Shown: one piece after another, positions 1 to 64,000 of the stretch
How the letters are laid out: each line of letters begins with the position of its first letter
Numbering within the stretch: the stretch's first letter is position 1
Source of the DNA: Salinibacterium sp.
GTDB lineage: Bacteria > Actinomycetota > Actinomycetes > Actinomycetales > Microbacteriaceae
Direction of reading: 5' to 3'
DNA length: 64,000 nt
Assembly: GCA_019638845.1 (NCBI GenBank)
Contig: JAHBSZ010000001.1
Span: 682,001-746,000, forward strand
Notes under the pieces: generated by a model
What the model was told of the DNA's origin: nothing
Database searches by the model: none
The model's input: the letters and a program-made list of their open reading frames with translations, nothing else
Made by a program: the position numbers and the translations under genes

Positions 1-369
1 GTCCTGCTCTAGTCGTGCATCAACGCGGCTGGCCAGTTCGCCGTCGACCAGCTTGGCCGCGCGCTCTCGTGCGCTGATTCCGGCCTCGGTGAGGCGGAGT
101 ACGGATGAACGGCGGTCGCCGGGGTTGGCGTGGCGGGCGACCAGACCCGCTCGTTCCAGGCGATCGGCAAGCTTGCTCGCGCCGCCGACGGTAATGACGA
201 GTGTCTCGGCGAGGTCGTTCACCCGCGAGGTTTCTCGCATCGCGATGACCCGGAGCCCCTCGCAGTCGCTCAACGGTAGTCCGAGTTCAGCTCGCAGACG
301 CGCGTCGAGCGCGTTCCAGAGCTCGATCTGGAGGCCGACAAGATCAGCGAACAGCGCCTCAGTGGTCAT
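1..369 (-). CDS. MarR-family transcriptional regulator (3' end cut by window)
   Basis: Reading the minus strand from the ATG at 369 gives an open frame that is still open at base 1, so only the first 123 codons are present. The translation starts MTTEALFADLVGLQIELW and contains a winged-helix core (NDLAETLVITVGGASKLADR) followed by the wing signature PGDRRSSVLRLTEAG, where the D-R-R residues are diagnostic for MarR proteins. A Shine-Dalgarno-like GGGAAGG lies just upstream, inside a dyad shared with the divergent gene. MarR proteins repress themselves and neighbours through dimeric binding to palindromes, so the 389-406 palindrome is the obvious operator. The ligand is unknown. Confidence 0.85.
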   Translation of the reverse strand, partial: MTTEALFADLVGLQIELWNALDARLRAELGLPLSDCEGLRVIAMRETSRVNDLAETLVITVGGASKLADRLERAGLVARHANPGDRRSSVLRLTEAGISARERAAKLVDGELASRVDARLEQD

Positions 370-375
370 ACTTTA

Positions 376-420
376 CCTTCCCGAGATCTATATTACCAGT
401 AATATATATCCTTGGGAAGG
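376..420. promoter_or_regulatory. Nested dyad between marR and the DUF1801 gene; likely MarR operator
   Basis: A perfect 18-bp palindrome TATATTACCAGTAATATA sits at 389-406. It is enclosed by a second inverted repeat, CCTTCCC (376-382) and GGGAAGG (414-420), with nearly the same dyad axis. The outer arm also forms the ribosome-binding site of the marR gene. The AT-rich core stands out against GC-rich surroundings. Position and symmetry fit an autoregulatory MarR site; binding is inferred. Confidence 0.65.
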
Positions 421-444
421 TGTACGCGATCAGACCGTCACGGG

Positions 445-861
445 TCAGGATTCGCCGTCGCGAGCGCGTAGCGCGTAGGTGCCCGACGTAAGCGTTTCGT
501 ACGAGCTGGCCACAACCTTCCCGAGGACGTCGAGATCAATGAGCTCGAGATCTTTGATGTAGACGCAACCGACACCAGTCGTGTGCGGGCCGAGACGCTC
601 GAGCATCGCGGAATGCGCGGCAACTCCGTCCACGAGATAGACAGTCATCGCTGCCTTGCGCGGGGCGAACGCGGCTGCCGCCGTGTCACCCTCGCGCCCG
701 CTCTCATACCGGTAGTGGTAGTGGCCGTAGCCGACAATGGTCCCCCACAGTCGGGGCTCAGAGCCTGTCGCGCTCGAAAAGAGGTGGAGCAGGGTTTCAG
801 CGTCACGCCGACGCTTCAACGGGGTCACACTCGCGATGAACGCGTCGATCTCGCTACTCAT
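445..861 (-). CDS. DUF1801 domain protein
   Basis: This 138-residue protein matches the DUF1801 (YdhG-like) family. The family pattern is visible: RRRDAETLLHLFSSATG near the N-terminus, then LWGTIVGYGHYHYRYESG (residues about 39-56), the AAFAPRKAAMTVYL strand, and the C-terminal GVGCVYIKDLELIDLDVL block. The fold is a small alpha/beta domain of unproven biochemical role. The gene reads in the same direction as the truncated marR and lies just upstream of it, so the two may share a transcript across the palindrome. Length is normal for the family and no damage is visible. Confidence 0.8.
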   Translation of the reverse strand: MSSEIDAFIASVTPLKRRRDAETLLHLFSSATGSEPRLWGTIVGYGHYHYRYESGREGDTAAAAFAPRKAAMTVYLVDGVAAHSAMLERLGPHTTGVGCVYIKDLELIDLDVLGKVVASSYETLTSGTYALRARDGES

Positions 862-1086
862 GTGGGGATATTACCCGGGGCCCTTCGACTGGATGCAGCG
901 CATCCAGTCAGCGCCCGGGGGAGATAACGTACTCTGACGTCGACGGAATGACGAAGGCTTGGCGGGACACTCTTGAGCGGACGATGGATGAGAAGAAGGA
1001 CTGGATCCCTTCTTCTCATCTTGTGCGGGATGTCGGCTTTCACCGCACGACCTCAGTTGTAGAACGAACGAACCTCGCGCTCAGCA
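862..1086. other. Intergenic spacer left of the island
   Basis: About 225 bases between the DUF1801 start and the left 214-bp repeat. Short open frames here have no recognisable domain and read through a long hairpin, so I call no gene. The only structured element is the inverted repeat at 987-1020. Confidence 0.5.
987..1020. terminator. Perfect 13-bp stem hairpin, possible terminator
   Basis: GATGAGAAGAAGG at 987-999 is perfectly complementary to CCTTCTTCTCATC at 1008-1020 around an 8-base loop. Only TT follows on the plus strand, so the U-tract is weak. It may be a terminator for transcripts leaving the island or an operator-type dyad. Confidence 0.45.
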
Positions 1087-1300
1087 GTGCCCCTGGAGGG
1101 ACTCGACGCCCCACCCGTGCCGCCGCCACATCGCGCGGTAGCCCGCATCCGGATCGCCCACGCACAGCGCAATGCGCCGGACTGCGCGGGCGGGGACCCC
1201 GGGCTTCTAGGGGCCACCCATGAGTACGAATTAAAAGAGGATCGCTGCGGAAGTCTCGCCGAGCCGACCCGCAATGCAGCGATCCTCCTTTATTTCGTGC
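1087..1300. repeat. Left 214-bp direct repeat (att-like, copy A)
   Basis: Nearly identical to 10822-11035, with only a handful of substitutions (for example CCCGTGCC versus CCCGTTCC, and changes around the hairpin tail). It opens with the 20-bp tRNA 3'-end core and contains the same long hairpin (arms 1233-1248 and 1276-1290). In this copy the T-rich tail of the hairpin is mismatched. The repeat ends at the shared TTCGTGC, after which the two sequences diverge. Confidence 0.85.
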
Positions 1301-1722
1301 ACCTTCTGCAGGTTTACTCGAACCCCTCGGCGAATCGCCTCTCTCCCCAGGCGTTGCTCTTCCGATCGACTGAGTCCACCCGACCCGCTGAAGCCGAAAC
1401 GGTCGCTGTTCGATCCGCCCGGCAGTTGCGAGAGAAGGAGCTGGAGCGATTGGTCGATCGATACCTCGAGGTTCGCAACATGAGGCAGGTCGCCCGCGAG
1501 ATGCGGGTGTCACGCACTACTGTCGCGAAGGTGCTCAAGGGCAGAGGAATTGATACCTCGTCGAGCATGAAGCCAGCCGACGTTGAGCGGGCCGTCGGAC
1601 TCTACGTCGAGGGCCACTCAAGTGGGGCCATCGGAAGGCGTCTGGGCTTCGACAACCACACGGTGCTCAGTGCTCTTCGATCTGAGGGTGTTCAGATCCG
1701 GCCACAGCTCACGAGTAGCTAG
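1297..1722 (+). CDS. Double helix-turn-helix protein at island end
   Basis: The conserved part is about 105 residues with two consecutive HTH units: MRQVAREMRVSRTTVAKVLK, then a linker and SSGAIGRRLGFDNHTVLSAL. Small proteins of this type are commonly found directly downstream of large serine recombinases in actinobacterial elements. I placed the start at a GTG at 1297, which lies in the last bases of the left repeat, giving 141 residues. The reading frame is in fact open back through the whole repeat to 1087, so the start is uncertain. It may assist recombination or regulate the element; neither is shown here. Confidence 0.55.
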   Translation: MHLLQVYSNPSANRLSPQALLFRSTESTRPAEAETVAVRSARQLREKELERLVDRYLEVRNMRQVAREMRVSRTTVAKVLKGRGIDTSSSMKPADVERAVGLYVEGHSSGAIGRRLGFDNHTVLSALRSEGVQIRPQLTSS

Positions 1723-1757
1723 TCGCCTCGGACGCTCCCCCGCCCTACGCTCAAGCC

Positions 1758-2836
1758 ATGTCTTCGATTCTGACTCTCAACGCTCGGGACGGCGTCGGCC
1801 TTACGGTCGCCCGCAAGATGTTCAAGATGTCGTCGGAGGAGTTCGGAGGCTTCATTCGCGAGCACTATACGACCCTCCAGAGCGAGCTAGCAAAGGTCGG
1901 CGTCACCTATGACGCATTGAGCCCGGCACTTCTCCCTTCGACCACCCGTCATGAAATCGCGTTGCTCTTCAACATCGATCTCATCGGCTCATCGATGTAT
2001 GGAAGGGCCATCGCTAAGCGGCTCATCCCCCTGCTCGAGCCCGAAGCAACCTTGAGCGTACTCGTTGGCGATATCTTCCTGCATCCCCAAGCCGTCCGCG
2101 AGATGGCGCGCTACGCCGGATTCGTCCCGAGCGACCTTCACGAGTGGGGTCAGGACTATCTCTTCTGCGTTTATCTCAACAACCTCAGCGAAAGTCAGCG
2201 CGACGCTTTGCATAACGGATTCTTCGGCAGCCCTGGCTATCTCGGCTACGTGCGGCGACTTACAACTCTTACTCTCGCACCACCGCGGGGTCGACGTTGC
2301 CCACCGCTTTCGTGAAACACAAAGGCTTCATGCTCGTTGACCACGGCGGGGATGACCCGTGGGTAGGAGATTCGAACGAGATTGGCTACCCGTTCGAGGA
2401 GAACGGATACTAAGGTCGTCAGCGTCAACAGCGACCTCTTCTCGCCACTGCTCTCCTACAAGATTCAGTCGGAAGTGACTCCTCGATACCAGGAGGACGT
2501 GCTCGTCTCGCTCAACGCCATCTCGGACGAGCCAATGTCGCTGGACGGTTTTGAGGTACTTCTGCCCGAGGCCAAGTTCGGTTACCTACAATCTGCCAAG
2601 GGCGAGATCTTGAAGATCGCCGGCCTCGACAAGCACTCCCGCGAAGAGCTCGCATCCGCATACGAGCCGAGCTGGATAGCGATTACATCTACCGACTGCA
2701 GCACAACGTCGATGGCACAGTGCAATTCACTGTCGCGCTGGAGCTACCCCGCGACGAGGCCCACCCGATCAAGGTGGCAGTCGGACTCAAATACTTTCCG
2801 GACACGAAGACGCTGAGCGTGGTCACTCTGACGTAG
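1758..2836 (+). pseudogene. Unrecognised gene with three frameshifts
   Basis: A plausible coding sequence of about 358 codons begins at ATG 1758 (MSSILTLNARDGVGLTVARK) but changes frame three times. The first frame runs to about 2258. The second carries KGFMLVDHGGDDPWVGDSN and stops at 2411-2413. The third carries TKVVSVNSDLFSPLLSYKIQ, and the last (LDSDYIYRLQHNVDGTVQF) ends with TAG at 2834-2836. Protein-like composition continues across all breaks, so this is one damaged gene rather than several small ones. I recognise no domain. It lies directly before the defence locus and could have been part of it. Sequencing indels are an alternative explanation. Confidence 0.6.
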
Positions 2837-2850
2837 TCCACATCTCAATC

Positions 2851-3369
2851 TCAGTCGACACGCGTGGTCGGAATCGACCCCGCCATCGCGATCGCGTCAG
2901 CCAGACGGTCGACCAACTGAGCGAACAGCACGATGAGATGATCGAACCGGTCTCGGTCCATCTCGACCCAGGAAGTCCATACAGCCTCGCTCCCCGGCAA
3001 AGCCTCCTCGCGCTGTCCAGGCGGGAGATTCCGCCACCCACGCGCGACCTCGACAGAGTTGTCTGGCCACAGGCTGTGCACGACCGCGTTGCGACGCTTC
3101 AGGGCAGCGTCAACCTCGTCTAGTAACTCAAGCGTCTTCACCGCGAATGCTTCGTATTCTCCGCCCAACCCTCGGATATACGTTCGGCAAAGTTCTATGT
3201 TGCCGTTGACCGGCTTGCCCGCATGAGCGTTTGAGGCTTTGCCCTCGGTAAGCGCGCCGACCATAACCACTCTGCCGATCAGGGCCGGTAACCAGTCCGG
3301 CACGACCCCAAATATTCCAGGGAAGAAAGACTTGCTCGAATCCAGTTTCACGGCGTTGGGGAGCGGCAC
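2851..3369 (-). CDS. Small HEPN-motif protein downstream of the methyltransferase
   Basis: A 172-residue, mostly helical protein that I do not recognise as a named family. The segment DAALKRRNAVVHSLW contains RNAVVH (residues 93-98), matching the R-x4-H catalytic signature of HEPN ribonucleases, with the usual N after R. It starts at GTG 3369, only 11 bases after the methyltransferase stop, so the two are probably co-transcribed. HEPN proteins act as RNases in toxin-antitoxin and abortive-infection systems. That makes a toxin or effector role plausible but unproven. Confidence 0.55.
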   Translation of the reverse strand: MPLPNAVKLDSSKSFFPGIFGVVPDWLPALIGRVVMVGALTEGKASNAHAGKPVNGNIELCRTYIRGLGGEYEAFAVKTLELLDEVDAALKRRNAVVHSLWPDNSVEVARGWRNLPPGQREEALPGSEAVWTSWVEMDRDRFDHLIVLFAQLVDRLADAIAMAGSIPTTRVD

Positions 3370-3380
3370 GACTTCGGCGC

Positions 3381-4658
3381 TTAAAGCTCGCCGGTCATCG
3401 GAAGCTCCTGGTGTGGGTTGACTTCTGAGAGATCGCGGCCAGCGGCCTCAAAGCCGCTGCCTTTCACCGCTGAGATCGCTTCATCAGCCGACGTAATGTA
3501 CTGCGGTGAGACGTCAATGCCGATGAAGCGCCGTCCGAGCGCTCGCGCCGCAACCCCACTGTTGCCACTACCGACGAACGGATCCAGCACAACATCGTTG
3601 ACGTCCGTGCTGAGGCCTATGCATCGCCCGGGGAGAGCCGTTGGGAATTGAGCCCCATGGCCGTTCTTGCCGCTTGAGGTCGGCATCACCCATACGTCGG
3701 AAAGCTTGTCGGACTCGTATCCGACATTGCGACCGCCGAGGGTTGGTCGCATGCGGCGATAGGCAGTTTTGTCGAACTTAGGCGCCCGCACAGTGGACAT
3801 GTGGATGATGTACTCGAGACCTCTGCTGACGCGAGAGTTCTGCGGTTCGGGCATGCTGCTCGGCTTCGCCCAAGTAATGACGCTCTTGACGAAGTAGCCG
3901 AGACGGCTAGCACGCTCCGCGATCTGTGTGGGTAGCAGGCACTGCTCCCCGTCCTTCAAATACGAGTGGCCCGCGCTGTACCGACGCGCATCGTGGTCCG
4001 CCCAGGACTTGGTCTCCTTGCCCTGCATCGCACGGAGAGCCTCGGCGGCGTTGCCTCGGATCTGTGTGCGGGTGTTGTACGAGTCCATGATGTTCCACCA
4101 GATCGAGGCTTCATCGGTGAGCACTGGACGGAGTTGGTGCAAGATTTGGACAGTGTGCCGGACGAATCCTTCCGGCGTCTGCTCGTGCCCGTAAGCACAC
4201 TCTTCGCCATCGGCCCAGCCCACGATCTTGGAGTCCTTGTACATTCGAAGACCCCAGTACGGAGTCGACGTCACCACGCACTGAACGCTGCCCGGCTCGA
4301 TCAAGGACAGTACCTCGGTGACATTTCCCTCAATGAGCAAGTAGTCCTCGAGCTCAGGGGTCTCGGCCGTCTGGTTCACTTCCGACTCACGGACGAGGTA
4401 GTCGAGTACCTGACTCCGGGGCACGAAGGTTTCGCCAAAGGCATCCTGGTCCATGAGCGCGATCACCTCATCTACAGTGACGTCGCCTCCGTGGCCTAAG
4501 GCACGACGGACGAAGTGGGGAGCCATGCCAACGATCGGCGCAACAGACTCAACCGAAAAGCGCTCCGGTCGCCCGATCCAGGCAGCTCTATCCAGGGACG
4601 CCAGGGGGGTCCGAGGCTTGATGTCCGGGAGCTGTACCGCTTGCTTGAGGGTCACCAC
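3381..4658 (-). CDS. Beta-class DNA methyltransferase (N4-cytosine or N6-adenine)
   Basis: A 425-residue protein when started at GTG 4658, which has GGAG five bases upstream; an in-frame extension to 4760 lacks this signal. The catalytic motif IV is TSTPYWG (residues 130-136), a variant of TSPPYW. The SAM-binding motif I, DPFVGSGNSG, follows near residue 359. The order catalytic-then-SAM-binding defines the beta class. The enzyme would methylate an amino group in its recognition sequence and protect host DNA. It diverges from the McrB-like ATPase gene across about 245 bp, consistent with a restriction-modification locus. The S-to-T-P change in motif IV (TSTPYW) is unusual but keeps the P-Y-W core. 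Confidence 0.85.
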   Translation of the reverse strand: MVTLKQAVQLPDIKPRTPLASLDRAAWIGRPERFSVESVAPIVGMAPHFVRRALGHGGDVTVDEVIALMDQDAFGETFVPRSQVLDYLVRESEVNQTAETPELEDYLLIEGNVTEVLSLIEPGSVQCVVTSTPYWGLRMYKDSKIVGWADGEECAYGHEQTPEGFVRHTVQILHQLRPVLTDEASIWWNIMDSYNTRTQIRGNAAEALRAMQGKETKSWADHDARRYSAGHSYLKDGEQCLLPTQIAERASRLGYFVKSVITWAKPSSMPEPQNSRVSRGLEYIIHMSTVRAPKFDKTAYRRMRPTLGGRNVGYESDKLSDVWVMPTSSGKNGHGAQFPTALPGRCIGLSTDVNDVVLDPFVGSGNSGVAARALGRRFIGIDVSPQYITSADEAISAVKGSGFEAAGRDLSEVNPHQELPMTGEL

Positions 4659-4902
4659 TACTGCTCCGTTTCCTTGCCTACCTACACCTTGCCATGGCTT
4701 CCGGATCGGACCGAGCCAACCCACCGGGATCGGCCCGGAACTGGCGCCTTGAGCCCCCACAAGCCCCTTACTGAAGCATCAGCCTCCGACACGGAGGTCT
4801 CCCTCGAGCGACCAGAACCGTCGATCCCGAATGTCTGTCATAACCCGCCCATAGAATCGACACAGGCGAAATGTCTGCACGCAGAACACTCTGGGAGACG
4901 CA

Positions 4903-6687
4903 GTGTCGAAGTATTCCGAAGAAGCGATGGAACTCGCGCTGACCCAGCTGAGCGAGCATGCGGCGAGCGGTAAGGCTCGCTCAAACTGGATGTCGGCATT
5001 CCTTGTTGCGACCCGCATGCGGCGAGCAAGTTACCCCAACAACACGAGCGGAACAGACTCGGGCGTCGCTGATCTGTTCACGTTGATTCCCGACAATCCG
5101 CGCGGGCGGATCAATCCATTCATAGACCTGTCCTCGAAGATGCGGTGGCTTGTTACAGCCAACTCCGGCCGCAAGACGGTATGGAACACAGGCACACGAG
5201 ACGGAACCCAGAATGGGCTCTTCACCAACTCGCACTGGGAGAACGGGCTTCGCGCCGACGCTATTGACGTACTGCTTGCCCAGCTCGGAAGCGACGAGCC
5301 TCTTCCGGCCCGGGATGCATTGGCCGTGCTCGTGACGCGAGATCAAGATTGGTCCAGCGAACCATCACGCGACGATCTTCTCGCCGCAGCAGCAGACTTC
5401 CTGGGGCTTCCCGTCAGCGACCTCGAGCGGATCACTGAAGACCGTGCGCTAGGAGCTTCATTGCTTGGCACACCCGAGTGGAGCCCGGCGGCTCTCGAGG
5501 CCTGGCAGTTCGGCCCGCCCGCCCCTGCTGTCGCCACGGGTGGTTCAAGCTACACACTCCCCTACGAAGCCGTGAGCATCGAGACGGTAGGAGAACTTCC
5601 TACTGAGTTCACCAAGTTTCTGGATCACCACGGCATCTCCGCGGGGAGCACAGATGAGATAGTCGACCTGCTCGCCGCGACCTTGTCGAGCCAACTGGTG
5701 ATCATGGCGGGGCCGAGCGGAAGCGGGAAGTCACTAATGGCTTCTGCGTTGGCCGCCTTCTTCGCCCCAAAGACAAGACGGACCCGGCTCGAGGCAACAC
5801 GGCTGCTAGCGCGTAGGGAGGAGTTCTTCGGTTATTTCTCGCATCTGGCGGGCTCACAGTTCATGGCGTACGACCAGCTTCTCGAGTTGCTAGACATCTC
5901 CAAGTCCGAAGAAGTTACTCCCCCGATCATCACCATCGAGGAAGCCAACCTCTCGCCCATTGAAGGCTACCTGTCTCCACTCGTGCACGGGCTTGGCGGG
6001 CTGGAGGCCGAGGTGTTGACCCTCGCGCTTCACTCGCAGCCGGATGAAGTCCCATCTCAAGTTCCCGACCGGGTGGTGCCCGCGAAGCTCAGCATCGAGC
6101 CATACCCACGCTTCTTCCTAACCATCAATGTCGATGCAGACTCCCCCGCACCTGCCCGCAAGGTAGTGAGCCGCGCATGTGTGGTGCTTCTGGAGACCCC
6201 ATCGATCGAGACAACGCTGGCTTCCTCGGACACACTGGTCCAGCCTTCGATTGAAGACGCGGACGGTGAGGCGAAAGGCGTGATCGGTCGCCCGACCGTT
6301 GCTTTCGATCGTTACATCGCCTCTGGCAGTGATGTGCTGCAGCAGAGTTTCATGGCACGCGCAGAACTCCTTCGGGACGCGCTCGGTGGTGACGTCATCA
6401 GCCCTCGCGCCTTCCAGAAGAGCCTCGTTTACATGGCCTGGTTCGTCGAGCTAAGCGGGATAGACGAGCCCGCACCTGACCAGGCTGCCGTGCTCGCTGC
6501 AACCGACAATGCTGTCCTTCACTTCGTTCTTCCGGGACTGGCCGCAGCGCATTTCAGCCTTGCTCTCGCCGCACTTGGTGGAGCTGATCCGAAGGGTGTT
6601 CTTGCATCGAGGATCAGCCGTCTTGCTAACGCCACGACCGGCCAGCACTTTGGTCTGCCGCCGGACTTTTGGGGTGCATTGAGCTGA
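4903..6687 (+). CDS. McrB-like AAA+ ATPase of a restriction system
   Basis: A 594-residue protein starting at GTG 4903 with GGGAG five bases upstream. The N-terminal 250 residues have no domain I can name and are likely the DNA-recognition part. The Walker A motif GPSGSGKS is at residues 270-277 and the Walker B-like stretch IITIEEANLS follows near 342-351, with the EEAN arrangement seen in McrB-type NTPases (usually DEINR or DEANR). McrB proteins form rings that translocate DNA for a partner nuclease. The downstream gene, overlapping its 3' end, encodes such a nuclease. Whether it uses GTP or ATP cannot be told from the sequence. Confidence 0.8.
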   Translation: MSKYSEEAMELALTQLSEHAASGKARSNWMSAFLVATRMRRASYPNNTSGTDSGVADLFTLIPDNPRGRINPFIDLSSKMRWLVTANSGRKTVWNTGTRDGTQNGLFTNSHWENGLRADAIDVLLAQLGSDEPLPARDALAVLVTRDQDWSSEPSRDDLLAAAADFLGLPVSDLERITEDRALGASLLGTPEWSPAALEAWQFGPPAPAVATGGSSYTLPYEAVSIETVGELPTEFTKFLDHHGISAGSTDEIVDLLAATLSSQLVIMAGPSGSGKSLMASALAAFFAPKTRRTRLEATRLLARREEFFGYFSHLAGSQFMAYDQLLELLDISKSEEVTPPIITIEEANLSPIEGYLSPLVHGLGGLEAEVLTLALHSQPDEVPSQVPDRVVPAKLSIEPYPRFFLTINVDADSPAPARKVVSRACVVLLETPSIETTLASSDTLVQPSIEDADGEAKGVIGRPTVAFDRYIASGSDVLQQSFMARAELLRDALGGDVISPRAFQKSLVYMAWFVELSGIDEPAPDQAAVLAATDNAVLHFVLPGLAAAHFSLALAALGGADPKGVLASRISRLANATTGQHFGLPPDFWGALS

Positions 6688-8096
6688 GCGTTCGCCTCGA
6701 CTACATGAGACGTGGACGCTCGCTCTTTCACGTCCAAGTAGAAGGGCGCCTGTTGGCCCCGACGCTGCCACTGGGATTGATCATGTCGGGAAGCGGCTCC
6801 GATTTGTTGCTGATCGAGCCCGACGGTCGATCGTTGTCTGGCCGCCTCAGCTTGCCGATGGTTTTGACCGACAACTCCATCGGATTTGTCGATTTGGAGA
6901 TTCCATCAAGCGGACTCTTCGACCAAGCCGACCTGACGGCGCTATGGCGCGCGGGCGAAGAACTGGCCGACTGGAAGGCGCGCACCGCCCAGGTCGGAGA
7001 AGAGGTCAGCTTCGCGACACCAGAGATTGTTGGGGTAGCGGGCATCGTAATGAGCTGGCGGTCCCTGATCGCGTGTACCCGCGCAGCAAGAAACCTGCTT
7101 GCAGCATGGCCTTCGACGCTGGGGCGTCGACTGAGATGGTCCCCGGTTGGTGTTCCTGCGGGGATAGAAGATTTGGAACGGACCGAGCGAGACGGTCCGG
7201 CTCGTGGCGTGGCGTCTATGACCGGTCACGGTATGTTGATCGCGCAGAGCGCTCGGTGGGTCGGGCAGGCGGAGCGAATCCCTTCGATGTCCGTTCAGCG
7301 TGTAGCGCAGGCAGTGGTCCAGTTGTTCGAACACACTCTCAGCGCCAGGGACTTAGAAAGTGTCAGCCCCCTCCTCCACCCAATCGCCCAAGTCGGATTC
7401 ATAGCCTCACCGCAATCGCAGCGCAGCGATCCAGATCCCTCCTCGTGGCCCCGGCTATTTTCGGAGTTCGTTGTATCTAGCATTCGTGTACTTGCGGACC
7501 TCGCCGCGATCGAACGCGGAACCGGTGCTCTGCCACTGCTCGACACTGACGAACTCTATGAGTCTTGGTTGGCGATTCGAACCCTTGACTTCTTCGATAC
7601 CCGCCTTGGCAACCGACACCACAGTCAGGCCGGCGCACTTGCTGCGTGGAGGAACGATGAGATCCTGTTTGAGCTCTGGCTGAAGCCCGCGTTCCACGGA
7701 TCTCCGAACACAATTGGAAGTGAGCAGTTCGTATCAGTGATCTCTGACGACCTCGTACCAGATCTACTCATTTCAGCAACTCGTGGTGAGCACACCGAGC
7801 TTGCGGCAATCGATGCAAAGGCGTGGGCCAAGATGTTGCCTGAGGACGTGCTCACTCAGGGAGCAAAGTATCTGTACGGTATTCGCCGCCACCCGGATAA
7901 GGCGATTGTTCCTGCACTGTCCTCCGCTCTGATCGTTACCTCGGCGGTTCGACCACACGCGATCGAGTCCGACCTCGCAAAGCTCCATGTCGTTCGGTCT
8001 ACGCCCACCTCGGAACAGTCCACTCTGGACGTTCGACTCGACGCGTTGATCACCGAACTGCGCGAGACACTCGCGAACCGCGAGCGCGAAGCATAG
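6669..8096 (+). CDS. McrC-like / DUF2357-type PD-(D/E)xK nuclease subunit
   Basis: The 475-residue reading overlaps the end of the McrB-like gene by 19 bases, implying translational coupling. The C-terminal third contains ELYESWLAIRTLDFF, then VPDLLI (Asp365) and LAAIDAKAW (Asp382, Lys384), a classic PD-(D/E)xK nuclease core. The order matches McrC and LlaJI-type partners of McrB ATPases. The start is ambiguous: TTG 6669 gives maximal overlap, and ATG 6705 would remove 12 residues. It should supply DNA cleavage to the ATPase ring. The long N-terminal part is unassigned. Confidence 0.7.
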   Translation: MGCIELSVRLDYMRRGRSLFHVQVEGRLLAPTLPLGLIMSGSGSDLLLIEPDGRSLSGRLSLPMVLTDNSIGFVDLEIPSSGLFDQADLTALWRAGEELADWKARTAQVGEEVSFATPEIVGVAGIVMSWRSLIACTRAARNLLAAWPSTLGRRLRWSPVGVPAGIEDLERTERDGPARGVASMTGHGMLIAQSARWVGQAERIPSMSVQRVAQAVVQLFEHTLSARDLESVSPLLHPIAQVGFIASPQSQRSDPDPSSWPRLFSEFVVSSIRVLADLAAIERGTGALPLLDTDELYESWLAIRTLDFFDTRLGNRHHSQAGALAAWRNDEILFELWLKPAFHGSPNTIGSEQFVSVISDDLVPDLLISATRGEHTELAAIDAKAWAKMLPEDVLTQGAKYLYGIRRHPDKAIVPALSSALIVTSAVRPHAIESDLAKLHVVRSTPTSEQSTLDVRLDALITELRETLANREREA

Positions 8097-8107
8097 GTGG
8101 GTTGAAC

Positions 8108-9181
8108 GTGGCCATGCCAAAAAGATGGGTCTCAACGCTCCGGACGAGTCTGGCGGAAGCCGCCCTAGCCGTTCGTCTCTACAACGACTCCTCCGAGCCT
8201 CGGGCCTTCGAGGCGTTCGTCATCCACATGCACGTTGCTTGGCTATACGCACTCCACGCTCGTTTCGAGCGCGATGGAACAGACGTCCGATACCGCAGCA
8301 CTCATGATCCCAAACAGTTTGTTCTGATCGACGGCGAGCCGAAGCGCTGGGAGCTCGCGCGGTGCGCTCTCGAACGATGGCCCGATGAGCGAGATCCCGT
8401 CCGACTAAATCTTGAGTTCTTCATCGCGCTGCGAAACAAGCTAGAGCATCGCCACGATCGATCCGACGCCAACCTCGCCGTTGCCGTCAGCGGGCATTCT
8501 CAAGCTTTACTCCTCAACTACGAAAGCGAAGTGACTACGACTTTCGGTCAGGAATACTCGCTCGCGAGCGTGCTGAGATTTCCCGTATTCATTGGCACCT
8601 TCACCACCGAAGGAGAGGCTGCCCTCCGAAAGCTTCGCAATGAGCTTCCCTCTGAGTTGCGAACATTCATTGCGAACTTCCACTCGGGCCTAGAAACGGA
8701 CCTCGTGGACGACCCGCGTTTCGAGCTTCGACTGAGAGTCGTGCTCGAAAAGGTGAACCGAGATCCCGAGGCGCTCTCAATGCAGTTCACCCGATGGGAC
8801 GACATGTCGGATGAAGAGAAGGAATCTGTACTCGCAATGGGTCGACGAGGGCAGACCGTCGTGCGAGAGCAACAGCGCTCCGTCGTTGGGCTTGGGCTCA
8901 TTCGGCCGCAAGAATGCGAGCGACGAGTTAATCAAGCGATCCCCTTCGGATTCAACAGCCACCACTTTCTGCGCGCTTGGCAGATAAAGCAGATACGCCC
9001 GCCGCGCGATTCAGCAACACCTGAACGAACGGACGAGCGATACTGCGTCTTCGACGCTCTGTCGAGCAGCTATGGATACACAGAGGCTTGGGTCGCTTGG
9101 CTCATCGCTCAATGCGGAACGACTGAAGGATTCAAAGCAGTGACTGGGCGTGACCCAGTAGCCAAACAATCAGCCTCGTGA
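8108..9181 (+). CDS. DUF3644 (HEPN-like) protein
   Basis: The start GTG 8108 has AGGTGGG six bases upstream, overlapping the stop of the nuclease gene, so it is the third gene of the plus-strand operon (357 residues). The N-terminal region resembles DUF3644: SEPRAFEAFVIHMHVAWLYA followed by LEFFIALRNKLEHRHD. RNKLEH is an R-x4-H HEPN-type motif, at residues 109-114 counted from this start. HEPN proteins of this kind are often RNases in defence islands. The C-terminal half has no recognised domain. A role as accessory effector of the restriction system is inferred from position only. Confidence 0.7.
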   Translation: MAMPKRWVSTLRTSLAEAALAVRLYNDSSEPRAFEAFVIHMHVAWLYALHARFERDGTDVRYRSTHDPKQFVLIDGEPKRWELARCALERWPDERDPVRLNLEFFIALRNKLEHRHDRSDANLAVAVSGHSQALLLNYESEVTTTFGQEYSLASVLRFPVFIGTFTTEGEAALRKLRNELPSELRTFIANFHSGLETDLVDDPRFELRLRVVLEKVNRDPEALSMQFTRWDDMSDEEKESVLAMGRRGQTVVREQQRSVVGLGLIRPQECERRVNQAIPFGFNSHHFLRAWQIKQIRPPRDSATPERTDERYCVFDALSSSYGYTEAWVAWLIAQCGTTEGFKAVTGRDPVAKQSAS

Positions 9182-9352
9182 GTTGCTTTGGAGGGGTGGA
9201 ACAGAGACGCCTACGACCATGATTCCTCCTTGATGTGAGCGACCGAGAACCGGGTAGTTCTCTCATTAGCCGCAGTTCACCAACGAGTGGTTGTGGCGAC
9301 CGCCCCGGGAGAGCACGCGTGGTGTTCAATCCCGGGACGACCGCATTGTCAG
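9182..9352. other. Spacer with inverted repeat
   Basis: No gene is evident. CCCGGGA and TCCCGGG form a 7-bp inverted repeat around 9304-9339, between the convergent DUF3644 and RHH genes, and could act as a weak bidirectional terminator. Confidence 0.3.
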
Positions 9353-9682
9353 TCAGGCGTCCGCCGGTGGCTTCGCCTTGCCGCGAGCGGCAGCGGTAGA
9401 TCCATCGCCGCCGAAGATGGCCTCGATCGCACTTTGCTTGGTCTTGGCCTCGCGCTCGATCTCGGCACGAACCGTCTCAGCCCGAGCGAGCACCTTCGGG
9501 TCGGACTTGCTGGTCACGATCCAGGCTTCAAGGGCGAGACGAATCTCCTCAGTGACACTGCGATCGCTGAGCTGAGCGATGACGTCCAACTGCGCACGCA
9601 GGTCATCCGTGATACGGACGGCGAGCGTCCGCATCTGACTGCTTGCCGGGAATCCCCCGGCGGGTGAAGTGGCATCGGACAT
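9353..9682 (-). CDS. Ribbon-helix-helix DNA-binding protein, orphan
   Basis: A 109-residue protein from ATG 9682; AGGAGG lies about 11 bases upstream. The segment MRTLAVRITDDLRAQLDVIA followed by LSDRSVTEEIRLALEAWI is a typical Arc/CopG ribbon-helix-helix domain: a beta strand, then two helices. The C-terminal tail is charged, as in plasmid and island RHH proteins. Such proteins act as antitoxins or as element regulators. No toxin gene is adjacent; the neighbouring reading frame on its upstream side is broken. It may therefore be an orphan antitoxin or a transcriptional regulator of the island. Confidence 0.7.
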   Translation of the reverse strand: MSDATSPAGGFPASSQMRTLAVRITDDLRAQLDVIAQLSDRSVTEEIRLALEAWIVTSKSDPKVLARAETVRAEIEREAKTKQSAIEAIFGGDGSTAAARGKAKPPADA

Positions 9683-9862
9683 GATGCACACCACCTCCTC
9701 TTCTTCGAGCGGCCGACGAACCCGACATGGGTTCCTCTGCGAAAGCCGCTCTCAGACGAGGAAGCGTGCGGATGATTATGCGCCGACGGATCGTGGCGTC
9801 AATATTCCGTTCGCGAGCGTTGTCAATTCCACAACCCGGTGGGTTTAGGCTGATCGACCGTG

Positions 9863-10212
9863 CTACGCAAGCCGGTAGCCCCGCGCGAGCGCTTCCCTTA
9901 GCCACCTCTCCACCGCGAATATTTCGCGGCCTGAGAATCTCGTCCTCCGCGGTCCACTCGCGCTTTGGTTCTAGGACACCAGCGTCAATCAAAGCCTCAG
10001 GTGGACTACCCAGAGATTGGACGCTCTCAAGCGTGCGATGGAAGACTTGTTTTGCTTTGGGGAGATGCTCCATGAAGTCCAAGTCGAAGAGCTCCAATAC
10101 TGGGGACTTAGCTCGCCAGTAAGCCGACTCGAATCGCGGGTCAGCGATCTGCGAGCTTTCGAGCCAAGGCTGCGGAGACGACGGGTCCAGCCAGGAGTGG
10201 TTGGCGAAGCTC
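9863..10212 (-). pseudogene. Remnant of an unrecognised gene with a frameshift
   Basis: The minus strand shows coherent protein sequence from about 10212 (NHSWLDPSSPQPWLESSQ, DPRFESAYWRAKSPVLELF) to ALIDAGVLEPKREWTAEDE. It then changes frame near 9925 and resumes as FAVERWLREALARGYRLA before TAG at 9863-9865. The upstream side is closed by a stop next to 10213, so the 5' end is missing. It is a broken C-terminal fragment of an unknown protein. Confidence 0.45.
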
Positions 10213-10239
10213 TATAGCCGATGGACTTGTCGCCAATGT

Positions 10240-10821
10240 CAAGGGAAATATGTTTCCTCAAGCGTCCAGCTCGGCCCAGGTTCTACATTGACTCTGTTCG
10301 AGAGCGACGCGCTCGCGCCATTCCCGGGACCACCCCAGATCGCACGGCTGCAAACCCGAGCGGATAACCTCATCGACCTAGTGGCTGACGGCGGGCTAGC
10401 TGGATCCAAGGCACGCGAGAAGATCACCGAGATCGAGCGCGAGCGGACAGGGCTTGAGGTCCGACTCTCCACCATCAATGACGACATCAGCACCGGGGCC
10501 GACTATCTCAAGGGTTGGTTGGAACTGCTGCGCGATCCGTACGAGATGTATCGTGCCGCCAGCAATGAGATGCGCCGCGAACTCAATCAGGCGATCTTCA
10601 AGCGCATCTGGGTGATGGACCAAGACCGCGCCGAGTCCGAACTGGCGGAACCTGCGCGGCTTCTCCTCGAAGCTCAGGTCGCCTGGGCGGAGTCGTTCGG
10701 TCTCGGAATTGACGCCGACACAAACAAAAACGACGCCGAAGCGTCGTCAGATAATGCGTCAACCAGAGAAGACAGACTTGAGCCCGTGGAAGAGGCTCTG
10801 GGTTCTAGTAAGCGTTCTTTG
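10240..10821 (+). pseudogene. C-terminal remnant of a large serine recombinase
   Basis: The residues from about 10320 onward (PQIARLQTRADNLIDLVADG, SKAREKITEIERERTGLE, YEMYRAASNEMRRELNQAIF) match the coiled-coil and C-terminal portion of large serine recombinases. The catalytic resolvase domain and zinc ribbon are missing: the frame starts just after an unrelated broken gene on the other strand. The frame stays open into the right 214-bp repeat, as often seen when an integrase gene ends inside its attachment site. It marks the integrase end of the island and cannot be an active integrase. Confidence 0.65.
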
Positions 10822-11035
10822 GTGCCCCTGGAGGGACTCGACGCCCCACCCGTTCCGCCGCCACATCGCGCGGTAGCCCGCATCCGGATCGCCCACGCAC
10901 AGCGCAATGCGCCGGACTGCGCGGGCGGGGACCCCGGGCTTCTAGGGGCCACCCATGAGTACGAATCAAAAGAGGATCGCTGCGGAAGTCTCGCCGAGCC
11001 GACCCGCAATGCAGCGATCCTCTTTTAATTCGTGC
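10822..11035. repeat. Right 214-bp direct repeat (att-like, copy B)
   Basis: Direct repeat of 1087-1300. It begins with the 20-bp tRNA 3'-end core, contains a strong 16-bp-stem hairpin, and its last bases run into the real tRNA-Arg 3' end, which starts another copy of the core at 11032. The two cores flanking this repeat are 210 bp apart. Confidence 0.85.
10968..11026. terminator. Bidirectional terminator downstream of tRNA-Arg
   Basis: AAAAGAGGATCGCTGC (10968-10983) pairs perfectly with GCAGCGATCCTCTTTT (11011-11026). Both strands end in a run of T after the stem, as expected for a bidirectional intrinsic terminator; the loop is 27 bases. On the minus strand it lies a few bases after the tRNA 3' end and probably terminates that transcript. 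Confidence 0.75.
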
Positions 11036-11104
11036 CCCTGGAGGGACTCGAACCCCCAACCCTTTCCTTAGGACGGAACTGCTCTTCCATTGAGCTACAG
11101 AGGC
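11033..11104 (-). tRNA. tRNA-Arg (anticodon CCT)
   Basis: The minus strand folds as a 72-nt tRNA. The acceptor GCCTCTG pairs with CAGGGGC (one T-G pair), with discriminator A and no encoded CCA. The D arm is GCTCAATGGAAGAGC, the anticodon loop GTCCTAA carries CCT, and the T arm contains GGTTCGAGTCC. CCT reads AGG, a rare arginine codon in GC-rich genomes. The 3' end doubles as the attachment core of the adjacent island and remains intact. Confidence 0.95.
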
Positions 11105-11121
11105 TTGGCGGAACGAGTTTA

Positions 11122-12138
11122 CTAGGAGGGTGGGTAGAGGAACTTCTCGACCGACGAGATCGGGATCGTTCGCTGAGTGTAGATGCCGGGAACGTAGTTA
11201 TATTCCTCGACGAGCACGGTGCCGTCACCGTTAATCGCCTTCACGTAGGCGACGTGGTTCGACCAGCCGAACCACGCGACCGACCCGACGATCGGGGTGT
11301 CGCTGATGGGCCAGCCGTGCTGCTCCCATGCGTACTCCCACTGGCTCGCGTTGCCGCCGGTGGGGGTGAGCGTTGACCACACCCACTTGTATGGGGCGCT
11401 GTACGAGCCCTGATCGCGGTTGAGCCGCCACGCCACGAAGTCGACGCACTCGCGGAAGTAGTAGTTGAGCGGCGAAAGGCCACCACCCTGGCGGGACGAA
11501 AGCTCATACGGCCACGGGTAGTCGTCGCCCATCTCACGCGCACCCGAGAGCAGGTAATCCGCGTTGTTCTGGGCGCGCAACTGGTCTTTCGTCATCTCGG
11601 CGAGTTCCGCCTGAGTTGTGGCACGGTAGCCGTCTCGAGTCGCCGCGGTCACTGTCGCGTCAGCACTCACCACGATCGACTGGCTACCGACAGCGAGTGC
11701 GGACTGCTTGGCCGACGAGGAGACGAGGGTGGGGTCCGCGGTCGAAACGGCGTAGGCAGGGAGACCCGCCACCGCGAACAGTCCGCCCACGATGGTCATC
11801 GTGGCGAGCGCACGCAGCGGGTTCTTGGGCTGGGCCTTCGGTGCCGCAGCGCGCATCAGGGCGAGTTCGTTGCGCCGCAACTTGCGGGACGCCGGCCCGC
11901 GCCCCTCGATCTCTCGTGCGGCCACGCGGACGGCACGACGATCCGCTGCCGGGCGCGAAAGCTTGGCACGACGACGGGATGCCGCGTCGCGAGCCTCGCG
12001 GCGAGAGCCGTACTGGGGCGTCCCCGCAGAAGGGTGCGCCGTGGCATCCGTGGATGAGGTCACACCGGATTCGGGGTTACCGAAACCGAAGAGGTCATCC
12101 AAGTTATTGGATGGCGTGACATCAACCAAAACGGACAA
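11122..12138 (-). CDS. Secreted CHAP-domain cell-wall hydrolase (paralogue 1)
   Basis: A protein of up to 338 residues. A long basic N-terminus rich in Arg and Ala (residues 45-95) precedes one hydrophobic segment (about 108-130, ending LPAYA), which looks like a signal or anchor. The C-terminal CHAP domain has the catalytic cysteine in FRECVDFVAWRLN (Cys231) and the histidine in SNHVAYVKA. CHAP enzymes cleave peptidoglycan peptides or act as amidases. The start is uncertain: TTG 12138 is the longest, but TTG 12129 has AAGGGA eight bases upstream. The next gene is a paralogue in the same orientation. Confidence 0.8.
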   Translation of the reverse strand: MSVLVDVTPSNNLDDLFGFGNPESGVTSSTDATAHPSAGTPQYGSRREARDAASRRRAKLSRPAADRRAVRVAAREIEGRGPASRKLRRNELALMRAAAPKAQPKNPLRALATMTIVGGLFAVAGLPAYAVSTADPTLVSSSAKQSALAVGSQSIVVSADATVTAATRDGYRATTQAELAEMTKDQLRAQNNADYLLSGAREMGDDYPWPYELSSRQGGGLSPLNYYFRECVDFVAWRLNRDQGSYSAPYKWVWSTLTPTGGNASQWEYAWEQHGWPISDTPIVGSVAWFGWSNHVAYVKAINGDGTVLVEEYNYVPGIYTQRTIPISSVEKFLYPPS

Positions 12139-12240
12139 TCCCTTCGGGACAGGAGACGGACCTCACGAGAATATTTGATATCCCCGCGAAGTTTCCATTG
12201 TCACAGGAAGATAACAGCATAGCTACCCGTACCCCGGCGT

Positions 12241-12258
12241 GTCCTCACTCCAGAGGAC
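12241..12258 (-). terminator. Short hairpin after the second CHAP gene
   Basis: GTCCTC-ACTCCA-GAGGAC forms a 6-bp stem just after the stop of the upstream CHAP gene (12263). It is followed on the minus strand by GC-rich sequence rather than a T run, so it is a weak terminator candidate. Confidence 0.35.
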
Positions 12259-12262
12259 GCAA

Positions 12263-12991
12263 CTAGCCGGGCGGGTAGAGGTATGTTGCCGAGCCCGCCG
12301 AGATCACACGCTGGCCGTAGGAGTGGTAGTTGCCGTAGTTGTATTCCTCAAGCAGAACCGAGCCATCGCCCAGCACCTGCTTGACGTAAGCGACGTGGTT
12401 GTAGCCCGTAACAGCGACGGCACCAGCGACCGGAGTGCTGCTGACGGGCCAGCCGTGGGCGTACCACGCACTCGTCCACGACGAGGCGCTTCCGCCGCCG
12501 GGAGTGAGGTTGCCCCAATCCCATTTGAACGGACCGGTGTAGCCAGCATCGCGGTTGAGGCGCCACGCGACGAAATCGACGCACTCGCCGTAGTAGTAGC
12601 GCAGCGGTGACAGACCTTCCATCCCTCGCCACGGATAGTCATCGCCTGCCTGAGTGGGACCGGGGTCGCGGTACACATAGGAGGCAGCGAGCGCGGCTGC
12701 CGCCTTGGTCGCGGCGAGCTCCTCGGGAGTTGTCGCCGTAAAGGTATCGCGCACCGCAGCTGCGGGGAGTGCGTCGGCAGAGACCTGGACCGACTGAGCG
12801 CCGATACTGGAGGCGAGAGGCGCGTTGTTCACAACTTCGACGGGGTTCACGGCGTACGCCGGAAGGGCTACGGAGGCGACCATTCCGCCCACTGCTGCCA
12901 TCGTCAGCAAGACGCTTGCCGGGTTCTTGCGAGCGGCCTTGCGGGCGGCCGGTTTCGGCGCCACAAAGCTGCTGATACTGCGTTCGTCCAC
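12263..12991 (-). CDS. Secreted CHAP-domain cell-wall hydrolase (paralogue 2)
   Basis: From GTG 12991 (AGGGG about ten bases upstream) this is 242 residues; an in-frame extension to 13060 is possible but reads through what looks like promoter sequence. A basic stretch and one hydrophobic segment ending LPAYAV form the export signal. The CHAP domain follows, with YYGECVDFVAWRLNRD (catalytic Cys) and GYNHVAYVKQ (His). It is clearly related to the neighbouring CHAP protein, sharing ECVDFVAWRLNRD, AYVK and EEYNY, so the pair arose by tandem duplication. It lacks that protein's long basic N-terminal extension. Confidence 0.8.
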   Translation of the reverse strand: MDERSISSFVAPKPAARKAARKNPASVLLTMAAVGGMVASVALPAYAVNPVEVVNNAPLASSIGAQSVQVSADALPAAAVRDTFTATTPEELAATKAAAALAASYVYRDPGPTQAGDDYPWRGMEGLSPLRYYYGECVDFVAWRLNRDAGYTGPFKWDWGNLTPGGGSASSWTSAWYAHGWPVSSTPVAGAVAVTGYNHVAYVKQVLGDGSVLLEEYNYGNYHSYGQRVISAGSATYLYPPG

Positions 12992-13066
12992 GTTACGTAT
13001 TCCCCTCGGTGGTGCTGGGACCTCATACAAGGTAAGTGAAGAACCTGTGAACAGCAACACAACTCG

Positions 13067-13564
13067 CTAAGCGGCGGGTGCCAGGTATTCCTCCCAGTCG
13101 GGCAATGCCCGCTCGACACCCCGCACCAGCCACGTAGTTCCGTGGGGCGGTCGGGGGGTCATCCGCAGCTTCCACGACATCTCGCTCGGAGTGCGATCAC
13201 CCTTGAGGTTGTTGCAACGTAGACAGCATGCGACAAGGTTTTCCCAGCTATCTTTGCCCCCGCGGGAGCGCGGCAGCACGTGGTCGATCGTGTTTGCGGT
13301 GCCGCCGCAGTATCCGCAGCGATGGTTGTCGCGCCGCAGCACTCCGCGCCGCGACACGGGTACATGTCTGCCGCTAGGGATACGCACGTAGTTGCGCAGA
13401 ATGATCACCGACGGGCGATCCCAAGCACCCCCCGAAGCCCAGACCGGATGCTCGGTATCGGCCGCCACAATCGTCGCCTTCTGATTCATCACCAGTACGA
13501 GTGCCCGCTTGAAGGACACCACAGCGAGGGGCTCGTAGCCCGCATTCAGAACAAGTGTGCGCAA
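13067..13564 (-). CDS. HNH endonuclease family protein
   Basis: Started at TTG 13564, with GAGG seven to eight bases upstream, giving 165 residues that begin with the family-typical RTLVLNAGYEPLAVVS. The HNH domain carries a zinc-type CGYCGG ... CLRCN pair and the catalytic stretch TIDHVLPRSRGGKDSWENL. This family is widespread and chromosomal in actinobacteria, usually a single copy, with unproven function, and is distinct from mobile homing enzymes. It is preceded by about 270 bases containing a 16-bp palindrome. Confidence 0.85.
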   Translation of the reverse strand: MRTLVLNAGYEPLAVVSFKRALVLVMNQKATIVAADTEHPVWASGGAWDRPSVIILRNYVRIPSGRHVPVSRRGVLRRDNHRCGYCGGTANTIDHVLPRSRGGKDSWENLVACCLRCNNLKGDRTPSEMSWKLRMTPRPPHGTTWLVRGVERALPDWEEYLAPAA

Positions 13565-13763
13565 GTGCGTTCCTCTCGAAAGAGCCTGCACGGCTTGCAG
13601 GCGTTCGACTCCTTGAGGGTCACGCATCAAGGGGAGCTGCAGGTAAACAAAAAGGCACCGTCATAAGACGATGCCTAGTGCTACAAACTGCTCGGTCGTA
13701 TGTAAAAGCGCGCGCGCACGTCCCTGGTTTGGACGCTACGCACGATCGACATTCGACACTCCT

Positions 13764-13779
13764 GATTCATGAATGAATC
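13764..13779. promoter_or_regulatory. 16-bp palindrome upstream of the HNH gene
   Basis: GATTCATGAATGAATC is a perfect palindrome (7-bp arms, GA spacer) in the gap between the dtxR-like gene and the HNH gene. It may be an operator; the binding protein is unknown. Confidence 0.35.
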
Positions 13780-13832
13780 CCAAGAGCTTCAGGGTAACCC
13801 ATAGAACTTGTCAGTCCCTGTAGGCCGGGCGC

Positions 13833-14525
13833 TCAACGAGCAGCGAAGATATGCACCGCAACTTCGTTGGGCAACTCGAGGCCCTCGCCTAATCCGTCTA
13901 CTTGCACGAAGACGTACGAACCTGCAGCCGAAATCGTCGCAGTTGTCCCGGGCAACACCCCGGCGGCTTGAAGTTGCTGCAGGAGTTCCGGCTCGAACTG
14001 CACAGGCTCCCCCAGGCGACGGATGACCCGGCTCACGCCTTCGGGAAACTCCGCAGAGAGCTCCACGAGGTTGATCACGCCATCCATGAACGCGGGGGCG
14101 GGGGCATCCCCCAGCTCTTCGAGACCTGGAATCGGATTGCCGTACGGCGACTCGGTGGGGTGATCCAGCATCTCAAGCAGACGACGCTCGACCTGCTCGC
14201 TCATGACGTGCTCCCAGCGGCAGGCTTCGTCGTGCACGTAGGCCCAGTCGAGACCGATGACGTCAGCGAGCAGACGTTCGGCGAGGCGATGCTTGCGCAT
14301 GACGTGCACCGCACGAGTACGGCCTTCCGAGGTGAGTTCGAGGTGACGATCGCCCTCCACATTGACCAATCCGTCGCGCTCCATGCGCCCAATCGTCTGC
14401 GAGACGGTGGGGCCGGAGTGACCGAGGCGCTCCGAGATTCGGGCGCGCAGAGGAACGATGTGCTCCTCCTCGAGATCGAGAATCGTGCGGAGGTACATCT
14501 CAGTGGTGTCGACGAGGTCCGTCAT
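13833..14525 (-). CDS. DtxR/IdeR-family iron-dependent regulator
   Basis: A 230-residue protein with the three-part DtxR layout: winged helix (DLVDTTEMYLRTILDLEEE, GPTVSQTIGRMERDGLV), a metal and dimer domain (MRKHRLAERLLADVIGL, DEACRWEHVMSEQVERRL) and a C-terminal SH3-like domain. The metal ligands Met10, the His/Glu of the HRLAERLL helix and the C-x2-EH set are present. The cysteine favours the iron-sensing DtxR/IdeR type over MntR. With Fe(II) bound it should repress iron and heme uptake genes. A matching box lies before hmuT in this window. serC is divergently transcribed 40 bp away. Confidence 0.88.
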   Translation of the reverse strand: MTDLVDTTEMYLRTILDLEEEHIVPLRARISERLGHSGPTVSQTIGRMERDGLVNVEGDRHLELTSEGRTRAVHVMRKHRLAERLLADVIGLDWAYVHDEACRWEHVMSEQVERRLLEMLDHPTESPYGNPIPGLEELGDAPAPAFMDGVINLVELSAEFPEGVSRVIRRLGEPVQFEPELLQQLQAAGVLPGTTATISAAGSYVFVQVDGLGEGLELPNEVAVHIFAAR

Positions 14526-14538
14526 GTTCCCAGACTAA

Positions 14539-15675
<1,137 letters not shown>

Positions 15676-15710
15676 CCCGTCGCGGGGGCAGCGGGCGCTA
15701 GCCTAGAGTT

Positions 15711-15932
15711 GTGCGCTTCTGGCTCAAAGACTCCGAACGGCGGCCAGACCCTGCGCCCGTCGTGACGGATGACCGCGCAGCGTTTCTCGTCGGTTCCGGG
15801 TTGTGGGTGATCGCCCTCGTCGCAGCGCTGTTGCTCGCGCCACAGCCGTGGTTCGGCTGGACGTGCGTTGCAGGCCTCGCGATCGGCGCGATCGGTCTCG
15901 GCTGGTCGATCTGGCGGCGAAAAGCTCAGTAG
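15711..15932 (+). CDS. DUF2530 small membrane protein
   Basis: A 73-residue protein from GTG 15711 with two transmembrane segments (about 24-44 and 48-65) separated by PQPWFGW, the DUF2530 signature, and a basic C-terminus (WRRKAQ). The family is restricted to actinobacteria and has no known function. Its 3' end overlaps by 7 bases the convergent DUF3027 gene. Confidence 0.8.
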   Translation: MRFWLKDSERRPDPAPVVTDDRAAFLVGSGLWVIALVAALLLAPQPWFGWTCVAGLAIGAIGLGWSIWRRKAQ

Positions 15933-16471
15933 GTCCGGTCTACTTCGTCGTCATCTAACTCGTCGTCGTCGTCATCCGACTCGTCATCGTCGTCGTCATC
16001 CAAGTCGGGCTCATCGATGTCGACTCCGTCGAGGTCTCCGCCGTGCAGCACATCGTTGTCGAGATCGTCGTCGTCGTCGGACTCGTCGTCTCCATCGAGG
16101 TCGTCGTCGAGGTCGTCATCATCCGGCTCGTCGCCCTCCGACGGTGCCTCGTCAGACTGTGCCTGCGCGGCCTTGTACTCGGCGAGACGGTCGCTCCACG
16201 GCACCCAGTCCGGGGCGAGCAAGGCGCCCTCCGCGGGCATGAGCTCGGCCTCGAGAACGGTCGGCTCGGCGCCCTCCACCTGAGCAACGGACACTGTCCA
16301 CAGCCAATCCGGGTATCCGGGTTGGGCGGACGCGAAGAGAAGCGAAACTACTCCGTCGCCCTCATCCGTGGTTCCAACGAAATCACCGATCGTTGCCGCC
16401 GGAGTGATCTCCAGCAGCGCCGCCCGAGCGAGATCTTCGTACTGGTGAGTGGCACCCGTCGAATCAGGCAT
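15926..16471 (-). CDS. DUF3027 family protein with long acidic tail
   Basis: The first 110 residues match actinobacterial DUF3027: ARAALLEITPAATIGDF, GYPDWLWTVSVAQVEG and the motif LLAPDWVPWSDRL. After about residue 115 the protein becomes almost purely Asp, Glu and Ser (runs of DDDDLDDDLDGDDESDDDDD), a tail of some 65 residues absent from the core family. The coding DNA there is a run of GAC/GAT-type codons, which creates spurious long frames on the other strands. It overlaps the upstream cold-shock gene by 8 bases, so both are likely on one transcript. The function is unknown. Confidence 0.75.
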   Translation of the reverse strand: MPDSTGATHQYEDLARAALLEITPAATIGDFVGTTDEGDGVVSLLFASAQPGYPDWLWTVSVAQVEGAEPTVLEAELMPAEGALLAPDWVPWSDRLAEYKAAQAQSDEAPSEGDEPDDDDLDDDLDGDDESDDDDDLDNDVLHGGDLDGVDIDEPDLDDDDDDESDDDDDELDDDEVDRTY

Positions 16472-16847
16472 CCAATTCGTCCGCGACCTTGCGCAACATC
16501 GCCGCGATCTTCTCGCCGTGAGCGCGGTCAGGGTAGCGGCCGCGCTTCAGGTTCGCCCCGATGCCATCCATGAGCTTGACGAGATCTTCGATGATGATCG
16601 CCATATCGTCGGCCGGCTTGCGATTGAGCTTGGCAAGCGACGGGGGCGCTTCGAGCACTCTGACGGAGAGCGCCTGCGCGCCCTTCTTTCCATCGGCGAT
16701 GCCAAACTCCAGCTTGGTACCCGGTTTAACACCGGTGGTGCCAGCGGGCAGGGCAGACGCATGAAGGAAGACTTCTTGGCCGTCATCAGAGGTGATGAAG
16801 CCGAAGCCTTTCTCGTCGTCGTAAAACTTAACCTTGCCGGTGGGCAT
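16464..16847 (-). CDS. Cold-shock domain protein with C-terminal extension
   Basis: The 127-residue protein opens with a cold-shock domain: MPTGKVKFYDDEKGFGFI, then DGQEVFLHASALP, carrying the RNP1 (KGFGFI) and RNP2 (VFLHAS) nucleic-acid-binding motifs. A helical extension of about 60 residues follows (DMAIIIEDLVKLMDGIG). This longer CspB-like form is common in actinobacteria, in contrast to the 67-residue cspA at 31755. It should bind single-stranded RNA or DNA. Co-directional and overlapping with the DUF3027 gene. Confidence 0.88.
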   Translation of the reverse strand: MPTGKVKFYDDEKGFGFITSDDGQEVFLHASALPAGTTGVKPGTKLEFGIADGKKGAQALSVRVLEAPPSLAKLNRKPADDMAIIIEDLVKLMDGIGANLKRGRYPDRAHGEKIAAMLRKVADELDA

Positions 16848-16915
16848 CGCGGTACTCCTTATTGCTTGATAGGTCCAAGACTAGAGGACTTGGCGCTACC
16901 CGTATCCTTGTCCTT

Positions 16916-17188
16916 GTGCCAAAAGACGCTCCCATCTCATCCCAGCGACCCGAACGCATCCTCGCCTTCATGGCCGCAGCGGCGGTCGGGCTCTCGATCA
17001 TCTGTTTTCTGGCGGTGATCATCGCCACCGGAACGGGTGTCGGGCAGGACGCGTTCAGTGCCCCGCCGTGGCCAACGATCATCGTTCTGCCGGTGATCGG
17101 GCTTCCTCTGGGCGCGATCTTCCTCATCGCACTTATCGTGATCAGCAGTATTCGTCGGGGTCGTGAAGCGAAGGATGACCGCAAGTAG
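16916..17188 (+). CDS. Two-TM hypothetical membrane protein
   Basis: Started at GTG 16916 (MPKDAPISSQRPERILAFM), 90 residues. Two hydrophobic segments (roughly 18-38 and 54-76) with a basic C-terminus (RRGREAKDDRK). Related proteins occupy the same place before the helicase-associated gene in Microbacteriaceae and are sometimes misnamed ABC transporter components. The following gene begins inside its last codons, which suggests coupling. Confidence 0.65.
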   Translation: MPKDAPISSQRPERILAFMAAAAVGLSIICFLAVIIATGTGVGQDAFSAPPWPTIIVLPVIGLPLGAIFLIALIVISSIRRGREAKDDRK

Positions 17189-19028
17189 CGATACCGCCCT
17201 TGCCTTCGCCGGGCATCTGCGGTCACTCTCCGACACCGAACTCGTAGCCCTCTTGGGAGCACGGGAACTGCGCGAAGCCGGCATCAAAGACTTTTTCGAT
17301 CTGGCTGACGCGCTTCTCGATCCCACGTCGATCCAGCAGGCACTCTCTCGTCTCGACCGTCCGACCCTCGCCGTCATCGCCACGCTCGGAGAACTGGGCA
17401 CTGCCTCGGTCACGGATGCCGCGGCTCACCTAAAGAGTGCCGGCGCCGATGAGGCGGCTCTCGCCGCCCTACCCGTGCACCTCGCGGCCGCCGCGAATCT
17501 CGCGCTCACGGTGAAACGCGACGGAATGTTCACCGTCCCGCTCGCCGTCGGCCAACAGCTGGTCGAATGGCCTGAGCTCGACCTGCCGTCGCGTCAGGAG
17601 CTCATTTCCGATCCACCACCCACCCCGCTCGCCGCGGTGAGCCAAGTCGACGCCCGATTCACCGATACCGTCGCCGCCGAACGGGCGTTCGGCACGACGA
17701 CCGCGATCGTCGAGCTCGTCAGTGAGCTGCAACACGAGTCGGCGCGCGAATTGGCGCGCGGTGGCATCGCCCTTCCGGACAGCAAGCGGCTTGCGGCATC
17801 CATGAACGTCGACATCGACGATGTCGGGGTGCTTCTCGAGATCGCGTCCCGCGCTGGACTCGCGGCCCTCGAATCAGGGCGCTGGATGCCGACCGCAGCC
17901 AGTGGAGAGTGGCTGCTCGATTCATCCGGTGACCGCTGGGCGGCTCTCGCGGGTGCCTGGCTGGATCGGCTTCCGAGCGATATCCGCTCGATCCTCGGGC
18001 GAAGTGCTCGCGCGTCGTGGGGCGAGAGACTCGACGACTACGCGAACTGGTTGTATCCGGCAGGCGGCGACTGGATGACCGAGCGCGTGCGGGTCTATAC
18101 GCGCGATGCCGAGATGCTCGGCATCACCGCCCACAACCAGCCGAGCACACCGGGCGTCGCCCTGCTGGCGGAAGGACCGGCCGCAGCCTCGACGGCGATG
18201 GCCACGCTGTTCCCACCGGAGGTCGACAAGGTCTACCTGCAACCCGACCTTTCGGTGGTGTCGCCCGGGCCGCTTGAGCCGGCACTCGATTCGCGGCTGC
18301 GAGCGATGGCTGATGTAGAGGCGCGGGCGATCGCGTCCACCTACCGAATCTCGACGGCGAGCCTCTACCGCGCCATGGCGACGGGCGAAACCGAGGCCAC
18401 GGTTCTGGACTTCCTTACCGAGATCTCGCTCACGGGCATCCCCCAGCCCCTCTCATATCTGATCACCGATGCCGCCGCACGCTACGGGCTCGTGCGCGTG
18501 GGGGTCGTCGACGGTGACCGCGCGTATGTGCGTTCCGAGGATGACACGCTCCTGCGCACGCTTCTCGTCGACCACGGTGTCGGCAGCTTGGGGCTCACTC
18601 GGGCCGGCGACCGGTTGCTGAGCCGATTCGACCGCGACCTCGTGTTCTGGACCCTCGCGGAGGCACGGTATCCCGTCGCCGCCGAGAACGGCGAACGTGA
18701 GGTCGTGGTACTGACCCGCAAGCACGCGACGCGCACCTCGACCCAAGCCACCGATTCAACGGCTGCTCTGATCGAACGACTTCGACTCGGCAGCTCAAGC
18801 GACTCTGACGTCACCGACAAGGCGTGGTTGTCACGGCAGATCGACGTCGCGATCAAGGGCAAGCTCGCCCTCACTGTGACGATCCGGATGCCCGACGGCA
18901 CGCACGTCGACTTCCAACTCGAACCGGCGAGTGTGGGTGGTGGGCGCATGCGCGCGCGCGACCGCAAGTCGGATATCGAGCGCACGCTGCCCCTCACGAG
19001 CATCGTGTCTGTCGGCCCCGCCCTCTAG
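17163..19028 (+). CDS. Helicase-associated protein (XPB/Ssl2 N-terminal-like domain)
   Basis: A 621-residue protein with no helicase motifs of its own. It begins RSLSDTELVALLGAREL and has a run of winged-helix-like segments, with a C-terminal part containing ALIERLRLGSSSDSD, VAIKGKLALTVTIRMPDG and DRKSDIERTLPLTSIVSVGPA. This is the protein that regularly precedes the XPB-type helicase in actinobacteria, and it is thought to be its partner. GTG 17163 and ATG 17175 are both possible starts. The helicase gene follows after 28 bases in the same direction. Confidence 0.8.
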   Translation: MKRRMTASSDTALAFAGHLRSLSDTELVALLGARELREAGIKDFFDLADALLDPTSIQQALSRLDRPTLAVIATLGELGTASVTDAAAHLKSAGADEAALAALPVHLAAAANLALTVKRDGMFTVPLAVGQQLVEWPELDLPSRQELISDPPPTPLAAVSQVDARFTDTVAAERAFGTTTAIVELVSELQHESARELARGGIALPDSKRLAASMNVDIDDVGVLLEIASRAGLAALESGRWMPTAASGEWLLDSSGDRWAALAGAWLDRLPSDIRSILGRSARASWGERLDDYANWLYPAGGDWMTERVRVYTRDAEMLGITAHNQPSTPGVALLAEGPAAASTAMATLFPPEVDKVYLQPDLSVVSPGPLEPALDSRLRAMADVEARAIASTYRISTASLYRAMATGETEATVLDFLTEISLTGIPQPLSYLITDAAARYGLVRVGVVDGDRAYVRSEDDTLLRTLLVDHGVGSLGLTRAGDRLLSRFDRDLVFWTLAEARYPVAAENGEREVVVLTRKHATRTSTQATDSTAALIERLRLGSSSDSDVTDKAWLSRQIDVAIKGKLALTVTIRMPDGTHVDFQLEPASVGGGRMRARDRKSDIERTLPLTSIVSVGPAL

Positions 19029-19056
19029 AGCAGGCCCGCAGGCTTAGGCTAGAAGG

Positions 19057-20700
19057 ATGCCCGACGGCCCCCTGATCGTTCAATCCGACCGCACAGTTCT
19101 TCTCGAAGTGGCGCACCCGAGCGCAGAGGACGCCCGTCACGACCTCGCGGTCTTCGCCGAACTGGAACGTGCACCGGAGCACATCCACACCTACCGCATC
19201 ACCCGTCTCGGCCTGTGGAACGCGCGCGCCGCTGGCCACACCGCTGAGGACATGCTCGCGACGCTCGAGACCTACTCGAAGTTCCCGGTGCCGCAGTCGG
19301 TCATCGTCGATATGACCGAGACGGTCGGCCGCTACGGACGCCTCGTCATCGAACGCGCGGATGACGGAGCCCTCACTCTCACGGCCACCGACGCCGCAGT
19401 GCTCAGCGAGATCACTCGGGCCCGCAAGGTGGCCGCGCTGCTCTTCGAGAAGCGGGGAGACCACACCTACGTCGTGCAGGCGTGGGCGCGCGGGCAACTC
19501 AAACAGGAGCTGCTGAAGCTCGGCTGGCCCGCCGAGGATCTCGCGGGCTACACGCCTGGCACTCCGCACGAGATCGACCTCACTTCGGAGGGCTGGAGCC
19601 TGCGGCCGTACCAGAATCAGGCCGTCGACAACTTCTACGCTCACGGGTCGGGAGTGGTCGTGCTGCCCTGTGGCGCGGGCAAGACACTGGTCGGGCTCGG
19701 AGCCATGGCTGCCGGCAAGACCACGACGCTCATCCTGGTCACCAACACCATTTCCGCACGCCAATGGAAGAACGAGATCCTCAAGCGCACCACCCTCACT
19801 GAGGAGGAGGTCGGCGAGTACTCCGGCCAAGTAAAGCAAGTGCGCCCGGTGACGATCGCGACCTACCAGATTCTGACCGCGCGTCGGAAGGGTGAGTACG
19901 CCCACCTCGCGCTGCTCGATGCTCTCGATTGGGGTCTCGTCATCTACGACGAGGTGCATTTGCTACCCGCGCCCGTGTTCAAGCTCACGGCAGAACTGCA
20001 GGCCCGCCGCAGGCTCGGCCTTACCGCGACGCTCGTGCGGGAGGACGGCCGCGAAGGCGACGTGTTCTCCCTTATCGGCCCCAAGCGCTTCGACGCTCCG
20101 TGGAAGGAAATCGAGGCGCAGGGATTCATCTCTCCAGCCTCGTGCTTCGAGGTGCGCATTGACCTGCCGGAGCTGGAGCGACTCGAGTACGCCGCCTCGG
20201 CCGATGACGAACGGTATCGGCTCGCAGCGACCGCCCCCGCCAAACTCGGGGTCGTGAAGGCTCTCGTCGAGAAACACGCGGGCGAGCGCATCCTCGTCAT
20301 CGGCCAGTACCTCGACCAGATCGACGAGCTCGCCGATGTTCTGCACGCCCCGAAACTGACGGGTGCGACAACCATTGATGAGCGCGAACGCCTGTATCAG
20401 GAGTTCCGCGAGGGGACCACGAAAGTACTCGTGGTCTCGAAGGTCGCAAACTTCTCCGTCGACCTCCCCGAGGCGACAGTGGCGATCCAAGTTTCGGGGA
20501 GCTTCGGCTCGCGTCAGGAAGAGGCCCAGCGTCTCGGGCGCCTGCTACGCCCCAAGGAGAGCGGACTTCCCGCCAACTTCTACACGCTCGTCGCCCGCGA
20601 CACTGTCGATCAGGACTTCGCGCAGAACCGACAGCGGTTCCTTGCCGAACAGGGCTACAGCTACACCATCCTCGATTCGCACTCGCTCGAAGCTGCCTAG
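19057..20700 (+). CDS. XPB-type DEAD/DEAH-box DNA helicase
   Basis: The 547-residue SF2 helicase resembles bacterial XPB. An N-terminal damage-recognition-like domain is followed by RPYQNQAVDNFYAHGSGVVV, Walker A LPCGAGKTLVGLG, the DEVH box (LVIYDEVHLLPAP), motif III LTATLVREDGREGD, and the C-terminal helicase motifs VVSKVANFSVDLPEATVAIQ and SRQEEAQRLGRLLRPKE. XPB helicases unwind DNA 3' to 5' using ATP, with a role in nucleotide excision repair. It probably works with the helicase-associated protein encoded just upstream. Full length, no damage. Confidence 0.92.
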   Translation: MPDGPLIVQSDRTVLLEVAHPSAEDARHDLAVFAELERAPEHIHTYRITRLGLWNARAAGHTAEDMLATLETYSKFPVPQSVIVDMTETVGRYGRLVIERADDGALTLTATDAAVLSEITRARKVAALLFEKRGDHTYVVQAWARGQLKQELLKLGWPAEDLAGYTPGTPHEIDLTSEGWSLRPYQNQAVDNFYAHGSGVVVLPCGAGKTLVGLGAMAAGKTTTLILVTNTISARQWKNEILKRTTLTEEEVGEYSGQVKQVRPVTIATYQILTARRKGEYAHLALLDALDWGLVIYDEVHLLPAPVFKLTAELQARRRLGLTATLVREDGREGDVFSLIGPKRFDAPWKEIEAQGFISPASCFEVRIDLPELERLEYAASADDERYRLAATAPAKLGVVKALVEKHAGERILVIGQYLDQIDELADVLHAPKLTGATTIDERERLYQEFREGTTKVLVVSKVANFSVDLPEATVAIQVSGSFGSRQEEAQRLGRLLRPKESGLPANFYTLVARDTVDQDFAQNRQRFLAEQGYSYTILDSHSLEAA

Positions 20701-21425
20701 GTCTTCGCGCGCCGGTACCGCAACAACAGGTTGTCGCCCGACCGCAGCACGTGGACCAGCTCCATACCCCTAGCTTCGGCCAACCTCCCCTGCGCGATGC
20801 GGCCAGAATCACCGGACTCGAGAACGGGCGCGATGGTCAGACTCAACTCATCGACGACGTCGGCGGCGAGCAACGAACCGAACAACGACGGGCCCCCCTC
20901 ACACAGCACGTTCGTGAGCCCCCGAGCGCGAAGCTGATCGAGAGCCGCGGACAGGTCGACCTGCGCTGTGCCCGTGGCGATGACGTCAGCAACCTCCGTG
21001 AAGCGATCCACGCCGGATGCCTCACCCGCCGTCACGAGGACCGGTCGCACCGGTGCCTCGGTGAAGATGCGCGAGTTCTCGTCGAGGGTGAGGCTACGGC
21101 TGACGATCGCGAAGACCGGATGCTCGGGCATCCGGTGCTCGACGCGCCAGCGCGCAGACGCGGCCGAGACGCGCATGGGGCCGTACCCCTCATCACGCAC
21201 GGTGCCCGCACCGACCATGACGACGTCACAGGCACGGCGGAGCAACTCGAAAAAGCGCTTGTCGCCAGGCCCGGAGAGGCCCCCCGAACGTCCATCGTGG
21301 GTCACCGCGCCGTCGATGCTTGAGACGAAGTTCACCCGCACGCCGACACCGAGATCGCTGACGAGCTCGTCGTCGGTGACGTTCTCGGCCGGGACTGGCC
21401 ACAGCCTGTCGATGCGAGCCGTCAT
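20697..21425 (-). CDS. RibD C-terminal-type pyrimidine/pterin reductase
   Basis: A 242-residue RibD_C/dihydrofolate-reductase-like protein. Typical family features are VNFVSSIDGAVTHDGRSGGLS, the NADPH-binding DVVMVGAGTVRDEGYGP, GLTNVLCEGGPSLFGSLLAADVVDEL and LTIAPVL. Such proteins reduce a riboflavin precursor, a pterin or a similar substrate. The gene is the last of a minus-strand run with folE and folP and overlaps folP by 4 bases (ATGA), so a role in pteridine or folate metabolism is more likely here than in riboflavin synthesis. It overlaps the convergent helicase gene by 4 bases. Confidence 0.8.
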   Translation of the reverse strand: MTARIDRLWPVPAENVTDDELVSDLGVGVRVNFVSSIDGAVTHDGRSGGLSGPGDKRFFELLRRACDVVMVGAGTVRDEGYGPMRVSAASARWRVEHRMPEHPVFAIVSRSLTLDENSRIFTEAPVRPVLVTAGEASGVDRFTEVADVIATGTAQVDLSAALDQLRARGLTNVLCEGGPSLFGSLLAADVVDELSLTIAPVLESGDSGRIAQGRLAEARGMELVHVLRSGDNLLLRYRRAKT

Positions 21426-22288
21426 ATGTTGTGTTTCAGGTAGGCGGGCTGTCGCAGCCCGAGAATCGCCTCTGTCATGCGCACCGCGGCCACCGACTCA
21501 GGGATGTCATGCATGCGCACGACGCGCGCACCCTTCATGATGCACACAACCGCTGCCGCGAGGGAACCCTCGAGGCGGTGACCCTGCTCGCGATCGAGGG
21601 TCTCCCCGATGAAGTCCTTGTTAGACACGGCGGCGAGGGTCGGATAGCCGAGCGCGACGATCTCATCGAGGCGACGCGTGAGTTCGAGGGTATGGAGGGT
21701 GTTCTTGTTGAGATCGTGCCCGGGGTCGACGATGAGCCGGTCGGGTGAGATTCCGCCGGCGATCGCGGTCTCGGCAAGCTCCCGCAGGCGATCGGCAACG
21801 TCCGCCACGACGTCGCCGTAGCGCGGGCTGCGCGGGCCGTCGCGGGGCGGCCCAAGACTATGGGTGAGCACGAGGCTCGCATCGCTCGCGGCAATCACCC
21901 CAACCATGTCGCTATCCCACAGGCCGCTCGTGTCGTTGATGACTGCCGCACCCGCGGCGATCGCTTGACGGGCGACTTCAGCGCTTGAGGTGTCGACGGA
22001 GATGACAATGTCGGATGCCGCGACCACACCCGCGATGACGGGCACGACGCGAGCGACTTCCTCTTCCATCGTCACCACCGGTCCGCGTCCGAATGGCACT
22101 CCGCCGATATCTACCCAGTCCGCGCCATCGTCTGCAGCTCGGAGTGCCGCGGCGATGGCGCGATCGAGAGCGAACGTCGCCCCTTTGTCGTAGAACGAAT
22201 CCGGTGTGCGATTGATCACCGCCATGACGGCGACCTGTCTGGCGAAGTCGAAGGTGCGGGTGCCGATGCGGCGTTCGGCGACGCTCAC
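21422..22288 (-). CDS. folP: Dihydropteroate synthase
   Basis: This enzyme condenses 6-hydroxymethyl-dihydropterin pyrophosphate with p-aminobenzoate to make dihydropteroate. The 288-residue TIM barrel has VMAVINRTPDSFYDKGAT (pterin-binding start), ADWVDIGGVPFGRGP, ISVDTSSAEVARQAIAAGA, VINDTSGL, and a C-terminal RMHDIPESVAAVRM. It overlaps the preceding FAD-oxidoreductase gene and the following reductase gene by 4 bases each, a tight operon. The DIGGVPFGRG stretch departs from the usual DIGGESTRPG, a trait of FolP2-type or divergent homologues, so true DHPS activity is not certain. Confidence 0.8.
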   Translation of the reverse strand: MSVAERRIGTRTFDFARQVAVMAVINRTPDSFYDKGATFALDRAIAAALRAADDGADWVDIGGVPFGRGPVVTMEEEVARVVPVIAGVVAASDIVISVDTSSAEVARQAIAAGAAVINDTSGLWDSDMVGVIAASDASLVLTHSLGPPRDGPRSPRYGDVVADVADRLRELAETAIAGGISPDRLIVDPGHDLNKNTLHTLELTRRLDEIVALGYPTLAAVSNKDFIGETLDREQGHRLEGSLAAAVVCIMKGARVVRMHDIPESVAAVRMTEAILGLRQPAYLKHNI

Positions 22289-23487
22289 GCCCCCGCGATG
22301 TCAATCCCGGGGTCGGCGAGCCGTGCCCGATCCACGACGCGCTCGGAGCGGATGAGTTCCTGAACCTTGTCGTTGACGTCCCACACGTTGACGTTCATCC
22401 CCGCGACGACCTTTCCAGCGGATAGCCAGAACACCACGAACTCGCCGGAGTCTTTATCCCCTCGATAGAGCAACTCCGCACCCTTCGCCAGTGGCCCATA
22501 CCCCGAGTATTCCATTCCGAGGTCGTACTGGTCAGTGTAGAAGTACGGGATCTCGTCGAGCACCGCGTCGCCGCCGAGCATCGAGCTTGCCGCGACTTTG
22601 CCGCCCGCAATGGCGTTCGCCCAATGCTCGCTGCGCAGCCTCTGGCCGAGCACGGGATGAAAGGCGTTCGCCACGTCTCCGGCCGCGAACACGTCGGGCG
22701 CACTCGTGGCGAGGTGTTCATCCACGAGGATGCCGTTGTCGACCTCAAGTCCAGCCGCCTCCGCGAGCGCCGTATTCGGCACCGCGCCAATGCCGACGAC
22801 GACGAGATCGGCGGCGAAGGTTCCCGCATCCGTGACAACACCATTACTCTGCGAGATCGACTGAACGCCACCGACTATGAATCGCACGCCGTTCGCCTCG
22901 TGTAGCTTCCGAAAGCGCTCGCCGAGTTCATCGCCGATCGCCATGGCCAGTGGAATCTCTTCGAGCATGACGATCGTGACGTCGTTGTCATACGAGCGGG
23001 CCACCGCGGCGAACTCGAGCCCGATCCAGCCGCCTCCGATCAGGACGACGCGCTTGCCGCCGTCCACGATTTCGCGCCTGAGCGTGTCGCTATCGTCAAC
23101 TGTGCGCAGGTGGTGCACCATCGGCAAGTCCGCTCCAGGCGCCGGGAGAATGCGGGGCGAGGCACCGGTAGCCAAGAGAATGCGGTCCGCTGGGATATCG
23201 CGACCGTTGCCCAGGGTCACCCGGTGATCGCCGAGCACTGCGACCTCGGCCCCCGTCTCCAGTGTCACGTTGTGTTCGCGATACCACGACTCGGGCTTGA
23301 CGAGGATGCTGTCGAGTTTCTCGGCGCCTTTCAAGTACTCCTTCGTCAATGGCGGTCGGAGATATGGCAAATGTGGTTCCGCGGCGAGCACGTGAAGCTT
23401 GCCACTGAATCCGTCAGTGCGAAGTTGCTCGGCCGCCGTCGCGGCGGCGAGGCCGCCGCCGACTATGGCGAAAGATTGTTCAGTCAT
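22285..23487 (-). CDS. FAD-dependent ferredoxin/rubredoxin-type NAD(P) reductase
   Basis: A 400-residue two-dinucleotide-fold flavoprotein: FAIVGGGLAAATAAEQL for FAD, VVLIGGGWIGLEFAAVARSY for NAD(P), and DVFAAGDVANAF closing the FAD site. A C-terminal reductase domain (YFYTDQYDLGMEYSGYG) places it with ferredoxin/rubredoxin reductases of oxygenase systems. It lies 9 bases after folE and overlaps folP by 4 bases. It might feed electrons to a partner elsewhere; no ferredoxin gene is adjacent. Confidence 0.85.
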   Translation of the reverse strand: MTEQSFAIVGGGLAAATAAEQLRTDGFSGKLHVLAAEPHLPYLRPPLTKEYLKGAEKLDSILVKPESWYREHNVTLETGAEVAVLGDHRVTLGNGRDIPADRILLATGASPRILPAPGADLPMVHHLRTVDDSDTLRREIVDGGKRVVLIGGGWIGLEFAAVARSYDNDVTIVMLEEIPLAMAIGDELGERFRKLHEANGVRFIVGGVQSISQSNGVVTDAGTFAADLVVVGIGAVPNTALAEAAGLEVDNGILVDEHLATSAPDVFAAGDVANAFHPVLGQRLRSEHWANAIAGGKVAASSMLGGDAVLDEIPYFYTDQYDLGMEYSGYGPLAKGAELLYRGDKDSGEFVVFWLSAGKVVAGMNVNVWDVNDKVQELIRSERVVDRARLADPGIDIAGA

Positions 23488-23496
23488 CTGTTTCTC

Positions 23497-24027
23497 CTAT
23501 CGGTGCAGGTCTGCGCGCGTCATGGTGCCCCGGAAGGCGCTCGTGACGGTGATGGTGCTTGGTGTGCCGATGCCGCGCAACGACATACAGAGTTGCTCTG
23601 CCTCAATGACGACCCCGACGCCGACAGCACCGAGCTCGCGCTCAAGCCAGTCCGCGACGTTGACAGTCAGGCGCTCCTGCACCTGCAGGTCGCGGCTGAA
23701 GTGTTCGACGATGCGCGGCAGGGTAGAGATACCGACGATGCGGTCGCGCGGGATATAGCCGACATGCGCCACACCACGAAACGGCATCAGATGATGTTCG
23801 CAGGTCGAGTGGAACGGGATGTCACGAACGACAACGGGACCGATGTAGCCCTCCGCATTGGGGAATGTCGTCGCGATGACCTCCGTTGGACCGAGCAGCT
23901 CGATGAGGCTCGTCACCACGCGACCGGGCGTGTGAACGAGCGATTCGGTGGTGAGGTCGCGCCCGAGCGCGCGCAGCAGATCGGCGACCGCGCGCTCTGC
24001 GGCCTCGCGATCCACTTCGCGGTTCAC
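23497..24027 (-). CDS. folE: GTP cyclohydrolase I
   Basis: FolE converts GTP to 7,8-dihydroneopterin triphosphate, the first step of folate synthesis. From GTG 24027, which overlaps the transaldolase stop by 4 bases, it is 176 residues. Diagnostic motifs are [20 protein letters not shown] (zinc and catalytic residues) and [20 protein letters not shown], with the third zinc ligand in [14 protein letters not shown] longer reading to 24339 would run into the transaldolase gene and is rejected. Length and motifs are normal. Confidence 0.92.
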
Positions 24028-25136
24028 TGTGTCGCCTTGCGCAGTGCAGCGGCCACCGAGTCGCTCAACTCGGCCCAAGAGACCAAGAACTTCTCGATTC
24101 CCTCGCGCTCGAGCGTTGCGGCTACGTCGTCGTAGTCGATACCGAGCGCGGCCGCGCGCTGCAACACCGCACGCGACTCCCCCGCAGTTCCAGTGATGGT
24201 GTCCCCTGGCACGGCGGCGCGCGCGGCAACTGCCTCGAGAGTGTTGCGCGGCATGGTGTTGACGACATCGGCGGCCACGAGCGAGTCGACGTAAAACGTC
24301 GGTGGCAGTGTGGGATCCTTCACCCCCGTCGAGGCCCACAGTGGCCGCTGAACGTGGGCGCCGAGTGCGAGCAAGGCCTGAGCCCGAGCAGTGGCGAACT
24401 CGGCAAGGAAGGCGTCATAGGCCAGCCGTGCGTTGGCCACGCCAAACGTCGACCGCAGCGCTGCCGCCTCAGGTGTTCCGAGAGCGTCAAGCCGACCGTT
24501 AACCTCAACGTCCACCCGTGACACGAAGAATGAGGCGACCGAACGGATTCCGCTGAGATCGATGCCTGAAGCGTGCGCGCGCTCAAGGCCCGCGAGGTAG
24601 GCCGCTATCACGCCGCGGTAGCGGTCGAGCCCGAAGATCAGTGTCACGTTGATGCTCATACCGAGCGCGGTGGCCTCTTCGATTGCCGTGAGTCCGGCAT
24701 CCGTCGCAGGGATCTTCACCAACACGCCGGGCCGGTTGACACGCCCGGCCAACTCGATGGCCTGTGCAAGCGTGGCATCGGCGTCGTGGGCAACATCGGG
24801 ACTCACCTCGATCGACACCCTGCCGTCGCGCCCGTTCGTTGCTTCGTACACAGGCAGGAAGGCGTCGCACGCGAGCATCACATCGTGTGTGGTAATCGCG
24901 ATGATCGCAGCAGCCGCATTCACTCCGTCGGCGGCGAGCATCGCTCCCTGCGTCTCGTAGCCGTGTCCGTCCCGCAGGGCGGTGGCGAAGATTGTCGGGT
25001 TTGTGGTGATGCCCACGACATCCCGCGTGGCTATCAGATCGGCTAGATCGCTCGAAACTATGCGCTCTCGCGACAGATCGTCGAGCCAGATGCTGACGCC
25101 CGCCGCGGCGAGCGCATGAGTGGATGAGGGATTCAT
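24024..25136 (-). CDS. tal: Transaldolase
   Basis: Transaldolase transfers a dihydroxyacetone unit between sugar phosphates in the pentose phosphate pathway. The 370-residue length and motifs fit the actinobacterial type: [50 protein letters not shown] (here [12 protein letters not shown]), [18 protein letters not shown] with the Schiff-base lysine, [13 protein letters not shown], and [18 protein letters not shown]. It is the first gene of the minus-strand folE-folP run. An upstream AT-rich region separates it from a divergent cysteine-containing regulator. Confidence 0.93.
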
Positions 25137-25216
25137 CGATGCCTCCTACAGTTGCGACTCTAGGAGGCTCTGGATTCTATTGTCAACTATCTTGTTTTTA
25201 GAATTAGACTCTGTTC
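25137..25216. promoter_or_regulatory. Divergent promoter region of tal and the cysteine-containing regulator
   Basis: This AT-rich 80-bp gap holds an inverted repeat, ATTCTA (25174-25179) and TAGAAT (25199-25204), around TTGTCAACTATCTTG. Its position suits an operator for the divergently encoded regulator. Confidence 0.4.
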
Positions 25217-25879
25217 ATGGTCCCGCCCTCTCGCAATGACGACATCGCCGCTATCGCTGCCCTCAACGATCCGCTAGGGCGCCGACTGTACGACGTCGTC
25301 GCTAGCCACGGTGAACCGATCGGCACGGATGCCGCAGCCGTAGCCGCCGGGATACCCCGCAGCACCACGGCCTTCCACCTTGAGAAGCTCGTCTCGGCCG
25401 GGCTGGTGTCCACCGGGTTTCGTCGTCAAGGCCGCGGTGGACCGGGCTCCGGCCGCCCGGCCCGCATGTTCTCTCTCTCGACCCGCGAGACCTCGGTGGC
25501 CGTACCTGATCGACACTACGACCTGGCCGGGGACCTGCTGGCGTCAGCCATCGAGCGGTTAGGTCAGACCGGTGAAGTGGTGCGCGATTGTCTCGCCTCG
25601 GTCGCCGTCACGCGCGGTCGCGAACTCGCTGCCGAGCGTCCCCCACTCGACGTCCTGAGCGAACTCGGCTACGAACCCATCACTCGCGATACCGACGTCG
25701 TACTCGCCAACTGCCCGTTCCACCGCCTCGCCCAAGACCACACCGCGCTCATCTGTGACGCGAACGTCGCGCTGGTCACGGGAATCGTCGGGGACAGTCA
25801 CACCGCGCACTTCAACCCTCAACAGGGGCAGTGCTGCGTCACACTCTCGACATCTCAGCCGACTCTCGCCGATCAGTGA
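25217..25879 (+). CDS. HTH regulator with putative Fe-S cysteine cluster (SufR-like)
   Basis: A 220-residue ArsR/DeoR-like winged-helix protein: DPLGRRLYDVVASHGEPIG and IPRSTTAFHLEKLVSAGLV, then GRGGPGSGRPARMFSLS. The C-terminal part contains Cys166, Cys180 and a Cys206-Cys207 pair (NCPFHRLAQ, LICDANVAL, GQCCVTLS), a C-x13-C-x25-CC spacing like that of SufR-type Fe-S sensors. It would bind DNA in a redox- or iron-dependent way. It is divergent from tal, so it may control the tal-fol operon. No suf genes are nearby. Confidence 0.7.
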   Translation: MVPPSRNDDIAAIAALNDPLGRRLYDVVASHGEPIGTDAAAVAAGIPRSTTAFHLEKLVSAGLVSTGFRRQGRGGPGSGRPARMFSLSTRETSVAVPDRHYDLAGDLLASAIERLGQTGEVVRDCLASVAVTRGRELAAERPPLDVLSELGYEPITRDTDVVLANCPFHRLAQDHTALICDANVALVTGIVGDSHTAHFNPQQGQCCVTLSTSQPTLADQ

Positions 25880-26033
25880 GCTTCAGCAGCAGCACCGCAG
25901 CGCCAACACTTCTCGGTCTCGATAAACGCGCCACACTCGTCGCAGACGCGCTCAAGCCAGCACACTGGGTCTCCCTCGGGAATCGTTTCGTCATCATCGA
26001 CCACTCAACAAGTATGAATCGTAGGCTCGGTCT
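25880..26033. other. Spacer
   Basis: No gene seen in these 154 bases. A frame continuing the regulator's neighbourhood on either strand shows no domain. Confidence 0.3.
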
Positions 26034-27104
26034 ATGAGCAGTCCTCGTTGGTGTGATACCCCCGCTACTCGCGTGCTCGGGCTGCGCATTCCCATCATGC
26101 TCGGCGCGTTCGGTGGGGTGTCGTCGGTCGCCCTCACCGCGGCGGTGAGCAACTCTGGAGGGCTCGGCGCCTACGGGCTCTACGGCTACGACGGCGAGCG
26201 CATCCTCGCCACAGCACGCGAACTCGCCGCCGCCACAACGAACCCGCTCGCGCTCAACCTGTGGCTCCCCCATGACGGCGATCACGGGGTGCGCCCGGAT
26301 GCGGCAGAGTTCGACAGCCACGTGGCCGCGCTTGCCGGGTACTTCGACGAGGTGGGGTTGCCTCTTCCGCAACGCCCTCATTCCTACCTCCCACCGTTCG
26401 ACGAACAGTTCGAGGCGGTACTCGAAGCCGGGCCCGCCGTCGTGAGCTTCGTGTTCGGGGTGCCTTCACGCGAGGTCGTTGGCTTGGCTCGTGAAGCGGG
26501 GATCATCACGATGGGCACCGCGACGACCGTCGCGGAGGCAGTGGCACTGGAGGCCGGCGGCGTCGAGGTCATCATCGCCAGCGGCATGGAAGCCGGAGGG
26601 CATCGTGTCTCGTTCCTCGACACCGCAGAGAACTCGCTCGTGGGCACCTTCGCCCTCATCCCTCAGGTCGTGGACGCCGTAGGGGTGCCAGTGATCGCCG
26701 CGGGCGGCATCGCCGATGGACGAGGAGTCGCGGCGGCGCTCACGCTCGGCGCTTCCGGGGTGCAGGTCGGCTCGGCATTCCTCGCGACGGAACAGTCGGC
26801 GGCAGCGCCCGGCTACCGAGCCGCCCTCCGAGGGCCCGGCGGCGCACAGACCGTGCTGACCCGTGCACCGAGTGGGCGGCTCGCCCGTGGCATCCGGAAC
26901 CGGCTTACCGAGGAGACGCAGATTGCGCCGTTCCCGGTGCAGAACTGGATCACCGGCCGGTTCCGATCCGTTGCGGCCGAGCGCGACCTCACCGACATCA
27001 TGTCGTTGTGGGCCGGGCAGGCATCGCCCCTGATCGCCGAGACGGATGCCCGTGCCCTTGTCGACCGACTTGTGTCAGATGCGACACCCCTCCTGCCAGC
27101 CTGA
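26034..27104 (+). CDS. Nitronate monooxygenase family protein
   Basis: A 356-residue FMN-dependent TIM barrel of the nitronate monooxygenase (2-nitropropane dioxygenase) family. Key features are RIPIMLGAFGGVSSVALTAA, SNSGGLGAYGLYGY, GMEAGGHRVSFLD (the conserved His), and the phosphate-binding VIAAGGIADGRGVAAALTLG followed by GVQVGSAFLATEQS. These enzymes oxidise toxic alkyl nitronates. Transcribed alone, upstream of a two-component system but separated by promoter elements of that system. Confidence 0.88.
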   Translation: MSSPRWCDTPATRVLGLRIPIMLGAFGGVSSVALTAAVSNSGGLGAYGLYGYDGERILATARELAAATTNPLALNLWLPHDGDHGVRPDAAEFDSHVAALAGYFDEVGLPLPQRPHSYLPPFDEQFEAVLEAGPAVVSFVFGVPSREVVGLAREAGIITMGTATTVAEAVALEAGGVEVIIASGMEAGGHRVSFLDTAENSLVGTFALIPQVVDAVGVPVIAAGGIADGRGVAAALTLGASGVQVGSAFLATEQSAAAPGYRAALRGPGGAQTVLTRAPSGRLARGIRNRLTEETQIAPFPVQNWITGRFRSVAAERDLTDIMSLWAGQASPLIAETDARALVDRLVSDATPLLPA

Positions 27105-27143
27105 CGCTCTCGGCAGACTGCCCGGCGGCGGTCAACGCGCTCC

Positions 27144-27165
27144 CAGACAACACTCAGACAACGCG
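27144..27165 (+). promoter_or_regulatory. Tandem 11-bp direct repeat upstream of the response regulator
   Basis: CAGACAACACT and CAGACAACGCG abut each other exactly, sharing 9 of 11 bases. Head-to-tail 11-bp half-sites are the usual binding arrangement of OmpR/PhoB-type regulators. The site ends 14 bases before the start codon of the regulator, so autoregulation is likely. Confidence 0.55.
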
Positions 27166-27179
27166 CAGATACTTGCTCC

Positions 27180-27872
27180 ATGGCTGATGGACCGAAAATT
27201 CTTATCGTCGATGACGAGCCGAACATCCGTGACCTGCTGACCACGTCCCTGCGCTTCGCCGGCTTCGCCGTGCGCGCGGTGGGCAACGGTGCTCAGGCCA
27301 TCTCCGCGGTGCTGGAGGAGGAGCCGGACTTGATCATCCTCGACGTCATGCTCCCCGACATGAACGGCTTCGGGGTCACTAAGCGGCTACGGGCATCCGG
27401 ATACACCGCACCCATCTTGTTCCTCACCGCGAAGGACGACACCGAGGACAAGATCACCGGTCTCACCGTCGGCGGGGACGACTACGTGACCAAGCCGTTC
27501 AGTCTCGACGAGATCGTCGCGCGTATCAAGGCGATCCTGCGACGGACCATGCAAGACGACGAGGATGCAGTGATCCGCGCGGGCGAGCTCACCATGGACC
27601 AGGACACGCACGAAGTGACCATCGGCTCCGAGCAGATCGAGCTGAGCCCCACCGAGTTCAAGCTGCTGCGCTACCTCATGCTCAACCCGAACCGCGTGCT
27701 GTCGAAGGCGCAAATCCTCGACCACGTGTGGGAGTACGACTTCAACGGCGATGCCGGGATCGTGGAGAGCTACATCTCGTACCTGCGCCGCAAGCTCGAC
27801 CAGTTCTCCGCGGAGCCGGTCATCCAGACCAAGCGCGGTTTCGGTTACATGCTCAAGGCCGCCCGGGTCTAG
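27180..27872 (+). CDS. OmpR-family response regulator
   Basis: A 230-residue regulator. The receiver domain shows KILIVDDEPNIRDLL, LIILDVMLPDMNGF (phosphoacceptor Asp in ILDVMLP), LFLTAKDD and the Lys of VTKPFSLDE. The winged-helix output domain contains ELSPTEFKLLRYLMLNPNRV, LSKAQILDHVWEYDFN and SYLRRKLDQ. Partner of the histidine kinase that starts 33 bases downstream. It resembles the TrcR/TcrA-like regulators of actinobacteria; the target genes are not visible here. Confidence 0.92.
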   Translation: MADGPKILIVDDEPNIRDLLTTSLRFAGFAVRAVGNGAQAISAVLEEEPDLIILDVMLPDMNGFGVTKRLRASGYTAPILFLTAKDDTEDKITGLTVGGDDYVTKPFSLDEIVARIKAILRRTMQDDEDAVIRAGELTMDQDTHEVTIGSEQIELSPTEFKLLRYLMLNPNRVLSKAQILDHVWEYDFNGDAGIVESYISYLRRKLDQFSAEPVIQTKRGFGYMLKAARV

Positions 27873-27905
27873 TTCACAGCGCCGACGGATAAACTCGGCT
27901 TTCTG

Positions 27906-29564
27906 ATGCACGAGCTCTCCGACTGGTGGAACCGCATATCGCTGCGCACCAAAATCACTGCGGTGACCGTGTTTCTCCTGACGGTCGGGCTGCTTGTTGC
28001 GGGCACCGGAACCATGGCGGTGCTGCGCACCTATCTTCTCGACGAGGTGGATTCGAGCATCAGCTCTGCCGGTGACAAGCTGCAGGGCACCATCCAGTAC
28101 AGCGGTACCGCCGAAGACCCACAGTGCAGCCTGCCCACTCTGCCCAACGACTACTTCCTTGCCGTGCTCGACTACAACGGCAAACTGCTGTGCAACAACC
28201 GCGTCGACGACGCCCCGCATCCGATCGTCTCGACCCTGACCCTGCAGAACGTCGCCGGCACAACCGGCGCTTTCACTCTGCCGAGCTCAGTACCTGGGGG
28301 CCAATGGCGCGTCAGTGCCTACCCGGCCATCAACAGTCTGGGTACCGACTACTTCACCATCATCATCGGTCTCGACCTGCGAGGAACCGACGCGATCGTG
28401 CAACGGTATGCCGCGATCTTCCTCTTCTTCGGCTTGACCGTCGTCATCCTCGGGGGCGCCCTCACTCGCCTGCTCGTCACCTCGACGTTCGCCCCTTTGC
28501 GCGAGGTCGAGGCGACAGCCGCGCGATTCGCCGAGGGTGACTTCAACCAGCGCCTCTCCGGCGCGACCCCCAACACCGAGGTCGGACGACTCAACCGCTC
28601 GCTCAACTCGATGCTCGGCCGAATCGATCGCGCATTCGCCGACCGCGCCCGAACGATCGACCAGATGCGCCGCTTCGTGGGTGACGCGTCGCACGAGCTG
28701 CGCACTCCCTTGGTCTCGGTTCGCGGCTACGCCGAGCTCTACCGTATGGGTGCACTCACCAAACCGGAAGACGTCGCTCAGGCCATGGAGCGCATCGAGA
28801 AGGAGGCGATCCGGATGGGCGAACTCGTCGAGGATCTGCTCGAACTCGCCCGAATCGACGAAGCCAAGCCGCTCCAGCTCGCCCAGCTCGACCTCGTGCC
28901 GCTCGCCCAAGACGCAGCCCTCGACGCCATGGCATCGGCCCCGGATCGCGTCGTGACCGTGATCGGCACGGATGCCCCCGCGGAACCGTCCACGATGACG
29001 CTCGTGCTCGACGTGATCCCAGCAGCAGCACCCGCGGTTCCCGTCGCGACCGGCCCTATCCGGTTCGCGGAAGCCACACTCGCCCGCCTCACAGCTCGAC
29101 GCGCTCGTGCGAGCCGCGCCGCCGGCGAAACCGTCACGATCGCTGATCCTCCCCACGCTGAACTGCGCGCGCTCGTGCTTGCGGAAGAGAACAAGATTCG
29201 GCAGGTGATCGCGAACTTGGTCGGCAATGCCATGCGGTTTACGCCCAGCGGCTCTCCCATCGAGATTGGCGTGGGCGTCGACGCCACCGAACGAGTCGCA
29301 ATTCTCTCGGTCATCGATCACGGAGAAGGCATTCCTCCGCAGATCCGCGAGAAGATCTTCGAACGGTTCTATCGGGCCGACAGTTCGCGCCAGCGCGCAA
29401 CGGGCGGCAGCGGCCTGGGGCTCGCGATCGTCGCGGCGATCGTCAAGGCGCATGGAGGCAGTGTCGACATGGTTGAGACTCCCGGCGGTGGGGCTACCTT
29501 CCGGGTGAAGCTTCCGCTCCTCCCCGAACCGACGCCCGCTCCCTCGGCTCCCAGCGCGGCCTGA
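27906..29564 (+). CDS. Sensor histidine kinase
   Basis: A 552-residue membrane kinase. TM1 (about residues 17-40), an extracytoplasmic sensor loop (about 41-160), TM2, then a HAMP domain (LREVEATAARFAEGDFNQRL). The phosphoacceptor is His263 in GDASHELRTPLVSVRGYAEL. The ATPase domain has NLVGNAMRFTPSG, the G box DHGEGIPP, and GSGLGLAIVAAIVKAHGG. An unusual segment of about 70 residues rich in Pro and Ala (APAEPSTMTLVLDVIPAAAP and following) lies between the dimerisation and ATPase domains. The cognate regulator precedes it. Confidence 0.9.
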   Translation: MHELSDWWNRISLRTKITAVTVFLLTVGLLVAGTGTMAVLRTYLLDEVDSSISSAGDKLQGTIQYSGTAEDPQCSLPTLPNDYFLAVLDYNGKLLCNNRVDDAPHPIVSTLTLQNVAGTTGAFTLPSSVPGGQWRVSAYPAINSLGTDYFTIIIGLDLRGTDAIVQRYAAIFLFFGLTVVILGGALTRLLVTSTFAPLREVEATAARFAEGDFNQRLSGATPNTEVGRLNRSLNSMLGRIDRAFADRARTIDQMRRFVGDASHELRTPLVSVRGYAELYRMGALTKPEDVAQAMERIEKEAIRMGELVEDLLELARIDEAKPLQLAQLDLVPLAQDAALDAMASAPDRVVTVIGTDAPAEPSTMTLVLDVIPAAAPAVPVATGPIRFAEATLARLTARRARASRAAGETVTIADPPHAELRALVLAEENKIRQVIANLVGNAMRFTPSGSPIEIGVGVDATERVAILSVIDHGEGIPPQIREKIFERFYRADSSRQRATGGSGLGLAIVAAIVKAHGGSVDMVETPGGGATFRVKLPLLPEPTPAPSAPSAA

Positions 29565-29604
29565 GCGCCCCGCGAAGGGCTACCGTGCGGGCTACGGTCC
29601 GGGG

Positions 29605-29895
29605 ATGACTCGATACCAGGTAGACAGCGAAGCCGTACTCACTGCGACCGGGGCCGTGCGCTCCTCGATCTCGCGCATCCAGTCCGAGGTCGCCGGCTTG
29701 CACAGCCAGCTCACCAACCTGCAATCCTCGTGGACGGGCGAGGCGGCCACCGCGTTTTCCGGAGTCGTCGCCGAATGGCGCACGACCCAACAGCGAGTGG
29801 AGGAGAATCTCGCCGCCATCAACCAGGGGCTCACCCACGCCGCCCAGCAGTACGCGGAGATCGAAGCCTCCAACGCGCGCCTCTTCGTCCGTTAA
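29605..29895 (+). CDS. WXG100 family (ESX-type) protein
   Basis: A 96-residue helical-hairpin protein with the WxG turn in LQSSWTGEAATAFSGV near mid-length and the C-terminal helix QRVEENLAAINQGLTHAAQQ. WXG100 proteins are secreted by type VII systems as dimers. It starts 41 bases after the histidine kinase gene and may be co-transcribed. No EccC-type ATPase or other ESX component is nearby, so its exporter must be elsewhere if it is secreted. Confidence 0.85.
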   Translation: MTRYQVDSEAVLTATGAVRSSISRIQSEVAGLHSQLTNLQSSWTGEAATAFSGVVAEWRTTQQRVEENLAAINQGLTHAAQQYAEIEASNARLFVR

Positions 29896-29897
29896 CG

Positions 29898-29935
29898 ACA
29901 GTGGGCGACTCCCCGGAAGGGGAGCCGCCCACTGT
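29898..29935. terminator. Bidirectional terminator between WXG100 gene and groEL
   Basis: ACAGTGGGCG plus CTCCCC pairs with GGGGAG plus CGCCCACTGT around a GGAA tetraloop: 16 pairs with a single mismatch. It sits 2 bases after the WXG100 stop and 11 before the groEL stop, serving both convergent genes. Confidence 0.75.
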
Positions 29936-29945
29936 GTGGTGTGAC

Positions 29946-31616
<1,671 letters not shown>

Positions 31617-31643
31617 TTAGCACTCGAAACGTGCGAGTGCCAA
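31617..31643. promoter_or_regulatory. CIRCE element 1 (HrcA operator)
   Basis: TTAGCACTC, nine bases, GAGTGCCAA: consensus TTAGCACTC-N9-GAGTGCTAA with one mismatch. It lies 43 bases upstream of the groEL start codon. Confidence 0.92.
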
Positions 31644-31651
31644 GTGATAAA

Positions 31652-31678
31652 TTAGCACTCGATAGGGTCGAGTGCAAG
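31652..31678. promoter_or_regulatory. CIRCE element 2 (HrcA operator)
   Basis: TTAGCACTC, nine bases, GAGTGCAAG: a second CIRCE with two mismatches in the right arm, only 8 bases from the first. Tandem CIRCE copies are known before groE genes in actinobacteria. Confidence 0.88.
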
Positions 31679-31703
31679 AAAGGGCGGCCCCGCCCAAACG
31701 CGA

Positions 31704-31731
31704 AATGCCGCCCGCAAAAGCGGACGGCATT
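31704..31731 (-). terminator. Terminator of cspA
   Basis: AATGCCGCCCGC and GCGGACGGCATT form a 12-bp stem with one mismatch and an AAAA loop, a short distance after the cspA stop on the minus strand. Confidence 0.6.
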
Positions 31732-31754
31732 GCTCACTCGATTTTGCCGAAGAT

Positions 31755-31958
31755 TTAGGCCAAGCGCACCGACTCGGCCTGGGGGCCTTTCGCCCCGGTG
31801 CCAACCTCGAACGCCACCAATTGGCCCTCTTCGAGAACCTTGTAGCCATTCATTTCGATGGCGGAGTAGTGAACGAAAACGTCCTGCCCTTCGCCGTCGA
31901 CGGTAATGAAGCCATAGCCCTTCTCAGCGTTGAACCACTTCACGGTTCCGTTCGCCAT
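31755..31958 (-). CDS. cspA: Cold-shock protein CspA
   Basis: A 67-residue single cold-shock domain from ATG 31958: [20 protein letters not shown] with RNP1 (KGYGFI) and [20 protein letters not shown] with RNP2 (VFVHYS). It acts as an RNA chaperone. An upstream extension of the frame exists but lacks a start signal, and the family length is 67. The long upstream region of about 145 bases may be a regulatory leader, as usual for csp genes. Confidence 0.94.
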
Positions 31959-32104
31959 GTGTTGCTCCCTGCTGTGTTTCGATCGGCGCCAAACGGGGCG
32001 GCCAATCCCAGATAGTAGCGGGGAGAAAACGGGGAGAAAAGGGGTCGTCCTGCAATTAAACACAGGTGTAACACGATCGGAATAAGGGCGCGTTTCGGGC
32101 CGAG

Positions 32105-32683
32105 CTAGGGGGCTGGAGTGGCTCCGGGGTAGTCGAGTCCAATGACCACCGTCAGCGGCATCCCCGGGAAGGTCTCCGGGCTCACGAGCCGGATCTCGCC
32201 GATACCGAGACTCACGACCACACCTCGCGCCACGTCCTCGTTCGCGGGGTCGCTGTAGTAGACGACAGTTTTTGCGACGTCTTTCTCGCCAGCGTTCGTT
32301 CGGCTGTCGATCACCCAACCCAAAGCAGCGAGTGCGTCACCAACCGTGTCCTCGAGGCCGGCAGCGGGCGTGCCGTTCAGAACCGTCGTCTTGATTCCGC
32401 GCGTCGGATCGATCGTCGTCGGGTCGAGCACCGGATCAGCGGTCGGGGTGGGAGTCGGCGTGGGAGTCGGCGTGGCGGGTGCTTGGAAAATCGGCAGGCC
32501 GACGTCGACTCCGAGAAACTTGCTCAGGCCCCACAGGCCACCAAAAACCAGCAGCCCCGTGGCAAGCACGGCAACGGCGAAAGCAAGCCAACCGCCGCCC
32601 TTCTTCTGCGGTCCGCGGTGCGCCCCGATGCGTTTTAGGTCGTCGGGAAGCTGGTCGAACCGGTCTTTGGGATATGCGGCCAT
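32105..32683 (-). CDS. LytR C-terminal domain membrane protein
   Basis: A 192-residue protein with a short cytoplasmic part ([18 protein letters not shown]), one transmembrane helix (about 32-53), an extracytoplasmic Thr-Pro repeat linker encoded by a short tandem DNA repeat, and a LytR_C domain ([40 protein letters not shown]). The domain follows LytR-CpsA-Psr enzymes in other proteins and is thought to act at the cell envelope. The DUF3263 gene just upstream in the same direction (3-base gap) is the usual partner in Microbacteriaceae. Confidence 0.82.
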
Positions 32684-32686
32684 CGC

Positions 32687-33010
32687 TCAGTCGCTCGATT
32701 CGTCGTGGGGGTGGGCGGTGCCCGGGTCAATGGTGGTGAACGTCCGCGCAGCTCGCGCGCTAGTGCGCGCATCGCGTGCACGCTGCAAGCGTCGAACAAG
32801 CATCGGATCGTGGCGCACGGCTTCCGGCGTATCGATCAGGGCATTCAGCAGTTGATAATACCGGGCCGCCGGAAGAGAAAACTGGGAGCGGATCGCCTCT
32901 TCTTTCGCCCCTGCGTGACGCCACCATTGCCGCTCGAAATCAAGGATGCGGCGCTCGCGTTCGGGCAGGCCAAAATCCGGTTCCTCCGCACGCTCTGGCA
33001 GCGCAGTCAT
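32687..33010 (-). CDS. DUF3263 protein
   Basis: A 107-residue protein matching DUF3263: LPERERRILDFERQWWRHAG, KEEAIRSQFSLPAARYYQLL, DPMLVRRLQRAR. The arrangement suggests an HTH-like DNA-binding fold resembling sigma-factor regions, and the family is actinobacterial. It precedes the LytR_C gene by 3 bases. Function unknown. Confidence 0.8.
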   Translation of the reverse strand: MTALPERAEEPDFGLPERERRILDFERQWWRHAGAKEEAIRSQFSLPAARYYQLLNALIDTPEAVRHDPMLVRRLQRARDARTSARAARTFTTIDPGTAHPHDESSD

Positions 33011-33093
33011 GGACCTCCCGACCCCGCAGCAATCCTAGAACTTGTGCCGCGGCATCCGTGGTGCCCCGCTGACTATCAGGAACACTCAGGTGT

Positions 33094-33112
33094 GCAGGTT
33101 AGGATCACCTAA
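33094..33112 (+). promoter_or_regulatory. DtxR/IdeR box upstream of hmuT
   Basis: The 19 bases GCAGGTTAGGATCACCTAA match the DtxR consensus TTAGGTTAGGCTAACCTAA at 15 positions by eye, including AGGTTAGG and ACCTAA. It lies about 20-30 bases before the hmuT start, where bound regulator would block the promoter. The regulator is probably the DtxR-type protein encoded at 13833-14525. Confidence 0.75.
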
Positions 33113-33140
33113 GTAGTCGTCCCGAGCCCGATTGGTCCCC

Positions 33141-34244
33141 ATGTTGTCCCGCCCCCGTCTCGCGCTGTCTCTCGGTGCCGCGGTCGTTGTGTTGTTGGCC
33201 GGATGCACGACGGCACCCTCCCCGAACATCGAGCCGAGCGTGGTTGCGGCACATCCGACGGTCCCACTTGCCGACCTCACCATTCCCGCGGACCCCCGCC
33301 TCTATGTGGGACCGTCCACCGCGATCCTCCCGAACGCGGCCATCTCCTCCCCCGCACAACCGCCTGCGCAGCAACTACCGGCGACCGTCACCTCCCACGA
33401 CCTCTCGGGAGACAGACCTGTCACTGTCGACTCAACCGAGCGCATCCTCGCCATGGATATCTCGGGTTCGATCGCCGCGACCGTCTTCGGGCTCGGCTTC
33501 GGCGACTCCGTCGTGGGCCGCGACATTTCGACCACGTTCCCCGGAGCTACGGACCTGCCGGTCATCACGTCCAGCGCCCACTCGGTGAACATCGAGTCGA
33601 TCATCGCGCTGCGCCCGACCGTGTTGATCACGGATGGCTCGGTCGGCCCGATCGACGTCCTGCTCCAGCTTCGTGACGCAGGCATCGCCGTCGTGTTCGT
33701 CGACACGAATCCCACGATTGACGGGGTTGGTGAGCTCGCCGTGCAGGTCGCCGCAGCACTCGGGGCACCCAACGCCGGCATCACCCTCGCCGCCGACCTG
33801 ACGTCGGCCATCGACGCGAAGGTCGCCGAGATCGCGGCAATCGTTCCGCCCGATGCGGCGCCATTGCGCATGCTGTTCCTGTACCTGCGGGGAACCTCAG
33901 GTATCTACTACCTGTTCGGCGAGCAGTCCGGGGCAGACGTACTCATCCGGTCGCTCGGCGGAGTCGATGTCGCAGCGGAGATCGGTCTCGAAGGCATGCG
34001 ACCGATGACGGACGAGGCCATGGTGGCGGCGAATCCGGATCTCATTCTGGTCATGACCGACGGTATCGCCAGCGTCGGCGGAGTCGATGCCCTCCTCGAG
34101 TCGAAGCCAGCCATCGCGCTCACCAACGCGGGCCAACACAAGAGGTTCGTCGACATGGCCGACGGCGAGGTTCTGGCGTTTGGCCCGCGCACCGCCGACG
34201 TACTCGATGCGCTCGCTCGCGCTATCTACGCACCCGGCCAGTAG
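33141..34244 (+). CDS. hmuT: Heme ABC transporter substrate-binding lipoprotein (HmuT-like)
   Basis: A 367-residue lipoprotein from ATG 33141 (TTG 33132 is also possible). The signal sequence ends in the lipobox LLAGC. The class III substrate-binding fold follows: ERILAMDISGSIAATVFGLG, VVGRDISTTFPGATDLPVIT, NIESIIALRPTVLITDGSVG, and a C-terminal domain with IRSLGGVDVAAEIGLEGMRP and LVMTDGIASVGGVDALLE. HmuT captures heme outside the membrane for HmuUV. The permease and ATPase genes do not follow here: the next gene is convergent and encodes an HtaA-domain heme-binding protein. Iron regulation is indicated by the DtxR box. Confidence 0.85.
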   Translation: MLSRPRLALSLGAAVVVLLAGCTTAPSPNIEPSVVAAHPTVPLADLTIPADPRLYVGPSTAILPNAAISSPAQPPAQQLPATVTSHDLSGDRPVTVDSTERILAMDISGSIAATVFGLGFGDSVVGRDISTTFPGATDLPVITSSAHSVNIESIIALRPTVLITDGSVGPIDVLLQLRDAGIAVVFVDTNPTIDGVGELAVQVAAALGAPNAGITLAADLTSAIDAKVAEIAAIVPPDAAPLRMLFLYLRGTSGIYYLFGEQSGADVLIRSLGGVDVAAEIGLEGMRPMTDEAMVAANPDLILVMTDGIASVGGVDALLESKPAIALTNAGQHKRFVDMADGEVLAFGPRTADVLDALARAIYAPGQ

Positions 34245-34955
34245 CTACGCTCGACGTCGCCGCACGACGAGAACCACCGCCGCGGCCGCGAGGAGCAGCA
34301 CGACCACGACCGAGGAGATGATCCACCACGGCGAGGACACGGGTGCAACCGCATCGGCGCACGTCGCGTCTAGGGGCAGGGTGAACGAAAGTGCGTCGAA
34401 TGCTTCGCCTTCGGGGTAGGTACCGAACGCGGCGGCACCGGCGGCCGTGAGCGTCGTCGGCGCAGCGGTGACAGTGATCGTGCCGTCGGCGTAGACGGTG
34501 TGTCCACCGAGGTCGATCTCGACGAACTCGACGTCCCTGCTGTCGACGGTCGCGCCGTCCTGTGTCGTGCCTGTCACATCGAGCAGGAGCATCGCCTTGT
34601 TGCCGTCGAACCGGAGCTGCGGGTGCGCGATCGTGGTGTCGAGAATGCCACCATGACCGGTGAACTCCACCGACCCGTCAAAGGCGACAAGGCCGCTCTG
34701 TTGGCCATAGCTACCCTTGCCTGCCGACCAGCTGAAATCGGGCGTGGCGTACGTTGCACCGTCGGCAACTGTCCACTCGCCGTTCGCGATAGTGCCGCTG
34801 ATGTAGCTGCGGAACGACTCCTTGAAGCCCCAGATCATGGTCGCGGCATCCACTGCACAGGTGTCGCCCGCGGCGAGCGGTGCGGCAGCCGCCGACGGTG
34901 CCCCTGCGATGCCGACGAACAGCGCGACAAGGGCGGCGAGAGCAGGGCCCTTCAC
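34245..34955 (-). CDS. HtaA-domain heme-binding cell-surface protein
   Basis: The 236-residue protein has a signal peptide ending APSAAAAP, one HtaA domain (MIWGFKESFRSYISGTIANG, FSWSAGKGSYGQQSG, GSVEFTGHGGILDTTIAHPQ), and a C-terminal transmembrane anchor with a basic tail (VVVVLLLAAAAVVLVVRRRR). HtaA domains bind heme through a Tyr and His; candidates here are in SFRSYISG and TGHGG. It should present heme at the surface to HmuT, encoded convergently on the other strand with no gap. It overlaps the upstream GNAT gene by 4 bases. Confidence 0.85.
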   Translation of the reverse strand: MKGPALAALVALFVGIAGAPSAAAAPLAAGDTCAVDAATMIWGFKESFRSYISGTIANGEWTVADGATYATPDFSWSAGKGSYGQQSGLVAFDGSVEFTGHGGILDTTIAHPQLRFDGNKAMLLLDVTGTTQDGATVDSRDVEFVEIDLGGHTVYADGTITVTAAPTTLTAAGAAAFGTYPEGEAFDALSFTLPLDATCADAVAPVSSPWWIISSVVVVLLLAAAAVVLVVRRRRA

Positions 34956-35413
34956 GAATCCGCCTGCCGGTACATTCCGATGTGCATGATCGTCGCCTCG
35001 TCGAAGGGCTCTCCGAACTCGACGAAGCCGAACTTCGCGTAGAGCGGTGCCACGTACACCTGCGCGTGCAAGACCATCGCGTGGCCGGCGAAGTCGATGA
35101 GGGCCTGGGCGAGGAGCAGCTGGGCGAGGCCCTCTCCCCTACGGTCAGCTCGCACCACGACCCGACCGATGATGTGTCGAGCGTCTAGATGCTCGGGCTG
35201 GTCGTTCACCAAGACCCGGATGTAGGCGGCGCAGCCCGTGGCATCCGTGATCCAGTAGTGCCTGGTTCCCGGCTCTTGGTCGCGATTGTCGAGCTCCTCC
35301 TCGTCAACTTTTTGCTCGACGAAGAACACGTCGGTGCGGAGTTTCACGAAGGAGTAGAGCTCGTCGGTGGTGAGCTCACCCCACGACTTAGCTTGCACGG
35401 AAGAATCTGGCAC
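34952..35413 (-). CDS. elaA: ElaA-like GNAT N-acetyltransferase
   Basis: A 153-residue GNAT protein of the ElaA family: SWGELTTDELYSFVKLRTDV, FFVEQKVDEEELDNRDQ, then the acetyl-CoA loop GRVVVRADRRGEGLAQLLLA, and AQVYVAPLYAKFGFVEFGEP. Substrate unknown. It precedes the HtaA gene with an ATGA-like overlap, though the functional link is unclear. Divergent from msrB. Confidence 0.87.
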   Translation of the reverse strand: MPDSSVQAKSWGELTTDELYSFVKLRTDVFFVEQKVDEEELDNRDQEPGTRHYWITDATGCAAYIRVLVNDQPEHLDARHIIGRVVVRADRRGEGLAQLLLAQALIDFAGHAMVLHAQVYVAPLYAKFGFVEFGEPFDEATIMHIGMYRQADS

Positions 35414-35457
35414 GCTTACGACTTTAATGGAGTGGACCTACTTCTAAGGAGACAGCG

Positions 35458-35853
35458 ATGACGTACAAGGTTGAGAAGACTGAGCAGGAGTGGCGCGACG
35501 AGCTCGGCGACCGGTACTCGATTCTGCGTGAGGCTGCGACTGAGCGTCCGTGGTCGGGGGCGCTGCTCGACGAGAAGCGCTCCGGCACCTACACCTGTGG
35601 GGCCTGCGGTGCGGCGTTGTTCAAGAGCGGTGCGAAGTTCGACTCGGGTTCCGGTTGGCCGAGCTTCTTCGAGTCGGTCGACCCGGATGCCGTCGAGCTC
35701 AAGACCGACGGATCGCTCGGCATGGTCCGCACCGAAGTGCTCTGCGGCACCTGTGGCTCGCACCTCGGCCACCTCTTCGATGACGCCTACCAGACCCCCA
35801 CCGGCGACCGGTACTGCATGAACTCGCTCTCACTCGACTTCACGGAGAACTGA
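35458..35853 (+). CDS. msrB: Methionine-R-sulfoxide reductase MsrB
   Basis: A 131-residue MsrB, which reduces methionine-R-sulfoxide in proteins. It has the two zinc-binding pairs CGACG and CGTCG, the motif KFDSGSGWPSFFE, the family block SLGMVRTEVLCGTCGSHLGH, and the catalytic Cys in GDRYCMNSLSL. GGAG lies upstream of ATG 35458. The nitroreductase gene begins at its stop. The S-specific partner msrA is at 57986. Confidence 0.94.
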   Translation: MTYKVEKTEQEWRDELGDRYSILREAATERPWSGALLDEKRSGTYTCGACGAALFKSGAKFDSGSGWPSFFESVDPDAVELKTDGSLGMVRTEVLCGTCGSHLGHLFDDAYQTPTGDRYCMNSLSLDFTEN

Positions 35854-36374
35854 TCAGCGCTCTCGACGCGGTGCGTCGCCGCCGGTCGGTCTCGCATGTG
35901 ACCGGCGATGCGCCCACGCATGAACAACTCGTTCCGCTCGTCGAAGCGGCGGCGACCGTCGCGGACCACGGCGGCCTGCGGCCGTGGCGGCTGATCGAGA
36001 TCCGCGGCGAAGCGCGCGAGAAGATCGGCAGGGCGTTCGCGAAGTCGGGCGGGTCCGCCGACAAGCCGTTGCGGGCGTCGCTCTTGATCGCTGTGGTGGC
36101 TGTGCACCGGCCGAGCAGCAAGGCCCCCGAGTGGGAGCAGGATGCCGCGGCATCCGGAGTCGCCCACGTGCTCAGCCTGCTCCTCGACGAAGCCGGCTGG
36201 GGTGTGATGTGGCGCACCGGGGAACTCACCCGCGGCGAGAAGGTGGCCAAGGCTCACAAGCTCGCGAAGAACGAAAAACTCATGGGGTGGCTCTACGTCG
36301 GTGGTGTTCCCGAGCAGACGAAGTCTGGCAACCGCGACCCTGTCACGATCGAGGAGCACCTGACGTCGCTCTGA
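35850..36374 (+). CDS. Nitroreductase family protein, possible CTG start
   Basis: The protein resembles small nitroreductases that start with SALDAV-x-RRS. Homology-like sequence LISALDAVRRRRSVSHVTG begins before the first usual start codon (GTG 35871). The only reasonable initiator upstream is CTG at 35850, which overlaps the msrB stop as CTGA, mimicking the common ATGA coupling. With CTG the length is 174 residues. Further features are DHGGLRPWRLIEIRGEARE, EAGWGVMWRTGE and GWLYVGGVPEQTKSG. FMN-dependent reduction of an unknown substrate is expected. It overlaps the convergent transporter gene by 32 bases. Confidence 0.75.
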   Translation: MISALDAVRRRRSVSHVTGDAPTHEQLVPLVEAAATVADHGGLRPWRLIEIRGEAREKIGRAFAKSGGSADKPLRASLLIAVVAVHRPSSKAPEWEQDAAASGVAHVLSLLLDEAGWGVMWRTGELTRGEKVAKAHKLAKNEKLMGWLYVGGVPEQTKSGNRDPVTIEEHLTSL

Positions 36375-37299
36375 CCGGGATTGCTGCGACCGCGATCGCG
36401 ACGAATGTGGCAATCGTGCCGACGATGGTCTGCCAAGCGATCGGGTGATCGGCAACGGGCAAGGCGAGGTCGAAGGCCAGGGATGCCGCGAGCTGCCCCG
36501 CGATCGCCCCGAGACCGAGCAGCAGCACACCGGTGATGCGCACCACGATCGCGTAGCCCGCGACGAAGATGATTCCGATCGCGCCGCCCACGTATAACCA
36601 CGGGCTGCCGGCAAGTTGCTGCGGTAGACCGGAGATGAGGCCGTGCACGAGCAGGATGATCGCGAGCACCGCTGTGCCAAACGCGAAGTTGAAGAAGGTC
36701 GCAGTGAGTGCCGACTTCGCGAGCTCGCGGAGCTGCCCGTTCACGGCTTGCTGCCAGCCCAGTCCCAGTCCTGCGGCGAGCGGAAGGATGAGCACCCATG
36801 GTGCGACCCCGAGTTGTATTTGTGGGGAGACAGCAAAGCCGACCGCGAGTACGGCGAGCCCGGCACCCACGAGGCGGAACGCGGTGATGGGCTTCGGCGC
36901 CATCGTGCCCACGCCGCGGCGGTCGACGAGCAACCCGCTGAGGGTCTGCCCCGTGACGGTCGCGACGGTGAAGAGTGCCACGCCGAGCAGCGCAGCCGTG
37001 AGGCCTTGCGCGAGCACGAAAAGCGCGCCCGCCGTTCCGCCCGCCAGATACCACCAGGGAATCGAACCTTCACGGATCGACCGGATGATTGTGGCGACGC
37101 CACGTTTGGTTGCCGGATGCCCGAGCGCGGTGATGCTCAGGATGATGAGGCCCGACCCGAACGAGAGGAAGGCGGCGAGATATCCGTCGCCCAGTTCGCG
37201 GCCGAGTTCGCCGTTGATGCGCGACTGCATCGCGACGAGGGCCCCGCACGCGGCGGCCGCGACGACGGCGAGCGCCACTGCGGCGCGGGAATGTGTCAC
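36343..37299 (-). CDS. DMT superfamily transporter (DUF606/YdcZ type)
   Basis: A 318-residue membrane protein with about ten transmembrane helices in two repeats. Repeat starts ALVAMQSRINGELGRELGDG and LGWQQAVNGQLRELAKSALT carry the Q-x-x-NG-x-L pattern of the DUF606 family. Likely an exporter of a small solute, identity unknown. Its gene is convergent with the nitroreductase gene and overlaps it. Confidence 0.85.
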   Translation of the reverse strand: MTHSRAAVALAVVAAAACGALVAMQSRINGELGRELGDGYLAAFLSFGSGLIILSITALGHPATKRGVATIIRSIREGSIPWWYLAGGTAGALFVLAQGLTAALLGVALFTVATVTGQTLSGLLVDRRGVGTMAPKPITAFRLVGAGLAVLAVGFAVSPQIQLGVAPWVLILPLAAGLGLGWQQAVNGQLRELAKSALTATFFNFAFGTAVLAIILLVHGLISGLPQQLAGSPWLYVGGAIGIIFVAGYAIVVRITGVLLLGLGAIAGQLAASLAFDLALPVADHPIAWQTIVGTIATFVAIAVAAIPVRATSGAPRS

Positions 37300-37352
37300 C
37301 CGCCGAGTCTAGGCACCGCCGTCACTCGGTATTGTTGTTCACGCATTACTTC

Positions 37353-37426
37353 GCCCCCTTAGCTCAGTTGGCCAGAGCACCGCTCTTGTAAAGCGGGGGT
37401 CGTCGGTTCGAATCCGACAGGGGGCT
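37353..37426 (+). tRNA. tRNA-Thr (anticodon TGT)
   Basis: A 74-nt cloverleaf: acceptor GCCCCCT with AGGGGGC, D arm GCTCAGTTGGCCAGAGC, anticodon stem CGCTC or CCGCT with loop containing TTGTAAA (anticodon TGT, Thr), T arm GTCGGTTCGAATCCGAC, discriminator T, no CCA. A strong terminator follows. Confidence 0.95.
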
Positions 37427-37465
37427 CAGAAAAAGAGCCAACGATTTGGCTCTTTTTCTGAGCCC
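37422..37465 (+). terminator. Terminator of tRNA-Thr with 20-bp perfect stem
   Basis: The stem runs from GGGCTCAGAAAAAGAGCCAA (37422-37441) to its perfect complement at 37446-37465 around a CGAT loop. The outermost five bases belong to the tRNA 3' end. Within the stem the TCTTTTTCT run supplies the T-tract for a shorter inner hairpin. Confidence 0.8.
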
Positions 37466-37667
37466 GCATGAGTGAGGCTTCGGCCCTCGGGCAACTCGGG
37501 CCCCGCCCCACAATCGCGCCGCGCGCTGTCCGCTGTGGGCCGTCGGTCCTTCGTTCCGTGTCTGTGCCCCACCATTCGCTGTGCAGTTGACGCGCTCCAG
37601 CTCGATGAATCGCCCGCGGCAGTGCTCGGGTCGATCTGACCCCCGCAGGCTCTTCGCCCTTGCCCAT
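37466..37667. other. Spacer after tRNA-Thr
   Basis: About 200 bases with no gene on either strand. It leads into the operator region of the SRPBCC-ArsR operon. Confidence 0.4.
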
Positions 37668-37704
37668 CGGTAACCGCCCTGTTACGGTAACTGAACAGTT
37701 ACCG
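37668..37704. promoter_or_regulatory. Operator region of the SRPBCC-ArsR operon
   Basis: A perfect 20-bp palindrome CGGTAACTGAACAGTTACCG (37685-37704) ends 13 bases before the first start codon. Another copy of the half-site, CGGTAACCG, is at 37668-37676, and CTGTTACGG (37679-37687) links the two. Such clustered GTTAC half-sites fit an ArsR-type repressor; the operon encodes one. Confidence 0.7.
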
Positions 37705-37717
37705 AACGGGAGCGAAC

Positions 37718-38140
37718 ATGGAGTTCTACGAAGCGACGACGACGATCGACGCGAAGCCAGAGTCGGTGTGGGAGGCCCTCGTGGATGGTGCTTCCTGGCC
37801 CACCTGGGACTCAGGGGTAAATTCCGTCGACGGCGTCATTGCTCCCGGCAACAAGATCACCATCAAGGCGGCGGTCGGTGGGGACCGTGCGTTCCCAGTC
37901 AAGGTGGTGACCTTCGACGCTCCGAACAAGCTCGTCTTTAGCGGTGGCATGCCCCTCGGCCTCTTCCGAGGTATGCGCACCTACACGCTTACCCCTGACG
38001 GGGCGGAGACGCTGGTTCATATGCGCGAGGAGTACACGGGTGCCATGCTCGGCGCGATCTGGAAGTCCATCCCAGATCTCGGCCCCTCGTTCCAACAGTT
38101 CGTCAGTGGTCTCAAGAAGCGCGTCGAGTCGCGTGCCTGA
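37718..38140 (+). CDS. SRPBCC-fold protein (polyketide cyclase/START-like)
   Basis: A 140-residue helix-grip protein: EFYEATTTIDAKPESVWEAL, GASWPTWDSGVNSVDGVIAP, and the C-terminal helix IWKSIPDLGPSFQQFVSGL. SRPBCC proteins bind hydrophobic small ligands. It heads a four-gene operon and its stop overlaps the ArsR start. The ligand is unknown. Confidence 0.83.
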   Translation: MEFYEATTTIDAKPESVWEALVDGASWPTWDSGVNSVDGVIAPGNKITIKAAVGGDRAFPVKVVTFDAPNKLVFSGGMPLGLFRGMRTYTLTPDGAETLVHMREEYTGAMLGAIWKSIPDLGPSFQQFVSGLKKRVESRA

Positions 38141-38459
38141 ACCAGTCGGCGACCCCTTCGACGCGCTCGCCGATCCAAACCGCAGGGCGATCCTGCGCCT
38201 GCTGGGCGACGGGGATCGAGCCGTGCACGAACTCGCGGATGACCTCCCGATCAGTCGCCCGGCAGTGTCTCGGCACCTTCGGCTCTTGAGCGAGGCCGGC
38301 CTGGTCTCGGAGACCCGCGAAGGCACCCGGCGCATCTACGCGCTTCGCGCTGAAGGAGTTGCCGCGGTGCAGAGTTACCTGGAGACGGTGTGGGGAGAGG
38401 CCGCGGCACGCTTTCGGATGATGGCTGAGAACACGACCCCAAGGGGAACCCGTGATTGA
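38133..38459 (+). CDS. ArsR-family transcriptional repressor
   Basis: From GTG 38133, overlapping the preceding stop, a 108-residue winged-helix protein: DPFDALADPNRRAILRLLGD, RAVHELADDLPISRPAVSRH and LRLLSEAGLVSETREGTRRI. It lacks the metal-binding ELCVC motif, so it senses something other than arsenic-type metals. ArsR regulators paired with SRPBCC proteins commonly autoregulate through a palindrome, here probably 37685-37704. Confidence 0.87.
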   Translation: MPEPVGDPFDALADPNRRAILRLLGDGDRAVHELADDLPISRPAVSRHLRLLSEAGLVSETREGTRRIYALRAEGVAAVQSYLETVWGEAAARFRMMAENTTPRGTRD

Positions 38460-38895
38460 ACCTCTCGTGATCAGTTTTGAGGTCGCCAGCTCGGCCGACC
38501 ATGCGTTCGACATCTGGACGAGAAGTATCGACACCTGGTGGCCACGCGACCACACGGCCACGCTCGACCACGGCGCGACGATCGTACTCGAGCCACAAAT
38601 CGGCGGCCGGCTCTTCGAACGCACGTCGGAAGGGGTCGAACACGATTGGGGCACGGTTGTCGCGTGGGAGCCGCCAGAGCGTTTCGGGTACACCTGGCAC
38701 CTCCGCCGGGATGCCTCCGATGCGACAGATGTGGATATCACTTTCACGAGCCTCGAGCCCAACCGGACCCGCGTGGACATCGTCCATACGGGATGGGACC
38801 GACTCGGCGACGGACAAGATTGGCGCGACCGCAATCGTGGCGGTTGGGATGGTGTGCTGCCGTACCTTGTGGCAGCCGTTGAAAGGAAGAGCTGA
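38452..38895 (+). CDS. SRPBCC/AHSA1-domain protein
   Basis: A 147-residue AHSA1-like protein from GTG 38452, overlapping the ArsR gene by 8 bases. It shows ADHAFDIWTRSIDTWWPRDH, IVLEPQIGGRLFERTSEGVE, DWGTVVAWEPPERFGYTWHL and a C-terminal GGWDGVLPYLVAAVE. AHSA1 partners of ArsR repressors are common, and both are usually co-transcribed. Ligand unknown. Confidence 0.87.
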   Translation: MIEPLVISFEVASSADHAFDIWTRSIDTWWPRDHTATLDHGATIVLEPQIGGRLFERTSEGVEHDWGTVVAWEPPERFGYTWHLRRDASDATDVDITFTSLEPNRTRVDIVHTGWDRLGDGQDWRDRNRGGWDGVLPYLVAAVERKS

Positions 38896-39284
38896 TGGCC
38901 GCAGGCACTAAGGAAGACCCCTGGGAGCTGGTCACCGCTCCGGGTACGTCCCACTACCAGATGTATATCGAGGGAGATGAGCTGGTCTGTCAGGTCGGAT
39001 CCACCAAGCTCAAGTACCAAGCGCGGGCGATCGACGACCTGACGCTCTGGCTAAAGGCACAGAACGGCTGGGTGCCACTCGGCGCCGCGGACGAGAACAA
39101 GCCCGCAGTAGAGGGCACCGTCGAGGCCTGGGGCCGTGACGAGCACAATCCTGTCGGCGGGTGGTACGGCCTGCGAAAGGGCTACCGCGGCAGATTCGGA
39201 ATGTACCTCCCGCCCCTGCTCGAAGAGCTCGGGACAGTCGAACTCACACACGATGCGCGCAACAACAGCGTGCGAGCACTGTGA
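38895..39284 (+). CDS. Conserved hypothetical protein (operon end)
   Basis: A 129-residue protein that overlaps the preceding stop by one base (TGATG). It begins AAGTKEDPWELVTAPGTSHY and contains KLKYQARAIDDLTLWLKAQN and GWYGLRKGYRGRFGMYLPPL. I cannot name a function; similar small proteins occur in actinobacteria. It is translated with the SRPBCC-ArsR operon. No signal peptide or transmembrane segment. Confidence 0.7.
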   Translation: MAAGTKEDPWELVTAPGTSHYQMYIEGDELVCQVGSTKLKYQARAIDDLTLWLKAQNGWVPLGAADENKPAVEGTVEAWGRDEHNPVGGWYGLRKGYRGRFGMYLPPLLEELGTVELTHDARNNSVRAL

Positions 39285-39294
39285 CACCTTCTCC

Positions 39295-40893
39295 TCAAAT
39301 ATCGAGCACAATCGTGCGCGACACGGCGCGGGACACACACGGGTACATGACACCCAGTTCGTCCTTGTCGTGGTCGCTCAGCACCGAATCGAGATGGTCG
39401 GGGATTCCGTCGAGCACCCTCACCTCACACGTGCCGCACACGCCTTTGCGGCAGGAGCCGCTGACGGGCATCCCCCGCTCCTCGAGTGCCTCTAGGAGGT
39501 TCTCGTCGGCGCCGACCTGCAGCACGACACCACTGCGCGCGCAGGTGACGTCAAGCTCATGCGACCTGACTTGGGGCGCGCGAACGATGGGGATGAATCG
39601 CTCGAAGTGCAACCGCTCTGGCGGCACGAACTGGGCAACGCCGGCCATGAGCGATTCGGGGCCGCAACAGTAGACGTCGGCGGTTGACCTCGCCAACTGG
39701 GAGAGATCTGGCCGCTGCTGCCGTTCGTCATCCGCGAGAACCGTGACTCGGTCGGGGTATCGACTGAGCAGTTCAGGCAAGAACGCCATCGTCGTGCGGC
39801 TTCGGCCGAGGTAGACGAGCCGCCACATGCGCCGTTCTGGGAGTGACTCGATCATCGCCTTGATCGGCGTGATGCCGATTCCTCCCGCGATGAAGAGGTA
39901 GTCGTTGGCTGCTTCCAACTCGAAATGGTTGAGCGGGCCATCTACCTCCAGAGTCATTCCGGGCCGGAGCTGATCATGGATGTACGAACTTCCGCCTCCG
40001 GAGTTGTCGACGCGCAGCACCGCGATATCAAAGTGGCCGCGGTCGGCTGGGTCTCCGCAGAGGGAGTACTGCCGTTCAAGACCGTTCGGGAGATGAAGCG
40101 TCACATGAGCACCCGGTCGCCAAGCGGGAAGAGTCGCGCCTCCGAGCGGCAGCAATCGGATTCCAAGAACCCCTGCAGCGGTCGCGCTCATCTCCGCGAC
40201 CACCATGGTCTGGCGCTCCAGTTGCGGAATCTCCGTGCGGGTCAGAAGCCCCACCAGTGATGCAGCCGCGGCGCCGACATCGGTGATGTTGTGGGCAGGC
40301 CCGACGGCTCTCGCGGCGCGCGATCCTCCGGCAGGCATCGAAGCAACAGGTTGAGGGGTTTCGCGCTTTCGACTGGCAAGCATTCGCACGAGAACGGCAA
40401 CCAGCGCGACCATCACGAGCGCGATCGAGACCATTCCGTACCAACTCTGGCCAACATCGGTACCGGAGAGGCCAGCATGAAACGCGACCAGCACAAGAGT
40501 CGCGTAGCTCGCGTAGTGGATACCCTTCCACGCCTTTCGCGGCAGTTTTGCGATGAACAGCGACGTCAACTGCACGGTGAGCAGCACGTAGAAGGAAAGG
40601 ATCCCCAGCGCAACGGGCAGGGCGCGATAGTCCGTGGCGAAGGGTACGAGCACTTCGGGGAGAGTGAAAGAGAGCCAACCGTCAAGCATGAGTGAGACCA
40701 TGTGCAGGCCCACCATCACGAGAGACGCACCACCCAGATACTTGTGGAGGTCTTGGAGCCAGCCGGGGTTGTCGGAATGCCGGAAGATTCGGGTGGATAA
40801 GAGGATGCCCCACACAACGGAGAGCGTCATCAACACCCACGCGATGACGGCGCTCGCGCGCGTTACGTACCACCAGATGTGTGGGTCGTTCAT
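39295..40893 (-). CDS. Membrane flavocytochrome reductase: ferric-reductase TM + FNR + 2Fe-2S
   Basis: From ATG 40893 this is a 532-residue three-part protein. The N-terminal membrane domain (about 1-175) has heme-ligand-like histidines His50/His64 and His126/His139 in LQDLHKYLGGASLVMVGLHM and WKGIHYASYATLVLVAFHAG. Next is an FAD/NAD(P)-binding FNR module (ERQYSLCGDPADRGHFDIAV, LFIAGGIGITPIKAMIESLP, CCGPESLM). Last is a plant-type 2Fe-2S ferredoxin (SGSCRKGVCGTCEVRVLDG, PCVSRA). It would carry electrons from NAD(P)H through iron-sulfur, flavin and heme across the membrane. It overlaps apbE by 4 bases. A longer upstream reading is a shadow of apbE. Confidence 0.85.
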   Translation of the reverse strand: MNDPHIWWYVTRASAVIAWVLMTLSVVWGILLSTRIFRHSDNPGWLQDLHKYLGGASLVMVGLHMVSLMLDGWLSFTLPEVLVPFATDYRALPVALGILSFYVLLTVQLTSLFIAKLPRKAWKGIHYASYATLVLVAFHAGLSGTDVGQSWYGMVSIALVMVALVAVLVRMLASRKRETPQPVASMPAGGSRAARAVGPAHNITDVGAAAASLVGLLTRTEIPQLERQTMVVAEMSATAAGVLGIRLLPLGGATLPAWRPGAHVTLHLPNGLERQYSLCGDPADRGHFDIAVLRVDNSGGGSSYIHDQLRPGMTLEVDGPLNHFELEAANDYLFIAGGIGITPIKAMIESLPERRMWRLVYLGRSRTTMAFLPELLSRYPDRVTVLADDERQQRPDLSQLARSTADVYCCGPESLMAGVAQFVPPERLHFERFIPIVRAPQVRSHELDVTCARSGVVLQVGADENLLEALEERGMPVSGSCRKGVCGTCEVRVLDGIPDHLDSVLSDHDKDELGVMYPCVSRAVSRTIVLDI

Positions 40894-41858
40894 TGGTATC
40901 TTTCCCAATTCCCCGATGCCGTAGCCACACCCGAATCGTCGATGACAAGCCCGGCGGCGCCAACACTCGGCAACCAGCGAAGGTATTCGTCGGTGTCCCA
41001 CGCGAAACCGGGTTTGGTCAGGGACTCGGCCCGTGCGCCCGTCGCTGCGATCACGCTGACCGTCTGAACACGGGTCTCGGCGCTGGCACCGGTTCGGGCA
41101 TCCATGATGTGGTGACGCTCGAAACCGACGGGCCCGAACCGTCGTTTGCGCTGGCTCGACGTCACGAGTGCGCCGCGAGACAGCCGGACGAGGGCGCTGT
41201 AGCCGGTCGGCTCGAACGGATTCTCGACACCGAGATCCCACGCGAACCCTTGAGCCGGACGCCCGCCCACGACGATGTCCCCACCCACGTCGACCACAAC
41301 CCCCCACGCGCCGGCATCCATGATCAGCTCACAAACCATGTCGGCCGCGAGACCCTTGCCGATCCCCCCGGGATCCAACGTCATGCCTTCGGGCAGGGTC
41401 ACGGTGGTACCGGTGATCTCGATCTTTGCGGGATCTCCTCCGGCCACCGATGACGAGGGCAACGTCGTGACGAGACCGGATGAGGTCGTCGACTGCCCGT
41501 ACCCTTCGCGGATAACAGCGGGAAGCATGGTGGGGTCAAACGCGCCGCGAGTGAGGTTGTATCCCTCCACCATCGCGTCGATCAACCTGATCGTGCTGGA
41601 ATGCACGTTCACGGGATGACCTTCCGCCCAGTTCAGGCGCGAAATGTCGCTGGTCCGCAGGAATCGGCTCCAGAGTTCTTCACAGACCCCAAGGAGGTGG
41701 ACAGCCGCGTCGAGCACGGGCGCTGTTGCCCCCACCATCGTGATGGTCGCGGTACCGCCCATCGCCGCCACTGTCCGCTTGGTCGTAGCTAGCGACTCCC
41801 CGGTCGAGAACAGGAAGCCCTGCAGCGCTTCCCGCCCGGGGGAATTCGAGGTCAGCAA
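40890..41858 (-). CDS. apbE: ApbE-family FAD:protein FMN transferase
   Basis: A 322-residue ApbE-like protein: MGGTATITMVGATAPVLDAA, ELWSRFLRTSDISRLN, AFDPTMLPAVIREGYGQS, LDPGGIGKGLAADMVCELIM, and HHIMDARTGASAETRVQTVS, the Mg/FAD site block. ApbE attaches FMN covalently to a Thr or Ser of exported electron-transfer proteins. Here it is co-transcribed with the membrane flavocytochrome, yet no protein with a clear FMN-attachment motif is encoded in the operon. No signal peptide is obvious, so it may work in the cytoplasm or use a non-classical route. Confidence 0.85.
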   Translation of the reverse strand: MLTSNSPGREALQGFLFSTGESLATTKRTVAAMGGTATITMVGATAPVLDAAVHLLGVCEELWSRFLRTSDISRLNWAEGHPVNVHSSTIRLIDAMVEGYNLTRGAFDPTMLPAVIREGYGQSTTSSGLVTTLPSSSVAGGDPAKIEITGTTVTLPEGMTLDPGGIGKGLAADMVCELIMDAGAWGVVVDVGGDIVVGGRPAQGFAWDLGVENPFEPTGYSALVRLSRGALVTSSQRKRRFGPVGFERHHIMDARTGASAETRVQTVSVIAATGARAESLTKPGFAWDTDEYLRWLPSVGAAGLVIDDSGVATASGNWERYQ

Positions 41859-41861
41859 TCG

Positions 41862-42218
41862 TCAGCCGCCTGATCCAGCACTGGTCGCCGCCGGAGGGGT
41901 GACCGGTGCCGGAGGCGGCGCCACCACTACTGGGGCAGGTGCTGGAGCAGGAGCTTGCACCGCAGGGGCAACCGACGCGGGTTCTACCGGCGCGGCCTCG
42001 GCAGGCGCGGGAGCGGCCGGTTCGGCAACCGGTGCCTGAGCTGACGTGGACGGGTGCGCGGGCGACTGCGTCGTCGACCGGCTGACTGGCGTCACGGCGG
42101 CCGTCGCGTCGGTTGAGGGCGCGGCCTCGAATCCAGCGACCATCGCCAGAAGTGCACTTATTGACGCCACTCCGGTGAATATCTTCGCGCGCCGCGCTGG
42201 TTGGAAGCGCTTAGTCAT
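41862..42218 (-). CDS. Small secreted Ala/Pro-rich protein
   Basis: A 118-residue protein from ATG 42218. A basic start and a hydrophobic stretch (KIFTGVASISALLAMVAGF) form a signal peptide. The rest is Ala/Pro/Val low-complexity sequence (EPAAPAPAEAAPVEPASVAP, APPPAPVTPPAATSAG). No domain. It lies 3 bases upstream of apbE in the same operon, and its start overlaps the gene before it by 8 bases, so it is probably an accessory envelope protein of the electron-transfer system. Confidence 0.65.
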   Translation of the reverse strand: MTKRFQPARRAKIFTGVASISALLAMVAGFEAAPSTDATAAVTPVSRSTTQSPAHPSTSAQAPVAEPAAPAPAEAAPVEPASVAPAVQAPAPAPAPVVVAPPPAPVTPPAATSAGSGG

Positions 42219-42567
42219 CCTCGTGATCCGAGCTTGAGTCCCCCGAACCGGAGCTATCGTCGCTGGGCTCCGGCGTGTGAGTGCTGGGCTCGGGGCTGTC
42301 GTCACTGGGCTCCGGAGTCGTTGCGTGCTCGGTCGTGCTGGTCGAATTGTCATCGGTTGACGGCACGACCGGGGGCAAAGTCGTAGGGGAATGAGTCGTA
42401 GTCGAGGTGGGCGTGGACGAAGGCGATGCGGGCATCAGTATCTCGGTCCCCTGGCCGATCGTGCCCGTGCCCACCGACGAGAGCGCATCGGCGTTCACTG
42501 CCATCGCAGCGCCTGCGGTTCCGAGCACTCCGACAATGGAAAGAATGGTGATCATCTGGCTCTTCAT
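42211..42567 (-). CDS. Small secreted Ser/Thr/Asp-rich protein
   Basis: A 118-residue protein beginning MKSQMITILSIVGVLGTAG, a signal peptide ending AMA. The mature part is Ser/Thr/Pro and Asp/Glu rich with an internal repeat of TPEPSDDS and an acidic end (SSSDHEDD). No cysteines and no domain. First gene of the minus-strand operon with apbE and the flavocytochrome, and divergent from the OmpR-type regulator across the tandem repeat at 42609-42630. Confidence 0.65.
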   Translation of the reverse strand: MKSQMITILSIVGVLGTAGAAMAVNADALSSVGTGTIGQGTEILMPASPSSTPTSTTTHSPTTLPPVVPSTDDNSTSTTEHATTPEPSDDSPEPSTHTPEPSDDSSGSGDSSSDHEDD

Positions 42568-42608
42568 GTCTCAAATCTAAGTTTTGGCCATCGAAGGGCG
42601 GCCCTCTG

Positions 42609-42630
42609 CTTGTACAAGACTTGTCAAAGA
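42609..42630. promoter_or_regulatory. Tandem 11-bp direct repeat between secreted-protein operon and response regulator
   Basis: CTTGTACAAGA is followed immediately by CTTGTCAAAGA, 9 of 11 bases identical. Abutting 11-bp repeats are typical OmpR-class binding sites. It lies about 40 bases from both divergent start codons and could control both the two-component genes and the redox operon. Confidence 0.6.
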
Positions 42631-42669
42631 TTGGGGGCTGGCCTGTGAGGAGACCGTCACAATGAACTT

Positions 42670-43344
42670 ATGCACGTTCTGGTTGTCGAGGATGATGAAT
42701 CCGTAGCATCCAGCGTCATGGAGGGTCTTGCCACGGCGAATCTCGGCGCAACTCTGGTCGGCTCGGGCACAGAAGCCTTGAGATCTTTTGCCGAGCTCTC
42801 CCCGGACATCGTGCTCCTCGACCTGGGGCTTCCCGACATGGATGGCACCGACGTGTGCCGCAGCATCCGGTCGACGTCGTCGACGCCGATCATCATCCTG
42901 AGTGCGCGGGACGACGAGATCGATCGCGTGGTCGCGCTGGAGATCGGAGCGGACGACTATCTGGTCAAACCGTTCGGGATGCGCGAACTCATCGCGCGGA
43001 TCCGAGCAGTCGTTCGTCGCTCAAGCACAGTCGAACCCGAATCGACAAAGTCGCTGCGGAATTACGGACCGCTCTCCATCGACTCGCGATCACGTCGAGT
43101 GACTCTTGCCGAGGTCGAGATCTATTTCACGCCCAAGGAGTTCGATCTTCTCGACTACCTCTCCCGTGATGCGGGCGCCGTGCTGCGGAGGGCCGAGATC
43201 TTGCGCAATGTCTGGGAGACGAACTGGTACGGCACGACGAAGACTCTCGATGCGCATGTTGCGGCGATCCGCCGGAAACTTGGCGATCCAGGGTGGATCG
43301 TGTCGGTGCGTGGAATCGGCTTCCGGTTCGGTCTGCCCGAATGA
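42670..43344 (+). CDS. OmpR-family response regulator
   Basis: A 224-residue regulator. The receiver has VLVVEDDESVASSVMEGLAT, the phosphoacceptor Asp in PDIVLLDLGLPDMDGTDV, IILSARDD and LVKPFGMRE. The DNA-binding domain has YFTPKEFDLLDYLSRDAGAV and TLDAHVAAIRRKLGDPGWIV ending GIGFRFG. Its stop overlaps the kinase start (ATGA). Likely controls the divergent ApbE/flavocytochrome operon. Confidence 0.92.
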   Translation: MHVLVVEDDESVASSVMEGLATANLGATLVGSGTEALRSFAELSPDIVLLDLGLPDMDGTDVCRSIRSTSSTPIIILSARDDEIDRVVALEIGADDYLVKPFGMRELIARIRAVVRRSSTVEPESTKSLRNYGPLSIDSRSRRVTLAEVEIYFTPKEFDLLDYLSRDAGAVLRRAEILRNVWETNWYGTTKTLDAHVAAIRRKLGDPGWIVSVRGIGFRFGLPE

Positions 43345-44735
43345 GATGGCGAGTGATGGCGGCCCTCATGGGGTTGACGCTTCTCGTGCTCTTGGTGCAA
43401 GACGTTCCCCTCAGTTCGTACCTCCGCGACGTCGAGACCGCTCGAATCATGACGTCACTCGAGCGCGACGCCTTCGTGCTCGCAGGGCGTAGTGAAGAAG
43501 CTCTCGAAACTGCGGACCCCGGTGATGATGCCGCGCTCACCCAGCTCGCACAGGACTACCGAGATGCAGGCGGTGCGCGCGTTGTCATTGTGAACCCTGA
43601 CGGAATAGCCATCGTCACAAGCGACGACGACGAGTCAAAAGTAGGCGCGTCCTACCTTTCTCGCCCGGAGATCGCTGGCGCCTTGGGGGGCTCAGTGGAG
43701 ACCGGACACCGATATTCGACAACACTGGGCCTTGAGCTTCTTTACGTCACGGTGCCGGTGTTCAGCGGAGACAAGATTCTCGGGGCTGTGCGACTTACCT
43801 ATCCTGAGCAGGTCGTGATCGACACGGTCACACGGCAGTTGGGAACGCTGGGGCTTGTCGCGCTCACGACTGTATTGCTCTCCGGTGTGGTCGGATTCAT
43901 TTTTGCGACCGGCCTTACGCGCAGGCTCACGCTGCTTCGGGACGCCACTGAGCTTCTCGCCAGTGGAGACCTGAAAGCTCGCGCTGACGAAGGGACTGGA
44001 GCCCCCGAGATCCGCGCGCTGTCGAGATCGTTCAACAGCATGGCCACGCGTCTTGAGCTGCTCGTGGGCCAGCAGAGAAGTTTCGCCGCAGACGCCTCCC
44101 ACCAGCTTCGAACGCCGCTCACAGCCCTGCGGTTGCGCTTGGAGCGGGCGCGGGACCTGCTTCCCGATGATCCTGATAGAGCGGCGGAGCGGCTCGCCGA
44201 TGCCGAGGCGGAGACCGATCGCTTGCTTTCCATCATCGAGGGTCTGCTGCTGCTCAATCGAACTGAGGGCCGGGCCCTTGTCGTGCACCGGGTCGACCTT
44301 TCGACGATCGCACGCGAGCGTGTCGATCAATGGCAGTCCCTAGCCGACGAACTGCAGGTGGAATTGAAATACGAGGGTGCACCAACAGCCCCTGCTCTGG
44401 CGGTGGACACCGCAGCTGAGCAGGTCGTGGACAACTATCTCGACAACGCGCTGTCGGTGAGTCCTGCCGGATCGTGTGTCACCGTTCGAGTACTTCCGGG
44501 TGCGACGATGACTACCCTAGAGGTCTCTGATCAAGGCGCGGGGCTGAACGAAGTGGACCGCGTCAGGGCATTCGATCGTTTCTGGCGAGAGAACGGGGAT
44601 CGGGCGGGAAGCGGACTCGGACTGGCCATCGTGGCACAGCTCATGACTGCCAGCGGCGGGCGGGCACGCCTAAACTCGCGGGCCGGCGGCGGACTAACGG
44701 CAGTCGCCGAGTTTCCGACTGCCCCTGGTCGATAA
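43341..44735 (+). CDS. Sensor histidine kinase
   Basis: A 464-residue kinase from ATG 43341, coupled to the regulator by ATGA. TM1 lies near residues 5-22, an extracytoplasmic PAS/CACHE-like loop (GGARVVIVNPDGIAIVTSDD) follows, TM2 near 165-190, and a HAMP segment with DATELLASGDLKARADEGTG. The His box is SFAADASHQLRTPLTALRLR. The ATPase domain shows NYLDNALSVSPAGS, SDQGAGLNEVDRVRAFDRFW and GSGLGLAIVAQLM. The signal is unknown; pairing with a redox operon suggests envelope or redox stress. Confidence 0.9.
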   Translation: MRWRVMAALMGLTLLVLLVQDVPLSSYLRDVETARIMTSLERDAFVLAGRSEEALETADPGDDAALTQLAQDYRDAGGARVVIVNPDGIAIVTSDDDESKVGASYLSRPEIAGALGGSVETGHRYSTTLGLELLYVTVPVFSGDKILGAVRLTYPEQVVIDTVTRQLGTLGLVALTTVLLSGVVGFIFATGLTRRLTLLRDATELLASGDLKARADEGTGAPEIRALSRSFNSMATRLELLVGQQRSFAADASHQLRTPLTALRLRLERARDLLPDDPDRAAERLADAEAETDRLLSIIEGLLLLNRTEGRALVVHRVDLSTIARERVDQWQSLADELQVELKYEGAPTAPALAVDTAAEQVVDNYLDNALSVSPAGSCVTVRVLPGATMTTLEVSDQGAGLNEVDRVRAFDRFWRENGDRAGSGLGLAIVAQLMTASGGRARLNSRAGGGLTAVAEFPTAPGR

Positions 44736-44746
44736 CCGCAAGATAT

Positions 44747-45382
44747 TTAGCCGCCGACCCCGACGGGTCGGTGCGGATGATGGTGGAACCGTCTGCCGGT
44801 GATCGCCTCGGGGGTGATCCGCACGAAGTTCCACTTCTCGTCGGGATGCACGGACGAGAGTTCGAGCACACCGGAGTTCTCGATCTCGAAATCCATACCG
44901 AGTCGCTCTGCTCGCCCATGAACTACGACACTCCAGTGGGTGTTGCCGCGGTGCCCATCGACCTCGAACGCGACGGTGTGATGCTGGGCAATCTCCATGA
45001 GCTTCGAGCCCGGTCCACTTCTGAAATACACGGCGTTGTCGTGAACGAGATAGTTCAGCGGGAATATGTCCAGCCCGTCTTCTCGCCCCTCCACGTGAAG
45101 TTGGAGTGTGACGAGCCTCCCGACGGGAGAATCGCGCAACAGTGCCCAGCATTCATCGAGAGGGATGTCAACGACACCGGAGTGCGCGCGGGCGCGAGTG
45201 CGACCCCACGTCCAGTAGACGATTGAGCCCAGCGAGTTGATCGCGCTGGCAGCTCGCCAGACGCCCTTGGGCCCTCGGATTTCGGCTGATGAGCGCCTCG
45301 CAATGTCGCGCCACGTGATGGCGGCAAACACCAGATGAAGCACGATGGTGACGCTGGCAATCCGGCGACGGTTGCTGTCCAT
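44747..45382 (-). CDS. Fusion: PLDc_N-like membrane segment + pyridoxamine-oxidase-like domain
   Basis: A 211-residue protein. The N-terminal 60 residues (IASVTIVLHLVFAAITWRDI, ARRSSAEIRGPKGVWRAASA, NSLGSIVYWTWGR) resemble the PLDc_N membrane domain, with two hydrophobic stretches and the conserved GPK/W/N-x2-GS/Y pattern. A PNPOx-like flavin-binding domain follows: ECWALLRDSPVGRLVTLQLH, DIFPLNYLVHDNAVYFRSGP, GSKLMEIAQHHTVAFEVDGH. The combination would tether an FMN- or F420-binding split barrel to the membrane. Next to the two-component and flavocytochrome genes. Function unknown. Confidence 0.7.
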   Translation of the reverse strand: MDSNRRRIASVTIVLHLVFAAITWRDIARRSSAEIRGPKGVWRAASAINSLGSIVYWTWGRTRARAHSGVVDIPLDECWALLRDSPVGRLVTLQLHVEGREDGLDIFPLNYLVHDNAVYFRSGPGSKLMEIAQHHTVAFEVDGHRGNTHWSVVVHGRAERLGMDFEIENSGVLELSSVHPDEKWNFVRITPEAITGRRFHHHPHRPVGVGG

Positions 45383-45471
45383 GCGGTCATCCTGTCCTTC
45401 GTCGCTTGGAGTCGCTTGAGAGTTTGTTGAGGCGGGGTCCGTCTCTCGAAGGTACGGAGTAGAGTCCGGCC

Positions 45472-45816
45472 ATGTCTCCCGTGGAAATCGTGCTTCCCGC
45501 CGTGCTCCTGCTCGCCGGGATCGTGTCGATCATTGGCGCTCGAGGTGGGTTGCCTCGCAACCGCTACTTCGGTGTGCGCGTGAACGCTGCGATGGGCAGT
45601 GACGTCGCGTGGGTTGCAGCACACCGCGCCGCAATCGCGCCAGCGTGGATCGGGTTTGTCACCGTCACGGCGGTCGCAGCAATCGCGTGGTTTGGGCCGA
45701 GTTCGCTGATCGCCCTGAGGTACGTCGTGGTCTTCATTTTCATCGCGGCGGTTGCGGCGACACTCGTGATCGCCAACAGGGCGGGCCGCGCGGCTAGCTC
45801 TCCGGGTCGTACATGA
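45472..45816 (+). CDS. SdpI/YhfL-like membrane protein
   Basis: A 114-residue protein with three or four transmembrane segments: IVLPAVLLLAGIVSIIGARG, IGFVTVTAVAAIAWFG, YVVVFIFIAAVAATLVIAN. The loop GLPRNRYFGVRVNAAMGSDV with AWVAAHRAA is characteristic of the SdpI-like domain. SdpI in Bacillus gives immunity to a killing factor; here only the fold assignment is supported. It overlaps by 23 bases the convergent YCII-type gene. Confidence 0.75.
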   Translation: MSPVEIVLPAVLLLAGIVSIIGARGGLPRNRYFGVRVNAAMGSDVAWVAAHRAAIAPAWIGFVTVTAVAAIAWFGPSSLIALRYVVVFIFIAAVAATLVIANRAGRAASSPGRT

Positions 45817-46135
45817 ACTCCCGGAGTTCCTGAGCGCAGAAGCAGGCGGCGGCCGTCTTCGCGGCCCACTCCACGGCAGCCTCCCGCGAGGGAAGCTCGA
45901 GCACGAAGAATCCACCGTCGAATTCACGCGTCTGCGGATAGGTCTCGTTGGTTACCGTTCCGTCTGCCGTGACCATCACCGGCGCGACATCCTCGTCGAT
46001 ACCACCCCCGAAGACGTAAACCCCCGCGTCTTTCGCCTCCTGGACGACGGCGTGAGACGCAACACCGGCGGCCACAAAATCCTCTTCGGAGAGATTCATT
46101 GCCGAGCCGGGGAAGGAGATCAGATACTTCGTCAT
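45794..46135 (-). CDS. YCII/DGPF-domain protein
   Basis: A 113-residue ferredoxin-like-fold protein of the YCII-related family: MTKYLISFPGSAMNLSEEDF, GVYVFGGGIDEDVAPVMVTA, then EFDGGFFVLELPSREAAVEW. DGGF replaces the usual DGPF. The family binds small molecules and is often near sigma factors, though none is present here. Confidence 0.8.
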   Translation of the reverse strand: MTKYLISFPGSAMNLSEEDFVAAGVASHAVVQEAKDAGVYVFGGGIDEDVAPVMVTADGTVTNETYPQTREFDGGFFVLELPSREAAVEWAAKTAAACFCAQELREFMYDPES

Positions 46136-46220
46136 GTGAACACCGTATACATGTGTCTCCTGCGCGTCGAGAGGCCGTCACGCCGGATCCTGATCATGTA
46201 CAATCGAGTCTGACTTAGGG

Positions 46221-46838
46221 ATGCGACATATCGGGGGGATGCTCGTGGCACAGGGACAACGCGAGCGGGCCGTGCGATCGGACTCGACACGCAATCGCGA
46301 AGCGATCCTGGCGGCCGCCGCAGACTGCCTCACCGCAAATCCGGCTGCGAGTCTCGCAGACATCGCCTTGGCCGCGGGCGTCGGCAGAGTCACGCTCTAC
46401 GGTCACTTCTCCTCCAGAAGTGACCTCCTCCACGCCCTGCTCCACCACACGATGGCGCGTGTCGAGTCCGAGCTGGCAGCCCTCAATCTCGAGGGCACCG
46501 CCTGGCATGCGTTGGATACCCTCGTCGCCTCGTCGTGGAAACTCCTCAACGATCTCAACGCGCTGCGCGGTGTCATCGAACGTGAACTACCGGAAGCGGA
46601 AGCCCACAACAGCCATGGAGACCCCCGGGCACGCGTCGAGCATCTACTCGCTAGGGGTCGGGCAGACGGTTCCTTCCGAAAAGACCAGACGATCGAGTGG
46701 CAAACCGCCTGCTACTTTTCGATCCTTCACGGCGCCGCTTCTGAGATCAGAGAGGGTCGTTTAACCGAGGCGGAGGTACAGCGGAACCTTCCGCAGACGC
46801 TCCGGCTGTTGCTCGAAGCATCGAACGGATCGTCGTAG
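46221..46838 (+). CDS. TetR/AcrR-family regulator
   Basis: Up to 205 residues. The HTH domain: SDSTRNREAILAAAADCLTA, ASLADIALAAGVGRVTLYGH and FSSRSDLLHALLHHTM. The start is uncertain among ATG 46221, ATG 46239 and GTG 46272; the conserved part begins after the last. The ligand domain ends TLRLLLEASNG. Its C-terminal part is related to the truncated TetR fragment encoded on the opposite strand at 46747-47092, so the two are paralogues arranged tail to tail. Confidence 0.85.
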   Translation: MRHIGGMLVAQGQRERAVRSDSTRNREAILAAAADCLTANPAASLADIALAAGVGRVTLYGHFSSRSDLLHALLHHTMARVESELAALNLEGTAWHALDTLVASSWKLLNDLNALRGVIERELPEAEAHNSHGDPRARVEHLLARGRADGSFRKDQTIEWQTACYFSILHGAASEIREGRLTEAEVQRNLPQTLRLLLEASNGSS

Positions 46839-47092
46839 CGATTTCCGCCGCGGCCTCCGGCGGAAGTAGCCGCCCGAGTCGGATCTGGGATGCACCAGCC
46901 CGGAGTATTGCGTAGAAGCATTCCACCTGCCATTGCAGATCTTGGTCCGATCTGAACAGCCCTTCGTCGCGCCCGCGGAACAGATTCCGGATGCACGCCA
47001 CGGGTTCATCATGCAACCGACCTCGCTCACTCTCAGCGACCTCGGACCTCGCAGCGAGCGTCGACCACCCATAAAGAACATCGCCGCCCCTT
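46747..47092 (-). pseudogene. C-terminal fragment of a second TetR regulator
   Basis: The minus strand encodes DVLYGWSTLAARSEVAESER, then LHDEPVACIRNLFRGRDEGL and RSDQDLQWQVECFYAILRAG. This aligns with the ligand domain of the TetR protein encoded at 46221-46838 (ARGRADGSFRKDQTIEWQTA, CYFSILHGAASEIREGRL). The DNA-binding domain is missing: a stop codon closes the frame at about 47093. It overlaps the 3' end of the intact tetR by 92 bases. Confidence 0.65.
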
Positions 47093-47104
47093 GACTAACT
47101 CAAA

Positions 47105-47124
47105 CACTAATGTATATCTTAGTG
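47105..47124. promoter_or_regulatory. Imperfect 20-bp palindrome upstream of the hydrolase
   Basis: CACTAATGTATATCTTAGTG has 6-bp perfect arms (CACTAA/TTAGTG). It lies between the TetR remnant and the hydrolase, the expected place for a TetR operator. Confidence 0.5.
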
Positions 47125-47198
47125 CCGGAACTTGAACACTGTTGTACGAGTAAAGAAACCCTCTTCGCTCAAACCCCACGACAAGAAGGACACAAATC

Positions 47199-48172
47199 AT
47201 GTCGAACACCAACCGAACTCGGCGACCGAAGTGGCGACGAGCCCTCATCGCGCTGAGCGTCACCATCGGCGTCACCGCCGCACTCTTGACAGCGTCATCC
47301 ATCGCCAATGTCGCGATATCCAACTCCGAGAAGGCAGACATCACCCCGTACGGACAGAAGATCGCACTCGATGCTGGCGACATCAACGTCTACCGCAACG
47401 GCGGGACCGGACCGACTTTGGTGATGCTGAGCGGATTCGGTACCCCCGCCCCGGCCGTCGACTTCGCCCCGCTCATCCGAGAGCTCGACGCCTTCGATGT
47501 CATCGTCATCGAAGGATTCGGCTACGGGTTCAGCGACATCGACGTGCCGAACCGGTCGATCGAGAACATCACTTCCGAGATTCATGAGGTTCTCGATCGC
47601 CTCAACGTGGCAACCCCCGTTGTTCTCCTCGGCCACTCGGTGGCGGGCTCTATACCCACTACTACGCGAACGCGTATCCGGGTGAAGTATCCGCAATCAT
47701 CGGGATCGACCCCATGACGGCCACGGCGTCGTCACTCGAGGTGGGTCAGCCGTCGACGACGGAGGGCACGCTCGAAGCGCTAGGCCTTTTCCGATTCGTG
47801 ACGACGGTGGCGCCAGACATCATCCAACCTCCCGGAACCGGCTACACCCAGGAGGAGCGCAAGATCTACGCCGCAGCTACGAACTGGAACTACGGCAATG
47901 TCTCGATCTCTGACGAGTGGGCGCAGATTGGCGCGAACTCGACGAAGGCGAGCGCTCATCCGATACCTGCCGACATCCCTGTGCTTGACTTCCTCGCTTC
48001 CGAATCGATTAGCATGGACCCGACTTGGTTGCCGAAACACGAAGCGGAACTGGCGAACGTTACCACGCACCACATTGAGATCCTCGAAGGTGCCCACTAC
48101 CTGCACTGGACGCAGTCGCCAGAGATCAGTCGCACAATCACCGCGTTCCTCGCCGATATCGTTGGGTTGTGA
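47199..48172 (+). pseudogene. Alpha/beta hydrolase with one frameshift
   Basis: A secreted or membrane-anchored alpha/beta hydrolase interrupted by one frameshift near 47650. The first part starts at ATG 47199 with a TM/signal segment (RALIALSVTIGVTAALLTAS) and includes TLVMLSGFGTPAPAVDFAPL, EGFGYGFSDID and the nucleophile elbow LLGHSVAG. The second, in another frame, is LYTHYYANAYPGEVSAIIGI followed by DPM and a C-terminal half with ILEGAHYLHWTQSPEISRTI (catalytic His). A one-base loss after the serine elbow explains the break. All catalytic parts survive, so the damage is recent or a sequencing error. Confidence 0.75.
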
Positions 48173-48179
48173 AGTTCGC

Positions 48180-48569
48180 GTGAGCACTGTCGCACCCTTC
48201 CTCGTCATCCCGTTCACCGTCTTGCTCTTCGCCCTCGCCGTCCTCCAGATCCTCCTCATCGTCGGCATGCCATTGGGGCGATTCGCTTGGGGCGGAACAC
48301 AAGATCGACTGTCCCCTTCGCGTCGGATAGCGGCGGGTGTTGCGATCGTGCTCTACGCCGCCTTCGTCGTCATAGCGCTTCTACGGTCGCACGTTATTGC
48401 AACACCCCTCTCGGACCTCGTCGGGATCATCGCCATGTGGGTAGTCACGAGCTATCTGTTCTTCAGCGTGGTCCCTAACCTTGCCTCCAAGAGTCCGCAG
48501 GAGAAGCGCCTGATGGTTCCCGTATCCGCCGCATTGGCGATACTCGCCCTGTTGATCGCGCTCAGCTAG
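48180..48569 (+). CDS. Four-TM hypothetical membrane protein
   Basis: A 129-residue protein from GTG 48180, 7 bases after the hydrolase stop. Four hydrophobic segments (FLVIPFTVLLFALAVLQILL, AAGVAIVLYAAFVVIALL, LVGIIAMWVVTSYLFFSVVP, VSAALAILALLIAL). Pairing with the hydrolase suggests one transcript. No recognised function. Confidence 0.65.
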   Translation: MSTVAPFLVIPFTVLLFALAVLQILLIVGMPLGRFAWGGTQDRLSPSRRIAAGVAIVLYAAFVVIALLRSHVIATPLSDLVGIIAMWVVTSYLFFSVVPNLASKSPQEKRLMVPVSAALAILALLIALS

Positions 48570-48761
48570 AACAACCAGAAATCCGTCGTGGCGAAGGAAT
48601 AGGAGACGGTGCACCCGAGTCGCTAGGACGGCGGCGTCGATCGCGCCCGCAGATGGATGCGCTCCCCCTGTTTGCCGAACATACTGAGCACCTCGACCGG
48701 ACCGGGGCCGGCGATCTTCCCGCTCGTCACCCGGTGCGCCGTGTCTCCCTAGGATGAGCAC
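48570..48761. other. Gap upstream of the LAL regulator
   Basis: A 192-base interval. The minus strand has a possible 35-codon frame at 48623-48730 (SGKIAGPGPVEVLSMFGKQG) but without a start signal or known domain. Otherwise nothing is visible. Confidence 0.3.
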
Positions 48762-51455
48762 ATGGCGATGCCGGTTTTGGCTACGAAGCTCTTCGTGCCG
48801 CCACCGCGTCCCCAAGCTGTGCAACGATCCCGGCTCACCGCGAAGCTGGACGACGGGGTGCGGATTGGTCGGAAACTGACCCTCATCTCCGCGCCCGCTG
48901 GCTTCGGCAAGACGACTCTGCTGAGTGAGTGGATTGCGGCAACCGCGCGCAGGGACCCGGAGATGCGAATCGCGTGGCTATCACTCGAGGAGAGCGACAA
49001 CGATCCGGTCCGCTTTCTTACCTATCTCATCGCCGCCCTCAACCATGCCGAACCTTCAGTTGGTTCGGGTGATCGCGACCCGCAACTACCGGCTGAAGCT
49101 GTTCTCACCACGCTCATCAATGAGCTGACCCTCAGCTCCCATTCGGTCTTGCTGGTGCTTGACGACTTCCAACTGATCGAGGATGCCACGGTCCGCGACG
49201 CTGTCGCGTTCCTGCTCGATCACCTCCCGTCCCGGCTGCATGTGGCAATCGCAAGCCGATCGGATCCGTTGCTCCCCGTGTCCCGGATCCGTGCTCGGGG
49301 CGAGCTAACCGAACTGCGCGCGGCCGACCTGCGCTTCACGCCCGACGAGGCGTCGGATTTCCTCACGACGGCGATGGGTCTCACGCTCACCCGCGAAGAC
49401 GTAGCAATGCTCGAGACTCGGACTGAGGGATGGATAGCCGGTCTTCAGCTCGCCGCTTTGTCGATGCGGGAGCGGAGCGACCTACCCGGATTCATCAGCG
49501 CGTTTGCGGGGAGCAACCGCTTCGTCATCGACTATCTGATCGAAGAGGTGCTCGAGCGAGCACCTCTTGACGTTCGGGAGTTCCTTTGCCAGACCGCAAT
49601 TCTCGATCGATTGAGCGGCCCACTGTGCAATGCAGTGACGGGACAGACCGATAGCGCCGAGGTGCTCGAGTCGCTCGAACGGGCGAATCTGTTCGTGGTG
49701 CCGTTGGACGACCACCGCGAGTGGTACCGATACCACCACCTCTTCGCCGATGTGCTGAAGATCCGTCTACTCCCCCACGGATCTGACCACATCTCTGCAT
49801 TGCACGGGCGGGCAAGCGAGTGGTATGAGTCCCACGGATTGTCTGAGGATGCCGTGCATCACGCGTTCGAAGCCGCCGACTTCTCGCGGGCAGCACGGGT
49901 GATCGAGGCGACAATTCCGGGAGTGCGCAAGAGCAGACAGGACTCGACGCTGCTGGGGTGGCTCGACCGGTTGCCCCCGGAGACGATCAACCGCCGACCG
50001 GTATTGACGGTCTTCTCCGCCTGGTCGTCCCTGGTCCACGGAGCTGTCGGAAGTGTCGAACCGAAGCTCGCGCACGCCGAGCAACTCCTCGCCGCATTCG
50101 GTGACGACGGGATGCCCGCGCACGACTCTGAACCGAGTGACGAGCTCGCATCGCTGCCGGTGACCATCGAGTTGTACCGCGCGGCGGTGGCAATGGCATC
50201 CGGTGATCAGGCGGGTATCAAGACTCACGCGCAGCGCGGCCTGGACATCGCAGCACCCGACGACCACCTCGGACGAGGAGCCGCGGCGGGCCTTCTTGGC
50301 CTGGCGTCGTGGGCAAGCGGAGAACTGAGTGCCGGGGTTGCCGCTTTTGAGGCGAGCAGCGCGAGTCTGCGTCGTGCCGGAAACCTCACCGATGCACTCA
50401 GCACCACGCTGGTGATCTCGGACATGCTCATGCCGTTGGGCCGGCTTGGCGACACCCAAGCTGCATTCGAGAGCGCTTTAGCCGAATCGTTCGAGCACCA
50501 CAGCAGTGGTCAACCCACCGCCGACCTCCATGCGGGCCTCGCCGAGGTACTCCGCGAGCGCAATGAGCTCTTCGCCGCAACTGAGCAGCTTGCGGCGAGC
50601 GACGCCTTGGGTGAGGGAGCCTTCTCGCACGAACACCGTTATCGGTGGTTCGTCGCGATGGCCGGAGTGCGGCAAGCGGAAGGTCGCCTCGACGCAGCGT
50701 TCGACCTGCTCACGCAGGCCGAGCAACACTATCGCCGGGGGTTCTTCCCTGAGAGTCGCCCCATCTGGGCACGGAAGGCGCGTATACGGATACTGCAAGA
50801 ACGCCTGACTGAAGCGATGGGCTCGGTATCCGAGCTGGGGCTTACCGGCACCGACGAGCTGAGCTATTTGACGGAGTTCGGGCACATCACCCTCGCCCGG
50901 GTTCTCCTTGCGCAGCATCGCGCGGAACCCGTGGACCCCTCTCCCGTGACGGCGCTTCTCGCGCGGCTTCTCGACTCCGCACGGGCTGGCGGTCGAAACG
51001 GTAGTGCACTCGAGATCTTCATTCTTCAGTCCCTCGCGCTGGAAGCCCAGGGCCAGACCGCACTAGCCCTGATCCCTCTCGAACACGCGCTCGACCTGGC
51101 CGCGCCTGAAGGATTCGTGCGGGTGTTCCTCGACGAGGGAGCGCCGATGCTTCGGCTGCTCCGCGCGGCCGCCGGTGCGGGCATCCGACCCGACTACGTG
51201 CGTCAGCTCAACCAAGCGCTGAGGGAGACAGCGGGCGCGGATGTCTCGGCACAGCCCGCTTCGGAGGTGCTCAGCGAACGCGAGCTTCACGTTCTACGCC
51301 TGCTCGCCACCTCGATGACCGGTCCCGAGATCGCGCGCGAGCTCTACGTTTCGCTCAATACGATGCGCACCCACACGAAACACATCTTCCTCAAGCTCGA
51401 CGTGACGAGCCGCGCAGCCGCTGTGCACCGGGCCGAGGTTCTGGGCCTGATCTAG
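48762..51455 (+). CDS. LAL-type LuxR-family regulator (MalT-like ATPase)
   Basis: An 897-residue large ATP-binding regulator. MPVLATKLFVPPPRPQAVQR is the usual LAL start. Walker A is APAGFGKTTLLS (about 44-55), Walker B-like LLVLDDFQLIEDATVRDAVA. MalT-type segments ELRAADLRFTPDEASDFL and WIAGLQLAALSMRE follow, then TPR-like helices in the middle. The C-terminal LuxR HTH is LSERELHVLRLLATSMTGPE, IARELYVSLNTMRTHTKHIF and LDVTSRAAAVHRAEVLGLI. It probably activates the operon that begins at 51580. Confidence 0.92.
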   Translation: MAMPVLATKLFVPPPRPQAVQRSRLTAKLDDGVRIGRKLTLISAPAGFGKTTLLSEWIAATARRDPEMRIAWLSLEESDNDPVRFLTYLIAALNHAEPSVGSGDRDPQLPAEAVLTTLINELTLSSHSVLLVLDDFQLIEDATVRDAVAFLLDHLPSRLHVAIASRSDPLLPVSRIRARGELTELRAADLRFTPDEASDFLTTAMGLTLTREDVAMLETRTEGWIAGLQLAALSMRERSDLPGFISAFAGSNRFVIDYLIEEVLERAPLDVREFLCQTAILDRLSGPLCNAVTGQTDSAEVLESLERANLFVVPLDDHREWYRYHHLFADVLKIRLLPHGSDHISALHGRASEWYESHGLSEDAVHHAFEAADFSRAARVIEATIPGVRKSRQDSTLLGWLDRLPPETINRRPVLTVFSAWSSLVHGAVGSVEPKLAHAEQLLAAFGDDGMPAHDSEPSDELASLPVTIELYRAAVAMASGDQAGIKTHAQRGLDIAAPDDHLGRGAAAGLLGLASWASGELSAGVAAFEASSASLRRAGNLTDALSTTLVISDMLMPLGRLGDTQAAFESALAESFEHHSSGQPTADLHAGLAEVLRERNELFAATEQLAASDALGEGAFSHEHRYRWFVAMAGVRQAEGRLDAAFDLLTQAEQHYRRGFFPESRPIWARKARIRILQERLTEAMGSVSELGLTGTDELSYLTEFGHITLARVLLAQHRAEPVDPSPVTALLARLLDSARAGGRNGSALEIFILQSLALEAQGQTALALIPLEHALDLAAPEGFVRVFLDEGAPMLRLLRAAAGAGIRPDYVRQLNQALRETAGADVSAQPASEVLSERELHVLRLLATSMTGPEIARELYVSLNTMRTHTKHIFLKLDVTSRAAAVHRAEVLGLI

Positions 51456-51471
51456 CGCCGTCGTCGGCACA

Positions 51472-51511
51472 ATCACCACATCCTGACCCCATGTGGTGAT
51501 GCCCAGTCACC
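51472..51511. promoter_or_regulatory. Inverted repeat of TCACCACA half-sites before the 51580 operon
   Basis: ATCACCACAT (51472-51481) and ATGTGGTGAT (51491-51500) are perfectly complementary around 9 bases. A third half-site, TCACCACA, follows after six more bases. No T run follows, which argues against a terminator. Located 70-110 bases before the first operon gene, it is a good candidate activator site for the LAL regulator. Confidence 0.55.
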
Positions 51512-51579
51512 ACACGTCTCCCTAGATTCAGGTCGTCCTCAGGCATCCGCCGGGGCTGACCGATCATCGGAGTGCCACC

Positions 51580-52272
51580 ATGAGCATCACCAATTCGACC
51601 CTCACTCGCACGGCGGCCGTTGCCGTCACTGTTGCGGGACTGACCTACGCCACCATCCAGTTCATCCACCCGGAAGACACGATCGCGTCCCTTTCCACCC
51701 AGGCTTGGATGAACGTGCACATCCTCAGCTTCACCGAAGCCGTACTCGCCCTCGTCGGTATCACGGGTATCTACCTTCGCCAGGTGCGCAAGTTCGGCGT
51801 ACTCGGCCTCATCGGATACCTCATGTTCGGCTTCTTCTTCATCCTTCAGTCGGCCTTCAACTTCGCTGAGGCACTCATTGCCCCTCTGATCGCTGTCGAC
51901 GCACCCCAGCTAGCCACCGATTTCGCTGGCCTCTTCGGTCGGTACGCACCGGTCACCGATCTCGGCCCTCTTGCGGCCCTCCCGCAGGTCGGCGCGATCC
52001 TCTACGTCGGCGGCGCGCTGCTGTTCGGTATCGCAATCATCCGCGCACACGTGCTGTCCCTGGGGGCCGGGATCCTCCTCATCGTCGCCGCCGCCATCAC
52101 TCCCGTCGCCGGCGCGCTGCTCCCCCACACGCTCGAGCGCATGGCCGCCGTCCCGATGGGTCTCGCTCTTGCCTGGCTCGGATACTCGCTCTGGGTGAGC
52201 ATGCGCGGCAGCAAGCTCAGCGTGCTGCCCACCACGGACGAGTCCCGACTCGACCGGACGCCCGCCGTCTGA
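51580..52272 (+). CDS. Hypothetical polytopic membrane protein
   Basis: A 230-residue protein with about six hydrophobic segments, among them AAVAVTVAGLTYATIQFI, EAVLALVGITGIYLRQV, LGLIGYLMFGFFFILQSAF, VGGALLFGIAIIRAHVLSLG, GILLIVAAAITPVAGALL. It resembles DUF4386-like membrane proteins but I cannot confirm the family. First gene of the operon after the LAL regulator. Confidence 0.7.
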   Translation: MSITNSTLTRTAAVAVTVAGLTYATIQFIHPEDTIASLSTQAWMNVHILSFTEAVLALVGITGIYLRQVRKFGVLGLIGYLMFGFFFILQSAFNFAEALIAPLIAVDAPQLATDFAGLFGRYAPVTDLGPLAALPQVGAILYVGGALLFGIAIIRAHVLSLGAGILLIVAAAITPVAGALLPHTLERMAAVPMGLALAWLGYSLWVSMRGSKLSVLPTTDESRLDRTPAV

Positions 52273-52278
52273 CTCCCG

Positions 52279-52515
52279 GTGGACACCGACCGGTATGACA
52301 TTCGCCTCGAGGGGCAGCTTGATCCGAGATGGAGTGACTGGTTCGAGGGATTCGCCCTTACCCACAACAGCGATGGAACCACCACCCTCACCGGCCCCAT
52401 CACCGATCAGGCCGCACTCCACGGACTGCTTCGACGCATCAGCGATCTCGGCGTCGTCTTGATCTCGGTGAACAACCTTTCTCAACCTCAGAACCCAAGG
52501 AGTACACAGCAATGA
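52279..52515 (+). CDS. Small conserved hypothetical protein
   Basis: A 78-residue protein from GTG 52279. Sequence DIRLEGQLDPRWSDWFEGFA, then TTTLTGPITDQAALHGLLRR and SDLGVVLISVN. This pattern occurs in many actinobacterial operons with LuxR-type or oxidoreductase genes; function unknown. It overlaps the next gene by 4 bases. Confidence 0.72.
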   Translation: MDTDRYDIRLEGQLDPRWSDWFEGFALTHNSDGTTTLTGPITDQAALHGLLRRISDLGVVLISVNNLSQPQNPRSTQQ

Positions 52516-53210
52516 CAACGTCACCCGCCAGGACCCCGGCCCGCACAAGCCCGCGAGGGCAGTGGCTAGCGCCGGCAGGGCTGATCCTGCTCAGCCTCAT
52601 TCCGCTACTCGCCGGAGCGGCGCGGCTCACCGAGCTGACCGGTGGTGCCGTGGTCACCCCCGCCAACGCGAGATTCGTAGAGTCCCCGATCCCGGTCGTG
52701 ATCCATATCGTCAGCGTCACAGTCTTCAGCCTGCTCGGTGCCTTCCAGTTCGTTCCGGCGCTACGGCGCCGCAGTGGTTGGCACCGGGGCGCCGGCCGAG
52801 TCCTCATCCCGGCCGGCGCGCTCACCGCGCTCTCCGGAATGTGGATGGCCGTCTTCTACCCGCACCCGGTCGGCGATGGCGTCGCCCTGTCACTTCTTCG
52901 ATTGCTTTTCGGTGCCGTCATGCTGGTCAGTCTCGCGTATGCGATTCGAGCGATCATCCGCCGAAAGTTCGCGGAACACGGCGCGTGGATGACGCGGGCC
53001 TACGCGATCGCGATGGGTGCAGGCACGCAGGCCATCGTGCTCATCCCCGGCTCCATCATCTTCGGCTCGCACGACGAGCTCTCGCGAACCGTGCTGATGG
53101 GTGCGGCGTGGGTGATCAACCTCGCCATCGCGGAACTGGTTATCCGCGGCCGGGCTCGGCGCCGACGTCGCCAGACCACCACCCGGCGCGCGACCCTGGT
53201 GCTCTCGTGA
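52512..53210 (+). CDS. DUF2306-type membrane protein
   Basis: A 232-residue membrane protein with about six TM segments. A central RRRSGWHRGAGRVLIPAGAL and GMWMAVFYPHPVGDG and a later RRKFAEHGAWMTRAYAIAMG carry the His-x-GR and His-x2-WM elements typical of DUF2306, where His residues may bind heme. Coupled to neighbours by 4-base overlaps on both sides. Confidence 0.77.
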   Translation: MTTSPARTPARTSPRGQWLAPAGLILLSLIPLLAGAARLTELTGGAVVTPANARFVESPIPVVIHIVSVTVFSLLGAFQFVPALRRRSGWHRGAGRVLIPAGALTALSGMWMAVFYPHPVGDGVALSLLRLLFGAVMLVSLAYAIRAIIRRKFAEHGAWMTRAYAIAMGAGTQAIVLIPGSIIFGSHDELSRTVLMGAAWVINLAIAELVIRGRARRRRRQTTTRRATLVLS

Positions 53211-54208
53211 GGGCGGCGATCTACCGTCGATTCGGGCCGCCAGAGGTGGTCGGAATTGAGGAAGTTCCCACCCCCTCCCCCGGCCGCGACGAGGTACTCA
53301 TCCGGGTGTGCGCGAGCACCGTGAGCGCCGCCGACTACCGGGCGCGAACCCGCATCGTGCCATCGGGGCTTGCAGTTCCTGTTGCCTTAGCGCTCGGCGT
53401 GTTCCGGCCCCGGCGCAGCATCCTCGGCATGGATGTCGCTGGTGTGGTTGAGGCCGTGGGCGCAGATGTCACGACGTTTGCTCCCGGAGACGAAATAGTG
53501 GCAATGCTCGGCGCCAGATTTGGCGGCCACGCACAGTACGTGTGCATCCCTGCGAGCGGCGCCATCACGGCGAAACCTGACAACATGACCTTCGCCGAGG
53601 CGGTGGCTCTCGTGTTCGGTGGGGTCACCGCGCAAGCGTTCCTCGACCGCGCATCGGTCGGGCCGGGCGCGAGAGTTCTCGTGAACGGTGCCTCGGGTGC
53701 AGTAGGCACCGCAGCGATTCAACTCGCCACAGTGCGGGGCGCCCATGTCACTGCTGTGTGCAGCAGCGCCAATCATGACCTCGTTACCACGCTCGGGGCG
53801 GATGAGGTCATCGACTACGCAGTTGCTGATTTCACCCAAGAGGCACGTTGTGACGTCATCATGGATTGCGTCGGGAACGCGCCTTTCCGGCGGGTGGAGG
53901 GCGCGCTCAACGACGGTGGTGCACTCCTTCTCGTGGTCGCCGACCTCAAGGCGATCCTTGGAGCATCGCGGGCGTCGCGCACGAGCGGGAAAGTCGTCAC
54001 CGCACAGGAAGTCGTCTATACGGCTGAAGCGCTGAGCCGTCTCGTCCTCCTCGCCGAGGCCGGCAAATTCAGACCCGTCATCGATCGCCGGTACGACTTC
54101 GCCGACATCGTCGACGCACACCGCTACGTCGACACCGGCCGCAAAAAGGGCAGCGTCGTGCTCGATATCCCCTCCCCCACTTCATCTTCCCAAGAAGGAC
54201 CGCAATGA
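53207..54208 (+). CDS. NAD(P)H quinone-oxidoreductase-like MDR dehydrogenase
   Basis: From GTG 53207 (GTGA overlap with the previous gene), 333 residues of a zinc-free medium-chain dehydrogenase: MRAAIYRRFGPPEVVGIEEV, ILGMDVAGVVEAVGADVTTF, PGDEIVAMLGARFGGHAQYV, and the NADP-binding VLVNGASGAVGTAAIQLATV. DVIMDCVGNAPFRRVEGALN and GRKKGSVVLDI complete the fold. The catalytic-zinc Cys/His set is absent, fitting a quinone or enoyl reductase. Substrate unknown. Confidence 0.87.
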   Translation: MRAAIYRRFGPPEVVGIEEVPTPSPGRDEVLIRVCASTVSAADYRARTRIVPSGLAVPVALALGVFRPRRSILGMDVAGVVEAVGADVTTFAPGDEIVAMLGARFGGHAQYVCIPASGAITAKPDNMTFAEAVALVFGGVTAQAFLDRASVGPGARVLVNGASGAVGTAAIQLATVRGAHVTAVCSSANHDLVTTLGADEVIDYAVADFTQEARCDVIMDCVGNAPFRRVEGALNDGGALLLVVADLKAILGASRASRTSGKVVTAQEVVYTAEALSRLVLLAEAGKFRPVIDRRYDFADIVDAHRYVDTGRKKGSVVLDIPSPTSSSQEGPQ

Positions 54209-54879
54209 CAAGCTCGAGCACGCCCACCCTGTCCCCGCTGCACCTGACCGGTGAGCTCGACGCTCACCTCTCGCGATGGCTCTGGCTGGTGAAGATGTTC
54301 CTCGCCATTCCGCACTTCATCGTTCTTGCCATCCTGTGGACAGCCTTCGTGTTCACCACGATCGGCGCGGGGGTCGCGATCCTCGTCACCGGTCGCTACC
54401 CGCGGGCACTGTTCGACTTCAACGTCGGCGTGGTGCGGTGGAATTGGCGAGTCGGCTTCTATGTCTGGGCGGCTCTGGCCACGGATCAGTATCCGCCGTT
54501 CACACTGGCCCGCACCGGGCATCCGGCCGAAATCGACGTCGACTACCCGGACAGGCTCTCGCGAGGTCTCGTGCTCGTGAAATGGCTGCTCGCCATTCCC
54601 CATCTGGTCATCGTCGCACTCACCCTCGCCGACCTCGTGATCTACCCGTGGGCAACCGGCGCCTATTCGATTCTCAACCTGCTCGTCGTGATCGCCGGAG
54701 TGTTCCTGCTCATCACGGGTCGCTACCCGACAACGCTCTTCGACTTCCTTATGGGGATCAACCGATGGCTTTATCGAGTGCTCATCTATGTCGCGCTTAT
54801 GCGGGACGAGTACCCGCCGTTCCGTCTGGACGAGGGATCAGAGGTCGGTGAGATTCACCCGGCGACCCTCGGTGAGTGA
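54205..54879 (+). CDS. DUF4389 membrane protein
   Basis: A 224-residue protein with two repeated units: HLSRWLWLVKMFLAIPHFIV followed by a TM segment, ITGRYPRALFDFNVGVVRWN, and then RGLVLVKWLLAIPHLVIVAL with ITGRYPTTLFDFLMGINRWL. The doubled TGRYP-x-LFDF motif is the DUF4389 hallmark. Last gene of the operon. It overlaps the convergent oxidoreductase gene by 42 bases. Confidence 0.85.
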   Translation: MTSSSTPTLSPLHLTGELDAHLSRWLWLVKMFLAIPHFIVLAILWTAFVFTTIGAGVAILVTGRYPRALFDFNVGVVRWNWRVGFYVWAALATDQYPPFTLARTGHPAEIDVDYPDRLSRGLVLVKWLLAIPHLVIVALTLADLVIYPWATGAYSILNLLVVIAGVFLLITGRYPTTLFDFLMGINRWLYRVLIYVALMRDEYPPFRLDEGSEVGEIHPATLGE

Positions 54880-55833
54880 GCGCTTGATCCCGGCTTCGAA
54901 CTGCAGCTCGCGCAGGCCATCGGCGCCCGGGATCGGCGGGGCCTCACCGGTGCGCACCGTGTGGAGGTAGGCGTCGATCGATGCTCGGAAGGTGGCGCGG
55001 TAGCGATCCCACCTCGTCCCCTCGCTTGCGGGTGGGCTGAGAACCGGCTCGGGGCTGTCGTCGTCGAACACCTCGAGGTGACCACCAATATCGCTAAGCC
55101 TGACCCGCCCCCGTTCGAAGTCGATGGACAGGTCGAAAAGGGGATGCTGCCACGCCCGCCCTGCGGTCCCGAGAAGAGTGCCGACCGCGCCGGACTCGAG
55201 AGTAAACGCTGCGGCGATGTCAGGGGCGGTCATGCCCGCGCCGGTGAACTCCGTTTCGCCGGATGTCGCCGTCACCGCCCGGAACCCTCCGGTGAACCAT
55301 GCAATGAGGTCTATGCAATGACTCCAACAGGCGTAATGAGTGGTGGCACCGACTCTTGTCACAGCCCCAAAGGTCGCCGCGAGCTCACGCGCCCGCTGCA
55401 CGTGCTCGAAGTAGCGGTAGTTGAATATCATCGCCGTCTCGCATCCGGCGCTGTCCGCAGCAGCGAGCAAGGAACGCCCGTCGACGTAGTCCTGTTCCGT
55501 GACCCTCTCTTGACCGTTCGCCGCAACGAGCGGCTTCTCAAGAAAGAGCCGGGGCACCCCGAGGGCGATCAGGGATGACGCGACCGAATATCGCGCTTGC
55601 TCCGGGGTGAGCACGAAGGCGATGTCCGGATGCCACGCTGCGAGTGCGGCGTCCGTCGCAAGTGCGACGCCGCCGAAGGCTGCAGCGAGCTGCTCGGCAC
55701 GCTCCTCCGAGCGGCTGCTGAACCCGAGGTGGATGCTGGGATCGGCCGCAAGATGCGGGAGGTAAGCATCCCGGGCAACCCGACCGGCGCCGACTATCGC
55801 AATCTTCAGGTCACCGATAGTCATGTGACTCAT
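54838..55833 (-). CDS. Gfo/Idh/MocA-family oxidoreductase
   Basis: A 331-residue NAD(P)-dependent sugar oxidoreductase. The Rossmann start is KIAIVGAGRVARDAYLPHLA, the catalytic-lysine segment is RLFLEKPLVAANGQERVTEQ, with YRYFEHVQRARELAATFGAV after it. Near the C-terminus are PIPGADGLRELQFEAGIKRS and RVNLTDL. Starts at ATG 55833 or 55824. Divergent from the GMC oxidoreductase gene across a very short gap, so both may serve one sugar or polyol pathway; substrate unknown. Confidence 0.85.
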   Translation of the reverse strand: MSHMTIGDLKIAIVGAGRVARDAYLPHLAADPSIHLGFSSRSEERAEQLAAAFGGVALATDAALAAWHPDIAFVLTPEQARYSVASSLIALGVPRLFLEKPLVAANGQERVTEQDYVDGRSLLAAADSAGCETAMIFNYRYFEHVQRARELAATFGAVTRVGATTHYACWSHCIDLIAWFTGGFRAVTATSGETEFTGAGMTAPDIAAAFTLESGAVGTLLGTAGRAWQHPLFDLSIDFERGRVRLSDIGGHLEVFDDDSPEPVLSPPASEGTRWDRYRATFRASIDAYLHTVRTGEAPPIPGADGLRELQFEAGIKRSLTEGRRVNLTDL

Positions 55834-55894
55834 CGTGCCGCACCGCTGCGGCGTCTGCCACCGTTATAGTCGGCACGACGTGAAGGAGCGGATA

Positions 55895-57961
55895 TTGTCA
55901 GGCGAGGCTTTTCCCGGTGGACAACTCGATGCCCATGACCTGGCCCGCATCGCAGCGCTGTTCGAGACGATCATTCCGGAAGACAGCTCGCCGGGAGGCT
56001 GGTCGGGCGGGGGCGAGCGCCTTCTCGAGGAACACCTCGACGGTTTTCTCGTCCACCAGGTGCCGCACCTTCTCGAGGCCCTGACTGCGGTCGACGAACT
56101 CGCCCACGCAGCCGAAGGCGTGGGATTCCTTGAGTTGCCACCCTCCGGTCGCACTCGTGCCGTCGAGGCTGCCCGCGAGCGATCCGACCACCCCGAATGG
56201 CTCGTCGCGATCGACGCGTGCATCGAACTCGCTCACCTAGCGTTCTATGCCGGCACCTCTCGCCCGGCAGGCTGGGCCGATGTCGGATTCGAACCGGTTC
56301 CAGCGGGGACAACTGTTGTCGATCCCGAACCGCTCACGGGCATCCCGCTCTCCCAGTTGAGCGCAGAGTATGACGTCATCGTTGTCGGTGCCGGAGGCGG
56401 CGGCGGGGTTGCGGCGTCGGAGCTCGCGGCTCGGGGCAAGAAAGTTCTGCTTGTCGAGCGATCGCGTCCGTTCCGCAATTCGGAGTTGCGCGGCAACCAC
56501 CTTCAAGGCAAACGGTTGGCGCTGTTCGATGTGACCGCCGGGCCCGGGCAGGGAAGCCCCCGAGTTCTGGAGCGCGCCGACGGAAGCACCGAACTGCTTC
56601 GGGGGGATGGTGCCGGAAACGACTACGGGTTGGTGGCGATGGCGCTCGGCGGCGGCACGCGTGTGTGGCAGGGAATGTCGTGGCGATTCGTCGCTGAAGA
56701 CTTCGCTATGGCATCGACCTACGGAGCCCCCGACGGAAGCACTCTCGTCGATTGGCCGTTCGGCTACGACGAACTTGAGCCGTATTACGAGCGCGTCGAA
56801 TGGGAGCTCGGGGTCTCCGGCGACTCGACAGCTTCTGCCGGCACGCGAGCGCCACGGAAGCGAGACCTGCCGATGCCCGCGCTGCGAGACAACGGACTAC
56901 GCAACCACTACCGAGCCGCCGCCGAGACTCTGGGATGGGAGACGTCGCCGGTTCCGTCCGCGATCAACAGCGTGCCCCGCGACGGGCGTGCCGCGTGCGT
57001 CGGATGCGCGCAATGCCTGGGCCACGCCTGCCCGGTGGACGCGAAGAACGGCACTCACAACACCTTCATCCCGCGGGCGATCGCGAGCGGAAACTGCGAC
57101 CTGCTCATGAGCGCGCAGGTTGTCTCGATCCTGCACGATGGCGGCACGGCATCCGGGGTACGCCTCGTCGTCGTGGGTGACGACGATGCGGTGACGGAGC
57201 GCACGGTGCGAGCCGGAACCGTTGTCGTCTCGGCGGGAGCCATGGAGACTCCGCGCCTTCTGCTGGCCTCCGGGTTGGGCAACGAGTGGGTAGGTCGCAA
57301 TCACCACACCCACGCGGGAGCAACCGCAACGACGTTGGCGGCGCCGATCCGAAAGGCGCACATCGGGCCCAACCACTCCATCTCGACACTCGAATTCGTT
57401 CACCGCCGGGGAGCCCCGTGGGGCGGGGGCATCATCTTCGACCTACCGGCCATCCTGCCCGGGGCGAAGGCAGCCCTCGGTCGGCACGTTGCGCCCTTCG
57501 GTTCAGCCCACAAACAGTGGATGCGGGACTCGCCCAATCCGCTGGGCGCCATGTCCACCCTTCAAGAGATCCCCCACGAACGTTCCCGAGTGTCGATCGA
57601 TGGGAGCGTGAAAGATAGGTTCGGGATGCCCGTCGCGCGACTTCGTGGCGAATCACACCCGGCGACGGCCGAAGCGGCCGAGTTCATGCGCGCGAGATGC
57701 GTCGAATGGGTAGCTGCGCTCGGCGGCGAGGACATCGAGTCGAGTTCCTTTCCTGCCGGGACGAGGGGCGGCGAGCACTCGGCGGGAACTGCCCGGATGG
57801 GCAACGATCCGGCGACATCAGCGTGCGACTCTCGCGGCCTGTTGCACGGCACTTCGAACGTCTACATCGCTGACGCCTCCCTGCACCCGACCAACGGCGG
57901 GTTCAACCCGGCGCTCACGGTGATGGCCTGCGCGCTGCGCGTCGCCGCCCTCCTGAACTGA
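55895..57961 (+). CDS. GMC oxidoreductase with fused gluconate-dehydrogenase subunit-3-like domain
   Basis: Started at TTG 55895 (AAGGAG six bases upstream), 688 residues. Residues about 10-120 (DLARIAALFETIIPEDSSPG, RLLEEHLDGFLVHQVPHLLE) resemble the gamma subunit of gluconate 2-dehydrogenase. The GMC flavoprotein follows: EYDVIVVGAGGGGGVAASEL (FAD), VLLVERSR, MALGGGTRVWQGMSWRFVAE, a Cys-rich AACVGCAQCLGHACPVDAKN, and the C-terminal GGEHSAGTARMGNDPATSAC and DASLHPTNGGFNPALTVMA with the active His and Asn. A sugar or alcohol dehydrogenase is likely. No cytochrome subunit is adjacent. Confidence 0.82.
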   Translation: MSGEAFPGGQLDAHDLARIAALFETIIPEDSSPGGWSGGGERLLEEHLDGFLVHQVPHLLEALTAVDELAHAAEGVGFLELPPSGRTRAVEAARERSDHPEWLVAIDACIELAHLAFYAGTSRPAGWADVGFEPVPAGTTVVDPEPLTGIPLSQLSAEYDVIVVGAGGGGGVAASELAARGKKVLLVERSRPFRNSELRGNHLQGKRLALFDVTAGPGQGSPRVLERADGSTELLRGDGAGNDYGLVAMALGGGTRVWQGMSWRFVAEDFAMASTYGAPDGSTLVDWPFGYDELEPYYERVEWELGVSGDSTASAGTRAPRKRDLPMPALRDNGLRNHYRAAAETLGWETSPVPSAINSVPRDGRAACVGCAQCLGHACPVDAKNGTHNTFIPRAIASGNCDLLMSAQVVSILHDGGTASGVRLVVVGDDDAVTERTVRAGTVVVSAGAMETPRLLLASGLGNEWVGRNHHTHAGATATTLAAPIRKAHIGPNHSISTLEFVHRRGAPWGGGIIFDLPAILPGAKAALGRHVAPFGSAHKQWMRDSPNPLGAMSTLQEIPHERSRVSIDGSVKDRFGMPVARLRGESHPATAEAAEFMRARCVEWVAALGGEDIESSSFPAGTRGGEHSAGTARMGNDPATSACDSRGLLHGTSNVYIADASLHPTNGGFNPALTVMACALRVAALLN

Positions 57962-57985
57962 ACCCGCCCGGCTCAACCCGGTCGG

Positions 57986-58492
57986 CTAGCTCCGGTGCGG
58001 GAGCGTCCAACCCGGCCGCACGAAGTGGCAGGTGTATCCATTCGGACGCTTCTGGAGGTAGTCCTGATGCTCCTCCTCTGCCTCCCAGAACGGACCGGCG
58101 GCCGTCACCTCGGTGACGACCTTGCCCGGCCATAGCCCGGACGCGTCGACATCGGCGATGGTGTCGAGGGCGACGCTCTTCTGCTCGTCGTTCTCGTAGA
58201 AGATCGCCGACCGGTAACTCGATCCAACATCGTTGCCTTGGCGATCCTTGGTCGATGGGTCGTGGATCTGGAAGAAGAACTCGAGGATGTCCCGGTACGA
58301 GATCACGGACGGATCGAACACGACCTCGACCGCCTCAGCGTGCCCAGCGTGGTTGTAGTAAGTGGCGTTGGCCACGTCGCCGCCCGAATAGCCGACGCGC
58401 GTGGAGACGATACCCGGGCGCTTGCGCAGTAGCTCCTGCGCTCCCCAAAAACATCCGCCGGCGAGAATCGCGGTCTCCGTTGTGGTGGTCAT
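57986..58492 (-). CDS. msrA: Methionine-S-sulfoxide reductase MsrA
   Basis: A 168-residue MsrA. The catalytic motif [18 protein letters not shown] is at the N-terminus, followed by [60 protein letters not shown] and [20 protein letters not shown]. It reduces the S-epimer of methionine sulfoxide, complementing MsrB encoded at 35458. Transcribed alone. Confidence 0.95.
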
Positions 58493-58617
58493 GGTGATCT
58501 TCCTTCCCTCAGCGCCGCTGGCTGCGGCGCGGGCTAACGGCCCACCCTAAGCAACACGGATGCCCGCCGATACGTTCCCGCTTGACGGCCACAATCTCGA
58601 ACCGCACCCGCGGAACG
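58493..58617. other. Gap between msrA and the DsbA-like gene
   Basis: No gene. GC-rich sequence with the short inverted repeat CGCCGCTGGCTGCGGCG near 58513 that could be a terminator of the DsbA-like gene transcript. Confidence 0.3.
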
Positions 58618-59538
58618 CTACGGGGTTGCGGAAGGGGTCGGCGTCGGGGTTGGGGTCGACTTCTCGTTGAAGGTGGAGCCGGCGGCCTGGATGACGAAGG
58701 CCTGGAACGATGCGAGATCACTCACCGAACCCTCGTACTTGACGCCGTTGACGATGATCGTCGGCGTGCCCGTGACCTTGTCCACGTTTGAGTTCGGGAT
58801 CGGGCCGTTGAGAGCGCGAGCCGTCGAATCCGCAACCCACTTCTTGAACTCCTGGTTCTTGATGCAGCTGGCCACCTTGTCGGGACTATCGACTCCGGCC
58901 TGACTGGTCAGAGCCACGAGCTCGTCGTCAGTGAGACCAGGAGTGTTCTCCCCCGGCTGGTTCGCGAAGAGCAAGTTGTGGAAGTCGAAGAAATGATTGG
59001 GCGAGTAGTTCGCTACACACGCCGCGGCATTCGTCGCGCGCGTTGAGTATTTGGTGCCCTGAGCCAAGCGATCGAGAATCGCAATGGGGTGGATCTCGAC
59101 AGTGGTCTTGCCGTTCTCGAGCAGGCTCGTGATGTATTCGCCGTTGGTCGCCTCGAACTGTCCGCAAATCGGGCACAGGTAGTCGACGTACATCTGGATG
59201 TCGAGGGTCCCAGCGGCCTCGTCGCGAATGTTAGCGACCGGCTCGTCGCCAGACTTGAGCGCGGGAGTCTCGGTGGCGATTGCCCCCTGGTTGAGCTGGA
59301 TACCGTCACTGGCCATGTTCTTGGGCCCGGGGCCGGTGGGCCCGACGGAATTCATCAGGACGACGGCGACGATAGCCACGATAGCCACGAGGGTGAGGAC
59401 GATGCTGCCCTGCAAGATGAAGCGCGTGCGGCGATCCTTCTTCCTCTGTTCTTCACGCAGAAGTCGGGCTTTTTCTCGTGCGGCTTCACGCCTCTCGTTC
59501 TTCGAGAGACGGCCGTCGCCGGGGATCCCGTTGCTCAC
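58618..59538 (-). CDS. DsbA-family membrane-anchored thiol oxidoreductase
   Basis: A 306-residue protein. A charged N-terminus (KNERREAAREKARLLREEQR) is followed by a TM helix (about 40-62) and an extracytoplasmic thioredoxin-fold domain with the active site YVDYLCPICGQFEATNGEYI (CPIC). A cis-Pro region (VDKVTGTPTIIVNGVKYEG) follows, and the C-terminus is a Thr-Pro repeat ([13 protein letters not shown]). Likely a protein disulfide oxidoreductase or isomerase of the cell envelope. Confidence 0.87.
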   Translation of the reverse strand: MSNGIPGDGRLSKNERREAAREKARLLREEQRKKDRRTRFILQGSIVLTLVAIVAIVAVVLMNSVGPTGPGPKNMASDGIQLNQGAIATETPALKSGDEPVANIRDEAAGTLDIQMYVDYLCPICGQFEATNGEYITSLLENGKTTVEIHPIAILDRLAQGTKYSTRATNAAACVANYSPNHFFDFHNLLFANQPGENTPGLTDDELVALTSQAGVDSPDKVASCIKNQEFKKWVADSTARALNGPIPNSNVDKVTGTPTIIVNGVKYEGSVSDLASFQAFVIQAAGSTFNEKSTPTPTPTPSATP

Positions 59539-59720
59539 TCAGTCCTCATTACTGTTCGATTACAGGGTGCGGGCGCCGAGAGGGCGCCTGTCGAATTGTA
59601 CGAGCGATGTCTGGGAATTGCCCAACCCTGACATAATCAATGTCGGTGGTCTTCGATCACCACATCCATTCACTACGGATCGTCCGGCACGTACCTGCCG
59701 GTGAAGGAGCATTAATAGTC
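59539..59720. promoter_or_regulatory. Promoter region of the ABC ATPase gene
   Basis: A 182-bp region with a hairpin GCGGGCGCC/GGGCGCC near 59570 and a -10-like CATAAT near 59632. GGAG lies 11 bases upstream of the ATG 59721. Confidence 0.35.
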
Positions 59721-60821
<1,101 letters not shown>

Positions 60822-60835
60822 CCGCCAAGTCTGGT

Positions 60836-60876
60836 CGAGCCTGTCGAGATCTCCCCGCGAGGTCTCGACAGGCTCG
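60836..60876. repeat. REP-like hairpin between the ABC ATPase and DUF4032 genes
   Basis: CGAGCCTGTCGAGA (60836-60849) and its exact complement TCTCGACAGGCTCG (60863-60876) flank a 13-base loop. This sequence type is a dispersed intergenic repeat in Microbacteriaceae genomes as I recall. Only one copy is in this window, so the repeat status rests on that recollection. It may also terminate transcription. Confidence 0.5.
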
Positions 60877-60900
60877 CCCTACTTAACCGAGGGACATTCC

Positions 60901-62178
60901 ATGAGCGGATCACTCAACATCACGGCTGCCACCGTCGACCCGGCACTCCTCGACCTTCCGTGGAGCCTCCCGCTCGAGACCTGGCCGGAGGAGACGATCG
61001 CGGCGCTCCCCAAGGGCATTTCGCGACACCTCGTGCGCTTCGTCAACCTCAGCGAATACGTCGTTGCCATCAAGGAAACCTCGGCAGAGCTAGCTCGCCG
61101 CGAATACGACATGCTGCGCAGGCTCCAGCGTCTCGACATCCCTTGCGTCGATCCGGTCGCCGTCATCACCAACCGCACAACGGATGCGGGCGAACCGCTG
61201 GAGTCCGTGCTCGTCACCAGGCACCTCCGCTTCTCCTTGCCCTACCGAGCGATCTACTCGCAGAGCCTGCGACCCGAAACAGCGACCAGACTTGTCGATG
61301 CGCTCGCCGTCCTGCTCGTCCGACTCCACATTGTCGGCTTCTTCTGGGGGGATGTCTCGCTCTCGAACACGCTCTTCCGACGAGATGCCGGGGCCTTCGC
61401 GGCGTATCTCGTGGACGCGGAAACCGGGCAGCTCTACGACGGGCTATCGAATGGCCAGCGGGAGAACGATCTCGAGATCGCCCGTATCAATATCGCCGGG
61501 GAACTGCTCGACTTGCAGGCCGGTGGCCGCCTCGCCGATGACATCGACCCGGTCGATATCAGTAACGGCATCGTCGCCCAATACCGAACGCTCTGGAAAG
61601 AACTCACCGGTTCCGAAGAGTTCGACCAGTCAGAGCGCTGGCGCATCAACCAACGCGTGGAGCGCCTCAATGACCTCGGATTCGACATCGAGGAACTGGC
61701 AATCAAGACCGACGATGCCGGAACGACCGTGCGCATCCAACCGAAGGTGGTTGACGCCGGCCACCACTCACGCCGGTTGCTGCGGTTGACGGGACTCGAC
61801 GCGCAGGAGAACCAAGCGAGGCGTCTCCTCAACGATTTGGACTCCTATCGCGCCGCCTTCGATAAGCAAGACATGGATGAAGAGGTCGTAGCCCACGAGT
61901 GGGCCGCGCGAGTGTTCGAGCCGGTCATCCGTGCAATCCCGAAAGACCTCAAGGGCAAGCTCGAGCCTGCGGAGATCTTCCACCAATTGCTCGACCACCG
62001 CTGGTACCTGTCGCAGAACGAGGCACGAGACATTCCCCTCGCGGAGGCGGTGTCGAGCTATATCGACACCGTGTTGCGCCACCGCCGCGACGAGGCCACG
62101 ATCATCGACCCACCCACGGGCACCTTCACGCAACCGGTGCCCGTCACCGACGAAGACGATTGGCGCAGTAAAGTCTGA
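60901..62178 (+). CDS. DUF4032 protein (kinase-like fold)
   Basis: A 425-residue protein with GAGGGA six bases before ATG 60901. The N-terminal part resembles an aminoglycoside/lipopolysaccharide-kinase fold: RHLVRFVNLSEYVVAIKETS, RREYDMLRRLQRLDIPCVDP, VDALAVLLVRLHIVGFFWGD, VSLSNTLFRRDAGAFAAYLV (catalytic-loop-like WGDVSLSNTL) and DAETGQLY. The C-terminal half is specific to DUF4032. A kinase role is inferred from the fold only. Confidence 0.8.
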   Translation: MSGSLNITAATVDPALLDLPWSLPLETWPEETIAALPKGISRHLVRFVNLSEYVVAIKETSAELARREYDMLRRLQRLDIPCVDPVAVITNRTTDAGEPLESVLVTRHLRFSLPYRAIYSQSLRPETATRLVDALAVLLVRLHIVGFFWGDVSLSNTLFRRDAGAFAAYLVDAETGQLYDGLSNGQRENDLEIARINIAGELLDLQAGGRLADDIDPVDISNGIVAQYRTLWKELTGSEEFDQSERWRINQRVERLNDLGFDIEELAIKTDDAGTTVRIQPKVVDAGHHSRRLLRLTGLDAQENQARRLLNDLDSYRAAFDKQDMDEEVVAHEWAARVFEPVIRAIPKDLKGKLEPAEIFHQLLDHRWYLSQNEARDIPLAEAVSSYIDTVLRHRRDEATIIDPPTGTFTQPVPVTDEDDWRSKV

Positions 62179-62180
62179 GC

Positions 62181-62480
62181 ATGATCCGTCACATCGTGCT
62201 CTTCACTCTCACCGCGACCTCCGATACTGAGCGCGCCGCCGACATCTCCGGCATGCAGGAACGTCTCGGCGCTCTGGTTGGTGTGATCCCCGGCCTGAAG
62301 GCGGTCACGCTCAAGCCCGATCTCGGGCTCATCGAGGGGCACTGGGATGTCGCACTCGTCTCGGAGCACGACGACAACGCCGCGCTTGAGGCCTATCAGG
62401 CACACCCCGCCCACCTCGAGGCCGGTGCCTTCATCCGCTCGGTGACCGCCGACCGGGCCACCGTCGACTACGAGCTGTAG
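62181..62480 (+). CDS. Dabb (stress-responsive alpha/beta barrel) protein
   Basis: A 99-residue protein starting MIRHIVLFTLTATSDTERAA, then LGALVGVIPGLKAVTLKPDL, HWDVALVSEHDDNAALEAYQ and AHPAHLEAGAFIRSV, all typical of the dimeric Dabb fold. Two bases after DUF4032, so co-transcribed. Function not defined. Confidence 0.85.
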   Translation: MIRHIVLFTLTATSDTERAADISGMQERLGALVGVIPGLKAVTLKPDLGLIEGHWDVALVSEHDDNAALEAYQAHPAHLEAGAFIRSVTADRATVDYEL

Positions 62481-62960
62481 TCAGGAGAGCAGCTGCTCCA
62501 GCCCCCGACCTTCGACGTGTTCGAAGATCAGGTTCGTCTCCGTGTGAGCGACGGCCGGATGCCCGGCAAGATACCCCAGCACGAAATCTCTCAGGTCAGC
62601 CGCACTGTGTGCCGCCACGTGCAAGAGGTAGTCGTCCGCTCCGCCCATGTGGAAGAGGGCGAGGACCCCGGGCCACGTGGGGGCAGCCTTGCGGAAAGCG
62701 TCAACCTCCGAGCGAACGTGCTTGAGCAGCTTGATCGAGATGAGCGCCTGCACGGTGATCCCGAGAGCCGCCACGTCGATGTCGGCGTGATAGCCGCGCA
62801 GGTAGCCGTCGTTCTGTAGCCGTCGCAGGCGCAGGGCCACGGTGGACTCGGCGATTCCCGTTGCGGCCGCAAGGGCGGTCCCTGAGACGCGCGCGTTGTG
62901 CGCGAGCGCGCGCAGTAGCGCGCGGTCGGTGGCATCCATTGACCGCTTGGATTCCGTCAT
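62481..62960 (-). CDS. Lrp/AsnC-family regulator
   Basis: From ATG 62960, with GAAAGAG five bases upstream, 159 residues. HTH: DATDRALLRALAHNARVSGT and ALAAATGIAESTVALRLRRL. RAM domain: VQALISIKLLKHVRSEVDAF, VLALFHMGGADDYLLHVAAH and HTETNLIFEHVEGRGL. Lrp/AsnC proteins bind amino acids and control amino-acid metabolism. It is divergent from the Cys/Met PLP enzyme gene across 89 bases and probably regulates it. Confidence 0.9.
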   Translation of the reverse strand: MTESKRSMDATDRALLRALAHNARVSGTALAAATGIAESTVALRLRRLQNDGYLRGYHADIDVAALGITVQALISIKLLKHVRSEVDAFRKAAPTWPGVLALFHMGGADDYLLHVAAHSAADLRDFVLGYLAGHPAVAHTETNLIFEHVEGRGLEQLLS

Positions 62961-63049
62961 GTGCACTCTTTCTTTGATAGACCGGGCGGAGATCGTAGAT
63001 TCTTCAGACGTGATTGCTAAGTTTCGCAGTTTCTGGTGATATCAGCACA

Positions 63050-64000
63050 TGATCCGCGCCGATGCCCACCTCGAGACCAGAGCCGTTCATTCCGGGATGG
63101 AGGGGTTGCGTGAGAGTGGCCAGCACACGCCGCCCATCGACCTGTCCACGACCTACCCATTGCCCGACGTTGAGCACGGCGGCGACGCATACGAGAACCT
63201 CGCGACCGGTGGCGACCTTTTGCCCGGCCACTCCGCCGTGTACCAGCGTCTGTGGCAGCCGGGTGTCGCCCGGTTCGAAGACGGTCTCGCCGCGCTTGAG
63301 GGCGCAGATGGCGCGGTAGCGTTCGCCACGGGCATGGCGGCACTCAGCGCGTGCCTGCTCGCGACTGTCACCGCAGGCAAACCCCATATCGTTGCGCTAC
63401 GACCGCTGTATGGCGGCACCGACCACGTACTCGAGACCGGATTGCTCGGCACAACCGTCACGTGGGTGACCGCCGATGAGGTTGCTGGCGCACTCCGCCC
63501 CGACACCGGCTTGGTCATTCTCGAGACCCCAGCGAACCCGACCCTCGAGCTCACCGACATCCGACGGGTGGTCAAGGATGCGGGCGACGTACCCGTACTC
63601 GTCGACAACACGTTCGCGACCCCAGTACTGCAGCGGCCGATCGAGCTCGGAGCGACGATCGTGCTGCACAGTGCGACGAAGTACCTCGGTGGCCACGGCG
63701 ACGTGATGGGGGGCGTCGTCGCGACGAACAGGGAGTGGGTGACCCGGCTTCGGCAGGTGCGCGCGCTCACCGGCGCGCTCCTGCACCCCCTCGCCGCGTA
63801 CCTGCTGCACCGCGGACTGCGCACCCTGCCCGTGCGCGTACGCGCCCAGCAACTCACCGCGGGGTTGCTCGCGGCTCGGCTCGTCGAGCATCCGGCCGCT
63901 GTCCGGGTGCTCTACCCGGGCCTGCCCGGCCAAGACCCGGCCGGTCTTCTCGGCGTTCAGGCCGAAGGGGCCGGGTCGCTCATCGCTCTCGACCTCGGAT
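63050..64000 (+). CDS. Cys/Met-metabolism PLP enzyme (gamma-lyase type), 3' end cut
   Basis: ATG 63050 opens a frame that continues to base 64000; 317 codons are present. MIRADAHLETRAVHSGMEGL is the usual start. The PLP-fold features are AFATGMAALSACLLATVTAG, RPLYGGTDHVLETGLLG, VILETPANPTLELTDIRRVV, VPVLVDNTFATPVLQRPIEL and the Schiff-base Lys in IVLHSATKYLGGHGDVMGGV. It belongs with cystathionine gamma-lyase/synthase and methionine gamma-lyase; the exact reaction cannot be decided. The divergent Lrp-type regulator fits amino-acid-responsive control. Confidence 0.88.

Follow-up and report, generated by a model that had tools for sequence, protein, structure and literature searches.

Organization of the Locus

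The locus lies in a stretch of 64,000 nucleotides of the Salinibacterium sp. genome, hereafter the window, and comprises five genes arranged around a divergent promoter region (4640-4902, strandless) that was placed from the gene layout. On the minus strand, a beta-class DNA methyltransferase (MTase) gene (3381-4760) is followed 11 bp downstream by a gene (2851-3369) for a small protein of 172 aa with the motif RNAVVH (R93/H98), a putative HEPN-like accessory. On the plus strand, the genes for an AAA+ type ATPase (4903-6687) and a PD-(D/E)xK nuclease (6669-8096; motif recognized by eye) precede that for a DUF3644 protein of HEPN type (8108-9181, with a start at 8102 or 8108) with the motif RNKLEH (R109/H114). 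The five open reading frames (ORFs) were found at the coordinates and on the strands proposed in the first-pass annotation, with both R-x4-H motifs at the residues it had named, and as they are conserved, all five count as real genes.

Four of the five, those for the MTase, the ATPase, the nuclease and the DUF3644 protein, are collinear on the Rhodococcus fascians plasmid NZ_CP049751.1, with 42-72% identity. In both systems the nuclease frame begins 19 bp within the ATPase gene (6669 vs. an ATPase end at 6687 in the window, 4336 vs. 4354 in Rhodococcus), and the DUF3644 gene follows that of the nuclease after a gap of 11 bp in the window and 20 bp in Rhodococcus. An operator repeat common to the two divergent promoter regions was sought in both, and none was found. 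The small R-x4-H gene has no counterpart in the Rhodococcus system, and the proposed five-gene set is not supported as a unit. Among nine systems that have the MTase family, the small gene occurs together with the ATPase and nuclease genes in one, which counts against the conserved co-occurrence that the first-pass annotation had made a condition, while that of DUF3644 with the cassette was borne out, in two of the nine including Rhodococcus. These counts come from tblastn searches of the available stretches; two of the nine contigs end near the genes, and the absence of HEPN genes from L034 and L037 is to be read within their contig ends. Among 396 genomes from the order there were two matches, of which G283 was rejected as a chance frame, and among 396 from the phylum there were four, of which G726 was rejected because it lies in an ORF with the look of an integrase.

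The region is bounded by a 218-bp direct repeat, the left copy of which (1087-1304, strandless) is 98% identical to the right copy (10822-11039, strandless). The latter extends into the 3' end of a tRNA-Arg (CCT) gene (11032-11104, minus strand), which is likely the attachment site of the element. Just inside the right repeat, a plus-strand stretch (10201-10821) looks like the C-terminal portion of a recombinase of the large serine family; it had no profile match. Comparison with empty sites yielded a clear right edge and no clear left edge: three stretches of the same genus align rightwards exactly from 11032, and leftward of this point they share no sequence with the window except for a 34-bp repeat in one of them. 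For the left flank of the window, BLAST detected no counterpart in five same-genus stretches, in three of which the gene content to the left of the tRNA was inspected.

The Methyltransferase

The MTase matches PF01555 (4.7e-40) and harbors the sequences TSTPYWG and DPFVGSG, which we take to be motifs IV and I, respectively. An S-T-P-Y-W motif IV generally denotes N4-cytosine specificity, and the enzyme thus probably modifies N4-cytosine. Its N-terminal domain has the look of a helix-turn-helix (HTH), as judged by eye from the alignment. The ORF opens with ~43 residues that have no counterparts in the aligned relatives, and hence the true start is probably located further downstream. The MTase family is common to nine systems, among which it is the best conserved gene, with 49-72% identity in the pairs listed among the nine relatives. 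L036 and L009, whose contigs have the same length (104605), belong to one genome and were counted once, and L011, whose contig stops after the ATPase gene, was omitted from the MTase and nuclease comparisons. The MTase scan of viral contigs left one match of 26.

The ATPase and Nuclease Pair

The ATPase consists of an N-terminal domain (residues 1 to about 207) followed by a core with a Walker A motif, GPSGSGKS (270), then IITIEEANLSPIEGYLSP and NVD. The last corresponds to the NxD variant found in CoCoNuT, with NVD or NID in all four aligned ATPases (equivalence judged by eye). The likeness to McrB is looser than was claimed. The window protein scored 13.5 bits with the AAA_5 profile of McrB, vs. 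a cut-off of 22, and hhalign, run in local mode, gave a probability of 31% for its comparison with E. coli McrB. The sole Pfam model that it reached is Mg_chelatase (21.4 vs. a cut-off of 20.3), across the P-loop, and in a search of PDB sequences McrB was not named among the 60 matches listed of 133. The N-terminal domain had no significant match to PDB sequences, the two chains found having E values of 0.78 and 1, and its AlphaFold2 (AF2) model has a pLDDT of 50.5. The alignment scan of genome contigs retained 6 of 40 ATPase candidates, and that of viral contigs retrieved no relative (0/208). Five short, weak matches near the P-loop, in 149 relatives, were discarded.

In the nuclease, the motif reads P364 D365 ... 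D382 A K384, and P364, D365, D382, A383, K384, K400 and Y401 are invariant across the four aligned nucleases. No match to the McrC profile PF10117 was obtained, and neither the window nor the Rhodococcus nuclease belongs to any Pfam family. Since both the ATPase and the nuclease fall under the cut-offs of the McrB and McrC profiles, the term "McrBC-like" rests on motifs and layout. A scan of genome contigs with the nuclease as a single query returned 34 candidate stretches and no relatives.

Relatives and Known Systems

The next closest ATPase-nuclease pairs found are those of L032 and L033, with 32-36% identity for the ATPase and 25-26% for the nuclease, and hhalign related the window pair to them at 100% and 99.5%. 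Their ATPases are also under the AAA_5 cut-off, and the N-terminal domain of the window ATPase has no sequence relation to that of L033. Both pairs sit behind two C5-methylase genes each (PF00145 in all four MTases), an arrangement that is described as the plan of LlaJI (PMC1459862). In that account, R1.LlaJI is the specificity subunit and the system restricts unmethylated DNA (PMC1459862).

Compared by description, the LlaJI system of Lactococcus lactis pNP40 resembles the window in having an MTase and a two-gene restriction unit, in which an NTPase whose N-terminal specificity domain is separate is followed by a PD-(D/E)xK nuclease. It differs in that the window MTase is divergent from the restriction genes, that the DUF3644 and small genes are added, and that a single beta-class MTase takes the place of two C5 MTases. 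In addition, LlaJI is described as having a B3 N-terminal domain, whereas that of the window has no fold assignment. The first-pass proposal that the restriction locus is LlaJI-like and its MTase of the beta class is supported by the gene layout, PF01555 and the relatives built on the LlaJI plan, and a LlaJI-like restriction-modification (R-M) system is the best reading of these sequences. With McrBC, the locus shares an ATPase-nuclease pair and the N-x-D stretch (by eye). McrBC proper, a Type IV system, lacks an MTase and cleaves modified DNA, whereas in both the window and Rhodococcus the ATPase gene has an MTase gene beside it, and the window lacks AAA_5 and McrBC profile matches. Association with MTases is, however, reported as prevalent in branches of the McrBC group (Bell et al., 2024; PMC11090510).

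The modules of the locus have different affinities. Its ATPase N-terminal domain matches that of an Acidimicrobiia ATPase associated with the same MTase family (hhalign 99.8%, E 3.5e-30), but the AAA core and nuclease do not match their Acidimicrobiia counterparts (13% and 1.6%, respectively). The Acidimicrobiia core matches E. coli McrB (95.9%). L037, although its MTase is of the same family, has an N-terminal domain unlike that of the window (0.1%) and a true McrC, with a PF10117 match. As the MTase and N-terminal domain match those of Acidimicrobiia and the core and nuclease are different, the locus looks like the outcome of a swap between recognition and cutting modules, to which HEPN-type proteins have been added.

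The Two Proteins with R-x4-H Motifs

A bare R-x4-H motif says little, because it is frequent in shuffled proteins: in 5000 shuffles it occurred anywhere in 67% for the DUF3644 protein and 20% for the small protein, and the stricter R[NDH]x3H in 10.6% and 2.6%, respectively. The weight thus lies on conservation. The DUF3644 protein matches PF12358 (1.4e-40, 139.3 bits vs. a cut-off of 27.6) and PADLOC PDC-S19 (5e-78), and R109, E113, H114 and R115 are invariant in all nine aligned DUF3644 proteins, that of the window included. It is thus a member of PDC-S19/DUF3644 by profile and differs only in its genetic company. The HEPN family EC042_2821 is described as overlapping DUF3644 (PMC3710099). 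The first-pass reading of DUF3644 is supported in its family and motif, with a predicted HEPN fold; in profile searches of PDB sequences with DUF3644, HEPN was not named. The scan of viral contigs retained 1 of 24 DUF3644 candidates.

The small protein belongs to a conserved family found with other R-M loci. The other four members are 23-45% identical to it; R93, N94, H98 and W101 are invariant in all five, the full set of invariant residues being P F G G L E R N H W, with E42 kept in each. In one genome (G034) the family gene overlaps hsdM and hsdS inside a type I R-M operon, and another lies within 2 kb of a second such operon. No Pfam family exceeded its cut-off with the small protein (MbtH, 15.3 bits vs. 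27), searches of PADLOC, NCBIfam and PHROGs gave no family at E<=0.1, and none of the five members matched Pfam HEPN. The family profile has no similarity to DUF3644, and its best hit among PDB sequences was an All3316 protein (E 0.0084). The AF2 model is all helical (pLDDT 49.8), with R93-H98 in helix 70-100; Foldseek returned no fold at E<=0.001 with it, and HEPN was not named among the 50 matches listed of 173. The small protein may be a HEPN-like RNase candidate. Scans of viral contigs were empty with the protein (0/3) and with the family alignment (0/112). Two further genomic matches to the family were set aside: G055, which larger frames overlap (by eye), and G889, which is decayed.

Proposed Mechanism and Alternatives

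The gene order, its conservation and the shared modules and motifs are consistent with a mobile R-M cassette that works like LlaJI and has a second tier of HEPN type, a reading to which we assign a probability of roughly 60%. The MTase would mark a specific site in host DNA, and the ATPase N-terminal domain would read the same predicted site when it is unmodified. The AAA+ ring would then load or drive the PD-(D/E)xK nuclease, which would cut foreign, unmodified DNA. The DUF3644 protein would be inactive as long as restriction works and, if restriction were blocked or overwhelmed, this putative trigger would release it to cleave RNA and shut down translation, in the way that PrrC acts for EcoprrI. 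One more plug-in of that kind would be the small R-x4-H protein. Descriptions of PrrC provide the precedent of an R-x4-H RNase that is encoded within an R-M locus and guards restriction (PMC3710099; PMC12707154). PrrC has an ABC-ATPase and a type I locus, whereas in the window the HEPN-type proteins stand alone and the locus is LlaJI-like.

The DUF3644 and small proteins might instead be independent, solo abortive-infection genes that only travel in the same element as the R-M part. DUF3644 was found in 27 plasmid records and the window ATPase in 1, so the former mostly occurs without the present system. In favor of the main reading, it directly adjoins R-M genes in three of the nine plasmid contexts inspected (present system included); no R-M gene was seen in the contexts of L018, L021 and L022 or in viral contig L038 (by eye). 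The name PDC-S19 presumably denotes a single-gene candidate in PADLOC, and the absence of the small gene from Rhodococcus points the same way. However, the close spacing of the nuclease and DUF3644 genes is retained in what are probably two bacterial orders, and the divergence of DUF3644 is about that of the ATPase (59% vs. 58%), which makes independence a rather unlikely explanation, if one to be reckoned with.

A role of the small protein as antitoxin or regulator of the DUF3644 protein or the MTase, and not as an RNase, is in our view unlikely. Its gene does lie beside that of the MTase and outside the ATPase operon, and it has neither a HEPN profile match nor a good model, but RNxxxH and E42 are invariant in all five aligned members, and the other four have no DUF3644 relative in the available stretches. 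Less likely still is a Type IV, McrBC-like nuclease that depends on modification, with the MTase in another role such as autoregulation. The two-gene arrangement of ATPase and nuclease, the HTH-looking MTase N terminus, the McrC of L037 and the McrB-related Acidimicrobiia core would fit it, but relatives on the LlaJI plan carry MTases too, the MTase is the gene most conserved in the nine systems, and a complex that cut the product of its own methylase would presumably be lethal. Finally, genes at about 1758-2836 that look frame-broken and the recombinase-like remnant (both by eye) make the element appear degenerate on both sides, but as none of the five ORFs is truncated and their motifs are intact, a decaying relic with a possibly inactive cassette is very improbable.

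Beyond the LlaJI-like cassette itself, a wider evolutionary reading can be put forward tentatively, at somewhat below even odds. A recognition pair, made of the beta-class MTase with its HTH-like N terminus and a matching ATPase N-terminal domain, would have been joined to two or more NTPase-nuclease engines that can replace each other, one in the window and Rhodococcus and the other in Acidimicrobiia and IMG-VR. The MTase lineage would also occur with a classical McrBC that has its own N-terminal domain. The window lineage would have acquired HEPN RNases as plug-ins, among them a small HEPN-like family that is undescribed and also present in hsd operons, for a two-tier defense directed at DNA and then at RNA.

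Implications

If this is correct, recognition and DNA cutting would be separable, swappable modules in restriction of the LlaJI/McrBC type, and specificities could be read across systems from the MTase and N-terminal domain alone. With this locus, DUF3644 also gains a compact R-M context. The unnamed small HEPN-like family can sit inside an hsd operon, and it offers a setting in which HEPN RNases may be tested as guards of restriction.

Architecture of the Cassette

The first-pass annotation had placed five genes at 2851-9181, and five intact ORFs are present there. On the minus strand, the MTase gene (3381-4760; Pfam PF01555, 4.7e-40) is followed 11 bp downstream by the gene for the small 172-aa protein (2851-3369). 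The plus strand carries the genes for the P-loop ATPase (4903-6687), the nuclease (6669-8096), whose frame begins 19 bp inside the ATPase gene, and the DUF3644 protein (8108-9181; PF12358, 1.4e-40; PADLOC PDC-S19, 5e-78). Strong profile assignments were obtained for only two of the five proteins, the MTase and the DUF3644 protein. The ATPase narrowly passed one Pfam cut-off, that of Mg_chelatase (21.4 bits vs. 20.3), over its P-loop, and otherwise gave weak P-loop matches only; the nuclease matched no family at E<=0.1 in Pfam, PADLOC, NCBIfam, or PHROGs. The McrBC part of the McrBC/LlaJI-like label originally given to this locus finds no backing in profiles, as neither the McrB nor the McrC cut-off was reached. 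No McrB was named in the best 60 of the 133 matches of a PDB profile search with the ATPase, and these 60 are mostly to P-loop stretches.

Modules in Differing Combinations

Of 72,556 plasmid records searched by tblastn with the nuclease, one matched, that of Rhodococcus fascians A21d2 (NZ_CP049751.1). It carries the MTase, ATPase, nuclease, and DUF3644 genes in the same order and orientation as the window, with protein identities of 72, 58, 42, and 59%, respectively, and the nuclease start 19 bp within the ATPase gene is common to both. The window's bacterium belongs to the same family as genome G1071, which encodes the Frondihabitans protein, and is therefore probably a member of the Microbacteriaceae; on that basis, this block would be common to two bacterial orders, being chromosomal in one case and plasmid-borne in the other. 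The small gene is absent from the Rhodococcus locus.

The MTase lineage extends further. A search of genome contigs with the ATPase alignment yielded six loci, for five of which the record titles name Acidimicrobiia or Acidimicrobiaceae MAGs, and the same MTase is found at five of the six (L009, L010, L012-L014); the contig of the sixth (L011) ends too early to judge its presence. An IMG/VR contig (L034) and genome G536 (locus L037) are further carriers. At a threshold of E<=1e-40, the MTase matched three of 396 phylum genomes, namely that of the window itself, G536, and G738, the last being L009 again and counted once. With the window and Rhodococcus, these make nine systems, in which MTase identity is 49-72% in the pairs reported. 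In G536, the MTase is convergent with the adjoining McrB/McrC-type pair (L037:853-4888; PF10117). By eye, the N-terminal part of the MTase has an HTH-like appearance. A regulatory N-terminal region is described for M.SsoII (PMC3978073); no shared operator was found between the window and Rhodococcus promoter regions.

The modules were compared as profiles (hhalign, local mode). The N-terminal domain of the window/Rhodococcus ATPases (residues 1 to about 207 in the window's protein) matched that of the Acidimicrobiia ATPases (99.8%, E 3.5e-30) and, weakly, that of L034 (72%, E 3.5e-5), whereas neither the AAA core (13%) nor the nuclease (1.6%) matched its Acidimicrobiia counterpart. The Acidimicrobiia core matches E. 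coli McrB (95.9%), and the nuclease of these systems does not match that of L037 (2.5%). The G536 pair is truly of the McrB/McrC type (AAA_5 1.9e-11, PF10117 2.5e-20), and its N-domain matched none of the others compared (at most 1.4%). The window/Rhodococcus AAA core and nuclease match those of G639 and G554 (loci L032 and L033; hhalign 100 and 99.5%), two of four matches among 396 phylum genomes, the other two being the window's own and one that was rejected. The N-domain of L033, the one compared of these two loci, is unrelated (0.8%), and each locus has two upstream C5-type MTases (PF00145 in 4/4). Thus, one MTase lineage is partnered with several ATPase-nuclease pairs, two types of which have the N-domain in common, and the window's ATPase core and nuclease are partnered with two kinds of MTase. 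We infer that the MTase and the ATPase N-domain read the same site.

Two C5 MTases upstream of such an ATPase core and nuclease, as in L032 and L033, reproduce the layout of LlaJI, in which two C5 MTases accompany an NTPase and a PD-(D/E)xK subunit (PMC1459862; PMC12707154). The LlaJI NTPase subunit is reported to be the sole specificity determinant, with the PD-D/ExK center on the other subunit and unmethylated DNA being restricted (PMC1459862). By analogy, an unmodified site would be recognized by the ATPase N-domain, the AAA part would assemble or move, and the nuclease would then cut the DNA. The motifs of the ATPase (Walker A at 270, EEANLSPIEGY, and an N-x-D found in 4/4 aligned sequences) and of the nuclease (P364 D365 ... 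D382 A K384, in 4/4 aligned sequences) fit such a mechanism.

The DUF3644 Protein

R109, E113, H114, and R115 of the DUF3644 protein are invariant in all nine aligned proteins. The HEPN family EC042_2821, which overlaps DUF3644, is described as having a conserved Rx4-6H motif and occurring in R-M operons, and R-M-linked HEPN domains have been proposed to be held by R-M subunits, like PrrC (PMC3710099). DUF3644 was found in 27 plasmid records, and nine contexts were viewed. R-M genes are directly adjacent in three of them, namely a window-type system, Gordonia L016, with an Eco57I-like MTase two genes upstream in the same gene row, and R. pyridinivorans L019, with an adjoining MmeI-like enzyme. 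None is directly adjacent in the other six; methylation or defense genes (L020, L023) or a PDDEXK nuclease (L017) lie elsewhere in the stretch. A viral-contig relative (L038, 52%) lies near an integrase-like gene with no R-M genes within view, both by eye. Given these varied contexts, DUF3644 is therefore a portable unit.

The Small R-x4-H Protein

The five genes are not supported as the unit first proposed, the small protein having no relative in the stretches covered of the other eight systems with the same MTase. A single-sequence search of 396 genomes of the order matched two, that of the window itself and one in which the match is a chance frame. With an alignment, seven of 299 same-family genomes matched: the window's own, a second that is probably that of Frondihabitans, G034, G912, G972, G889, and G055, the last being rejected as a member. 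A type I R-M operon of G034 has the small gene (L048:8344-8865) flanked by hsdM on one side and hsdS on the other, with an overlap at both. The Frondihabitans plasmid carries the small gene at a distance of 1.8 kb from an hsdM-like gene and further hsd-like genes on the opposite strand, with one ORF in between; hsdS alone is annotated, the others being recognized by eye. G889 has a decayed copy beside an apparent type III R-M system, G972 has no R-M gene within view, and in G912 a 411-aa ORF (L046:3595-4830) ends in this domain. The front part of this ORF has, by eye, a uracil-DNA-glycosylase-type look. All five aligned members have P, F, G, G, L, E, R, N, H, and W conserved. The small proteins form a real family, with R-M genes near part of its members; by motif they would be HEPN-like, and they have no profile similarity to DUF3644.

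Genomic Setting

The cassette is flanked by a 218-bp direct repeat (1087-1304 and 10822-11039, 98% identical), the right copy of which reaches into the 3' end of a tRNA-Arg(CCT) gene (11032-11104). In three same-genus stretches (L057-L059), homology to the window begins exactly at 11032 and runs rightwards, the sole match to the left being a 34-bp repeat in L057, where a tyrosine-integrase-like gene adjoins the tRNA (by eye). Two others (L060, L061) have sequence in common with the window from about 10820. From the repeats, the tRNA, and this homology edge, the cassette therefore appears to lie within a mobile element that occupies a tRNA site. The tRNA 3'-end sequence occurs in three copies (1084, 10819, and 11029), which suggests that integration at tRNA-Arg(CCT) took place twice in succession.

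In the interval that separates the small gene from the left repeat, 1758-2836 holds one or two unknown genes, apparently frame-broken (by eye). A solitary CopG-like ribbon-helix-helix protein (9353-9694, minus strand; RHH_1 E 0.0076, below cut-off) is perhaps a leftover antitoxin. Right of the tRNA, 11122-13060 (minus strand) encodes two tandem related proteins with a secreted CHAP-type look (by eye), and related DNA is present in 27/27 genomes of the genus that were searched, among them that of the window.

Relation to Known Systems

MTase-associated McrBC systems have been called prevalent, with details deferred to a later publication (PMC11090510), LlaJI-like systems are known, with Clostridium cellulovorans among their hosts (PMC11779793), and so are R-M-linked HEPN proteins (PMC3710099). 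No published description of this gene combination was found in the literature searched. The recombined pair of modules, with its attached DUF3644 gene, seems to be new, as does the family of small proteins.
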